Assembly: GCA_040384265.1 (NCBI GenBank)
Contig: JAZKJM010000002.1
Location: forward strand, 121,574 to 162,659
Length of the DNA stretch: 41,086 nucleotides
Direction: 5' to 3'
DNA from: Pseudomonadota bacterium
Lineage (GTDB): Bacteria; Pseudomonadota; Alphaproteobacteria; Rickettsiales; UBA3002
The notes beneath the pieces were generated by a model. The model had not been told where the DNA came from and ran no database searches. It was given only the letters and a program-made list of their open reading frames with translations. Positions 1 through 41,086 of the stretch are shown here, in pieces. The translations under genes were made by a program, and so were the position numbers. Within the stretch, counting starts at the first letter, position 1. Each line of letters opens with the position of its first letter.

Positions 1-13
1 GACTGGTGACTCT

Positions 14-244
14 CTACTTCACCACCGTCACCACCGCAAGCGCATGCAGGGTGGTGCCCAGATCCGTACCAAACGCCCCGTTGACCAGCCGGTGCTGCGC
101 CACCCGGGTCAGCCCCGAAAATTGCGCACTCGCCACCGTCACCTTCCAGTGATTATCGTCCCCGGCGAGGTCTTCCAGCGTCACATCGGCATCCGGCAAG
201 GCAACCGTGATGCGGCGGGTGATTTCTTCGGCGGTCATGGGCAT
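14..244 (-). CDS. bolA: BolA family protein
   Basis: A 76-residue protein in the size range of short BolA proteins. BolA proteins pair with monothiol CGFS glutaredoxins in Fe-S cluster handling and iron sensing in the cytoplasm. What is visible is an N-terminal helix (TAEEITRRI), a central strand with DVTLEDLAGDDNHWKVTV, the loop with F-SGL-RV-QHR characteristic of BolA, and a C-terminal LHALAV helix. The open frame extends upstream to 319, but the added residues look non-native and would overlap the divergent promoter, so I chose the MPMTAEE start at 244; the second Met (238) is equally possible. There is no strong Shine-Dalgarno. Its usual partner grxD lies 4.6 kb away at 4881, with purL between them, a neighbourhood common in Alphaproteobacteria. 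Family assignment is confident; the start is uncertain. Confidence 0.9.
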   Translation of the reverse strand: MPMTAEEITRRITVALPDADVTLEDLAGDDNHWKVTVASAQFSGLTRVAQHRLVNGAFGTDLGTTLHALAVVTVVK

Positions 245-308
245 GGGCGACTCGTTGGCTGGGGTGATGGCGCTTCGTACAGCGAAACCGAGGCCCATAC
301 CAGCAGAA

Positions 309-353
309 CCGTCACACAATCTTCACACACCGGGCCCACCCATGCGCTAGAAT
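309..353 (+). promoter_or_regulatory. PhoB-like direct-repeat promoter (site A)
   Basis: Two heptamers, CCGTCAC (309-315) and TCTTCAC (320-326), are separated by 4 bp. A -10-like TAGAAT lies at 348-353, 21 bp after the second repeat. The ATG of the next gene is at 360, six bases past the -10, so the transcript may be leaderless. The layout matches five other sites in this window. Binding by a PhoB/OmpR-type regulator is inferred. Confidence 0.6.
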
Positions 354-359
354 TGCCTT

Positions 360-746
360 ATGAAACTTGATCCTGCAGAAACATCCCAAGCGTGGTGGTT
401 AGGCGCTTTAAGAGGCGGCTCTTTCGGCATGCTTGTTGGTGTCGCCATTGGCCTGTCCAGCGCCCTGCTGCTCGCGAGCGTGCTGCCCGCCATCTCCGTA
501 TGGCCATTGCTCTCCGCCGGAGGCCTATTCGCCGGTGCCATCGGCACGTATCAGGGTGGCCGCAACGCCGTTGCCGCCTACCATCAGCAAAAACACAACC
601 AGCGGGATGAGGCCAATATCAACGCGCTCGACGCCCGCACCCAGGTGCTGGAGCAAGCCGCCGGCATCACCCCACGCAAAAACTTCGCAGATGCCGAAAT
701 AACCCGCCGCGAGCAAACTGCCGAAAACGGCCACACCATCCACTAA
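360..746 (+). CDS. Small two-helix membrane protein, function unknown
   Basis: A 128-residue protein that I do not recognise. It has a short N-terminal segment, two glycine-rich hydrophobic stretches (about residues 22-44 and 47-67) that would form a membrane hairpin, and a charged, glutamine-rich C-terminal tail likely to be helical. There is no signal peptide or lipobox. No Shine-Dalgarno precedes the ATG; instead TAGAAT lies six bases upstream, which suggests a leaderless transcript from the direct-repeat promoter at 309-353. The gene ends at 746, directly abutting the convergent methyltransferase stop at 747. Its architecture and promoter resemble the proteins at 8891, 10061 and 36892, so I infer one co-regulated set. 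The membrane prediction is good; the function is unknown. Confidence 0.75.
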   Translation: MKLDPAETSQAWWLGALRGGSFGMLVGVAIGLSSALLLASVLPAISVWPLLSAGGLFAGAIGTYQGGRNAVAAYHQQKHNQRDEANINALDARTQVLEQAAGITPRKNFADAEITRREQTAENGHTIH

Positions 747-2114
747 CTAACCGGCCGTGCGCGCCTGATAGGCATTCAACCGTTCCACGATTTGCGGCAC
801 CGAGCGATAGGGCGCCACCGACCGGTGGCGTAAATAAACCAGCTGGCGCGTGCGCAACTCCCGGTACAACTGCCCAAGATCCGCCGCGACAACCGCCGCA
901 TCCGTCCCCGGCTCCTGCACCAGCGCCGCCACCATCTCGCCAATCGTGCGCGTGCCGTTGATCAGTCGCAGCAGCCCCATCGTATGCCGCAGCTTGGTGA
1001 CCTGCAGCGATGGCGCATGCCCAAACGGCCGCGGCGCAATGGTCGCCTGCTGGCCCACCGGCGTCGTCGCCAACAACCCCAACAGCTGCTCGCTGAACCC
1101 AGCAAACAGCGCCTGCAGCGGCCCGTAGGTGATAATCATATCCTCCGCCAGTTGCGCCGGTTCCTTCGCCTGTTTGGCGGCATAGAAATAATGCTTATAC
1201 ATATTGCCGTTCATCAGCTCGGCAATCGCGTGGCGCTGGGGCGTCGCCTTCTCCGCCGTGATCGTGCGTAGCAGCGGCGATGGCGCATAGCATTCGGGCG
1301 TATACAGCGAATCATCCGTGAACTCGCTATAAAACGCGGTGAGCTGCAACCGGGCCCCTTCCAGCCACGCATAAATTTCAGGCACCGTATAGCCACGATC
1401 CACCGCATGCAGGAACAGATCGTAAATCCCGCTCCCATCCGGCCACATCATATCGCCGATGAAGCGCTCGTTATTCATCGTCAGCCAATGGCCTTTGGGC
1501 ACAAAATTCAGGAACTCGCGCGCGATCTCGATCTTGCGGGCGCGCGGCGTGCCCTCGTCCATCAGCCGTTTCATCAGCGCCTGCACCAGGTAAATCGCCT
1601 GCCGCCCATGCTGGCCATACACCATGATGGATATCAGCCCATCGTCCTTCAGCAGCGGCGCCAGTGCCGCAAGCCCTGCATCCGGGTCGGGCAAATGGTG
1701 CAGCACCCCGCTCGATTCAATAATGTCGAACATCCCCAACACCTGCGGCGACACATCGAGGATCGACATATGATGGAATGTCACCCGATCCGCCAGCCCG
1801 CGCTTGGCAAGCCGCGCCTTGGCGATAGCGATCGAGGCCGAGGATAAATCAATCGCCACGATCTCGCTGCTGCAGCCATACAGCTGCTCGGCGAGAAACA
1901 CCGTCATATCGCCCGTGCCGCAGCCGGCGATTAGAATCCGTGCACCGTCACGCAAATCGCGTTTACCCGCCCAGCCGACATGGCTGAACGCATCGAGCGA
2001 AATCCCATCGATAGCATAAAGCTCCTCGCCCTCTTTTTGCGGATCGCGGTAGGGATAGGGCAAGTCTTCGTAATGGCCGCGCACTTCCTCAGCATATGCT
2101 TTGGGCGTGCTCAT
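747..2114 (-). CDS. Class I SAM-dependent methyltransferase
   Basis: A 455-residue protein. Residues about 58-69 carry the SAM-binding motif I (ILIAGCGTGD), followed by the acidic end of strand 2 (VAIDLSSASIAIAKARL) and a DIIESSGVLHHLPDP motif, as in class I small-molecule methyltransferases. A long C-terminal region (about 200 residues) has no obvious conserved motif and may bind substrate. The start at 2114 is fixed by translational coupling: the purL stop TAA shares its last A with this ATG (TAATG). The longer frame to 2390 lies inside purL and is not native. The substrate cannot be told from sequence; coupling to purL may only reflect operon structure. The fold is confident, the role is not. 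Confidence 0.85.
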   Translation of the reverse strand: MSTPKAYAEEVRGHYEDLPYPYRDPQKEGEELYAIDGISLDAFSHVGWAGKRDLRDGARILIAGCGTGDMTVFLAEQLYGCSSEIVAIDLSSASIAIAKARLAKRGLADRVTFHHMSILDVSPQVLGMFDIIESSGVLHHLPDPDAGLAALAPLLKDDGLISIMVYGQHGRQAIYLVQALMKRLMDEGTPRARKIEIAREFLNFVPKGHWLTMNNERFIGDMMWPDGSGIYDLFLHAVDRGYTVPEIYAWLEGARLQLTAFYSEFTDDSLYTPECYAPSPLLRTITAEKATPQRHAIAELMNGNMYKHYFYAAKQAKEPAQLAEDMIITYGPLQALFAGFSEQLLGLLATTPVGQQATIAPRPFGHAPSLQVTKLRHTMGLLRLINGTRTIGEMVAALVQEPGTDAAVVAADLGQLYRELRTRQLVYLRHRSVAPYRSVPQIVERLNAYQARTAG

Positions 2115-4345
2115 TAGGCAGCCATAAAACCGGGCAGCCACGTCTCGTTCACCTCGCGCAGATGCGCCACGGGGATGCGCATCACATCCTCGACCAGTAG
2201 CAGATCGGGCACCGTCACGCCCAGATCCGTGAATGGCACCGACGCCTGATTGAGCCGCACCATCACCTCGTTTTTCGCATTGGGCGGCACCGCGATCAAA
2301 TAGCGTGCCTGATCCTCGCCGAACGCATAGGCATGCAGCGGCAGACCCGCCGGGAACTGCACCTGCGCGCCAATGTCGCGGCCCATGCACATCTCGGCCA
2401 GCGCCACCAGCAACCCGCCATCAGAAAGGTCATGGCAGGCCGAAACCAACCGTCCATCCTCGATCAGGCTGCGCACCATCATCCCGTGGCGTAGCTCGAT
2501 TGCCAGATCCACCGGCGGCGGCGCACCCTCTTCACTTTGCAGCAGCTCGCGCAGATACAGCGATGCGCCCAGATGCCCCTTGGTGTCGCCGATCAGGAAA
2601 ATACTATGCCCCACTTCCGTAAAGCTGCTGGTCACCCGTGCATTGGCGTCGTTCAGCAGCCCCACCCCGCCAACCGCCGGGGTTGGCTGCACGGACTGGC
2701 CGTGCGTTTCATTGTAAAGCGACACATTACCCGAAACGACCGGATAAGAAAGCACCCGGCAGGCTTCCGCCATGCCCTGAATCGCGCCCACAATCTGGCC
2801 CATAATCTCGGGCTTTTGCGGATTGCCAAAGTTCAAACAATCCGTGATCGCCAGCGGCGTCGCGCCGACCGCAATCAGGTTGCGCCAGCTTTCCGCCACC
2901 GCCTGCTTGCCGCCTTCGGCAGGGTCCGCCTGCACATAGCGCGGCGTGCAATCGGTCGTGATCGCAAGCGCCTTCGCCGTGCCGTGAATGCGCACCACCG
3001 CCGCATCCCCACCGGGGCGGCCGATCGTGTCGTTCATCACCATATGGTCGTATTGCTGCCAGATCCAACGCTTGCTCGCAATGTCGGGCGAGGCCATCAG
3101 CGTCGCCAGCGACTGGCCAATATCAAGCGCCCGCACCTGCGACGGCTCGATCAGCGGGCGCTTGGGCGTCAGCGTATACGGCCGGTCATACACCGGTGCC
3201 GCATCCGACAACGGCGCCACCGGAATGTCGCACACCACCGCGCCCTCATGGGTCAGCACCATCCGCCCGGTATCGGTCAACGTGCCGATAGTCGCGCAGG
3301 CAAGGCCCCATTTTTTCATGATGCCATAGGCCACATCTTCGCTGCCGGGCTTCACCACCATCAGCATGCGTTCCTGCGATTCCGAAAGCATCACCTCATA
3401 AGGCGTCATCCCCGCTTCGCGCATCGGGATCGACTCAATCGCCAGCTCAATCCCAAGCCCGCCTTTGCTTGCCATCTCAAGGCTGGAGCAGGTTAAACCC
3501 GCCGCGCCCATATCCTGAATGGAGATAATAATATCCGTCGCCATCAGCTCCAGCGATGCTTCGATCAGCAGCTTCTCGGTGAACGGGTCGCCGACCTGCA
3601 CGGTCGGGCGTTTTTCTTCCGTCGTCTCATCGAACTCGGCGCTCGCCATCGTTGCGCCGTGGATGCCGTCGCGCCCGGTTTTCGCACCGAAATAAATCAC
3701 CGAATTACCAACGCCCGATGCCTTGGAGTAAAAAATCTTATCCGCATCCGCAAGGCCGACCGCCATCGCGTTGACCAGCGGGTTGCCGTTATAGGAGCTA
3801 TGGAAAATCGTTTCCCCACCCACCGTCGGCACACCAACACAGTTGCCGTAATGCGAAATCCCGGCGACCACGCCATTCACAATGTGGCGCGTTTTCGGGT
3901 TGCTCGGCTCGCCAAAACGCAGGCTGTTCATCAGCGCAATCGGCCGCGCGCCCATGGTAAACACATCGCGCAGAATGCCGCCGACACCGGTCGCCGCGCC
4001 CTGGAATGGCTCGATGAAACTCGGGTGGTTATGGCTTTCCATTTTGAAAATCACCGCCTGCCCATCGCCAATATCGACCACGCCGGCATTCTCGCCCGGC
4101 CCACAAATCACCTGCGGCCCCGTCACCGGGAAACTGCGCAGCCATTTGCGCGTGGTTTTGTAGGAGCAATGCTCGCTCCACATCACCGAGAAAATCCCCA
4201 GTTCCACCAGGTTCGGCGTACGGCCGATAATATCGACCACCCGCTCATATTCATCATGCGTCAGGCCATGGGCCTCGATGATTTCTTTGGTGATGACATC
4301 AGCGGTGGTTTCGGCAGTTTTGGCGGCGGCGGTCATAGGGCTCAC
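2114..4345 (-). CDS. purL: Phosphoribosylformylglycinamidine synthase subunit PurL
   Basis: A 743-residue protein, the usual size for the stand-alone PurL of the PurL-PurQ-PurS type. It makes FGAM from FGAR, ATP and ammonia in de novo purine synthesis in the cytoplasm. Visible hallmarks include [16 protein letters not shown] near the N terminus, the [12 protein letters not shown] segment, [17 protein letters not shown], the [13 protein letters not shown] segment, and the C-terminal [10 protein letters not shown] motif. The start may be the first Met (4345) or the Met three codons in (4336). It ends coupled to the methyltransferase. PurQ and PurS are not in this window, so they are either upstream in another locus or unlinked. 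Confidence 0.97.
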
Positions 4346-4403
4346 ATACGCTAGGGTTGCCCATCCCTGATAGCAAGTTGGGCCAGTGCTGCAAAGCCCG
4401 TTC

Positions 4404-4433
4404 TTGCCACCGGCGCGGATTTTCCCCTATACT
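4404..4433 (+). promoter_or_regulatory. Probable sigma-70-type promoter for the gene at 4457
   Basis: TTGCCA at 4404-4409 and TATACT at 4428-4433 are separated by 18 bp, ending 23 bp before the ATG. It lies in the divergent gap between purL and the gene at 4457. Assigned by motif match only. Confidence 0.45.
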
Positions 4434-4456
4434 GGCCCCTCACAAACGGGGTTAGC

Positions 4457-4867
4457 ATGCGTTGGCTATGGCGTTCACTGGCATTCTGGGCCGTCAGCCT
4501 GCCGCTTTTCTATCTTTTCGGCCTGCCGATGCTGCTCGACCAGCTCTCCGCCAAAGCCACCCGCGAAGGCTACGGCCAGTGCATCACCCAAATGCGCGCG
4601 GAAGGCCTGCTCGGCGGCGCCAACTCGCCCTTTCCGCCCGAGCGGATCGACCAATACTGCCATTGCGTCAGCGATGGCTTGATCTTCACCAAACCCGACC
4701 TATTTGACATGGTGCAGAAACGGCCGCCTGCCGCGCTGACTGCTCTTGCCAGCGCCAAGGCCGCCACCTGCAACGCCAGCCTCGAACAATCCGTGGGCAT
4801 GGGGGCCGCCACTGTCGGCGCACCCATAACACCCCCGGCCACTGACGATAAAGTAACCCACTTCTAA
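4457..4867 (+). CDS. Membrane-anchored small protein with conserved-looking cysteines, unknown
   Basis: A 136-residue protein that I do not recognise. A single N-terminal hydrophobic segment (about residues 4-27) would anchor it or act as an uncleaved signal. The rest is probably outside the cytoplasm: Cys42, a CHC pair at Cys68/Cys70 in the sequence QYCHCVSDGL, and Cys105, an arrangement that could give two disulfides. The last 25 residues are low-complexity Gly/Ala/Pro. The helical Cys-containing core resembles small periplasmic proteins of unknown function seen in many proteobacteria. It sits 13 bp ahead of grxD on the same strand and may be co-transcribed with it. Confidence 0.75.
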   Translation: MRWLWRSLAFWAVSLPLFYLFGLPMLLDQLSAKATREGYGQCITQMRAEGLLGGANSPFPPERIDQYCHCVSDGLIFTKPDLFDMVQKRPPAALTALASAKAATCNASLEQSVGMGAATVGAPITPPATDDKVTHF

Positions 4868-4880
4868 CGAAAGCCCCGCC

Positions 4881-5231
4881 ATGACCGAGAACCCCGCCTT
4901 CGCCCGCATTGAAGCCGACATCCAGGCCAACGACATCGTGCTCTATATGAAGGGTAGCAAAAAACTCCCGCAATGCGGTTTCTCCGCCACCGTCGCCGCC
5001 ATTTTCGAGCGGCTGGGCGTGAGCGAGTATAAAGACATCAACGTGCTGGCCGACGCCGAAATCCGCGAAGGCGTCAAAGCCTACGCCCAGTGGCCCACCA
5101 TCCCGCAGCTCTACATCAAGGGCGAATTCATCGGCGGCTGCGACATCGTGCGCGACATGTACCAATCCGGCGAACTGCAAGCCCTGCTGAAGGAAAACAA
5201 CATCGCGTTCAAAGACGCCGACGCGGCCTAA
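4881..5231 (+). CDS. grxD: Monothiol glutaredoxin, Grx4 family
   Basis: A 116-residue protein. CGFS at residues 32-35, preceded by KGSKKLPQ, is the active-site signature of monothiol Grx4 proteins, which bind and transfer [2Fe-2S] clusters with BolA partners. Later motifs fit glutathione and cluster binding: WPTIPQLYIKGEFIGGCDI. The bolA gene at the left end of the window is the likely partner. A gene for an exported protein follows 14 bp downstream on the same strand. Confidence 0.96.
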   Translation: MTENPAFARIEADIQANDIVLYMKGSKKLPQCGFSATVAAIFERLGVSEYKDINVLADAEIREGVKAYAQWPTIPQLYIKGEFIGGCDIVRDMYQSGELQALLKENNIAFKDADAA

Positions 5232-5245
5232 TCGAGAGAGAAAAC

Positions 5246-5749
5246 ATGAAGTACAATAAACGTGCTGTAACTGGCATATCTGGAGCGTTGCTCGCCGTTA
5301 CTTCTGTCATAGTGGCTAGTGGCAACCATGCGCTCGCTGCGGGCTCAACCGGCGCAGGCAGTCCCAATAGCGTTCACGTTACGGTTGCCAACAATACGAG
5401 TCCAATTTCGGACACTGTTGGCGTCAAAACAACCACTGCCGACGGCACGGCCATCTATATATTAGTTCCTTCGATCGCTACCAAAGAATCGGCAGCTATG
5501 ACCATAAAAGCAGGTTCGCAGGCCGGCGTCGACGTGACACAGCTGATTGGCAAAGCTGTCTTTGAGTTCGCCAATATTCCCCGTGGGGTTAGCGCTACCG
5601 TGGTAGTGGAAGCGACGTCGAAAGTGAAAGAAGTATTGGAGTGTAACGCCGTTCAAAAGAAATGTCTTGCTTATCCATTTGAGCGCATAAACCCCACGCA
5701 GGTTTCTTTCGCAGTAAAAGCGGATCGGTTTTACGCACTTCTACCCTAA
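5246..5749 (+). CDS. Exported protein of unknown function
   Basis: A 167-residue protein that I do not recognise. The N terminus is a good Sec signal peptide: positively charged MKYNKR, a hydrophobic core, and an ALA-AG cleavage site near residue 32. The mature part is rich in Thr, Val and Ala and looks beta-stranded, with two cysteines (133 and 140) that could pair. A purine-rich GAGAGAGAAAAC leader precedes the ATG at 5246; the frame open from 5090 overlaps grxD and is not native. Its base composition is more AT-rich than grxD just upstream. It appears to share the grxD transcript, but no functional link is evident. Confidence 0.75.
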   Translation: MKYNKRAVTGISGALLAVTSVIVASGNHALAAGSTGAGSPNSVHVTVANNTSPISDTVGVKTTTADGTAIYILVPSIATKESAAMTIKAGSQAGVDVTQLIGKAVFEFANIPRGVSATVVVEATSKVKEVLECNAVQKKCLAYPFERINPTQVSFAVKADRFYALLP

Positions 5750-5772
5750 AAACCGGATCTTTTCTGGCAGTC

Positions 5773-6279
5773 CTACTCCCGCCCGGAACCCTTGCCCTTA
5801 TCCCGCCCCGGCTGCACATGCGGTGCATTGTTCGCCAGCCCGCCCAGCTCGTTTTTGTTCGCCGGCTGAATATCGTTCATACCGCGCGTGGCCATGTCCC
5901 GACCGATGCCGCGTACGGCGCGCTCCAGCATCGGCATCGCAAGAAACGCCTCGCGCATTTTACGGATGGTTTCTTCCGACATCATCCAGCTTAGCCATTG
6001 GCGGAAATTGCTCCGCTGGCGCTCCACCTTCTGGCGTTGCTCGGCGGCAAGGAACTTGTCCAGTTCCTTCTCTTTTTCCTGCGCCCGCGCCTGCAGCATT
6101 GCGCGCAGCTTCTTGATAATCGCCACCCGCACCACTTCCGTCTCGCCCTCAAGCAATTCGGCCAGCATCAGGTCGCAATCGGGCTGCTCCCCGGCAATCG
6201 CTTCAATAAGCGCCTCAATATCGGCCATCACGTCGCGCAGCAGGGCATCAGTATCGGCGGGTGGGGGGAGTTTTTTCAT
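5773..6279 (-). CDS. Coiled-coil cytoplasmic protein, unknown
   Basis: A 168-residue hydrophilic protein that I do not recognise. Residues about 10-105 are highly charged and helical (for example ARAQEKEKELDKFLAAEQRQKVERQR), consistent with a coiled coil. A WLSWMMSEETIRKMREAF segment follows, then a low-complexity charged tail. There is no signal peptide or membrane helix. It is convergent with the exported protein at 5246, with 23 bp between the stops, and divergent from the metallopeptidase at 6381. Reality is supported by the GC-rich codon pattern and the clean boundaries. Confidence 0.7.
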   Translation of the reverse strand: MKKLPPPADTDALLRDVMADIEALIEAIAGEQPDCDLMLAELLEGETEVVRVAIIKKLRAMLQARAQEKEKELDKFLAAEQRQKVERQRSNFRQWLSWMMSEETIRKMREAFLAMPMLERAVRGIGRDMATRGMNDIQPANKNELGGLANNAPHVQPGRDKGKGSGRE

Positions 6280-6380
6280 AGCAAAATTATAGCATAATTA
6301 ATGGGTTATGCACTAAAAACCATTAAACGTTTCTTAAGAAGTCTGAGTTAAACTAAGAGACACTAAAACTGGAGCGGATC

Positions 6381-7448
6381 ATGCCATTAGAAATCAAAAA
6401 TAAAGCGGACTATGAACGCGTCAAAAATCAGCAAGAAGCTGCTTTGAACACGCTGCATGCCAAGGGGCAAGCAGAACGGTGGCCAAGCAACAAGCTCTTA
6501 GACGCACTGGCTACCACGGCACTTCCGTACATGTTGGCGCTCAATGATCCCGCCAACCCAGTTGCCCGCCAAGAAACCAATAAAATAGCTATTGCATCAC
6601 TGAGTCAGCAAGGGTCTTTTACAGCATTGCCCCAAGGTCAGCATAAAGGCATCCAGGAAATTGTCACGCAACATACCAATGCGCTCAATGAAAAATACGG
6701 GAAAAATTATCCAGTCCCTACGGTTCTCACAGGCAACTTTAAAATTTCTCTAGCTGGCTACATGATGACCGGCGATGTGCTTGTTATCGATAATGAAACT
6801 TTAACAACGAAGGCGAATGATAAAAGCTTTTGGAAAGGTCTTCTTGGCCATGAGCTTGGACATCGCTATCTCAGAGGCGAAGACAGAGTTCTTCCTTTGA
6901 TAAAATCGAATTTTGCACGCGCACTCAATCTGCCATTGGATGCGCAGACATTATCGGAAGTGAGGAAAACAGAGGCAATAGCAGATTTCACAGCCGCACA
7001 AATAAGCAAGCCTTCGGATGTAAAACAGTTGATTACGGAAGTATCACGCCTCGATCAGACAGCCATGGGGCAGTTTCTTTTAGAAACCTTCAAAAACGCT
7101 AAGATAGTATTACCCGATATCTCAGAAGCGCGGACACTCTACGATACATTGCCGCCCCAGTCCAAGAAGCTTTTAAATCATAACTTTTCTGCTCTTCCCA
7201 AACGTGAACAAGATGCGCTGACCAATCGAGCATTAGAAGCGGAGCAAGATCAGGAAAAGTATGCCACTCATCCAAGCCTCCTAAATAGGTCTAAGCTTCA
7301 AGAAACACTATCCGCAAATCCCCAAATACTCGCATGCAAAGATGTAAGGCTCGACGGCTCCGCGAATATAATAAGTGCGCAAGACTGTGGCCCCAACAAG
7401 GTGACGTCGCCAACACCGACCAAACGGACTGAAATGATACGCAAATAA
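6381..7448 (+). CDS. HExxH zinc metallopeptidase (M48-like gluzincin)
   Basis: A 355-residue protein. Residues 157-161 read HELGH, the zinc-binding HExxH helix, preceded by FWKGLLG. About 37 residues later comes TEAIADFTAA (Glu198, Asp202), matching the third-ligand ExxxD helix of M48-type gluzincins. Unlike HtpX or Ste24 it has no membrane segments, and unlike BepA or LoiP it has no signal peptide or lipobox, so it should be cytoplasmic or exported by another route. The gene is clearly more AT-rich than its neighbours, which suggests acquisition. The start is supported by GGAG seven bases before the ATG. A bidirectional terminator follows directly. The peptidase fold is likely; the substrate is unknown. 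Confidence 0.75.
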   Translation: MPLEIKNKADYERVKNQQEAALNTLHAKGQAERWPSNKLLDALATTALPYMLALNDPANPVARQETNKIAIASLSQQGSFTALPQGQHKGIQEIVTQHTNALNEKYGKNYPVPTVLTGNFKISLAGYMMTGDVLVIDNETLTTKANDKSFWKGLLGHELGHRYLRGEDRVLPLIKSNFARALNLPLDAQTLSEVRKTEAIADFTAAQISKPSDVKQLITEVSRLDQTAMGQFLLETFKNAKIVLPDISEARTLYDTLPPQSKKLLNHNFSALPKREQDALTNRALEAEQDQEKYATHPSLLNRSKLQETLSANPQILACKDVRLDGSANIISAQDCGPNKVTSPTPTKRTEMIRK

Positions 7449-7474
7449 AAAAGGGCAGCCAAAGCTGCCCTTTT
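7447..7474. terminator. Bidirectional terminator between metallopeptidase and rpsD
   Basis: The arms GGGCAGC (7453-7459) and GCTGCCC (7464-7470) flank a 4-base loop. There is an A-run on the left and a T-run on the right, so it can end both the metallopeptidase (+) and rpsD (-). Confidence 0.85.
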
Positions 7475-7500
7475 CGTCGTTTTGGTATCGAACGCGCGGA

Positions 7501-8124
7501 CTAGCGGGAGTAGAATTCCACCACCAGGTTCGGCTCCATTTTCACCGGATACGGCACATCGCCCAGTTTTGGCGTGCGCACATAGGTCGCTTTCAGGGCT
7601 TTTTCGTCCATGTCGATGTAATCGGGCACATCGCGCTCGGGCGACTGCATCGATTCCAGCACCATGATCATCTGCTTGCTGCGCTCGCGCACTTCGATCG
7701 TGTCGCCTTCGCGCACTTTATAGCTGGCGATATTGACACGTTTGCCGTTCACCAGCACGTGGCCGTGGTTCACGAACTGACGTGCCGCAAACACCGTTGG
7801 CACCACGCACATACGGTAGATCACCGCATCCAGGCGCGATTCCAGCAGGCCGATCAGGTTCTCCGAGTTGTCGCCTTTCATGCGGCGCGCTTCTTCGTAG
7901 AGCTTCACAAACTGTTTCTCGGTGATGTTGCCATAGTAAGCTTTAAGCTTCTGTTTGGCATGCAGCTGCGTACCGTAATCCGACAGCTTTTTCTTGCCTT
8001 TGCTTGCCACGCCATGTTGGCCCGGAGCATAGTTACGGCGGTTAACAGGATCCTTCGCGCGGCCCCAGAGGGACTCGCCCAGACGGCGGGAAATTTTGTA
8101 CTTAACGGCATGACGCTTTGACAT
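7501..8124 (-). CDS. rpsD: 30S ribosomal protein S4
   Basis: A 207-residue protein, typical bacterial S4 length. S4 binds 16S rRNA early in 30S assembly. It begins [21 protein letters not shown] and contains the S4 RNA-binding domain ([12 protein letters not shown]..., then [27 protein letters not shown]) and the C-terminal [10 protein letters not shown]. The zinc-binding cysteines of some S4 forms are absent, so this is the Cys-free form. The start has a strong AAAAGGAG five bases upstream. It is monocistronic, as often in Alphaproteobacteria, with its own promoter at 8226-8253 and a folded leader. Confidence 0.98.
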
Positions 8125-8129
8125 GCGAA

Positions 8130-8218
8130 CTCCTTTTGCAACTTAGTCCTATCCCCACATGAAACCGAAGTTTCGACAGCCTTTGAAGAGAGGGGGATAT
8201 GCGCTCCGGCTCCAAAGG
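8130..8218 (-). promoter_or_regulatory. Structured 5' leader of rpsD
   Basis: Between the predicted start of transcription and the rpsD start codon lie about 90 nt. They contain complementary arms TATCCCC and GGGGATA that enclose a smaller GAAAC/GTTTC hairpin with a UUCG-like turn. This could be an autoregulatory S4-binding site; that role is inferred. Confidence 0.4.
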
Positions 8219-8225
8219 AGGTGGG

Positions 8226-8253
8226 AACATAGCGACGAAGCCCACGGAGTCAA
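8226..8253 (-). promoter_or_regulatory. rpsD promoter
   Basis: On the minus strand TTGACT (8253-8248) and TATGTT (8231-8226) are separated by 16 bp, a good sigma-70-like promoter pointing to rpsD. Confidence 0.65.
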
Positions 8254-8276
8254 GCCATTTTCCACCAAAAAGCCAT

Positions 8277-8303
8277 AAAAAAGCCAGCTAAGCTGGCTTT
8301 TTT
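8277..8303. terminator. Bidirectional terminator downstream of the glycine-rich cluster
   Basis: A perfect 13-bp inverted repeat (AAAAAAGCCAGCT / AGCTGGCTTTTTT) has a single-base centre, so the functional loop is formed by the inner bases. It follows the stop of the gene at 8324 (minus strand) and separates it from the rpsD promoter. Confidence 0.85.
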
Positions 8304-8323
8304 CAATCTCACTACCAAGAAAA

Positions 8324-8869
8324 CTACAGCCCGGCTGCGGTTTCCATGGTGGCGGCTGGCGCGGCGGCACGCTCAGCATGGCTGCCCGCGACCCCATTCG
8401 CCTTGTCCGCCGCGATGCGCGCATCCACATCCACCTGCGACGCTGAGTTCATATAGGACTGCTGCGGCGCAAACCCGGCTGCCTGCGCGGCCATCGCCTG
8501 CCCCTCAAATTGCTGCTGAAGCGCGACACCCTTACGGTTCGACAACCAGCTGCCAGCAGCGACAGCCGCAGCGCCTACAGTCGCAATCGGGGCAAGTCGG
8601 GGGAATTTGGTGTAGAAACCAGCCGTCCCATTCAACGCCCATTTTACCGGCTTCATGGCCAAGGCAATCGGTTGCTCAACCACCCAGGCGCCCGCACGTG
8701 CCGATGCACGAAACGGCGCCGTCCATACGCTGGGGGCTTCCGCGACGATTGGGGCGACAGCGCTGCCATTCTTCCAATTCTTGGCAAAATTCGTGAAGGA
8801 GTCAAAGAACGCATTGCCCACACGTTGTGCGGCACCGATGATCTGTTGTCCTTCTCTGGCGATACCCAT
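8324..8869 (-). CDS. Alanine-rich protein with one membrane segment, unknown
   Basis: A 181-residue protein that I do not recognise. The N-terminal 90 residues are amphipathic and aromatic-rich without a signal peptide. A single hydrophobic Ala/Gly stretch at about residues 91-109 could span the membrane. The tail (QQQFEGQAMAAQAA...) is Ala/Gln-rich. It starts 21 bp after the stop of the gene at 8891 and so is most likely the second gene of that operon, under the direct-repeat promoter at 9474-9519. A strong terminator follows. It has no similarity I can name. Confidence 0.7.
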   Translation of the reverse strand: MGIAREGQQIIGAAQRVGNAFFDSFTNFAKNWKNGSAVAPIVAEAPSVWTAPFRASARAGAWVVEQPIALAMKPVKWALNGTAGFYTKFPRLAPIATVGAAAVAAGSWLSNRKGVALQQQFEGQAMAAQAAGFAPQQSYMNSASQVDVDARIAADKANGVAGSHAERAAAPAATMETAAGL

Positions 8870-8890
8870 GGTGCTTCCCCTGTATGCTAC

Positions 8891-9436
8891 TTATGCCCGT
8901 TGCAACTGCTGGCCATCGACCGTGCCCAGGTTCTGCAACGCATCCGCCTGAATGCGCGGCGAAGCTTGATTCATCGTCGAGCCCTGCGCCGGGAAGTTAT
9001 AGCGGCTATCGTTCGCCGCCTTCGCCATGACATTCGCCTGATAGGCGCCCATCTGGATATCCATCATCTTCGCCGCGCCACGCTCCTGCGAAACGCGCTC
9101 GGAAGCCTGTTGTGCGCCCTTGCCAGCACCGAAGGCAGCAGCAATCGTTCCGCTGAAAGCCCCCGCAAGCGCACCAACACCCGCACCAAGCACCGTGCCA
9201 ACCGCACCCAGGAATACCGTCATCCCGCCGGTGCTGCCACCTGCAAGACCAAGTGCCGTGACACCTGCGCCCAACCAGCCCGTACCAATCAGCAAGCCAA
9301 GCACTGCAAACCCGCCAACGCACCACAGCATCGTTTTTGCGCCGGATTTCAGCGCCCCACCAAATGCACCAGCAGCAACCGCACCGCCCGCACTCAGCGT
9401 GCTATGGTCAACTGGGTTTACATATTCGTTTTGCAT
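8891..9436 (-). CDS. Glycine-zipper membrane hairpin protein, unknown
   Basis: A 181-residue protein that I do not recognise. Residues about 16-104 are extremely rich in Gly and Ala, with two long hydrophobic stretches (about 35-65 and 70-103) showing GxxxG spacing typical of tightly packed membrane helices. The N terminus is short and polar. The C-terminal 75 residues are helical and polar (KGAQQASERVSQERG, then MMDIQMGAYQANVMAKAAND). There is no cleavable signal. AAGGGA lies eight bases before the ATG. It is first in a two-gene operon with the gene at 8324 and follows a direct-repeat promoter. It may be a membrane scaffold or pore-like protein, but nothing shows which. Confidence 0.75.
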   Translation of the reverse strand: MQNEYVNPVDHSTLSAGGAVAAGAFGGALKSGAKTMLWCVGGFAVLGLLIGTGWLGAGVTALGLAGGSTGGMTVFLGAVGTVLGAGVGALAGAFSGTIAAAFGAGKGAQQASERVSQERGAAKMMDIQMGAYQANVMAKAANDSRYNFPAQGSTMNQASPRIQADALQNLGTVDGQQLQRA

Positions 9437-9473
9437 AACCTAAATCCCTTATATGGGTATGAATCCAGTCTGC

Positions 9474-9519
9474 AGATTAACACAGCCCTTCAGCCCGGTG
9501 TGTGAAGCTTTTGTGACAA
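9474..9519 (-). promoter_or_regulatory. PhoB-like direct-repeat promoter (site B)
   Basis: On the minus strand TTGTCAC (9519-9513), AAAA, GCTTCAC (9508-9502), then 22 bp, then TAATCT (9479-9474). It drives the gene at 8891. The block from TTGTCAC through CACACACCGGGC is nearly the same as site A. Confidence 0.65.
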
Positions 9520-9539
9520 TCCATTTGCCCAGCAAATGC

Positions 9540-10061
9540 CTAGCTTTTAGCAAGGGGAGCGGGCGCTTTGGGTGGGGTTGCCGGCGCGGCCACTGCCACC
9601 GTATCCGTCTTGAGGTTCTGGGCAAGGACCCCAATCGCCACCGCGCTTGCCGCCGCGATCACCGCCCCGCCACCAAGCATGGTGCCCCAGCCTGCGGAAT
9701 CCGTGCCTTTGCTGGTTGCCGCGTCGATCATCCCGCCCATGCCGTCTTTCAGCGCGGCCAGCCCAAACCCTGCCACCGCCGTGGTTTTAAACACGCCGGG
9801 AAGGCCGTTTTCCTTCAGGTCCGCCGCCGCCTTTTGCACCAGCTTTTCGCCACCAATCGCATGCAGCACCGCCCGATATAAATCCGGCACCAGCAACGGC
9901 ACGGCACTGAACGCCGCCGTCAGCCACGCGCCCGTCCACACGCTGCCTGCCGCGCCCTTGGCCAACCCGCCGAGGCTGCCGACAATGCCACTCAAAAACC
10001 CGCCGCCGCCCTTGATCGCCGTGTCCGCCGCATCCACCACCTGTCTTGGATCAACTGCCAT
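9540..10061 (-). CDS. Glycine-rich multi-segment membrane protein, unknown
   Basis: A 173-residue protein that I do not recognise. Three hydrophobic stretches are visible: about residues 41-58 (containing AAFSAVPLLVPDLY), 88-106 and 126-148. The Gly-rich N terminus reads KGGGGFLSGIVGSLGGLAKGAAG, and the tail is Pro/Ala-rich (APATPPKAPAPLAKS). There is no signal peptide. Its ATG is coupled to the stop of the upstream gene (TGATG at 10061), so it is translated together with the protein at 10061-10636. Both are probably transcribed from the direct-repeat promoter at 10654-10699. Confidence 0.72.
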   Translation of the reverse strand: MAVDPRQVVDAADTAIKGGGGFLSGIVGSLGGLAKGAAGSVWTGAWLTAAFSAVPLLVPDLYRAVLHAIGGEKLVQKAAADLKENGLPGVFKTTAVAGFGLAALKDGMGGMIDAATSKGTDSAGWGTMLGGGAVIAAASAVAIGVLAQNLKTDTVAVAAPATPPKAPAPLAKS

Positions 10062-10636
10062 CAGAACCCCCTGCCCGCATTGTTATGCGAATGCGCCGTG
10101 CGATCCTGCCAATACGTATCGTGACGAATATCGTTCTCGCGCTGCAGGATCTGCTCCTGCACATAGTTGCTATGCAGCTGGTTTTCGCGATGATAGGCGC
10201 GGTAATCCACCGTCCGTTTCGGCGCGTTTTTCTGGAGCCGATCACGCTCGATCAGGTCATCCGCATATTTCTCGCCGCGCCGCTGGCGGTTCACTTCCTT
10301 CATGCCGCCGCTCACCAGCCCCGTCACGCCGCCAATCACCGCACCTGCCAGGAACCCAACCGCCGCGCAGACCGCAAACGCCGCCAGCCCCGGCGGTGTC
10401 GCGATTGCCGCAATAATGCCAAGGCCCGCACCGCCCCACAAGCCGCGCCGCCCCCATGTCGCCAGCCCGTTAAGCCCATGCGAAACAGTGCCGCCAATGA
10501 ATTTGCTGATATACCGCGCCGGGCGCAGCGGGTCACGCCCCGCCTTGATTTCGGAAAGCGATTTATTCGCTTCCTCGGCCGCGCTTGCGGGCGGCGGCGA
10601 TGGGGGCGGTTTTGCAGATGTGACGGGTGTGGCCAT
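10061..10636 (-). CDS. Glycine-zipper membrane hairpin protein with charged tail, unknown
   Basis: A 191-residue protein that I do not recognise. It has a Pro-rich N terminus (residues 9-18), a basic amphipathic region, then a long Gly/Ala-rich hydrophobic hairpin at about residues 66-109 (GLGIIAAIATPPGLAAF, AGAVIGGVTGLVSGG). About 80 charged residues follow with many Arg, Asp, Gln, His and Tyr (RAYHRENQLHSNYVQEQIL), probably helical. The design resembles the protein at 360: short head, hairpin, then a His/Gln-rich polar tail. It leads the operon with the gene at 9540 (TGATG coupling) under direct-repeat promoter C. Confidence 0.75.
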   Translation of the reverse strand: MATPVTSAKPPPSPPPASAAEEANKSLSEIKAGRDPLRPARYISKFIGGTVSHGLNGLATWGRRGLWGGAGLGIIAAIATPPGLAAFAVCAAVGFLAGAVIGGVTGLVSGGMKEVNRQRRGEKYADDLIERDRLQKNAPKRTVDYRAYHRENQLHSNYVQEQILQRENDIRHDTYWQDRTAHSHNNAGRGF

Positions 10637-10653
10637 AGTTTTTCCTACCCTGC

Positions 10654-10699
10654 ACTATAGCCCAAAGCGCCCCCGCGCTTCGTGAAGCTTTTGTGACAA
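10654..10699 (-). promoter_or_regulatory. PhoB-like direct-repeat promoter (site C)
   Basis: On the minus strand TTGTCAC (10699-10693), AAAA, GCTTCAC (10688-10682), 22 bp, then TATAGT (10659-10654). The 18-bp repeat block is identical to site B. It lies upstream of the gene pair 10061/9540. Confidence 0.7.
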
Positions 10700-10720
10700 T
10701 TCCAAGAAAAACGTGAGTGC

Positions 10721-10990
10721 CTAGGAGAGCCCCATCTCGGACAGCTGCTTATCGCAGCGCCGCACGACCAGCGTGCACAGCCCAACAATCATCGCCACCA
10801 CCAGCGCCGGATAGCCAACCATAATCAGCGCCCCGGGCTCAGGCATTCCCGTGCTGGAGCGCAGGCACAGCATCATCAGCCAGGTCAGCAACCCAACCAG
10901 CGCATAGCCCGCAAACAGCTGAAAAAATTTGAAAATCTTGCGTTGGAACTGCAAGGTTCCAACGGTCATTTCCATGAGTGCGTTATGCAT
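10721..10990 (-). CDS. Small two-helix membrane protein, unknown
   Basis: An 89-residue protein that I do not recognise. A short polar N terminus with several Met codons precedes two membrane segments, about residues 24-44 (FAGYALVGLLTWLMML) and 56-76 (IMVGYPALVVAMIVGLC). The C terminus is short and charged with a Cys pair region (CTLVVRRCDK). The first Met (10990) has AGGAC six bases upstream; Met at 10975 is an alternative. It continues the minus-strand cluster of small membrane proteins but lacks the direct-repeat element in its own upstream region, so its control may differ. Confidence 0.65.
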   Translation of the reverse strand: MHNALMEMTVGTLQFQRKIFKFFQLFAGYALVGLLTWLMMLCLRSSTGMPEPGALIMVGYPALVVAMIVGLCTLVVRRCDKQLSEMGLS

Positions 10991-11059
10991 GTGGTGTCCT
11001 GTAAACGGCGAGGGATAATGCCTATCTGTAACAAATTCGTAGAAGAAATACTAGTAAAC

Positions 11060-11776
11060 TTAACTCCTCAGCGCCTTCACCACGCCACGCCAGGTAGCGA
11101 TTTCCTGCTCGCTTAAGCCCGCGCGCACCAGCGTCGTGCGAATATTGCGCCACATCACATCCTTTTTCTCCGGCACCCGCCAGAAATTCACGTCATCGAG
11201 CGATGCCTCCAGCTGGCCCAGCAAGCCAAGGAGATGGTCGCGAGTAGCAGGAGGAACCTCCGCGGCATTTTGCGTGCTGACATCCGTGGCGACACCCTGA
11301 AACCACTCATAACAGCACACCACCACCGCCTGCGCCACGTTCAGCGAGCTATATTCCGGCGCGACCGGAATCGTCACCACCGCATCAGCCAGTGCAATGT
11401 CTTCATTCTCAAGCCCGGTGCGCTCCGGCCCAAACATCACCGCGCAGCGCTGCCCGGCGGCGGCGCGTGCGCGCAGCTGCACCATCGCCTCGCGCATTTC
11501 CAGCACCGGCAGGCTCATGCTGCGCTCGCGCGCCGTTGTCGCCAGCACAAATTGGCGGTCTGCAACCGAGGCATGCGTATCTTCATAGATGGAAGCATCG
11601 TCGATAATCGGCAGCGCCTTGCCCGCCATGTCGCTCGCCTTCACATTCGGCCAACCATCACGCGGCGCCACCAGCCGCAAATCGCGCAGCCCAAAATTCG
11701 CCATGGCGCGCGCCGCCGCGCCAATATTCTCGCCCATTTGCGGGCGGATGAGGATGATGGAGGGGCTACCATTCAT
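11060..11776 (-). CDS. trmJ: tRNA (cytidine/uridine-2'-O-)-methyltransferase TrmJ
   Basis: A 238-residue SPOUT-class methyltransferase. The three family motifs are present: PQMGENIGAAARAMANFG near residue 12, CAVMFGPERTGLENEDI near 110, and PEYSSLNVAQAVVV near 140. TrmJ methylates the 2'-OH of position 32 in the anticodon loop of several tRNAs. The C-terminal extension with FWRVPEKKDVMWRNIRTTLVRAGLSEQEI matches TrmJ rather than other TrmH relatives. It is an isolated gene, divergent from the small gene at 11878. Confidence 0.93.
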   Translation of the reverse strand: MNGSPSIILIRPQMGENIGAAARAMANFGLRDLRLVAPRDGWPNVKASDMAGKALPIIDDASIYEDTHASVADRQFVLATTARERSMSLPVLEMREAMVQLRARAAAGQRCAVMFGPERTGLENEDIALADAVVTIPVAPEYSSLNVAQAVVVCCYEWFQGVATDVSTQNAAEVPPATRDHLLGLLGQLEASLDDVNFWRVPEKKDVMWRNIRTTLVRAGLSEQEIATWRGVVKALRS

Positions 11777-11877
11777 ATTTTGTTATCTTTTTAATAAAAA
11801 ATTCATCTTTGGTTGCTAACCTAGGCTCATATATGCCTGTTCTGGCCTACCTGTATCAACAATCAATGGAGAAAAAA

Positions 11878-12126
11878 ATGACAAAAGAGCTAGATTCCAA
11901 TCCTGAGCCGTCCGCAAACCGCCCGAGCCCACTTGCAGAAGCTTCTGCTAAGTCTGGCATTCCTCAAGATGTACTAGCGCAAGCGTCTTTAATTGGGCAG
12001 CCTTTACGAGGCATCCCCGCAGGCAACGATGGACAACTCGGTGAGCTTCCTACGCAGCAGATTACAAACCAAGACCTCAACAACCCAACGCTTTATGGTA
12101 AAGGCGGCGGCGGAAGAGATCGCTAG
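11878..12126 (+). CDS. Small hydrophilic protein, unknown
   Basis: An 82-residue protein that I do not recognise. It is polar, Pro/Asn/Gln-rich and probably largely disordered, with a Gly-rich C terminus (GKGGGGRDR). The start at 11878 is chosen because GGAG lies six bases upstream; the longer frame from 11809 has no ribosome site. It is somewhat more AT-rich than its neighbours. It ends six bases before the convergent cimA stop. It may be a real small gene, as the ribosome site and frame are clean, but no homology is evident. Confidence 0.55.
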   Translation: MTKELDSNPEPSANRPSPLAEASAKSGIPQDVLAQASLIGQPLRGIPAGNDGQLGELPTQQITNQDLNNPTLYGKGGGGRDR

Positions 12127-12132
12127 TCTAGC

Positions 12133-13725
12133 CTAGCTCGCCTTCGCCTTGCGCTTCATCAAGTGATACGAAATCGCATCATAAAGCGCGTTATACGACG
12201 CATCGATCACGTTGTGGCTGACCCCAATCGTCGCCCAGCTTTTGCCGGTGTCGTCGCGGCTTTCGATCATCACCCGCGTCAGCGCGGCGGTGGCTTCGGC
12301 GGGGGTGAGGATCCGCACTTTATAATCGGCCAGATGCATCGATTTCAGCGCCGGATATTTCACGATCAGCGCCTTGCGCAGCGCCGCATCCAGCGCGTTG
12401 ACCGGGCCGTTGCCCTCGGCCACCGTCATTTTCAATTTGCCCATCACGGTCAGCTTCACCGTCGCTTCCGAAAGCGTCACCAGCTTGCCTTTGGCGTTCA
12501 TCCGCCGCTCATCCAGCACGCGGAAACTATGCAGCTCGAAAAACGCCGGCACGCTGCCCAGCATCTGCCGCGCCATCAGCTCGAAACTCGCTTCGGCATC
12601 CTCATACGCATAACCCAGCGCCTCGCGGTCCTTCACCGCTTTCACCAGCTCGCCCACGCGCGCATCGTCACCCGGCACGTCGATGCCCATTTCGGCCAGC
12701 CGGTTGAGGATATTCGCCCGCCCGGCTTTGTCCGATACCAGAATCATCCGCGCATTGCCGACCAGCGCCGGATCCACATGCTCGTAGGATTTCGTGTCCT
12801 TATTCATCGCGCTCACATGCAGCCCGCCCTTATGCGCAAAGGCGCTTGCACCCACATACGGCGCATGGCGGTTCGGCGCGCGGTTCAGCCGCTCATCCAC
12901 AAACCGCGAGAGATGGCCAATGCGCGCCAGCTGCTTGCTGCTGACGCCGGTTGTATAGCCCATTTTCAGCATCAGCGTCGGGATGATCGAAATCAAATTC
13001 GCATTGCCGCAGCGCTCGCCGATGCCGTTGATCGTGCCTTGCACCTGCCGCACCCCCGCCTCCACCGCCGCCAGTGAATTAGCCACCGCCTGCTCGGTAT
13101 CGTTATGGCAATGCACACCCAGATTTGCCTTCGGCAACGCCTTCTTCACCGCGCTGACGATTTTAAATACATCGCTGGGCAACGAGCCGCCATTGGTGTC
13201 GCACAGCACCAGCCAGCGCGCACCACCGGCCACCGCCGCGCGCAGCACATCCAGCGCATAGTCGGGGTTGGCCTTATAACCATCGAAGAAATGTTCGGCA
13301 TCGAACACCGCCTCGCGCTTTTTGCTGACGACATGCGCGAAGGATTCTTCGATCATTTTCAGGTTTTCTTTTTTGCTGACCTTCAGCGCCGTTTCCACCT
13401 GCCAGTCCCACGCTTTGCCCACGAGGCAAATGCTCGGCGTCTTCGCGTTCAGCAGGTCTTGCAGGCCGGGGTCATTGCTCGCCGAACGGCCGGCGCGGCG
13501 GGTCATGCCAAAGGCAGTGATGCTGGCTTTTTTGGCGGTCGGCATGGCGGCGAAAAACCCATCATCCGTCGGGTTCGCACCCGGCCAGCCGCCTTCGATG
13601 TAATCGATCCCAAACGCATCCAGCTCCGCTGCGATGGCGAGTTTATCCGCCACCGTGAAATCAATCCCGCGTGCCTGCGCCCCGTCGCGCAGCGTTGAAT
13701 CATAAAGGTAAATCCGTTCGCTCAT
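12133..13725 (-). CDS. cimA: (R)-citramalate synthase
   Basis: A 530-residue protein of the isopropylmalate/homocitrate synthase family. It begins IYLYDSTLRDGAQARGIDFTVADK, the catalytic TIM-barrel start, and has the metal-binding GVHCHNDTEQAVANSLAAVEAG. A C-terminal LeuA-type allosteric domain follows. Length and the LRDGAQA-IDF variant fit the CimA group, which condenses pyruvate and acetyl-CoA to citramalate for threonine-independent isoleucine synthesis, rather than LeuA. It is monocistronic here. Assignment to CimA over other family members is fairly secure but rests on sequence pattern alone. Confidence 0.88.
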   Translation of the reverse strand: MSERIYLYDSTLRDGAQARGIDFTVADKLAIAAELDAFGIDYIEGGWPGANPTDDGFFAAMPTAKKASITAFGMTRRAGRSASNDPGLQDLLNAKTPSICLVGKAWDWQVETALKVSKKENLKMIEESFAHVVSKKREAVFDAEHFFDGYKANPDYALDVLRAAVAGGARWLVLCDTNGGSLPSDVFKIVSAVKKALPKANLGVHCHNDTEQAVANSLAAVEAGVRQVQGTINGIGERCGNANLISIIPTLMLKMGYTTGVSSKQLARIGHLSRFVDERLNRAPNRHAPYVGASAFAHKGGLHVSAMNKDTKSYEHVDPALVGNARMILVSDKAGRANILNRLAEMGIDVPGDDARVGELVKAVKDREALGYAYEDAEASFELMARQMLGSVPAFFELHSFRVLDERRMNAKGKLVTLSEATVKLTVMGKLKMTVAEGNGPVNALDAALRKALIVKYPALKSMHLADYKVRILTPAEATAALTRVMIESRDDTGKSWATIGVSHNVIDASYNALYDAISYHLMKRKAKAS

Positions 13726-13762
13726 CGCGCGCTTATACTAGGATTTTCGCGCCACAGCAAGC

Positions 13763-14215
13763 CTAGCGATGCGGATTACGCCGGTGAAACAGGTATTTCT
13801 CCGTCACCAGATAGGTGAAGGTCACCGTCCACCCAATCAGCAGCAGGCCCAAAATCGCCTCCACCCCAATCAGCAGCTGCAACCCGCCGGTTGGGTAAAT
13901 ATCGCCCAGCCCCAGCGAGGAATAGGTAACGCCCGAAAAATACACATACGACAAAAAGCCATTCTCCGCATCCGCACCCTTCAGCGTGCCGAAATGCAGG
14001 AATTTATCGAGCACATAATAGATGCTGCCAAACAGCCAGACCGCCACCGTATGTGCAAAAAATGTCGCAAATACCGTCAGCAGAATTTGTGCACGCGGGC
14101 GGCCCTCAAGCCGTGGCAGGTTCACCCACACATGGGCCAGCACCTCATAAAAGATCGCCACGCAGATCAGGATCAGCACGATCCCGATACCCGACGCGAT
14201 GAGGAACGAAACCAT
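13763..14215 (-). CDS. Ion channel-like membrane protein
   Basis: A 150-residue protein with an N-terminal membrane helix (about 2-22), a second hydrophobic segment (43-68), a pore-loop region and a final helix (113-136). The loop reads GVTYSSLGLGDIYPTG, matching the pore helix and selectivity filter of potassium-type channels (canonical TVGYGD), here with LGLGD. The start at 14215 is chosen because AAGGGG overlapping the cysS stop precedes it; the longer frame runs into cysS. It lies 10 bp after cysS and is probably co-transcribed. The Tyr-to-Leu change in the filter is known in some prokaryotic two-helix ion-channel proteins, so ion preference is uncertain. Confidence 0.8.
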   Translation of the reverse strand: MVSFLIASGIGIVLILICVAIFYEVLAHVWVNLPRLEGRPRAQILLTVFATFFAHTVAVWLFGSIYYVLDKFLHFGTLKGADAENGFLSYVYFSGVTYSSLGLGDIYPTGGLQLLIGVEAILGLLLIGWTVTFTYLVTEKYLFHRRNPHR

Positions 14216-14225
14216 CCGCCGCCCC

Positions 14226-15545
14226 TTACGCCCGCCGCCAGCTGGTGCCCTGCGCGCCATCCTCAAGCAGGATCCCACGCTCTTTCAGCGTCGCACGAAT
14301 CGCATCGGCCGCCGCGAAATCACGCGCTTTTTTTGCCGCATCGCGCGCCGCAATCTGCACCTCGATCCACAGCGTGTCGTCGCCCTCGCCCTGGAACCAG
14401 CTCTCAGCCGTTTGCAGGCCAAACCCAAGGAAATGCGCGCTCGCTACCAGCGCATCGCCTTCCAGCGTCTGCAGCACCGCCAGCGCCTTCGGCGTATTGA
14501 GATTGTCGCGCAGCGCGTCCAGCACTTCGGCATTGATCGCCGCCGCACCCGCCGCCACCGGCAACTGGCGATACAACCGATCCAGCACCTTGCGCGAATC
14601 GGCCAGCAGTTTATCGCCCCAATCGAGCGGCTCGTTATAGCGCGTGCTGAGCAGCGCGAAGCGGATCACCTCGCCCTTCACCCCGCGCGCCAACAGGTCA
14701 TGCACGGTGATAAAATTGCCCAGTGATTTACTCATCTTCTCGCCATGCACGGTGAGAAACCCATTATGCACCCACAGCTTCGCATACTGGCTGCCCGTGT
14801 GGCCGCAGGTGGATTGCGCAATTTCATTTTCATGGTGCGGGAACATCAAATCCGCGCCGCCACCATGAATGTCAAAATCCGCACCCAGATGCGTATGCGA
14901 CATCGCCGAACATTCGATATGCCAGCCCGGCCGGCCCACACCCCAGGGCGAATCGAACTTGCTACTCGCATCGTCCTTTTCGCTCGCCGGTTTCCACAAC
15001 ACAAAATCACCCGGATATTCCTTATACGGCGCCACTTCCACCCGCGCACCGGCGATCATATCCTTCACCGTGCGGCGGCTGAGGCAACCGTAATTGGGGT
15101 CCTTCTGCACCCGAAACAGCACATGCCCTTGCGCCGCATACGCAAAACCACCCGCGATCAACCGCTCAATAAGCGCGATCATCTGTGCAATATGCTCGGT
15201 TGCTTTGGGCTCCACTGTCGGCGGCAGGCAGTTCAGCGCCCCCATGTCATGATGGAACTGGCCAATCACCTCCTGCGTCAGCGCCTGAATGGTGATGCCA
15301 CGCTCCACCGCCGCTACGTTGATTTTATCGTCCACATCCGTGATATTGCGCACATACGTCACCTTCGGGTAATCGCGTGCCAGCAAGCGGTAGAGCACAT
15401 CATACACCACCACCGAGCGCGCATTGCCGATATGCGGCCGCGCATACACGGTCGGCCCGCAGACATACATTTTCACATGCGCCGGATCGATGGGCGAAAA
15501 ATCCTCGATCTGCCGCGACAGGGTATTGGAAAGACGTGTTTTCAT
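14226..15545 (-). CDS. cysS: Cysteinyl-tRNA synthetase
   Basis: A 439-residue class I synthetase that charges tRNA-Cys. HIGN is at residues 38-41 and KMSKS at 270-274. Likely zinc ligands are Cys29, Cys212, His237 and Glu241 in the expected places (YVCGPTVY; HIECSAM; PHHENE). It is slightly shorter than the common 460 residues, with the reduction in the C-terminal tRNA-binding part. It is followed by the ion channel gene. The divergent gene at 15644 has a PhoB-box-like site in the shared gap, starting 24 bp from the cysS ATG. Confidence 0.97.
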   Translation of the reverse strand: MKTRLSNTLSRQIEDFSPIDPAHVKMYVCGPTVYARPHIGNARSVVVYDVLYRLLARDYPKVTYVRNITDVDDKINVAAVERGITIQALTQEVIGQFHHDMGALNCLPPTVEPKATEHIAQMIALIERLIAGGFAYAAQGHVLFRVQKDPNYGCLSRRTVKDMIAGARVEVAPYKEYPGDFVLWKPASEKDDASSKFDSPWGVGRPGWHIECSAMSHTHLGADFDIHGGGADLMFPHHENEIAQSTCGHTGSQYAKLWVHNGFLTVHGEKMSKSLGNFITVHDLLARGVKGEVIRFALLSTRYNEPLDWGDKLLADSRKVLDRLYRQLPVAAGAAAINAEVLDALRDNLNTPKALAVLQTLEGDALVASAHFLGFGLQTAESWFQGEGDDTLWIEVQIAARDAAKKARDFAAADAIRATLKERGILLEDGAQGTSWRRA

Positions 15546-15569
15546 GATGCCCTTATAGAGGAGTTGAAA

Positions 15570-15616
15570 CTGTCATCAAACTGTCATTTGAAGCAGCCCA
15601 CACATTCCTCTAGCAT
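15570..15616 (+). promoter_or_regulatory. PhoB box promoter (site D)
   Basis: CTGTCAT (15570-15576), CAAA, CTGTCAT (15581-15587) is a textbook PhoB box with two identical heptamers. TAGCAT (15611-15616) follows after 23 bp as the -10. It precedes the gene at 15644, which has AAGGAA seven bases before its ATG. Confidence 0.75.
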
Positions 15617-15643
15617 TATTAACAATCATTAAGGAATGCCGAC

Positions 15644-16159
15644 ATGACAGAGAATCCCATCCGCGCCATCCGTGCCGCCCATGAAGCGCGGCTCGCAGCG
15701 AATAAGGCCGCGCGCGAGGGTGATGGCCGGGAAGGCCCGCAATACCAGGCGTTGAAAAAACATTTCCCCCATATCCGCCATGATCCAGCATTCCTGAAAG
15801 CGCTGCTACCGCTGCTGACCGACATCGAAAACGAAAATCCGATGTGGAAATGCAGGACAACATGGGAAGCAGGCTACACCAAAGACGAAGCCAACGCTAA
15901 TGCCGCCGCAGCACAGCTGGCAGAACGCCTGCACGCCTATACCACCTTGCATAAAGAGACGGTGCCTGCGGACTACAACGCCGCACTGGCACTGCTGTCC
16001 AGCCACCTGAAGATGGCGAAAAAAGCCAACGCCGACTACAAGGGGCTTGCTGTAAACGTCCTAAAGAGACCATCCGAGTGGCAGAAGGATCCGGATTGCT
16101 GGACAAAATGCGTCACGGCACTCCGGGAAAAAGAGGCATCCTCCCTCACACCGGGCTAA
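15644..16159 (+). CDS. Helical cytoplasmic protein, unknown, under a PhoB-like box
   Basis: A 171-residue soluble, Ala/Lys/Glu-rich protein that I do not recognise. It appears all-helical: RAIRAAHEARLAANKAARE at the N terminus, HDPAFLKALLPLLTDIEN in the middle, and two later Cys in DCWTKCVTAL. There is no signal peptide or membrane segment. It is the only soluble member of the set preceded by the direct-repeat promoter element. It ends 2 bp before the convergent gltX stop. If site D is a true PhoB box, it should respond to phosphate limitation. Confidence 0.72.
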   Translation: MTENPIRAIRAAHEARLAANKAAREGDGREGPQYQALKKHFPHIRHDPAFLKALLPLLTDIENENPMWKCRTTWEAGYTKDEANANAAAAQLAERLHAYTTLHKETVPADYNAALALLSSHLKMAKKANADYKGLAVNVLKRPSEWQKDPDCWTKCVTALREKEASSLTPG

Positions 16160-16161
16160 GG

Positions 16162-17505
16162 CTAGACCACCTCGCCGCGCAAGCGCTTCTCCGCCCGGTC
16201 ACGCCCTAAAAGCGCGAACACCGTTTTCATTTCCGGCCCATGCTCGCGGCCCGTCAGCGCCAGGCGCAGCGGCATGAACAGCTCCTTGCCTTTGCGGCCG
16301 GTTTTCTCTTTCACTGCATTCACCAGCGCATCCCAGCTGCTTTCATTCCACTCGCCCGATGGCAACAAGCTCGCCGCTTCGGCGGTGAATGCTGCATCCC
16401 CAATCACCGGTGCGATGGGCTGGTGCAGCACTTCCCACCAATCTTTCGCATCGTCGATGGTGGTCAGATTCGCCTTGATCGCTTCCCAGAACGTGGCATC
16501 GATGCTTCCCATACCGCGCACGGCCAACTGCGGCTGCACATCCGCAAACGGCAATTGGTGCAGCAATTTCTGGTTCAGCCGCTCCAGCTCGTTCGGGTCA
16601 TAATTCGCCATCGCGCGGCCCAACTTGCCAATCGCAAATGCTGCAACCAGCGCCTCCATCGATTCCGCCAGATCAATCGCATCCGACGTGCCGATTTTCG
16701 CGAGATAACTCGCCAGCACCACCGGAAAAATCCCGCCTTCGCGCAGCGAGCGAATATCCCCGCCGCCGACGCGTTTGCTGATTTTGCCTTCCTTCATTTT
16801 GAGCAGCGCCATATGGCCAAACACCGGCACCGCGTGGCCGAGCGCCTCCATGATCTGCACCTGCGTCGCGGTGTTGCTCACATGGTCCTCGCCGCGGATG
16901 ATATGGGTGATGCCCATCTCCCCGTCATCGACCGAGGTGGCGAAGGTGAACAGCACCACCCCGTCCTCACGGAACAGCACCGGGTCGCCCAGCTTGCCGC
17001 CATCAAATTCCACGCGGCCGCGGATCATGTCGTCCCACACAATCGGCGCCGCGTTCATTTTAAAGCGCCAGTGCGGGCGGCGGCCTTCGGCCTCGTATTG
17101 CGCGCGTTTTTCTGCCGTCTCGTTCAGCGCACCGCGATCGTAAATCGGCGGCAGCCCACGCCCAATCAGCATCTTGCGTTTGATGTCGAGCTCTTCCGCC
17201 GTTTCATAGCACGGGTAAAGCCGCCCATCCGCAATCAGCTTTTCGCGGCCGAGCGCATAGCGGTCGAACCGCTCGGATTGCTTGGTCAGCACATCCCACG
17301 GCAGGCCCAGCCATTGCAGGTCTTCCTTCAACCCGTCCTCATACTGCGCCTCGCTGCGCGCGCGATCCGTATCATCCACCCGCAGCATAAACTGGCCGCC
17401 CATGGCTTTGGCGAACAGGTAATTCACCAGCGCCGTGCGCACATTCCCCACATGCAGCCAGCCAGTTGGGCTGGGCGCGAAACGAACTAAAACAGGTTGG
17501 GTCAT
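16162..17505 (-). CDS. gltX: Glutamyl-tRNA synthetase
   Basis: A 447-residue class I synthetase. HVGN at 18-21 (in RFAPSPTGWLHVGN) and KISKR at 241-245 are the ATP-binding signatures, and RVDDTDRARSE is the Glu-binding segment. Many alphaproteobacteria carry two gltX genes, one of them charging tRNA-Gln for transamidation; which type this is cannot be told here. It has an ATG start with GGAA eight bases upstream (GGAAATGCC before the ATG). It is convergent with the gene at 15644. Confidence 0.95.
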   Translation of the reverse strand: MTQPVLVRFAPSPTGWLHVGNVRTALVNYLFAKAMGGQFMLRVDDTDRARSEAQYEDGLKEDLQWLGLPWDVLTKQSERFDRYALGREKLIADGRLYPCYETAEELDIKRKMLIGRGLPPIYDRGALNETAEKRAQYEAEGRRPHWRFKMNAAPIVWDDMIRGRVEFDGGKLGDPVLFREDGVVLFTFATSVDDGEMGITHIIRGEDHVSNTATQVQIMEALGHAVPVFGHMALLKMKEGKISKRVGGGDIRSLREGGIFPVVLASYLAKIGTSDAIDLAESMEALVAAFAIGKLGRAMANYDPNELERLNQKLLHQLPFADVQPQLAVRGMGSIDATFWEAIKANLTTIDDAKDWWEVLHQPIAPVIGDAAFTAEAASLLPSGEWNESSWDALVNAVKEKTGRKGKELFMPLRLALTGREHGPEMKTVFALLGRDRAEKRLRGEVV

Positions 17506-17601
17506 GGCATTTCCTTCAGTTGAAGCGCGTGTTTAGGGGATTTGCGCGCCAAGTTCAACATATAGTGATTCACTTGAAAATTCTCAAACTATCTACCCAC
17601 T

Positions 17602-17694
17602 CCGTCATCCTGCGGCTCGACCGTAGGATCTCAGGCCACGCATTCAGGTTGGGTATGCTGCCTGAGATCCTACGCTCAAGGCGTAGGATGACGG
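17602..17694. repeat. Dispersed palindromic element, copy 1
   Basis: A 93-bp imperfect inverted repeat. The arms (about 35 nt each, CCGTCATCCT... and ...AGGATGACGG) enclose a 23-nt loop. It lies between gltX and nadE and is nearly identical to the element at 24266-24359. This resembles the intergenic palindromes common in alphaproteobacterial genomes. Confidence 0.85.
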
Positions 17695-17707
17695 CGGAGA
17701 ACCGGCA

Positions 17708-19381
17708 TCACGCAAACTTCCACGCATTCGTAATCGGCCAGCGGCGATCCCGCCCAAACGCCATCGGCGTGATTTTTACCCCCGGTGCGCTTTGGCGGCG
17801 CTTATATTCTGCTGCGGCCACCATGCGCGCCACCCGGGCAACCGCCACGGGGTCCATGCCCTCGCCCACCAGTTCGGCAACGGATTTCTGCCGCTCGACC
17901 AGCCCGCGCAGCATCGCATCCAGCTCCGCATAGGGCGGCAGCGAATCATCATCCCGCTGGTTGGGGCGCAGCTCGGCGGTCGGCGGCTTCGTAATCATCC
18001 GCTGCGGAATGACTTCTCCCGCCGCACCAAGAAATCCTAGCTCCACCAATGCCTCCACACGCAGTGTGGTGCGCCATTGGGCGAGTTTGAACACGGTGGT
18101 TTTATACACGTCCTTCAGCACCGAAAACCCGCCGCACATATCGCCATACAGCGTCGCATAGCCGACCGACATTTCGGATTTATTGCCCGTCGTCAGCACC
18201 ATGGCGCCGAATTTATTACTCAGCGCCATCAACAGCAAGCCGCGCATCCGCGCCTGAATATTTTCCTCGGTGGTGTCCGCATGCCGCCCCTCAAACAGCG
18301 GCGCCAGCGTCTGCCGCGCAGTGTCAATCAGCGGCGTAATCGGCATCGTATCCATGCGCAAGCCCAGCGCTGTCGCCAGCTGCTCAGCATCCTCCAAACT
18401 ATCCAGCGAGGTGAACGGCGAGGACAGGCGAATCGCATGCACCTTGTCCGCCCCCAGCGCATCCGCCGCAATCGCCGCACTCACGCCCGAATCGATCCCG
18501 CCCGAGAGGCCAAGCACAACGCCGGGGAATTTATTCTTCTGCACATAATCGCGCAACCCCAGCACCAACGCGCGGTAAATCGTTTCCTCGTCCGAGCGCA
18601 CTTCCACCATCGGCGCTGCCACACATTCCCAGCCCTGCGCCCGCTTCTCCCAGCGGGTCACCCCGAGCGATTCCGCAAACGCCGGAAGCCGCGCCACATC
18701 GCCACCGCTGGGCCCGCGCGCGTAGGAGCGGCCATCGAACACCAGCTCATCCTGCCCACCAACAAGGTTCAAATACACCACCGGCAGCCCGGTTGCATGC
18801 GCCGCCGCATCCACCACTTTTTTGCGCTGGTTGGCCTTGCCGATATGGTAGGGCGAGGCATTCTGCACCAGCAGCATTTCCGCGCCTTGGGCTGCCAACA
18901 TGGTGGCAAGCGCCACATCCCACACCTCTTCGCAAATGAGTATGCCAAGGGTGATGCCGCGCCAATGCAGCACGGTGGGCGCGGCGCCGATATCGAACAC
19001 GCGTTTCTCATCGAACACGCCGTAATTGGGCAGATCATGCTTGGCGCGCACCAGCGTCAGCGCGCCTTTGGCGGCAAGCAGGCTGGCGTTATAGGTCTGC
19101 GTGCCTTCATACCAGACACTGCCAAAAATCAGGTCGCACGGCAGGTCTGCCGTCGCTGCCGCCAGTTCCTGCGCCGCCGCCATCGCCATCTCGCGGAAGG
19201 CCGGAATCAGCACCAGGTCCTCTGGCGGATAGCCGGTCAGCGCCATTTCCGGGTACAGCACCAGATCCGCCCCCTGCGCCGCCGCATCGCGCGCAATAGC
19301 CACCATACGCGCCGCATTGCCCGCAAGGTCGCCGACCGTCGGGTTCATCTGGGCAAGGGCAAGGGTGAAAGCGGTTGTCAT
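17708..19381 (-). CDS. nadE: Glutamine-dependent NAD+ synthetase
   Basis: A 557-residue two-domain enzyme making NAD from deamido-NAD, ATP and glutamine. The N-terminal nitrilase-like glutaminase has the triad Glu45 (YPEMALTGYPPEDL), Lys114 and Cys150 (LICEEVWD). The C-terminal synthetase has the SGGIDS ATP-pyrophosphatase loop at about 293-298. I took the MTTAFTLALAQ start; a start six codons upstream (19399) is possible, and neither has a strong ribosome site. It lies between a palindromic element and the divergent gene at 19447. Confidence 0.95.
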   Translation of the reverse strand: MTTAFTLALAQMNPTVGDLAGNAARMVAIARDAAAQGADLVLYPEMALTGYPPEDLVLIPAFREMAMAAAQELAAATADLPCDLIFGSVWYEGTQTYNASLLAAKGALTLVRAKHDLPNYGVFDEKRVFDIGAAPTVLHWRGITLGILICEEVWDVALATMLAAQGAEMLLVQNASPYHIGKANQRKKVVDAAAHATGLPVVYLNLVGGQDELVFDGRSYARGPSGGDVARLPAFAESLGVTRWEKRAQGWECVAAPMVEVRSDEETIYRALVLGLRDYVQKNKFPGVVLGLSGGIDSGVSAAIAADALGADKVHAIRLSSPFTSLDSLEDAEQLATALGLRMDTMPITPLIDTARQTLAPLFEGRHADTTEENIQARMRGLLLMALSNKFGAMVLTTGNKSEMSVGYATLYGDMCGGFSVLKDVYKTTVFKLAQWRTTLRVEALVELGFLGAAGEVIPQRMITKPPTAELRPNQRDDDSLPPYAELDAMLRGLVERQKSVAELVGEGMDPVAVARVARMVAAAEYKRRQSAPGVKITPMAFGRDRRWPITNAWKFA

Positions 19382-19446
19382 GTAATCTTCATACTTCATC
19401 TATCAGGTTTTGCTAGAACTTAGCGTTCATGATGAGGAGATTTCAT

Positions 19447-19878
19447 ATGGGTTCGCGTAAACGTCACTTGCCGGGGGAGAAAAAAGCTCCACAACCGATT
19501 GCCAAGCCTGCCAGCGCGCAATCCATCCTCGCGCAAGGCCCCATGGGCACCAAGCAAATGCTGGAGCAGATCACGGGAATCAAGTGGCAGTCGGTTGGCA
19601 GAGAAGAATATGAATCGATAGGGTTTTCCACCGTGGACGAAGCGCGCGCGTTTAAATACAAATACTTCCCAGATACCCAGACGGGCGCCGAAGCTATACT
19701 GGAGGAGGGTTGGTCAGAGACGACTATTCTGCTGGCACCTGTTTACATAATGCAATGGAAGCTGGCAGAATTTGAAAACGAGCACGCCCGCGTCCCCGGC
19801 TTACTGGAACTCCTTGCCCAGCAAAAAGCGTTGCAAGAACAAGCCGCTAAAGCGCCTTTTCAAGCTCGGGCAAGATAG
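19447..19878 (+). CDS. Unknown protein
   Basis: A 143-residue protein that I do not recognise. A basic, Pro-rich N terminus (MGSRKRHLPGEKKAPQPIAKP) leads to an ordered-looking core with TGIKWQSVGREEYESIGFSTVDEARAFKYKYFPDTQTGAEAILEEGW, then a helical C terminus ending in Gln/Ala repeats. The start at 19447 is preferred because GAGGAG stands seven bases upstream; Met codons at 19429 and 19432 are less well placed. Its last 32 bp overlap the 3' end of etfA on the opposite strand. There is no signal peptide. Confidence 0.65.
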   Translation: MGSRKRHLPGEKKAPQPIAKPASAQSILAQGPMGTKQMLEQITGIKWQSVGREEYESIGFSTVDEARAFKYKYFPDTQTGAEAILEEGWSETTILLAPVYIMQWKLAEFENEHARVPGLLELLAQQKALQEQAAKAPFQARAR

Positions 19879-20776
19879 TGAACAAATCGCCTACCAGCCC
19901 ATAATCCGCGATTTCGAAAATCGGGGCGTTTTCGTCTTTGTTGATGGCGACGATGACCTTGCTCTCCTTCATCCCGGCGAGATGCTGGATGGCACCCGAA
20001 ATCCCCACCGCGATGTAAAGCTCCGGCGCCACCACCTTGCCGGTCTGGCCCACCTGCCAGTCGCTGGGCACATAGCCCGCATCCACTGCGGCACGACTCG
20101 CGCCAAGTGCCGCATTCAATTTATCGGCAATGCCGTTAAGCATGGCAAAATTCTCCTTGCTGCCAAGCCCGCGACCGCCGGAAATCACCACCCGCGCCGC
20201 GGTTAATTCCGGCCGCTCGGATTTGGATTCCGTAACCGAGATAAAGCGCGACAGGGTTTGCACCGGCACCGCAGGCACATCCACCACCTGTGCCGCGCCA
20301 CCCGTTTCGGCAACCTTGTCGAACGCCGTCGCCCGCACGGTGATGATCTTAATCGCATCGGTCGATTGCACCGTCTCCAGCGCATTGCCCGCATAGATCG
20401 GGCGCACGAAGGTGTCGGCACTCACCACCGCCGTAATCTCGGAAATTTGCTGCATATCGAGCAGCGCCGCCACCCGCGGCATCACATCCTTGCCGATGCT
20501 GGTCGCGGCCGCCAGCACATGGCTGTAGCCCGCCGCCACCTCAGCGATAAATGGCGCCAAATTTTCTGCCAGCGGATGCGCATACAGCACATCATCCTCA
20601 ACCAGTATTTGTGCAATCCCATCCAGTTTTGCTGCAGCTTCAATTACGCCTGCAATATTGTGGCCTGCGAGCAGCACATGCACCTCGCCACCGATCTTTT
20701 TTGCTGCACCAATGGCTGCACGCGTTGCCGGACTAATTGTGCTGCCGTCATGTTCTGCGAATACGAGAATGGTCAT
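19847..20776 (-). CDS. etfA: Electron transfer flavoprotein alpha subunit
   Basis: A 309-residue protein. The N-terminal domain starts [10 protein letters not shown]. The C-terminal FAD domain carries [61 protein letters not shown] and [22 protein letters not shown], the FAD-binding signature of EtfA. The EtfAB dimer passes electrons from acyl-CoA and similar dehydrogenases to ETF:quinone oxidoreductase. It lies one base after etfB, so they form one operon. Its 3' end overlaps the convergent gene at 19447 by 32 bp. Confidence 0.97.
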
Positions 20777-20777
20777 G

Positions 20778-21527
20778 CTAGATTACCTTCGCAATGTTGC
20801 GCAATGTGTCGACCAGCTCGGCGACATCCTTCACCTTGCCGCCGCCCTTGCGTTTGGGCGGTTCCGCCACGGTCACAATCGTCGTGCGGGTCGTCACTTC
20901 CACCCCAAGCTCGGCCGGGGTGAGCGTCGCCAACGGCTTCGCGCGCGCTTTCATAATGTCGGGCAATTTCGCGTAGCGCGGCTCATTCAGCCGCAAATCG
21001 GTGGTGATGACCGCGGGCAGCGTCACCGCAATCGTCATCAACCCGCCATCCACCTCACGGGTGACAATGGCTTCACTCCCTGCAATCTCCACCTTCGAGG
21101 CAAAGGTCGCCTGCGGCCAGCCCAGCAGTGCCGCCAGCATTTGCCCGGTTTGGTTGGCGTCGTCATCAATCGCCTGTTTGCCGGCGATGACGAGCCCGAT
21201 TTGCTCCTTGAGCACAATTTCCTTGAGCAGTTTGGCTGCCACCAGCGGCTCAATGCGACTATCCACACTCACCGCAATCGCCCTGTCCGCGCCCACTGCA
21301 AGCGCCGTGCGCAGTGTTTCCTCCACCGCTTTGGTGCCGATGGACACCACCACCACTTCCGTCGCGATGCCTTTTTCCTTGAGGCGGATCGCCTCTTCCA
21401 CCGCGATTTCATCGAACGGGTTCATGCTCATTTTGACATTGGCCAACTCGACCCCGGAGCCATCCGCCTTGACGCGAATCTTGACGTTATAATCAACCAC
21501 CCGTTTGACCGGCACCAATATGCGCAT
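20778..21527 (-). CDS. etfB: Electron transfer flavoprotein beta subunit
   Basis: A 249-residue protein, the usual EtfB length. It begins [25 protein letters not shown] and contains the EtfB signature region [23 protein letters not shown] and an AMP-binding segment ([23 protein letters not shown]). The true start is 21527 with AAAGGAG seven bases upstream; the open frame to 21692 includes the palindromic repeat and is not native. Directly followed by etfA. Confidence 0.97.
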
Positions 21528-21609
21528 GCACTGCTCCTTTGCTAGAATCACTGTGCGTGTTTTTTCACCCGAACGCAAGCGCGCGGCATGCAGTGCACCA
21601 TATGCGCAT

Positions 21610-21684
21610 GTCACCCCGTCGCATGACGGGGCCATCTTCAACGCCACCCAAAAACAGGTGGACCCCGTCATGCGACGGGGTGAC
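21610..21684. repeat. Nested palindromic repeat upstream of etfB
   Basis: Perfect 22-bp inverted arms (21610-21631 and 21663-21684), each itself nearly palindromic around CCCCGTC-GCAT-GACGGGG, enclose a 31-nt loop. It sits between etfB and the gene at 21723. It is unrelated in sequence to the elements at 17602 and 24266. Also usable as a terminator-like hairpin, although it lacks a T-run. Confidence 0.8.
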
Positions 21685-21722
21685 AATGGCAAGAACCGAT
21701 ACGAATAAAAACGCTGCGAAGA

Positions 21723-21917
21723 TTACTTCTTCAGCACCAGCAAAAGCACCAGCATGGCAATCGCCCCCGCTTGCAGGGCGACGCGGGCGACCATCAGCTT
21801 ATTGCCATATTTGCGGTTGGCTTCGCCACCCCTGGCCATCAGCGCAATGCCTGCGATAAGCACCGCCGCTGTCGCCAGCATCAGCCCGATTAGCACGATG
21901 CTGCCAACGCCACTCAT
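21723..21917 (-). CDS. Twin-transmembrane (HIG1-like) small protein
   Basis: A 64-residue protein with two membrane helices (about residues 4-24 and 44-62) joined by a short loop ARGGEANRKYGNKLMVARVALQAG. This layout, with an R-x-Q-like second helix (RVALQ), matches small alphaproteobacterial twin-transmembrane proteins related to HIG1 proteins, which associate with respiratory complexes in mitochondria. The start at 21917 overlaps the stop of the CHCC zinc-finger gene (ATGA), so the two are coupled. Confidence 0.75.
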   Translation of the reverse strand: MSGVGSIVLIGLMLATAAVLIAGIALMARGGEANRKYGNKLMVARVALQAGAIAMLVLLLVLKK

Positions 21918-22093
21918 CCGGCAAGCGTTCCGCTGCGCAATTGGCGCAACACATAGGTGCGGCTGCAATACGGGCAGGTCACCGAATCGCCCTGGTCATG
22001 ATCGGTATGCAGGTAAACGCGTGGATGGCCCAGCGCCCCACCGCCGCCATCGCAGGCGATTTCCGTGGTCGAGATTTCGATGGTTTCAAACAT
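21914..22093 (-). CDS. CHCC-type zinc-finger protein (NDUFS6-like)
   Basis: A 59-residue protein read on the minus strand from 22093. It starts MFETIEISTTEIACDGG and has Cys14, a GHPRVYLH segment with His23, and VTCPYCSRTYVL (Cys40, Cys43). This is the CHCC zinc-finger pattern shared with the mitochondrial complex I accessory subunit NDUFS6 and its bacterial homologues. It is short, so easily missed. Its stop overlaps the start of the twin-transmembrane gene (ATGA). Co-translation with a HIG1-like protein hints at a shared respiratory role. Confidence 0.85.
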   Translation of the reverse strand: MFETIEISTTEIACDGGGGALGHPRVYLHTDHDQGDSVTCPYCSRTYVLRQLRSGTLAG

Positions 22094-22101
22094 AAGCGCG
22101 C

Positions 22102-23049
22102 CTAATTTGCGAAAACGAATTGCGGACCCGCTTTGGGTACTGCCCCTGCCCTACTATTGTCAAGGCTCACCCGCCGGACGGAATCCCCCGCCAGCTTCGG
22201 CGCGGTATCGCTTGCCATCACCGCCGGTGCGGCATCCGCCACCGCGACCACCGGTGCCGCCGGGGCCGGGCGAACCACGACCACCTCGCTAGAACTACGC
22301 GCCGCATCATGCACCTCAATCACCCGCGATTTGCGCGGTTCCGCCATCACCCGTGCAGGGGCCACCACACGGGTCATCGGCGCGGCTGCGGGCGCAGTTG
22401 GCGCATTTCCAGCCAGTGCCATGGTTGCCGCCTCGCCGCCTTTGCTGGCCCGCGCCGAGGCCACTTTGGCGACAATACGGTTCCAGCTGCGTTCAATATC
22501 GCTCAGGTAGCGCGCCCCATGCACCGGCGTGCGTGAATGATACGCCGCCGTGGCCTTGATCCAGTCCCCCAGCGTCGCATAATTATCATGCAGAAATTTA
22601 GCCGCATAGGCCACGTTGGTCGATGGGTCAAACGCCTGATTCAAGTCAGCAAATGCCTTGGGGTGGTGCTTCAGGTTCACCTGCATACACCCCACATCGA
22701 TGCTGCGATAGCCCTTGGCGATGAGGCTCTGCGTCTGCGCAATCGCCTCGGCCTTGCTGTTGAACACATAACCCTTGCCCTCGACATTGATCGTCCACGG
22801 CCAGGGCACATTCATGCCCAGCGCCTTGTGCCAACGACCGGATTCCGTGGTGGCAATGGCGGCAAGCAAATGGGTCGGGATGCCGTTTTTCTGCTCCTCG
22901 ACCGGGAAATACTGGGTGCATTGGCGCGCGCCCTCAATCAGCGGGTCGGCCTGCGCGTGCGCCGGGGTCGGCGCCAGCGCCATGCCCAGAAGCATGGTCG
23001 CCACGGCCGCGACGGGGAAGCGGGTGAAGGTCTGCGCCTTTTTTGTCAT
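22102..23049 (-). CDS. Exported lytic transglycosylase (SLT domain)
   Basis: A 315-residue protein. It has a Sec signal peptide (MTKKAQTF..., cleavage near AHA-QA at about 32). The soluble lytic transglycosylase fold follows, with catalytic Glu69 in AIATTESGRW, DVGCMQVNLKHHP, the NVAYAAKFLHD segment and ATAAYHSRTP. It cleaves peptidoglycan glycan chains in the periplasm. The C-terminal 110 residues are Ala/Pro/Val-rich and likely disordered. The start at 23049 is taken for the signal peptide and a GGTGA upstream; the frame from 23253 overlaps the divergent prepilin gene. It lies 8 bp downstream of the CHCC gene's start region, on the same strand. Confidence 0.9.
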   Translation of the reverse strand: MTKKAQTFTRFPVAAVATMLLGMALAPTPAHAQADPLIEGARQCTQYFPVEEQKNGIPTHLLAAIATTESGRWHKALGMNVPWPWTINVEGKGYVFNSKAEAIAQTQSLIAKGYRSIDVGCMQVNLKHHPKAFADLNQAFDPSTNVAYAAKFLHDNYATLGDWIKATAAYHSRTPVHGARYLSDIERSWNRIVAKVASARASKGGEAATMALAGNAPTAPAAAPMTRVVAPARVMAEPRKSRVIEVHDAARSSSEVVVVRPAPAAPVVAVADAAPAVMASDTAPKLAGDSVRRVSLDNSRAGAVPKAGPQFVFAN

Positions 23050-23097
23050 CGTCACCAATTCTAGCAAGAGCCATGCCGGGATACAAAAGAAATCCGT

Positions 23098-23125
23098 ATG
23101 ACAAATCACGGCTTTTCCATATAAT
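23098..23125 (+). promoter_or_regulatory. Promoter of the prepilin-like gene
   Basis: ATGACA (23098-23103) and a consensus TATAAT (23120-23125) are 16 bp apart, pointing to the gene at 23156 with its AAGGTG ribosome site. Confidence 0.6.
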
Positions 23126-23155
23126 GGGGGATAAACCATTAAGGTGCTATATTCC

Positions 23156-23911
23156 ATGGAAACACCCGCCCCCTCGCGCCGCCGCAGCGCCGGTTTCACG
23201 CTGGTCGAGCTCTCCATCGTCCTTGCCATTATCGGGCTGCTGGTTGGTGGCATTGCCGCCCTGCGCGGCTACACCCGCAGCGCCGGTATCACCACCATGA
23301 TGAATGAAAGCAAATACTTCATCGACGCCTTCAACCAGTTCCAGACGCGCTACAGCTCCCCCCCCGGCGACTACAAGAATGCAAGCGTCGCATGGACAGG
23401 CGCCGGCAACGGCGATGGAAACGGGTTGATCCGCGCCGGCTCCGCCCCCCTGACGGCCGAACTTTATTATGTCTTCCAACACCTTGCCAAAGCAGGCTTC
23501 ATCCCCGGCACCTATACCGGGGCGGCCAACAGCAACGGTGGGGCCAGCATCGGCACCAACGTCCCGGGCTCCGCCATGGGCGCCGTGGCCTTCATGTTCG
23601 ACCACCCCGACGCCACCGACGGCAATGTCAGCGGCGATGCGCTCTATTTCGACGGGTTCTACGGCAACGTCCTGCGCGTCGCCGGGCTCGACGACAACTC
23701 CGCCGTCACCCCCGCCAAAGCGTTCCTGACCACCAAACAAGCCTACCAGCTGGACGATAAATACGACGACGGCCAGCCCGGCACCGGCAACATCACCACC
23801 CCCATCAGCACCGCACTCAGCGGCTGCGCCACCTCAGCCGCCACCACCGCACTCTACACCCAGTCCAACTCCGAACTCAAAGTCTGCTATTTCCTGATTC
23901 GCCTCCAATAG
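23156..23911 (+). CDS. Type IV prepilin-like protein
   Basis: A 251-residue protein. The N terminus has the prepilin signal: a basic leader (PAPSRRRSAG), the G-F cleavage and methylation site, then FTLVELSIVLAIIGLLVGG with Glu at +5. A prepilin peptidase should cut after Gly13. The remainder is a Gly/Asp/Asn/Thr-rich globular domain with a Cys pair near the C terminus (SGCATSA ... KVCYF). It is larger than major pilins and resembles minor pilins or pseudopilins. No other pilus or type II secretion gene is next to it. A GTG at 23144 is an alternative start. Confidence 0.88.
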   Translation: METPAPSRRRSAGFTLVELSIVLAIIGLLVGGIAALRGYTRSAGITTMMNESKYFIDAFNQFQTRYSSPPGDYKNASVAWTGAGNGDGNGLIRAGSAPLTAELYYVFQHLAKAGFIPGTYTGAANSNGGASIGTNVPGSAMGAVAFMFDHPDATDGNVSGDALYFDGFYGNVLRVAGLDDNSAVTPAKAFLTTKQAYQLDDKYDDGQPGTGNITTPISTALSGCATSAATTALYTQSNSELKVCYFLIRLQ

Positions 23912-23980
23912 CGGCGCTTTTTCGCGTGTTTCTTGCCATTTTTTCTGCTAGGATGAAGGCAGGATACGGATGGAGGAACG

Positions 23981-24256
23981 ATGGCTCGCGCAACGCCCGA
24001 CATGGAACTGATGCTACGCAACTACCGGCTGACGACCGCCGAAATCCTCTACCACTTCCCCGATCACCCCGTGCTGCTGCAAAGCTTCGTCTGGCAGGAG
24101 CTCGACCTCGCCCCGAAATTCCCCGGCCTGAAAAAATTCCTCGCCTTCTGGGACCGTGAGCTGGATGGCAAAATCCATTCCGTCAAAGTCATGCACGCCG
24201 AAATTATCACCCCGCAGGAATTCCGCTTCCGCAACGCGCCGATCGTAGTGCACTGA
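23981..24256 (+). CDS. usg: Usg family protein
   Basis: A 91-residue protein. The string YRLTTAEILYHFPDHPVLLQSFVWQELDLAPKFP... followed by FLAFWDRELDGKIHSVKV is the conserved body of the alphaproteobacterial Usg family, a small protein first noted near the trp operon, of unknown biochemical role. A GGAGG six bases before the ATG supports the start. No trp gene is nearby here. Confidence 0.9.
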   Translation: MARATPDMELMLRNYRLTTAEILYHFPDHPVLLQSFVWQELDLAPKFPGLKKFLAFWDRELDGKIHSVKVMHAEIITPQEFRFRNAPIVVH

Positions 24257-24265
24257 GCCCCTCCG

Positions 24266-24359
24266 CCGTCATCCTGCGGCTCGACCGCAGGATCTCAGGC
24301 AACGGATTCAGGCCTCGGTATGCTGCCTGAGATCCTACGCTCACGGCGTAGGATGACGG
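24266..24359. repeat. Dispersed palindromic element, copy 2
   Basis: A 94-bp element nearly identical to that at 17602-17694, with the same arms (CCGTCATCCTGCGG ... GGATGACGG) and the conserved inner TATGCTGCCTGAGATCCTACG. It lies between usg and the glycosyltransferase. Differences are concentrated in the loop. Confidence 0.85.
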
Positions 24360-24437
24360 AGTGCACTGGAAATCCGGAGGTAAACAGACCTCCACTCTTC
24401 AGTCGCCAGCCGCCCGCGAATCATGTAGGCATAGCAC

Positions 24438-25493
24438 ATGACCGCTGACCTGCACCTACCTACCCCCCCCATCCTCAACCTCATGCTCGGCAAAAAGCGG
24501 GGCGGGCTGGAACAAGCGGCGCTCGATTACGCCGAGGCCCTCGCCCATGCGGGCATCCGCGCCCTCACCGTCATTTCGCCCGGTGCCTGGGTCGAAGCGC
24601 CACTGGTCGCCGCCCGCGTCACCCATGAATCCCTGCCCAACCATGCCCGCTGGGATATGCTCGCCGTCTGGCGCTTGCGGCGGCTAGCTAAGCGCACCGG
24701 CGCCCGCGCCATCATCTGCCATGGCAACCGCGCCCTCACCCTTGCGCTGATCGCGCTTAAGGGCCGCATTCCCGTCATCGCCGTCACCCATAATTATGCC
24801 ACCCGCCGCTGCGCGCGGGCGGATGCGTGTTTTGCCATCACCACCCATCTGGCCGAGCATCTGCGCGCGGCAGGCGTCACCGCCATCACCGCCATGCCCA
24901 ACATGGTGCGCCCGCACACGCCCGCGCCGCGCCCACCCTTCCGCCACCCGCCAGTGATCGGCAGCATGGGCCGCTTCGTGATGAAAAAAGGCTTCGACAC
25001 CTATCTGCACGCCCTTGCCATCGTCAAAGCGCAGGGCGTCGCGTTTCGCGCCATCCTGGGCGGCGAAGGCGAGCGCGCCGATGCGCTCAGCGCCTATATC
25101 GAGCATTACAGCCTCGAATCCCATGTCGAACTGCGCGGCTGGGTCAAAGATAAAAACGCCTTCTTCGAGGAGATCGACCTGTTCGTCCTGCCCTCGCTGC
25201 ACGAGCCGTTCGGCATCGTCCTGCTCGAAGCGATGACGCACGGTGTCCCCGTCATCACCAGCGACGCCGAGGGCCCGCGCGAAATCGTCCGCCACGGGGT
25301 CGATGCCATCGTCACCCCGCGCGGCGATGCGCAGGCGCTGGCCGAAGCCATCATCACAATGTTGGACGATGAGGCCCAGGCCCGTGCCCTCGCCGAGGCT
25401 GCCCAGCAGCATGTCGCGCAACATTATAGCCTTGCCGCCATGGCCACCCGTTTACAAACCGCACTGGCGCCCTATATCACTCCCCATGAGTGA
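24438..25493 (+). CDS. Glycosyltransferase, GT4 family (GT-B fold)
   Basis: A 351-residue protein. N-terminal half: LNLMLGKKRGGLEQAALDYAEAL, a GT-B acceptor domain with the GG-E-Q motif of GT4 enzymes. C-terminal half: PPVIGSMGRFVMKKGFDTYLHAL, FRAILGGEGERADAL, HVELRGWVKDKNAFFEEIDLFVLPSLHEPFGIVLLEAMTHGVPVITSDAEGPREIV. The EPFGIVLLEA motif is the nucleotide-sugar binding E-x7-E of this family. The sugar and acceptor are unknown; a role in surface polysaccharide or lipopolysaccharide is likely. The gene overlaps ygfZ by 8 bp, so they are coupled. Confidence 0.9.
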   Translation: MTADLHLPTPPILNLMLGKKRGGLEQAALDYAEALAHAGIRALTVISPGAWVEAPLVAARVTHESLPNHARWDMLAVWRLRRLAKRTGARAIICHGNRALTLALIALKGRIPVIAVTHNYATRRCARADACFAITTHLAEHLRAAGVTAITAMPNMVRPHTPAPRPPFRHPPVIGSMGRFVMKKGFDTYLHALAIVKAQGVAFRAILGGEGERADALSAYIEHYSLESHVELRGWVKDKNAFFEEIDLFVLPSLHEPFGIVLLEAMTHGVPVITSDAEGPREIVRHGVDAIVTPRGDAQALAEAIITMLDDEAQARALAEAAQQHVAQHYSLAAMATRLQTALAPYITPHE

Positions 25494-26238
25494 CCCGTTC
25501 GACAGCAGCCGCGCCATCCTTACCCTCACCGGGCCGGATGCCGCGCATCTGCTCCAAGGCATCCTGACGCAGGACATCACCAAACTGAACGATGATAAAA
25601 TCCAATTCGCCGCCCTATTGTCTCCGCAAGGAAAAATCCTCCACGACATGTTCGTCATCACCGGGGATAACCAGATCCTGCTCGACACCCCCGCTATGTA
25701 TAAAGACATCCTCCTCAAGCGCCTCGCCATGTATAAACTGCGCGCGCAGGTGACGATTGCGGATGCCAGCGACCATCTCCATGTCCACTACGGCGCCGCG
25801 GATGGGCTCGCCGACCCGCGCCACCCCGACCTGCCCACCCGCAGCTACGAGCCTGCAGCAGTCACCCCCCTCACCCCTGCCGATTATCGCGCCCGCAGCC
25901 TCGCCCTTGGCATCCCCGACAGCGCCCATGATTTTGCGCCCGATGAGGTCGTCGCTCTCGATGCCGGATACGACTTGCTCCACGCCATCAGCTTCACCAA
26001 AGGCTGCTATGTCGGCCAGGAAGTAACCGCCCGCATGCATTATAAAAACATCGCGCGCCGCGGCTTTTTCATCCTCGAATCCGACCTGCTCCCCCCCCGC
26101 CTCGCGCTGCTGAAATTTGAAGACGTCGAAGCCAAGAACGGTGCGGTGACGGTGGATAATCACCCCTACCACGCCCATCTTCCGGCATGGCTGAAACCAA
26201 AATTCGACCAATTCCAAAGCGCTTCCAAGAAGCAATAA
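25486..26238 (+). CDS. ygfZ: YgfZ/GcvT-domain Fe-S cluster protein
   Basis: A 250-residue protein. Residues 172-179 read KGCYVGQE, the signature of the YgfZ family, with the functionally important Cys174. The family binds folate and helps assemble or repair [4Fe-4S] enzymes such as MiaB. The N terminus has the GcvT-like LTGPDAAHLLQGILTQDI. Its ATG lies inside the 3' end of the glycosyltransferase (8-bp overlap). Confidence 0.92.
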   Translation: MSDPFDSSRAILTLTGPDAAHLLQGILTQDITKLNDDKIQFAALLSPQGKILHDMFVITGDNQILLDTPAMYKDILLKRLAMYKLRAQVTIADASDHLHVHYGAADGLADPRHPDLPTRSYEPAAVTPLTPADYRARSLALGIPDSAHDFAPDEVVALDAGYDLLHAISFTKGCYVGQEVTARMHYKNIARRGFFILESDLLPPRLALLKFEDVEAKNGAVTVDNHPYHAHLPAWLKPKFDQFQSASKKQ

Positions 26239-26329
26239 AATTATTCGCAGCCGTGGGCAGTATTGTATTTGGCAGCCCACCACCTACATGGTAGTTTGAA
26301 TCTAATAAAAAAAGGACGAGCGACGCGCC

Positions 26330-26995
26330 ATGAAACTTTTTCGGAAGGCCAAAACCATGCTTGCACCCGACACGTCCGACGCTATCACCCTCGCCAAAAC
26401 CGCCATTCAGCCCCCCAACATTATCGATGCCACCATCCAGCGCGGCTACCTCGCCGGGCAGCTGCTCGTCGCCACCCCGCTGGTCGATTCGGGCTGCTTC
26501 CAGAAATCGGTGATCTACATCTTCTCGCATTCGAGCGAAGGGGCGATGGGGCTCATCATCAACCAGCCGCTGGAGCTGATCAACTACAGCTCACTGATCG
26601 AAGGCATGAGCCTGCCGCACGATAGCCCCGCGCGCGAAGTCCCCGTCCATTTCGGCGGCCCGGTCGAGCGCACACGCGGCTTCGTGCTGCATTCGACGGA
26701 TTATTACCGCGACTTCTCCCTCGCCCGCTTTGGCGATATGGCCGTCACCGCCAGCAGCGCCATCCTTGGCGATATTGTCGCCGGCAAAGGCCCCAAACAT
26801 GCCGCCCTCATCGTCGGCCATGCCGGCTGGAGCGCCGGCCAGCTCGAAGCCGAGATCGAAGCCAACAGCTGGATCAGCGTCCCCGCTACCATCGACCTCA
26901 CCTTCACTACCGAGAACGAGTTGAAATGGGCCACCGCCAGCAAATCGCTCGGCATCGACATGGCCTTCTTCAGCACCGTCGTCGGGCATGCGTAG
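26330..26995 (+). CDS. YqgE/AlgH family protein (UPF0301)
   Basis: A 221-residue protein. Typical segments: YLAGQLLVATPLVDSGCFQKSVIYIFSHSSEGAMGLIINQPL, VHFGGPVERTRGFVLHS, and GHAGWSAGQLEAEIEANSW. This is the DUF179 (YqgE/AlgH) family, whose biochemical role is not settled. The N terminus is about 35 residues longer than usual if the ATG at 26330 is used; the Met at 26357 is an alternative. The upstream ribosome site is weak. A plausible TTTGAAT/TAATAAA promoter lies just upstream. Confidence 0.9.
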   Translation: MKLFRKAKTMLAPDTSDAITLAKTAIQPPNIIDATIQRGYLAGQLLVATPLVDSGCFQKSVIYIFSHSSEGAMGLIINQPLELINYSSLIEGMSLPHDSPAREVPVHFGGPVERTRGFVLHSTDYYRDFSLARFGDMAVTASSAILGDIVAGKGPKHAALIVGHAGWSAGQLEAEIEANSWISVPATIDLTFTTENELKWATASKSLGIDMAFFSTVVGHA

Positions 26996-27151
26996 GCTGC
27001 GCCTAAGCCGATGATACCTGTTCCCTGCTCGGGCTACTGCCCTCCCAATAGAACGCCGCTTCGCGGGCTGATGGCTCGCGCGGTCTGCTGAGTGTACCGG
27101 GTAGAGTCTGCGCCACCCTGCTACCCGCCCCTGAATAAGATGTATTCTGCC
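26996..27151. other. Non-coding gap with hairpins between yqgE and glyQ
   Basis: No convincing gene or known RNA. The stretch contains a CCGC-TTCG-CGG tetraloop-like hairpin near 27057 and complementary GGGTAG/CTACCC segments (about 27099-27126). It may be part of an RNA or the end of the yqgE transcript. No T-run is evident. Confidence 0.3.
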
Positions 27152-27180
27152 TTGATTTACCCGCCCTCAGCCGCTAGAAC
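27152..27180 (+). promoter_or_regulatory. Probable promoter of the glyQ operon
   Basis: TTGATT (27152-27157) and TAGAAC (27175-27180) are 17 bp apart, ending 26 bp before the glyQ ATG, which has AAGGGG upstream. Confidence 0.5.
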
Positions 27181-27206
27181 CGTCCCACTTTTAAGGGGCA
27201 TTATCG

Positions 27207-28103
27207 ATGGCACTCGCATTCCAGGATATCATCCTCACGCTGCAGAATTTCTGGGCGCGGCAGGGCTGCGTCATTTTGCAGCCCTACGACATGGAAGTCG
27301 GCGCCGGAACCTTCCACCCCGCCACCACCTTGCGCACACTTGGGCCGCGCCCGTGGAACTGCGCCTTCGTACAGCCCAGCCGCCGCCCGAAAGATGGCCG
27401 CTACGGCGAGAACCCTAACCGCCTGCAGCATTACTACCAGTTCCAGGTCATCCTCAAACCCTCGCCGGACAATCTCCAGCAGCTCTATCTCGACTCACTT
27501 CGTGAGCTTGGCGTTGATCCCATGATGCACGACATCCGTTTCGTCGAAGACGACTGGGAATCCCCCACCCTCGGCGCCTGGGGCCTCGGCTGGGAAGTCT
27601 GGTGCGATGGCATGGAAGTCACCCAATTCACCTATTTCCAGCAGGTCGGCGGCATCGAGTGCAGCCCCATCAGCGGCGAGCTGACCTACGGGCTGGAGCG
27701 CCTCGCCATGTATATCCAGGGCGTTGAAAACGTCTACGACCTGAAATGGAACGACGCCAAAAACGGCCAGCCGCAATTCACCTACGGCGATGTGTTCAAG
27801 CAAAACGAAGTGGAGTTCAGCGCCTACAACCTTGAGGCCGCCGACACCGCCCAGCTGTTCGAGCAATTCGCCCAGGCCGAGAAAGAATGCAACGCCCTGC
27901 TCAGCTTCACGCGCGATGGCGTGCCCGCCCCGCTGCCGCTGCCCGCCTACGACCAATGCATCAAAGCCTCCCACCGCTTTAACCTGCTCGATGCACGCGG
28001 CGTCATTGGCGTGACCGAGCGCGCGTCCTATATAGGACGTGTCCGCGCACTGGCCAAAGCCTGCTGCGAAGCATGGGTCAAAACACAAGGAGAAGTCGCA
28101 TGA
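27207..28103 (+). CDS. glyQ: Glycyl-tRNA synthetase alpha subunit
   Basis: A 298-residue protein, the standard size. It opens [43 protein letters not shown], the conserved start of GlyQ, and contains [30 protein letters not shown] and [22 protein letters not shown], the class II catalytic core. It works as an alpha2beta2 tetramer with GlyS. Its TGA overlaps the start of the 45-residue lipoprotein gene (ATGA). Confidence 0.98.
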
Positions 28104-28237
28104 TATTGCGCGCGCTTGCTTCCCTGACACTGATGGCGCTGACCGCCTGCGACAGCGATGTGCATTACGTCGCCGCAGCCCCCACCGGTGAAGTGACCGT
28201 TTCACCCCTCGATAACGACATGGAGTCGGGCCAATGA
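28100..28237 (+). CDS. Tiny lipoprotein
   Basis: A 45-residue protein ([17 protein letters not shown]...). The N-terminal hydrophobic segment ends in LTAC, a lipobox placing a lipidated Cys at residue 17. The mature peptide is only about 29 residues, acidic and Val/Pro/Thr-rich. Coupling is tight on both sides: ATGA with the glyQ stop and ATGA with the panD start (28234-28237). This small ORF is easily missed. It resembles an operon-embedded entericidin-type or unclassified lipoprotein; the function is unknown. Confidence 0.7.
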
Positions 28238-28656
28238 TCCTCACGCTGATGAAAGGCAAGATCCACCGCGCCGTCTGCACGGGCGCCGATCTGAACTATA
28301 ACGGCTCCATCACTGTGGACCCGAACCTGCTGGAAGCAGCAGGCATCCTGCCGCATGAGCAGGTGGATGTGCTCGACATCACCAACGGCGCGCGCCTGAC
28401 GACCTATGCGATCCCGTCCAAAAAACGCGGCGGTGGCGAGATCACCATCAACGGTGCCGCCGCCCATCTCATCAAAAAAGGCGACCTGCTCATTATCTGC
28501 GCCTACGCGATGATGAAGGAAAAAGAAGCCAAAAAACACCAGCCCACCGTGATTTTAGTCGATGCGAAAAACCGCGTCGCCAAAACCGCCCGCGTTTCGC
28601 GGCCCGGCCGCCATGTGCAGCCCAAGCCCGTCGCACGCAGCACAAGGAAGAAATAA
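28234..28656 (+). CDS. panD: Aspartate 1-decarboxylase
   Basis: A 140-residue proenzyme that forms beta-alanine from aspartate for pantothenate and CoA. The self-cleavage site is Gly24-Ser25 in LNYNGSITVD, generating the pyruvoyl group. Lys9, Tyr22, Arg54, Thr57 and Tyr58 (GARLTTYAI) line up with E. coli PanD, and NGAAAHL follows. The basic C-terminal tail is a little longer than usual. It overlaps the lipoprotein gene (ATGA) and glyS (TAATG), so it lies inside the glycyl-tRNA synthetase operon. Confidence 0.95.
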   Translation: MILTLMKGKIHRAVCTGADLNYNGSITVDPNLLEAAGILPHEQVDVLDITNGARLTTYAIPSKKRGGGEITINGAAAHLIKKGDLLIICAYAMMKEKEAKKHQPTVILVDAKNRVAKTARVSRPGRHVQPKPVARSTRKK

Positions 28657-30623
28657 TGGCGACGTTCCTGCTCGAACTGTTTTCGGAAGAAATCCCCTCG
28701 CGCATGCAGCGCGGCGCAGCGGAGCAATTGCAGCGCCTGATCGCCAGCGGGTTTGAGAAAAACATGCTGCAGCCCACGGCCACCAAAACCTTCGTCAGCC
28801 CGCGCCATCTGGCCATCCAGTGCGAGGGCCTGCCCCTCATCCAGCCCGACACACGCGAAGAAAAACGCGGCCCCAAACTGGGCGCGCCTGCACAGGCGCT
28901 CAGCGGCTTCCTCACCGCCAGCGGCCTCACCCTCGAGCAGTGCGAGCAGCGCGACGGCTATTATTACGCCACCATCGAACGCAAAGGCCGCCCCGTTGCG
29001 CAGGTCGTCCGCGAGGTTGTCGAAGCCGCGCTTGCCGCTTTTAGCTGGCCCAAATCCATGCGCTGGGGCAGCCGCCCGCTCGTTTGGGTACGGCCACTGC
29101 ACCGCATCGCCTGCCTGCTGGATGAAGCTGTCATCCCCGTCCAGTTCGCCCATCTCACCGGCAGCAACATCACGCAGGGCCACCGTTTCCTCAGCCCGGC
29201 GGAGATCACCATCCCCCACGCCGCGCAGTATGAATCGCTGCTCGCCAGCGCCCACGTGATCGTTGACTACACCGCCCGCCGCGCAAAAATTGCTGCAGCA
29301 ATTGCTGCACTCGCCAGCGCAGCAAAACTGAGCGTCGTCACCGATGAAGCCCTGCTCGATGAAGTGACCGGCCTGGTCGAATGGCCCGTGCCGCTGCTGG
29401 GCATGTTCGATGCCGCCTTCCTCACCCTGCCGCCCGAGGTGCTGATCTCGGAAATGAAAGTCCACCAGCGCTATTTCGCACTGAACGATGCCAGCGGCGC
29501 CCTCACCAACCAGTTCATCGCCGTCGCCAACATGGTCACGGCGGATGGCGGCAAAGCCGTCATCGCCGGCAATGCCCGCGTGCTGCGCGCCCGCCTCAGC
29601 GACGGCGCCTTCTACTGGGAGCAGGACCGCAAAAAGTCGCTGCGTGATTGGGCGGACGGGCTGAAGGATGTCGTGTTCCACGCCAAAGTCGGCATGATGG
29701 ATGAGAAAGTCGCGCGCATCGAAACCCTTGCCCTCACGCTCGCCAAAGCCGTCGGCTTCACCGATACTGCCAGCGTCACCCGCGCCGCACAGCTCTGCAA
29801 GGCCGACCTCACCTCCGGCATGGTCGGCGAATTCCCGGATCTCCAGGGCATCATGGGCCGCTACTACGCCACCGCCCAGGGCGAATCCGCCGCCGTCGCC
29901 GACGCCATCCGCGACCATTACAAACCCGTCGGCGCGAACGACTCCGTGCCCGAGTCCCCACTCGCCGCCATCATCGCCATTGCCGATAAGCTCGATGCTA
30001 TCATCAGCCTTTTTGCTGCAGGTGAAAAACCGACCGGCAGCAAAGACCCGTTGGCGTTGCGCCGCGCGGCGCTTGGCGTGTTGCGCATTCTCAACCACCA
30101 TCAATGGTCGCTCGATATTGCTTCCCTCGACAGCCGCGTCACCGCGGATGTCAGCGAGTTCTTCCGCGACCGCCTGCAGAATTTGCTGCGCGAAGAAGGA
30201 CTCCGCGCCGATGTAGTGGATGCTTACCTGAGCACCGCCGAGCATGGCTTCAACCCCCTCGCCATCGCCACCCGCGCCCGCACCCTCGCCGAGTGGCTCG
30301 CCACCAGCGCCGGCAAAGAATCACTCGCCGCCATCAAGCGCGCCAGCAACATCCTCGCCGCGGAAGAGAAAAAAGCAAAAAAATCCTTCGATCCCAGCAC
30401 TGCTGCATCCCTCCCTAAACCTGCAGACCAAAAACTCATTGCCGCATTGCAACAGCCAATCACTACACCGAAGGGCCTCGAATCCCTCACCGCCCCCATC
30501 AACCAGTTCTTCACCGATATTCTCGTGACCGAACCCGACTTCCGCAACGCACGCCTTGGCCTTCTCGCCCAGGTCCGCGCCACCGCCGCCACCATCGCCG
30601 ACTTCTCCAAAATCGAAGGATAG
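28656..30623 (+). CDS. glyS: Glycyl-tRNA synthetase beta subunit
   Basis: A 655-residue protein; slightly shorter than typical (about 690). It begins ATFLLELFSEEIPSRMQRGAAEQL and has the conserved FVSPRHLAIQ, SWPKSMRWG, GHRFLSP, and VHQRYFALNDASGALTNQFIAVANM segments, with the HD-like and tRNA-binding C-terminal parts. It binds tRNA-Gly in the alpha2beta2 complex. It overlaps panD by TAATG, and ppdK follows after 4 bp. A run of GCT-GCA Ala codons near 29287 stands out from the GCC/GCG-rich remainder. Confidence 0.97.
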   Translation: MATFLLELFSEEIPSRMQRGAAEQLQRLIASGFEKNMLQPTATKTFVSPRHLAIQCEGLPLIQPDTREEKRGPKLGAPAQALSGFLTASGLTLEQCEQRDGYYYATIERKGRPVAQVVREVVEAALAAFSWPKSMRWGSRPLVWVRPLHRIACLLDEAVIPVQFAHLTGSNITQGHRFLSPAEITIPHAAQYESLLASAHVIVDYTARRAKIAAAIAALASAAKLSVVTDEALLDEVTGLVEWPVPLLGMFDAAFLTLPPEVLISEMKVHQRYFALNDASGALTNQFIAVANMVTADGGKAVIAGNARVLRARLSDGAFYWEQDRKKSLRDWADGLKDVVFHAKVGMMDEKVARIETLALTLAKAVGFTDTASVTRAAQLCKADLTSGMVGEFPDLQGIMGRYYATAQGESAAVADAIRDHYKPVGANDSVPESPLAAIIAIADKLDAIISLFAAGEKPTGSKDPLALRRAALGVLRILNHHQWSLDIASLDSRVTADVSEFFRDRLQNLLREEGLRADVVDAYLSTAEHGFNPLAIATRARTLAEWLATSAGKESLAAIKRASNILAAEEKKAKKSFDPSTAASLPKPADQKLIAALQQPITTPKGLESLTAPINQFFTDILVTEPDFRNARLGLLAQVRATAATIADFSKIEG

Positions 30624-30627
30624 CCCC

Positions 30628-33327
30628 ATGAAAACCGCCGCCGCAAAAAAAACCGCCGCCGCCGACAAACTCGTTTACACGTTCGGTGATGGCCATGCCG
30701 AAGGCTCCGTCGCCATGAAAAACCAGCTCGGCGGCAAGGGCGCCAACCTCGCCGATATGTGCGCGCTTGGCCTGCCCGTCCCCCCCGGCTTCACCCTGAC
30801 GACGGATGTCTGCGTCGCCTATTATGCGGCGCAAAAAAACTTCCCCGAAACCCTCGCCGAGCAGGTCGAAGCCGGTGTGCGCACCATCGAGCAGGAAGTC
30901 GGCCGCGCCTTTGGCGACGCAAAAAACCCGCTGCTGGTTTCCGTGCGCTCCGGCGCCCGCGCCTCCATGCCCGGCATGATGGACACCATCCTCAATCTCG
31001 GCCTCAACGATGAAACCGTCGAAGGCCTCGCCCTCAAAACCGGCAACGCGCGCTTCGCCTATGATTCCTACCGCCGCTTCATCCAGATGTATGCCGATGT
31101 CGTCCTCGGCGTCGATCACGACGTGTTCGAAGACCTGCTCGACCTGATGAAAAACGAGCGCGATTTCTCGCAAGACACCGACCTCACCGCGGATGATCTG
31201 AAAGAACTGGTCGCGCAATATAAAGAGCGCGTCGCCGCCACCCTCAAGCGCCCCTTCCCGCAGGATGTGAACGAGCAGCTCTGGGGCGCCATCCGCGCCG
31301 TGATGGATAGCTGGATGAACCCGCGCGCCTGCACCTACCGCGCGCTGCACGACATCCCCGCCGATTGGGGCACCGCCGTCAACATCCAGTCGATGGTGTT
31401 TGGCAATATGGGCGATGATTGCGCCACTGGCGTCGCCTTCACCCGCAACCCCAGCACCGGCGAAAAACTGTTTTACGGCGAATTCCTCGTCAACGCGCAG
31501 GGCGAAGATGTCGTCGCCGGCATCCGCACCCCGCAGCCGCTCACCGTGCAAGGCAAAGCCGAAGGCGGCGACCTGCCAAGCATGGAAGAAGTGATGCCCG
31601 ACGTCTATCAGGACCTCGTGCGCATCTACCAGAAACTCGAAGCCCATTACCGCGATATGCAGGACATCGAGTTCACCGTCGAGAACCGCAAACTCTGGAT
31701 GCTGCAGACCCGCAACGGCAAGCGCACCGCCAAGGCCAGCCTCAAAATCGCGGTCGATATGGTGCAGGAAAACCTGATCACCAAAGAAGAAGCCTTGCTG
31801 CGCATCGACCCGCTCTCGCTCGATCAATTGCTGCACCCGCAGATCGACCCGAAAGCAAAAAAACAAGTGGTCGCCAAAGGCCTGCCAGCCTCGCCCGGCG
31901 CTGCTTCCGGCAAGGTCGTGTTCACTGCGGAGGACGCCGAAATTGCTGCAGGCAAAAAAGAGAAAGTCATTCTCGTACGCATCGAAACCTCGCCGGAAGA
32001 TATTCACGGCATGCATGCCGCCCAGGGCATTCTCACCGCACGCGGCGGCATGACCAGCCACGCCGCTGTGGTCGCGCGCGGCATGGGCAAATGCTGCGTT
32101 TCCGGTGCCGGGGACATCCGCATCAACTACGCCCGCAAGGAATTTTCCGCCGGTTCGCTGACCATCCGCGAAGGCGAAATCATCACCCTCAACGGCTCCA
32201 CCGGCGAAGTCATGCTTGGCGAAGTCGCCACCATGGAGCCCAATCTCTCGGGTGATTTCTCCACCGTCATGGCCTGGGCGGATGCCGTGCGCACCCTGCA
32301 TGTGCGCGCCAACGCCGAAACCCCGCTGGATGCAAAAACCGCCCGCGGCTTTGGCGCCCAAGGCATCGGTCTGTGTCGCACCGAGCATATGTTCTTCGAT
32401 GCCGAACGCATCGTCGCCGTGCGCGAGATGATCGTCGCCGAGAGCAAAAAAGCGCGCGAAGTCGCCCTCGCCAAATTGCTGCCCTACCAGCGCAAGGACT
32501 TCATCGAGATTTTCGAGATCATGGACGGCCTGCCCGTCACCATCCGCCTGCTCGATCCGCCGCTGCATGAATTCCTGCCGCACAGCGAAGCCGAAATGCA
32601 GGAGGTGGCCGATGCCTCCAACCTGCCGCTGGATGCCGTGAAATACCGCGCCAGCCAGCTGCACGAAGCCAACCCCATGCTCGGCCACCGCGGCTGCCGC
32701 CTTGGCATCACCTATCCGGAAATCTACGCCATGCAGGCGCGCGCGCTATTCGAAGCCGTCGTTGAAGTGCAGGCCCAAGGCAAAAAAGTGATCCCGGAAA
32801 TCATGGTGCCACTCGTCATGACGCGCAAGGAATTGCAGCTGATGAAGGCCATCATCGACCAGGAGGCGCAGGAGGTCATGCAGGCATCCGGCACCACCAT
32901 CGCCTACCAGGTCGGCACCATGATCGAGCTGCCGCGCGCCGCCCTGCGCGCCGGGGAAATCGCCGAATTCGCCGAGTTCTTCAGCTTCGGCACCAACGAT
33001 CTGACCCAGACCACGCTTGGCATCTCGCGTGACGATGCGGCAAGCTTCATCGAGCATTACAAAAAACAAGGCGTCATCGAGCAGGATCCCTTCGTCACCC
33101 TCGATCAGGACGGCGTCGGCGAGCTGATTACCCTTGCCGCCGAACGTGGCCGTGCCACCCGCCCGGGTATCAAGCTTGGCATCTGCGGCGAGCATGGCGG
33201 CGACCCCGCCTCCATCCATTTCTGCCAGAAAGTCGGGCTGCATTACGTCAGCTGCTCGCCCTACCGCGTACCGATCGCCCGCCTGGCCGCCGCCCAAGCC
33301 GCGATCAAAGCCAAGGCTGCAAAATAA
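30628..33327 (+). CDS. ppdK: Pyruvate, phosphate dikinase
   Basis: An 899-residue enzyme that interconverts pyruvate, ATP and phosphate with PEP, AMP and pyrophosphate. The order of domains is the ATP-grasp N-terminal part (VYTFGDGH, NQLGGKGANLADM, RSGARASMPGMMDTILNLGLN), the central phospho-His swivel domain (ARGGMTSHAAVVARGMGKCC) and the C-terminal PEP/pyruvate TIM barrel (GLCRTEHMFF, FGTNDLTQTT, GICGEHGGDP). The start at 30628 has AAGGA eight bases upstream. It is last in the glyQ operon and is followed by a strong terminator. Confidence 0.98.
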   Translation: MKTAAAKKTAAADKLVYTFGDGHAEGSVAMKNQLGGKGANLADMCALGLPVPPGFTLTTDVCVAYYAAQKNFPETLAEQVEAGVRTIEQEVGRAFGDAKNPLLVSVRSGARASMPGMMDTILNLGLNDETVEGLALKTGNARFAYDSYRRFIQMYADVVLGVDHDVFEDLLDLMKNERDFSQDTDLTADDLKELVAQYKERVAATLKRPFPQDVNEQLWGAIRAVMDSWMNPRACTYRALHDIPADWGTAVNIQSMVFGNMGDDCATGVAFTRNPSTGEKLFYGEFLVNAQGEDVVAGIRTPQPLTVQGKAEGGDLPSMEEVMPDVYQDLVRIYQKLEAHYRDMQDIEFTVENRKLWMLQTRNGKRTAKASLKIAVDMVQENLITKEEALLRIDPLSLDQLLHPQIDPKAKKQVVAKGLPASPGAASGKVVFTAEDAEIAAGKKEKVILVRIETSPEDIHGMHAAQGILTARGGMTSHAAVVARGMGKCCVSGAGDIRINYARKEFSAGSLTIREGEIITLNGSTGEVMLGEVATMEPNLSGDFSTVMAWADAVRTLHVRANAETPLDAKTARGFGAQGIGLCRTEHMFFDAERIVAVREMIVAESKKAREVALAKLLPYQRKDFIEIFEIMDGLPVTIRLLDPPLHEFLPHSEAEMQEVADASNLPLDAVKYRASQLHEANPMLGHRGCRLGITYPEIYAMQARALFEAVVEVQAQGKKVIPEIMVPLVMTRKELQLMKAIIDQEAQEVMQASGTTIAYQVGTMIELPRAALRAGEIAEFAEFFSFGTNDLTQTTLGISRDDAASFIEHYKKQGVIEQDPFVTLDQDGVGELITLAAERGRATRPGIKLGICGEHGGDPASIHFCQKVGLHYVSCSPYRVPIARLAAAQAAIKAKAAK

Positions 33328-33369
33328 AAAACACCGCCATGCGCGCGAAAGCAGGCATGGCGGTGTTTT
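33328..33369. terminator. Bidirectional terminator after ppdK
   Basis: Perfect 15-bp arms (AAAACACCGCCATGC, 33328-33342, and its complement 33355-33369) with A- and T-runs. It serves ppdK (+) and the exported protein at 33394 (-). Confidence 0.9.
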
Positions 33370-33393
33370 AAATTCCTATGGAAAATTTGTCGC

Positions 33394-33765
33394 TTACTTG
33401 CGGTTCGTGCGCTTTACCCGGTTTTGCAGCATCAGCTTACCTTCCGGCCAGATGACGTAATTATTATCCGGATCCGCCGGGATATTTTCCGTCCGCGCGG
33501 CGCCGACAATGCCTGAAAGCAAACCATCGGAATGGATACTGCCTTTTGATTTCTTCGGTTGCTGCGCGCTCAGCAGCGACAGATAGCCGCCCGTCGTGCC
33601 ATAAAAATATTCCGTCGCCCCCGGGGCAATTTCATGCACTTCCGGCGCGCCCTGCCCCGCCAGTTCAACACGGTGAGGCACGTTATCGAGATTGGTGACA
33701 TTCAGCGCCATCACCGGCGTAGCAAATGCAGCAAGTGCAACAGCAATAAGCAAACATGATTTCAT
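33394..33765 (-). CDS. Exported protein, unknown
   Basis: A 123-residue protein that I do not recognise. The signal peptide is clear (MKSCLLIAVALAAFATPVMA, cleavage at about 20-21). The mature part begins LNVTNLDNVPHRVEL and looks like a small beta-sandwich, with a basic C terminus (RVKRTNRK). It has no Cys after the signal. A GGAGG six bases upstream of the ATG supports the start, and TATGAT farther upstream could be a -10. Confidence 0.78.
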   Translation of the reverse strand: MKSCLLIAVALAAFATPVMALNVTNLDNVPHRVELAGQGAPEVHEIAPGATEYFYGTTGGYLSLLSAQQPKKSKGSIHSDGLLSGIVGAARTENIPADPDNNYVIWPEGKLMLQNRVKRTNRK

Positions 33766-33825
33766 GGCAGGCCTCCGTAGTGGTTTCGCGCATCATAGTC
33801 CACCCGGATAAAAATGCCATCCGGT

Positions 33826-34278
33826 TTAGGCGGTCTTGCCTTTTTGCGCCTGTGCCACCGCCAGCGCATCCACCCGGTCGTTATGTTTGTCGCCGCTATG
33901 GCCTTTGACCCATTGCCAGGTGATTTTATGCTGCGCAGCATTTTCGACCAGTGCTTGCCATAAATCGACATTTTTTACCGGCTTATTGTCGGCTGTTTTC
34001 CAGCCTTTTCTTTTCCAGCCGGGCAGCCATTCAGTGAAGCCTTGCAGCACATATTTACTGTCCGTAAAAATCGCCACATCGCACGGCTCTTTGAGCAGTT
34101 TCAGCCCCTCGATCGTCGCCTGCAATTCCATCCGGTTATTCGTCGTATTGGGCTCGCCGCCGCTGATCTCGCGTTTGGTTTCGCCGAACATCAATAACGC
34201 CGCCCAGCCGCCGGGGCCCGGGTTTCCCGAGCATGCGCCGTCCGTATAGATCGTCACTTTTTTGCGCTTAGAGTCCAT
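33826..34278 (-). CDS. rnhA: Ribonuclease HI
   Basis: A 150-residue protein. The catalytic acids are Asp13 ([15 protein letters not shown]), Glu51 (NNRMELQA), Asp73 (FTDSKYV) and Asp137, with His127 in [17 protein letters not shown]. It removes RNA from RNA-DNA hybrids. Its ATG overlaps the thrB stop by 11 bp, so the two are coupled. Confidence 0.97.
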
Positions 34279-35248
34279 AATCGCCCGGGGCCTTTACTTG
34301 CTGGTGGAAGCGTAATTTTGCTGCATATTCGCGCGGGTCATGCGGGCGCACCAGCGCGGCCGGATCCTGGTGCAACCAGTCATGCGCGCGGGTCAGCAAA
34401 AACCGCATCGCTGCACCGCGCAGCAAGGTGGGAAATGCTGCAACTTCCGCTGCAGCAAAAACACGCTTTTTCTGGTAGGCTGAAAGCAACGCGCGCGAGC
34501 AATCAGCGCTAAAATGATGCTGCGGATCGAAGCACCAGGCATTGAGCGCAATCGCCACATCGTAGGCCAGCGCATCCACACAGGCGAAATAAAAATCGAT
34601 GATGCCGCTGACCGCATCGCCTTCAAAAAACACGTTGTCTGGAAATAAATCCGCATGGATCACGCCCGCCGGCAAGCCCCGCAACTGTGGCATATGCTGC
34701 GCCAGATAATCCAGCTCATCATGCACCAGTGCCTCCAGCCCGGGCTCAATCTCATCAAGCCGCCCGGCCAGTTTCGCATAGATTCCCTGCCACCCGGCCA
34801 GCGACAGCGTGTTGGCGCGCTGCCCCGCAAAGCCCGCTGCCGCACAATGAAATGCACCAAGCGTCTCGCCCACCGCCGCCACCTGCGGTGCAGCAAATTG
34901 CGTGCGGCTCTGTCCATGCAGGAAGCTCACCAGCGCCGCCTGCTTGCCATGCTCGATACCAAACAGCGCCCCATCGCGGCGCACAATCGGCTGCGGACAG
35001 GCCACGCCACCACGCGCCACATGCTGCATCAATTCCAGAAAAAACGGCAGGTCCGCCGGGTTCACCCGCTTCTCGTAAAGCGTCAGGATATAGTTCGTTT
35101 CCGCCGCGCCCGCGCCGACCGTCAGCAGGTAATTGCTATTCTCCACACCCTGCGCAATCCCTTGCGCGCAGGCAAGCGGTGCCAGCCCGTAGGATCGCTC
35201 CAGCAGCGCCGCGATCTTCTCATTACTCCATTGCGTATAGACAGCCAT
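34268..35248 (-). CDS. thrB: Homoserine kinase, ThrB/APH-type
   Basis: A 326-residue protein of the aminoglycoside-phosphotransferase-like homoserine kinase group used by many Alphaproteobacteria. [43 protein letters not shown] contains the catalytic HxDxxxxN and the metal-binding DFY motifs. N terminus: [24 protein letters not shown]. It phosphorylates homoserine in threonine synthesis. It is followed by rnhA with 11-bp overlap, a pairing common in the class. Confidence 0.94.
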
Positions 35249-35403
35249 GCGCCGCTTCTAGCAGCCCGTTTTTCGCCTGTCACTTTTTTGAAGCATGTAC
35301 GCATTTTTTACTGGTAGGCGCTCTGCGATGTGTTTAGGATTATCTCGCACGGTCGCCGTTTTGGCTGCCATTAAAAATCAAAATAATGAGTGAGGAGAGC
35401 AGC

Positions 35404-36087
35404 ATGTTTCGCCGTAGGGAAGATGGGTCTGAAGAGCTGATTAACGAAAACGGTACGCCAATCGAGGCAACGACCGCCACGGCCGTAAGCGCACCGGTTG
35501 CGCCCACCGCGCCGACGGCACCAACCGCTCCCACCGCCCCCGTTGCTGTCAAGCCAACGGCACCGGTTGCACCAACCCAGCCTTCGTCGCCAAGCTTCCG
35601 CCCGGTGCCACCGCAAGCAGCCATGGTCGCCGCGAACCGCACGCCGATGCCAAGCGCCCCAAGCCAGCCTGCCAGCGTGCCAAGTGAGCCCGCGCGCGCT
35701 GCCGCCACCCCGGTCAACCGCCCGAACGCGAAACGCGTTCTCACCGTTGGCCCGGACATCCAGATGAAAGGCGAAATCACCAGCTGTGACCGCGTCGTCA
35801 TCGAAGGCATTGTCGACGCCACCATGCGTGACGTCCACACCGTCGAACTTGCTGAAACCGGCTCGCTGAAAGGCACCGCGGAAGTGGAAGATGCCGAGAT
35901 TTCCGGCGCGTTCGAGGGCGACCTGGTCGTGCGCGGCAAGCTCACCATCTATTCGTCCGGCCGCGTGCGTGGCAACGTGACCTATGGTGAAATCGAAATC
36001 CAACGTGGCGGCCAAATCTCGGGCAACATCCGCAACGTTGCCGACGTGAAAAACGGTGCTACCGGCCAACAGAAAAAAGCGGCCTAA
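35404..36087 (+). CDS. Bactofilin
   Basis: A 227-residue protein. Residues about 107-215 form the bactofilin (DUF583) beta-helix core: RVLTVGPDIQMKGEITSCDRVVIEGIVDATMRDVHTVELAETGSLKGTAEVEDAEISGAFEGDLVV..., with repeating V-I-G strands. The N-terminal 100 residues are disordered and contain a tandem APT-AP repeat. Bactofilins polymerise into cytoskeletal sheets or filaments that place cell-wall enzymes or stalk components. GAGGAG seven to eight bases before the ATG at 35404 selects this start over 35386. It is followed by a terminator. Confidence 0.93.
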   Translation: MFRRREDGSEELINENGTPIEATTATAVSAPVAPTAPTAPTAPTAPVAVKPTAPVAPTQPSSPSFRPVPPQAAMVAANRTPMPSAPSQPASVPSEPARAAATPVNRPNAKRVLTVGPDIQMKGEITSCDRVVIEGIVDATMRDVHTVELAETGSLKGTAEVEDAEISGAFEGDLVVRGKLTIYSSGRVRGNVTYGEIEIQRGGQISGNIRNVADVKNGATGQQKKAA

Positions 36088-36106
36088 GCACGTTCTAATC
36101 ATTACG

Positions 36107-36141
36107 AAAAAGGCTGCGAGCCCACGGTTCGCAGCCTTTTT
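36107..36141. terminator. Terminator between bactofilin and nth
   Basis: Perfect 13-bp arms (AAAAAGGCTGCGA and complement) with a 9-nt loop, with A- and T-runs. It may act for both bactofilin (+) and nth (-), overlapping the nth stop region. Confidence 0.88.
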
Positions 36142-36797
36142 TATGCGCTGGTTTTCGCTTTATAGCCGCACCATTGCACCACCGGGCAGCGGAAACATTC
36201 AGGCCGGCGCGCCTTGCAGCAATAGCGCCCATGCAAAATCAACCAATGATGCGCATGCTGCTTCCAGCGCGCGGGAATCGCTTTTTCGAGCGCCAGCTCT
36301 GTCGCCAGCGGATTGGTCGTGTTGCACAGCCCCAGCCGGTTAGCGACGCGGAACACATGCGTATCGACCCCAATCGTCGGCACACCCAGCACGCAATTCA
36401 GCCACACATTCGCCGTTTTGCGGCCCACCCCGGGCAACGTCTCCAGCGCCTCGCGCGTGGTTGGCACCTGCCCGCCATAGGTGGTGAGCAGCCGCTGGCA
36501 CAGCGCCATCACATTGGCCGCTTTGGCATTAAACAGCCCGATGGTCTTGATATACTGCTTCAACCCGCCCTCGCCCAGCGCCAGCATCGCTTCGGGCGTA
36601 TCGGCAACCATAAACAGCGCCTTGGTCGCCTTGTTCACCCCCACATCCGTCGCCTGCGCCGACAGCACAATCGCCACCAGCAGGGTGAACGGGTTGGGCG
36701 CCTCGAGCTCGGTTTTCGGGTGCGGGTTGGCGGCTGCGAACGTCGCAAACATCGCATTCACCGCCGGGGCCGAGAGTTTCTTTGCCATCGCACTCAT
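36141..36797 (-). CDS. nth: Endonuclease III
   Basis: A 218-residue base-excision glycosylase/AP lyase. The helix-hairpin-helix LPGVGRKTAN (about 121-130) holds catalytic Lys127, followed by catalytic Asp145 (IGVDTHVFR). The [4Fe-4S] cluster ligands are Cys194-x6-Cys201-x2-Cys204-x5-Cys210 at the C terminus. The start at 36797 (MSAMAKK) is preferred over 36788 on a weak AAGG match; the frame to 36836 enters the divergent promoter region. It is divergent from the gene at 36892. Confidence 0.95.
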   Translation of the reverse strand: MSAMAKKLSAPAVNAMFATFAAANPHPKTELEAPNPFTLLVAIVLSAQATDVGVNKATKALFMVADTPEAMLALGEGGLKQYIKTIGLFNAKAANVMALCQRLLTTYGGQVPTTREALETLPGVGRKTANVWLNCVLGVPTIGVDTHVFRVANRLGLCNTTNPLATELALEKAIPARWKQHAHHWLILHGRYCCKARRPECFRCPVVQWCGYKAKTSA

Positions 36798-36839
36798 CCG
36801 CCACCTTGACCACCGCGCAGCCCGGATTTCAAGCAAAAG

Positions 36840-36885
36840 ACTTCACACAACTGTCATAATCCCGCCTCGCCCCCTATGTTATAGT
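36840..36885 (+). promoter_or_regulatory. PhoB-like direct-repeat promoter (site E)
   Basis: ACTTCAC (36840-36846), ACAA, CTGTCAT (36851-36857), then 22 bp, then TATAGT (36880-36885). The ATG at 36892 is six bases past the -10, predicting a leaderless transcript as at site A. Here the CTTCAC-type heptamer comes first and the CTGTCAT-type second. Confidence 0.65.
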
Positions 36886-36891
36886 GTGAGC

Positions 36892-37428
36892 ATGAATGAA
36901 GCCACGCCATCCACCGAACCCGCCGAGCGCCCCTCCGGCCCGCGCGCCTTTTTTGGCGGCTTCGGCTCCGGCATGCTGAGCGGTGCGCTGATGATGGGCG
37001 TCGTCTTCACGCTCGGTGCCATCGCGACCCTCTACCCGCCGCTGGCCGCCATCGCCCCGCACGTCCTCAGTTGGAGCTTTGTCGGCACCGCCGCTTTCAT
37101 GTCGGTCGCCACCGGCCTGTTTGGCGGGCTGATGAACATGAAACGCACCTATGCCAGCACTGCCGCTGCCGCACATACGGATGTGATTCCCGTTACCATT
37201 CCCATGCAAAGCCAGGACCTCGCCCTTGCGCCTGCCACCGTTCTGCCCGATGCCGTGGAGCAGGAAGCACCCACCAAAAACTGGGCCGCCGAAACCGGCC
37301 GCAATGCCAACAGCCAAACCCGCATCCAGCAGATCCTCGCCAATGGCTCGCTGAGCGATACGGATCGCGCCCACGCGATCCTAGCCGCCCGTGAAGCGGC
37401 CCCCACCAGCACGGGCCTTGGCGCTTAA
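36892..37428 (+). CDS. Glycine-rich two-helix membrane protein, unknown
   Basis: A 178-residue protein that I do not recognise. A short Pro/Glu-rich head is followed by a Gly-rich lead (RAFFGGFGSGMLSGALMMG) into two membrane helices (about 28-50 and 62-81). The 95-residue tail is polar and helical (NSQTRIQQILANGSLSDTDRAHAILAAREAA). There is no Shine-Dalgarno, and the likely -10 lies six bases upstream. The architecture matches the proteins at 360, 8891 and 10061. It is divergent from nth. Confidence 0.75.
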   Translation: MNEATPSTEPAERPSGPRAFFGGFGSGMLSGALMMGVVFTLGAIATLYPPLAAIAPHVLSWSFVGTAAFMSVATGLFGGLMNMKRTYASTAAAAHTDVIPVTIPMQSQDLALAPATVLPDAVEQEAPTKNWAAETGRNANSQTRIQQILANGSLSDTDRAHAILAAREAAPTSTGLGA

Positions 37429-37548
37429 TCATTCCTTCCCCTGACACGAATGCATGGCCGTCCACTATAGGGACTGTTTTATCTTCATTCTTTCTTAGCC
37501 ATTCACACATATACTGGCCCATCATACAGCCCTGTCTGAGGTGAACCG

Positions 37549-37938
37549 ATGAAGAAAAAACTCCTGATGGCAGCACTGCTGCTTAGCCTGCCCGGCGCCG
37601 CCATGGCCCAACCGCGCGATGCGGTGGGCGGCGCGGATAGTACCACCCAAACGATCCATCATTGCGGCTTCCTGCCCACCAGCAGCGGCCGCTATACGGA
37701 CTCGCCCGTTACCGTACGCATTATCGAGCAAAAACTGGTAGCGCTGGGCTATGGCCCCACCACCAACACCGGCCGCTACAGCAAAGGCGACAGGCTCGCC
37801 GTCATCGCCTTCCAGCGCGACCATGGGCTGCAGGCGGATGGCATTGTCGGCCCCATCACCGCCCGCACACTGGCATTTGTAAGCCACCCCAGCGCAAACG
37901 TGCGCCGCTGCTCCCGCAAAATTTCGGGCATTCGCTAG
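37549..37938 (+). CDS. Exported peptidoglycan-binding domain protein
   Basis: A 129-residue protein. Signal peptide MKKKLLMAALLLSLPGAAMA with cleavage near 20. Residues about 52-110 form a PG_binding_1 domain: VRIIEQKLVALGYGPTTNTGRYSKGDRLAVIAFQRDHGLQADGIVGPITARTLAF, the classic peptidoglycan-binding repeat. Two Cys (in HHCGF and RRCSR) may pair. It would sit in the periplasm on the cell wall. TATACT at about 37507 could be its -10; a lone TCTTCAT heptamer 21 bp upstream echoes the direct-repeat element but the second heptamer is missing. Confidence 0.85.
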   Translation: MKKKLLMAALLLSLPGAAMAQPRDAVGGADSTTQTIHHCGFLPTSSGRYTDSPVTVRIIEQKLVALGYGPTTNTGRYSKGDRLAVIAFQRDHGLQADGIVGPITARTLAFVSHPSANVRRCSRKISGIR

Positions 37939-37955
37939 GCTAGGGATGTCTGGCT

Positions 37956-38020
37956 ATACTCATTTGGCTCATTTATGAGCCAAATGAGTATCAAAATCTC
38001 CGCCGAAAGCGGAGGTTTTG
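37956..38020. repeat. Two tandem hairpins downstream of the peptidoglycan-binding gene
   Basis: A perfect 17-bp inverted repeat (ATACTCATTTGGCTCAT, 37956-37972, and complement 37975-37991) is followed at once by a 12-bp arm hairpin (CAAAATCTCCGC / GCGGAGGTTTTG, one mismatch, 37992-38020). Neither ends in a clear T-run. They may be a transcript end or an operator-like palindrome. Confidence 0.75.
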
Positions 38021-38041
38021 CGCCGCGTAGCGAGCGCACCT

Positions 38042-38068
38042 AAAAAATAATGATGCTCATTATTTTTT
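38042..38068. terminator. AT-rich hairpin at the end of the membrane-protein gene
   Basis: Perfect 12-bp arms AAAAAATAATGA / TCATTATTTTTT with a 3-nt loop, ending exactly at the TGA (38070-38068) of the minus-strand gene. It has flanking A/T runs usable in either direction. Confidence 0.6.
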
Positions 38069-38940
38069 CAAATGACCATAAGTTGTGGCTGGGGCACATT
38101 TGTAATCGGCCCGGCATGGGTCTTGGCACCAAGGATCGTGCTATCTGGCCCTGCATCACGCACTGCTGGCAGCCCCTCGCCGACCGCATCCGCCGTATCG
38201 GAAAAAAGCGGGTGGTGCGATGGTGGGAGATGCGCCTTCTTTTCCTCGTGGCGCCGCGCAAAGAAATGCCCGCCGACATAGAGCAACGTTGCCGCCGCCG
38301 CCGTTGCAAACACATCCAGCGCGCCCAGCTTACCAAGCTTGAATGCCCGGCTTTCTTGGTTTTTTGCCACATCCCATGTCGGTTTCCCGACCAGTTTGCA
38401 GGCCCGTTCCGCGAATTCATTGGTGAAGGTCTGGAAGGTCTTTGGAAACGCCAGGCTCGCACTGAACAAGGTGCTGAACACCGCCCCCCACGCCAGCATG
38501 CGGCCTTCAATCAGGCTCATCCAGGTCTGTTTCGGCGTCGCCTCGATCGATTCAGGGCTCGCCTGATCGCCGAGCTTTTCATCAAGGGCGGTAACGATCG
38601 GCACTTTATAATGTTCCGCGATGCCAACCGGGATCAGCATAGCGTTCCCGCCTTGCATCAGGGTCGTCGTCATCACTGCTTCTTCGGCGAATTTTTTGGC
38701 GGTCGACGGGCTGAGGAAACGCCCGGCGTGCTTTTCCACCCAGCCGACAACGCGCTCATATTGCCCGGCGCGCTTGCCGTCCTTGAGCACAAACGCCATG
38801 GGGATGGTCACAATGAACGTGCCAACCCCGGCAATGCCACCATAGACGCCCCAATCGAACAGCTTTCCGCCTTTCGATTTGCGTATTTTGGCTTCCACCC
38901 TTGGCTCGGGCGGGTTGATGGCGGGCTCGGCTATCGGCAC
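38068..38940 (-). CDS. Multi-helix membrane protein, unknown
   Basis: A 290-residue protein (start GTG) that I do not recognise. Predicted hydrophobic segments lie at about 33-53 (GIAGVGTFIVTIPMAFVL), 92-108, 146-165 (WGAVFSTLFSASLAFP) and 208-228 (DVFATAAAATLLYVGG); a cytoplasmic-looking His/Lys tail follows. I chose the GTG at 38940 because AAGGAG stands eight bases upstream and just downstream of the -10 of promoter F. The longer ATG frame at 39009 would start inside the regulatory repeat. The frame to 39084 is not supported. It belongs to the group with the direct-repeat promoter. Confidence 0.72.
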   Translation of the reverse strand: MPIAEPAINPPEPRVEAKIRKSKGGKLFDWGVYGGIAGVGTFIVTIPMAFVLKDGKRAGQYERVVGWVEKHAGRFLSPSTAKKFAEEAVMTTTLMQGGNAMLIPVGIAEHYKVPIVTALDEKLGDQASPESIEATPKQTWMSLIEGRMLAWGAVFSTLFSASLAFPKTFQTFTNEFAERACKLVGKPTWDVAKNQESRAFKLGKLGALDVFATAAAATLLYVGGHFFARRHEEKKAHLPPSHHPLFSDTADAVGEGLPAVRDAGPDSTILGAKTHAGPITNVPQPQLMVI

Positions 38941-38963
38941 TGCATAGACTCCTTGATCGTTGT

Positions 38964-39009
38964 ATTTTAGGGGATTTTGCACCGCCCATGTGTGAAGGTT
39001 TGATGACAT
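38964..39009 (-). promoter_or_regulatory. PhoB-like direct-repeat promoter (site F)
   Basis: On the minus strand ATGTCAT (39009-39003), CAAA, CCTTCAC (38998-38992), 22 bp, then TAAAAT (38969-38964). The ribosome site AAGGAG (38954-38949) and GTG (38940) follow with a short leader. The repeat overlaps the frame of the alternative upstream start at 39009. Confidence 0.7.
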
Positions 39010-39180
39010 ATCGTGCCGCCACACCCTCAGCCGACGCAAAAAATCCTCACTGGCACAAAAATCATGCACCAAGAAGCAGTCCACGAAATTTGCACTTGGC
39101 TTGAGCCGGGGAGCGCACTAGGTTCGCTGGCGATAACCATCATCGCCACTTTTGGCATAACATTCTTGAAGGAGACTTCC

Positions 39181-39765
39181 ATGCGTTCCATCCTTATCGG
39201 CCTGACGTTAGCCACTGCCTTATCCGGCGCCGCCTTCGCGCAAAGCGGCGGCACCATGTTCGGTGCGCCAAGCGAGCCGTTGACCGCCCAGGAAAAATCC
39301 GAAATCCATGCTGAATCCGTCAAAGCGAAGCAAGCCAAAGCCGCCGCTGCCGCCCGCGCCAGCAAAAAACGCGCAGCCGCCGCCGCAAGCAAAGCCGCCC
39401 CGGAAGCACATAAAGCTGAATCCGCCCCAATCGCGCCAGAAGCACCGCTGATGGACGATGAAGCCGGCATGAGCGCACCCATGATGGGCACCACCGCACC
39501 GCACGACGCCATCCCGGCGTCGCCCACTGCCGCACCAAAAATGCCCGTTGTTGCACCAGCACCCCATGACGCCGTGGCCCCTATTGCCCCTGGCGCATCG
39601 GCTGTTCCAGCACCGAAACCTCCCGTTGCCGCGCCAGCCATTGCACCCGCACCGGTTCCACCGGCACCGGGCGTTGCCGCTCCTGCAACCTCGCCATCGG
39701 TTCCGGCTCCCATATCGCCTGCGCCGATCGTGCCAACCGCACCCGCTGCTGGCGGCACCCACTAG
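39181..39765 (+). CDS. Pro/Ala-rich exported protein
   Basis: A 194-residue protein that I do not recognise. A signal peptide (MRSILIGLTLATALSGAAFA, cleavage near 20) precedes a Lys/Ala-rich helix (ESVKAKQAKAAAAARASKKRAAAAASKAAPEAHK). The last 100 residues are a low-complexity Pro/Ala/Val tract (for example APKPPVAAPAIAPAPVPPAP). It may be a periplasmic spacer or cell-wall-interacting protein. AAGGAG six bases before the ATG gives the start. A strong terminator follows. Confidence 0.75.
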   Translation: MRSILIGLTLATALSGAAFAQSGGTMFGAPSEPLTAQEKSEIHAESVKAKQAKAAAAARASKKRAAAAASKAAPEAHKAESAPIAPEAPLMDDEAGMSAPMMGTTAPHDAIPASPTAAPKMPVVAPAPHDAVAPIAPGASAVPAPKPPVAAPAIAPAPVPPAPGVAAPATSPSVPAPISPAPIVPTAPAAGGTH

Positions 39766-39787
39766 TCGCCAACCAGAGACCCATACG

Positions 39788-39821
39788 AAAAGGGCCGCCG
39801 GTTCACCCCGGCGGCCCTTTT
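39788..39821 (+). terminator. Terminator after the Pro/Ala-rich gene
   Basis: A GC-rich perfect 14-bp stem (AAAAGGGCCGCCGG / complement, 39788-39801 and 39808-39821) with a 6-nt loop and a T-run. Confidence 0.9.
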
Positions 39822-40115
39822 TATATCAGGTGAATATGCGTTCAAAAGAACCCTGTACCCAACATATGGCGAAACGGCCTGAATAGCCGCCCAATAGCGA
39901 CCATAAGCCCTCTGGATATGCACAACAGGCACCCCTCAAAAGAATCAGTTCCCGAGAAAACTGCGCGCTATAAACGGCCAGAGGCGAGCTCGATCTACGC
40001 GGATGGCTCATGGTAGCGCATGACATTGTTTTACGTCAGAAACAGCACTTTAAATGGCCCTAAAAAATTAGGCGTGTGATGCACGGACAGCATGGTGGGA
40101 TTCCCCAAGACACAA
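39822..40115. other. Gap without a gene upstream of the rRNA terminator
   Basis: About 290 bp with no convincing gene. A 66-codon minus-strand frame (39826-40026) has no ribosome site and an unlikely composition. No tRNA is seen here, though many alphaproteobacterial rRNA operons end in one. Confidence 0.4.
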
Positions 40116-40165
40116 AAAAGCACTTGGAAAACCGCATCCGAAGATAGGGTTTTCCAAGTGCTTTT
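40116..40165 (-). terminator. rRNA operon terminator
   Basis: 18-bp perfect arms (AAAAGCACTTGGAAAACC, 40116-40133, and its complement 40148-40165) close a 14-nt loop. On the minus strand the stem is followed by a T-run, about 25 bp past the 5S 3' end. Confidence 0.85.
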
Positions 40166-40171
40166 CATAAC

Positions 40172-40322
40172 AAAAGGCCGTTTAGAAGGTCTGGCGACGT
40201 CTTACTCTCCCATGCCTTAAGACAAAGTACCATCAGCGCTGAAGGGTTTCACGGTCGTGTTCGGGATGGGAACGTGTGGTACAACCTTCGCTATAATCAC
40301 CAGACCGTCTAAACGGCCTTTT
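40172..40322 (-). other. Processing stem flanking 5S rRNA
   Basis: Perfect 15-nt complementary sequences flank the 5S gene: AAAAGGCCGTTTAGA at 40172-40186 and its complement at 40308-40322. This would extend the 5S terminal helix in the precursor and suit RNase processing. Confidence 0.7.
40189..40305 (-). rRNA. rrf: 5S ribosomal RNA
   Basis: About 117 nt on the minus strand. Conserved segments include CCCATCCCGAACACG in loop B/C, GGTACT and the terminal stem GTCTGGTG pairing with CGCCAGAC. Ends are set by that stem and may be off by a few bases. Confidence 0.92.
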
Positions 40323-40490
40323 GAGTGCCGCGGAAAGGTGTGACCCCTTCCGCGGCGGTATGTATGAATACGGTATCTACAGTTGTTCAATTAGTTCAAC
40401 TCAGCCTCTCAGCGTCAGAACAAAGCAACTGCTTTGCACTGCACGTGAGGGATCATATAATCTCTCAAGCCAATCGCTATTGCTAGCGAG
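40306..40490 (-). other. Spacer between 23S and 5S rRNA
   Basis: About 185 nt. Besides the 5S processing stem at its 5S end, no tRNA or other gene is visible. Confidence 0.5.

Positions 40491-41086
<596 letters not shown>

What the first reader, a model, noticed from the sequence alone, without database searches (positions are those of the whole stretch)
8324..10990. Cluster of glycine-zipper membrane hairpin proteins in coupled pairs
Five consecutive minus-strand genes encode small proteins without signal peptides, four of them with Gly/Ala-dense hydrophobic segments and polar helical or Pro-rich tails. Two promoters with an identical 18-bp repeat block (TTGTCAC-AAAA-GCTTCAC) drive two two-gene units, one coupled through TGATG. 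Single-gene relatives in architecture lie at 360 and 36892. GxxxG-rich hairpins can drive membrane oligomerisation or curvature, so this could be a membrane-remodelling, pore-forming or storage-body system.
Basis: partly seen in the sequence, partly recalled or inferred. Interest (0 to 1): 0.7.

Follow-up and report, generated by a model that had tools for sequence, protein, structure and literature searches.

The report
Shared-promoter regulon with orphan membrane proteins
Four fast-evolving membrane-type proteins encoded in two neighbouring pairs belong to a large gene set that shares one conserved promoter box, probably read by the regulator PhoB, in a Rickettsiales-like bacterium whose type IV secretion pilus gene carries a related box, so the set is a candidate list of what that machine delivers.

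Summary
Genes A-B and C-D (8324-10636) are two operons behind identical 18-bp blocks. The block is two half-sites 11 bp apart; a -10 follows 21-23 nt downstream at 17 of 19 own-genome sites. At <=1 mismatch it occurs 19 times in the 2.0-Mb genome (reversed control 0) and in 27 of 37 genomes of the order sample, but at background level in 113 other Alphaproteobacteria. The cassette lies, whole or in part, beside rpsD in 7 of 8 family genomes examined, at 21-53% identity where rpsD is 83-88%. Box-gene proteins rarely match Pfam; about half have TM segments, unusually glycine-rich, and C-tails are polar (both replicated in other genomes). A PhoB ortholog tracks the box (25 of 27 genomes with it, 0 of 10 without). 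An rvh-like type IV secretion system carries a train of related half-sites before virB2 in the own genome and 3 of 14 relatives. Best reading: a PhoB-type regulon of candidate T4SS-associated effectors. Secretion is inferred; a C-terminal motif seen by eye was not replicated.

The parts
10061..10636 (-). Gene A, 191 aa: Pro-rich N-terminus, Gly-rich hydrophobic hairpin, polar helical tail; WQDR or WQDH near the C-terminus in four of the six sequences aligned
   Evidence: A-position proteins of G001, G003, G004, G005, G007; helical model, pLDDT 62.1
9540..10061 (-). Gene B, 173 aa, Gly-rich membrane protein, overlaps A through TGATG
   Evidence: B placed by position in G003, G005, G006; 21-30% identity to the window
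8891..9436 (-). Gene C, 181 aa, Gly-rich hydrophobic hairpin (11 GxxxG), tail like NKYNFPxQGSAMN...IQA in the genus
   Evidence: (7 relatives aligned)
8324..8869 (-). Gene D, 181 aa, weakly hydrophobic segment, tail PSYMNSASQxDVDARIAADxANGV shared with G001 and less closely with others
   Evidence: 6 relatives aligned
10682..10699 (-). Box 1 (TTGTCAC-AAAA-GCTTCAC) of operon A-B; -10 TATAGT at 10654-10659, gap 22 nt
9502..9519 (-). Box 2, identical, of operon C-D; -10 TAATCT at 9474-9479, gap 22 nt
310..326 (+). Box CGTCACACAATCTTCAC, -10 gap 21, of ORF 360-746
360..746 (+). Box gene, 128 aa, TM protein; ATG 6 nt after the -10 hexamer, so possibly leaderless
36841..36857 (+). Box with half-sites in the other order (CTTCAC-N5-TGTCAT), -10 TATAGT at gap 22, of ORF 36892-37428
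36892..37428 (+). Box gene, 178 aa, TM protein with polar tail
38992..39008 (-). Box TGTCATCAAACCTTCAC, -10 TAAAAT at gap 22, of the gene ending at 38068
38068..38940 (-). Box gene, about 290 aa, TM protein; start inferred as the GTG after GGAG, because the longer ORF starts lie upstream of the -10
   Evidence: start is inference
15571..15587 (+). Box TGTCATCAAACTGTCAT, -10 at gap 23, in front of ORF 15644-16159 (171 aa)

Best explanation
The cluster is part of a regulon. SHOWN BY SEQUENCE: one promoter class, two half-sites of the form [T/C][G/T]TCA[C/T] 11 bp apart centred near -43, with a -10 (often GCTAnnAT) 21-23 nt downstream, stands in front of many genes of this genome and of genomes of its order. 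The products rarely match a known family, mostly lack a Sec-like start, have glycine-rich TM segments in about half of the cases, and end in polar, poorly hydrophobic tails. INFERRED, LIKELY: the activator is the orphan PhoB, whose recognition helix is nearly identical to that of E. coli PhoB, which binds TGTCA. INFERRED, LESS CERTAIN: the regulon's job is delivery. PhoB or a close paralog also drives the virB2-virD4 island of the rvh-like type IV secretion system. A, B, C, D and other box-gene proteins are then made together with that machine as substrates or partners that pass into, or sit across, the membrane of a prey or host cell. In this view the glycine-zipper hairpins insert and oligomerise in the target membrane, and the two operon pairs supply partners in fixed ratio.
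For: Motif: 19 sites vs 0 reversed control at <=1 mismatch (own genome row); -10 at gap 20-23 in 17 of 19 own and 59 of 94 relatives' sites, other 4-nt bins 0-3 and 3-21. Order-specific: 27 of 37 genomes, 177 sites vs 2 controls; 113 alphaproteobacteria outside the order 21 hits in 15 genomes vs 16 controls. Regulator: PhoB equivalog TIGR02154 332 bits, cut-off 296; ortholog at >=54% identity in 25 of 27 motif genomes and 0 of 10 motif-less (p 1.9e-7 if genomes were independent); recognition helix RTVDVHVRRLRKAL against RTVDVHIRRLRKAL in 1gxp; PhoB site TGTCA(T/C) (PMC3264566, passages). Protein class: Gly in TM segments 0.155 vs 0.089 own and 0.181 vs 0.106 relatives; C-terminal small/polar 0.55 vs 0.44 and 0.55 vs 0.41; Pfam over cut-off in 2 of 28 box-gene proteins vs 7 of 7 neighbours. 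T4SS: Pfam for VirB2, B4, B6, B9, B10, B11, D4, one VirB10 only, trains of three half-sites in front of virB2 in G000, G003, G004, G010 and none of three in reversed sequence. Cassette kept beside rpsD but diverging fast.
Against: No protein was shown to be secreted. A C-terminal motif that I picked by eye was not replicated (3 of 27 vs 7 of 137 background in relatives, p=0.21), and a de novo search barely exceeded shuffles. The virB2 train has another layout (three or more repeats, TGTAAC halves) and was found in only 3 of the 14 relatives with a virB2-like ORF in the stretch examined; the C5 island (virB3-B4-B6) has no box in front. PhoB co-occurrence is confounded with genome reduction: motif-less genomes have few response regulators of any kind; G011 and G027 have boxes without a detected PhoB. 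Regulator L064 also shows 20 of 27 vs 0 of 10. pstS has no box. The lack of Sec-like starts was seen in the own genome (0 of 31 vs 31 of 177) but gave no contrast in relatives (2 of 47 vs 8 of 137). Only 8 of 19 own sites have a gene with a BLAST relative behind a box in another genome. Some members look like ordinary exports: an RTX-repeat protein (L037) and a lipoprotein-like one (L040, by eye).
Confidence: 0.45

Rival explanations
1. Resident membrane proteins: A-D stay in the producer's own inner membrane and remodel it, line a storage body or help the envelope under stress; the box marks a stress regulon, not a secretion regulon.
For: TM hairpins without Sec signals insert in the inner membrane by default (established knowledge); no specific secretion signal was found; PhoB is classically a phosphate-stress regulator (established knowledge).
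Against: The box stands before many unrelated orphan proteins, about half without a TM segment; very fast divergence is unusual for a resident structural machine (inference).
Confidence: 0.27
2. Regulon of another OmpR-family regulator (L064, Cus/Czc-like by eye, or the L069/L070 pair) with the same kind of targets; PhoB is a bystander.
For: L064 is encoded about 7 kb from the group of sites on C1 and occurs in 20 of 27 motif genomes and 0 of 10 others; the -10 gap of 22 nt differs from about 10 nt in E. coli phoA (recalled).
Against: An L064 ortholog was not found in G001 (95% complete, 17 sites) nor in G004, G007, G011, G016, G025 and G027; PhoB is present in 25 of 27 and has the right recognition helix. 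L069 and L070 were not tested across genomes.
Confidence: 0.25
3. Classical phosphate-starvation response in which these genes are lineage-specific late members.
For: PhoB equivalog and Pho-box-like half-sites; pstS and PhoU are encoded.
Against: No phosphate-acquisition gene recognised behind the <=1-mismatch sites (by eye; Pfam); pstS has no box; no histidine-kinase gene next to phoB in the 8-kb stretch (by eye).
Confidence: 0.15
4. Contact-dependent glycine-zipper bacteriocins of the Cdz type exported by a type I system.
For: Paired Gly-zipper proteins; an RTX protein is behind a box; the Cdz paper describes such two-protein killers in Caulobacter (PMC5380434, abstract and passages).
Against: Length 173-191 aa against 60-151; no type I genes seen in the cassette; no short leader ending in G[G/A/S] seen; no immunity gene recognised (by eye).
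Confidence: 0.07
5. Composition artefact: GC-rich ORFs that look like Gly/Ala membrane proteins.
For: High GC gives many spurious ORFs.
Against: Conserved order and boxes, ribosome-binding-like sites, pN below pS in all 36 pairs of A-D compared, composition contrast against neighbours replicated in relatives.
Confidence: 0.01

Closest known systems
PmrA and CpxR effector regulons of Legionella and Coxiella Dot/Icm
   Same: OmpR-family response regulators with conserved promoter elements drive many effector genes; such elements were used as a feature to predict effectors (PMC2701608, passages).
   Different: Other regulator (PhoB-like), other T4SS (vir/rvh type, not Dot/Icm), other class of bacteria; secretion not shown here.
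Rickettsiales vir homolog (rvh) T4SS and its candidate effectors in basal rickettsiae
   Same: Duplicate VirB4, several VirB6-like ORFs, single VirB10 in the own genome; basal families are said to carry rvh and purportedly kill congener microbes (PMC11077975, abstract and passages).
   Different: The passages I read describe no PhoB-type regulon and no glycine-zipper quartet.
Pho regulon of E. coli and Alphaproteobacteria
   Same: PhoB equivalog, nearly identical recognition helix, TGTCA-type half-sites 11 bp apart.
   Different: Second half-site mostly CTTCAC; -10 about 22 nt away; no phosphate uptake genes seen behind the box.
Cdz glycine-zipper bacteriocins (CdzC/CdzD)
   Same: Two-protein, Gly-zipper membrane-active proteins in an alphaproteobacterium (PMC5380434, abstract and passages).
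   Different: Size, export system and gene context.

Membership tests
Pho box / PhoB regulon | Two TGTCA-type half-sites, 11-bp period | tested here: met
   the second half is usually CTTCAC, so the match to the classical consensus is partial
Pho box / PhoB regulon | PhoB encoded, same recognition helix | tested here: met
Pho box / PhoB regulon | PhoB tracks the box across genomes | tested here: met
   25 of 27 vs 0 of 10; confounded by genome reduction
Pho box / PhoB regulon | Phosphate-acquisition genes among targets | tested here: not met
   pstS without box; none recognised among first genes of the <=1-mismatch sites
Pho box / PhoB regulon | PhoB binds the box | not testable with these tools
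   needs EMSA or ChIP
rvh T4SS (Rickettsiales) | VirB4 duplication, multicopy VirB6 | tested here: met
   two VirB4; one VirB6 in L030 by Pfam, three more ORFs behind virB4 in L273 read as VirB6 by position and by eye only; VirB4 of L273 over NF010473 cut-off
rvh T4SS (Rickettsiales) | VirB8 and VirB9 duplication, no VirB5 | not tested
   one VirB9 by Pfam, one VirB8 by eye; no genome-wide search for them
T4SS effector | Translocation dependent on the T4SS | not testable with these tools
   no experiment
T4SS effector | Shared C-terminal signal | tested here: inconclusive
   polar, poorly hydrophobic tails enriched and replicated; specific motif not replicated
T4SS effector | Co-regulated with the secretion machine | tested here: inconclusive
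   half-site trains at virB2 in own genome and 3 of 14 relatives; none at the C5 island
Cdz bacteriocin | 60-151 aa with a leader ending in G[G/A/S] | tested here: not met
   173-191 aa; no such leader by eye; features from PMC5380434, passages
Cdz bacteriocin | Type I secretion genes in the cluster | tested here: not met
   none among gene calls of the window and the relatives' cassette loci, by eye; rest of the genome not searched for type I genes

The most novel reading that the evidence does not exclude
In a basal Rickettsiales lineage PhoB has been rewired from phosphate uptake into the master switch of a contact weapon or host-interaction arsenal: it turns on the type IV pilus and coupling-protein island together with a large, fast-turning-over set of mostly signal-less proteins, among them the A-B-C-D glycine-zipper quartet, which inserts as paired hairpins in target membranes.
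Probability: 0.28. Interest if true: 0.82.

Novelty: new variant of a known kind. Interest (0 to 1): 0.6.

Why it matters
What the rvh secretion system of basal, reportedly extracellular Rickettsiales delivers bears on how host dependence began in this order; killing of congener microbes is only proposed (PMC11077975, abstract and passages). A promoter that can be read from sequence alone would give a list of candidates, as PmrA and CpxR elements helped to do for Legionella (PMC2701608, passages). It also makes specific predictions (PhoB binding, substrate binding to VirD4, membrane insertion) that can be tested with purified parts and laboratory strains. The four families A-D are orphans kept at one locus, so they are good first targets.

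Tried and rejected
A shared C-terminal motif ('RI.AD'-like), noticed by eye in the own genome (9 of 31 vs 8 of 177, last 40 aa), was tested on relatives' proteins without BLAST homology to the own set: 3 of 27 vs 7 of 137, p=0.21; rejected. De novo motif search on 30 tails only slightly exceeded the best of 12 shuffles at each of three widths, and the shuffles had fewer starts. The C-terminal net charge did not differ (p=0.57).

A two-T4SS model was dropped after only one VirB10 was found.

L064 as regulator was tested and ranks below PhoB. CenR was considered and dropped because its motif is TGA-N8-TGA (PMC9275681, passages).

The genome-contig scan with gene A found no relative; the one with PurL gave a quick tree (SH-aLRT only) in which the window groups with L114 (UBA6149), L170 (labelled Rickettsiales) and L117. 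Placement in Rickettsiales is inference from this and from the T4SS (VirB4 in 37 of 37 sampled genomes). An exact form of the box was not found in those 80 loci. A paper search for UBA6149 gave nothing.

Folds: single-sequence models only, low confidence; Foldseek on model A gave no match; model C was not searched.

Rows dropped: one search uses 31 own proteins chosen by hand. L037, L040, L044, L050, window 36892, the window 15644 ORF and some further sites were left out of that set, and a few of these remain in its background, as does L107:2527. L040 looks like a lipoprotein, so 'no Sec-like start' is not absolute. Relatives: 94 of 158 sites were in hand; of the 59 with a -10, 47 distinct complete proteins of 90 aa or more were used. 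In one search, three of ten genes drawn as background proved to be behind boxes and are counted as box genes. In one search only the first five sequences of each family entered the pairwise counts. In one search lines with negative coordinates are an indexing artefact of my script.
Full report
WHAT IS IN THE WINDOW. The five minus-strand ORFs are there. Genes A (10061-10636) and B (9540-10061) overlap through TGATG; C (8891-9436) and D (8324-8869) are 21 bp apart. The same 18-bp block precedes A and C (10682-10699 and 9502-9519). The 89-aa ORF 10721-10990 lacks the box and I saw no counterpart in relatives. None of the five is matched by Pfam or NCBIfam above cut-off, and PHROGs gives only weak matches (best E 0.0059).

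THE BLOCK IS A PROMOTER ELEMENT. TTGTCAC-AAAA-GCTTCAC is two half-sites 11 bp apart. In the own genome (G000, 2.0 Mb, 9 contigs) the 18-mer gives 19 sites at <=3 mismatches and 0 for the reversed pattern. The core TGTCACANAANCTTCAC gives 19 sites at <=1 mismatch against 0 control and 71 against 25 at <=3 mismatches, so the looser sites are only partly real. A hexamer TAnnnT lies 20-23 nt after the box at 17 of 19 own sites; every other 4-nt bin holds 0-3. In relatives it is 59 of 94 sites, other bins 3-21. The box is thus centred near -43 (inference). Four ATGs follow the -10 by only 6-7 nt (L034, L036, L040 and window 360), which suggests leaderless messages. In the window a generic double half-site occurs 7 times, 6 of them with the -10, and never in reversed sequence.

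IT IS A PROPERTY OF THE ORDER. At <=1 mismatch, 27 of 37 genomes of the relatives sample have sites: all 13 other members of the family (111 sites), 13 of 23 from other families (47 sites), plus the own 19; controls 2 in all (sums). In the class sample, the 113 genomes outside the order hold 21 hits, in 15 of them, against 16 controls, that is, background.

THE CASSETTE IS KEPT. rpsD was located in 12 relatives and its upstream side read. Whole or in part, the cassette lies there in 7 of the 8 family members examined, G001 to G007, and not in G008; nor in G016, G017 or G018 of other families, and L244 (G014) gave no gene call. The gene on the far side is the same rRNA/tRNA methyltransferase-like gene in G003, G005, G006 and G007, a glutamyl-tRNA synthetase-like gene in G001, and a contig end in G002 and G004. 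A box stands in front of C at <=1 mismatch in G001, G002, G003, G004, G005 and G007, and in front of A in G001, G003 and G007; G006 has one before A at 3 mismatches and none before C; G004 and G005 have none before A. G001 lacks B, and no D was seen in G006. Identity of A-D to the window is 21-53% while rpsD is 83-88% within the genus; pN is below pS in all 36 pairs of A-D compared, with synonymous sites near saturation, so I claim a conserved reading frame, not a dN/dS value.

WHAT THE REGULON ENCODES. Of 28 box-gene proteins scanned, 2 exceed a Pfam cut-off (an RTX-repeat protein and a peptidoglycan-binding one), against 7 of 7 neighbouring control genes. In 31 hand-chosen own proteins against 177 others: TM-bearing 17 of 31 vs 55 of 177; Gly in TM segments 0.155 vs 0.089 (p=7e-5); small/polar residues in the last 30 aa 0.55 vs 0.44 (p=1e-5); Sec-like start 0 of 31 vs 31 of 177. 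The TM and tail results repeat in 47 relatives' proteins (20 of them homologs of own ones) against 137: 26 of 47 vs 38 of 137; 0.181 vs 0.106 (p=5e-5); 0.55 vs 0.41 (p=5e-11). The Sec contrast does not repeat (2 of 47 vs 8 of 137) (homolog split). Genes at 8 of 19 own sites have a BLAST relative behind a box in another genome. So the glycine-rich hairpins of the finding are one flavour of a broader class.

THE REGULATOR. The genome has 9 OmpR-family DNA-binding regulators. One is a PhoB equivalog (TIGR02154, 332 bits, cut-off 296) whose recognition helix differs from that of E. coli PhoB in 1gxp by one I/V exchange; PhoB recognises TGTCA(T/C) (PMC3264566, passages). Its ortholog at >=54% identity is in 25 of 27 box-bearing genomes and 0 of 10 box-less ones; p=1.9e-7 if genomes were independent, which they are not, and box-less genomes are poor in regulators. 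The exceptions are G011 (80% complete, 7 sites) and G027 (97% complete, 1 site). The next candidate tested, L064, is in 20 of 27 and 0 of 10 but was not found in G001, which has 17 sites; the other seven regulators were not tested across genomes. No kinase gene was recognised beside phoB, and pstS has no box, so this is not a textbook Pho regulon.

THE SECRETION LINK. The own genome encodes VirB2 (two identical copies), VirB4, VirB6, VirB9, VirB10, VirB11 and VirD4 in one island on C3 (Pfam; VirB8 by eye), and VirB4 with VirB3-like and three VirB6-like ORFs on C5 (VirB3 and these VirB6 by eye). There is only one VirB10, so I read them as one rvh-like system in two islands; VirB4 is found in 37 of 37 genomes. 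rvh is described as a signature of Rickettsiales (PMC11077975, passages); with the PurL tree this makes Rickettsiales the likely order, by inference. In front of virB2 the own genome has TGTCAC-N5-CGTAAC-N5-TGTAAC followed by TGTGATACT. Similar trains of three stand at virB2 in G003, G004 and G010, not in the other 11 of 14 relatives with a virB2-like ORF in the stretch read; pairs stand there in G012, G029 and G033, but pairs also occur in reversed sequence (3 seen), trains of three do not. This is suggestive, not proof, of joint control.

HOW IT PROBABLY WORKS. A signal reaches PhoB; PhoB~P binds the box as a tandem dimer and recruits polymerase to the -10. The pilus/coupling island and the orphan proteins appear together. 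A-D, as glycine-zipper hairpins with polar tails, are either carried by the T4SS into a target membrane or form the producer's side of the contact. I favour delivery because of co-regulation, orphan status, fast divergence and tails, but no signal or translocation has been shown.

NOVELTY. Searches of the held library for PhoB and Pho box with effector and type IV secretion, for Rickettsiales with PhoB and regulon, and for Rickettsiales with type IV secretion, effector, response regulator and promoter motif gave 1, 9 (8 listed) and 0 papers, none of whose listings concerns such a regulon (listings only). The library holds open-licence papers only. The principle (response regulators driving T4SS effectors) is known from Legionella and Coxiella (PMC2701608, passages); the regulator, lineage and protein families here are different.

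Noticed in passing
L020 (G000:C1:353000-372999): Several box genes lie inside a phage-like or gene-transfer-agent-like head-tail cluster (HK97 portal and capsid models over cut-off; NlpC/P60), as if the cluster had been opened to take them in.
   Followed up: partly
L030 (G000:C3), about 4300-7000: Tandem duplication of about 1.18 kb holding two identical virB2 genes with identical half-site trains.
   Followed up: no
L021 4902-6779: RTX-type protein behind a perfect box; 19 HemolysinCabind stretches in the part scanned; its type I exporter was not sought.
   Followed up: no
L023:2993-4945 and relatives L084, L087, L195, L252, L254: Family found behind boxes at the most sites in the fetched loci, 6 in all; no Pfam match.
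   Followed up: no
L056, L053, L109: Box genes L053 and L056 share a PKQTWxSlxxGR-like stretch, and the second gene of L109 resembles L056 near its start (FxxGxYGG), by eye; possibly a paralogous family of larger membrane proteins.
   Followed up: no
L301 2741-4083 (G000:C5): A further two-gene operon behind a double half-site (TGTCATCAAACCGTAAC), its second product glycine-rich and hydrophobic.
   Followed up: no
L105 about 2631-2670: Four TGTCAC/CTTCAC-type half-sites in an 11-bp train directly before a -10-like TATAAA; the gene behind it was not worked out.
   Followed up: no
L101 8203-11912: Ppx-like and Ppk-like ORFs (by eye) lie close to virD4, of interest if PhoB is involved; no box printed there.
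   Followed up: no
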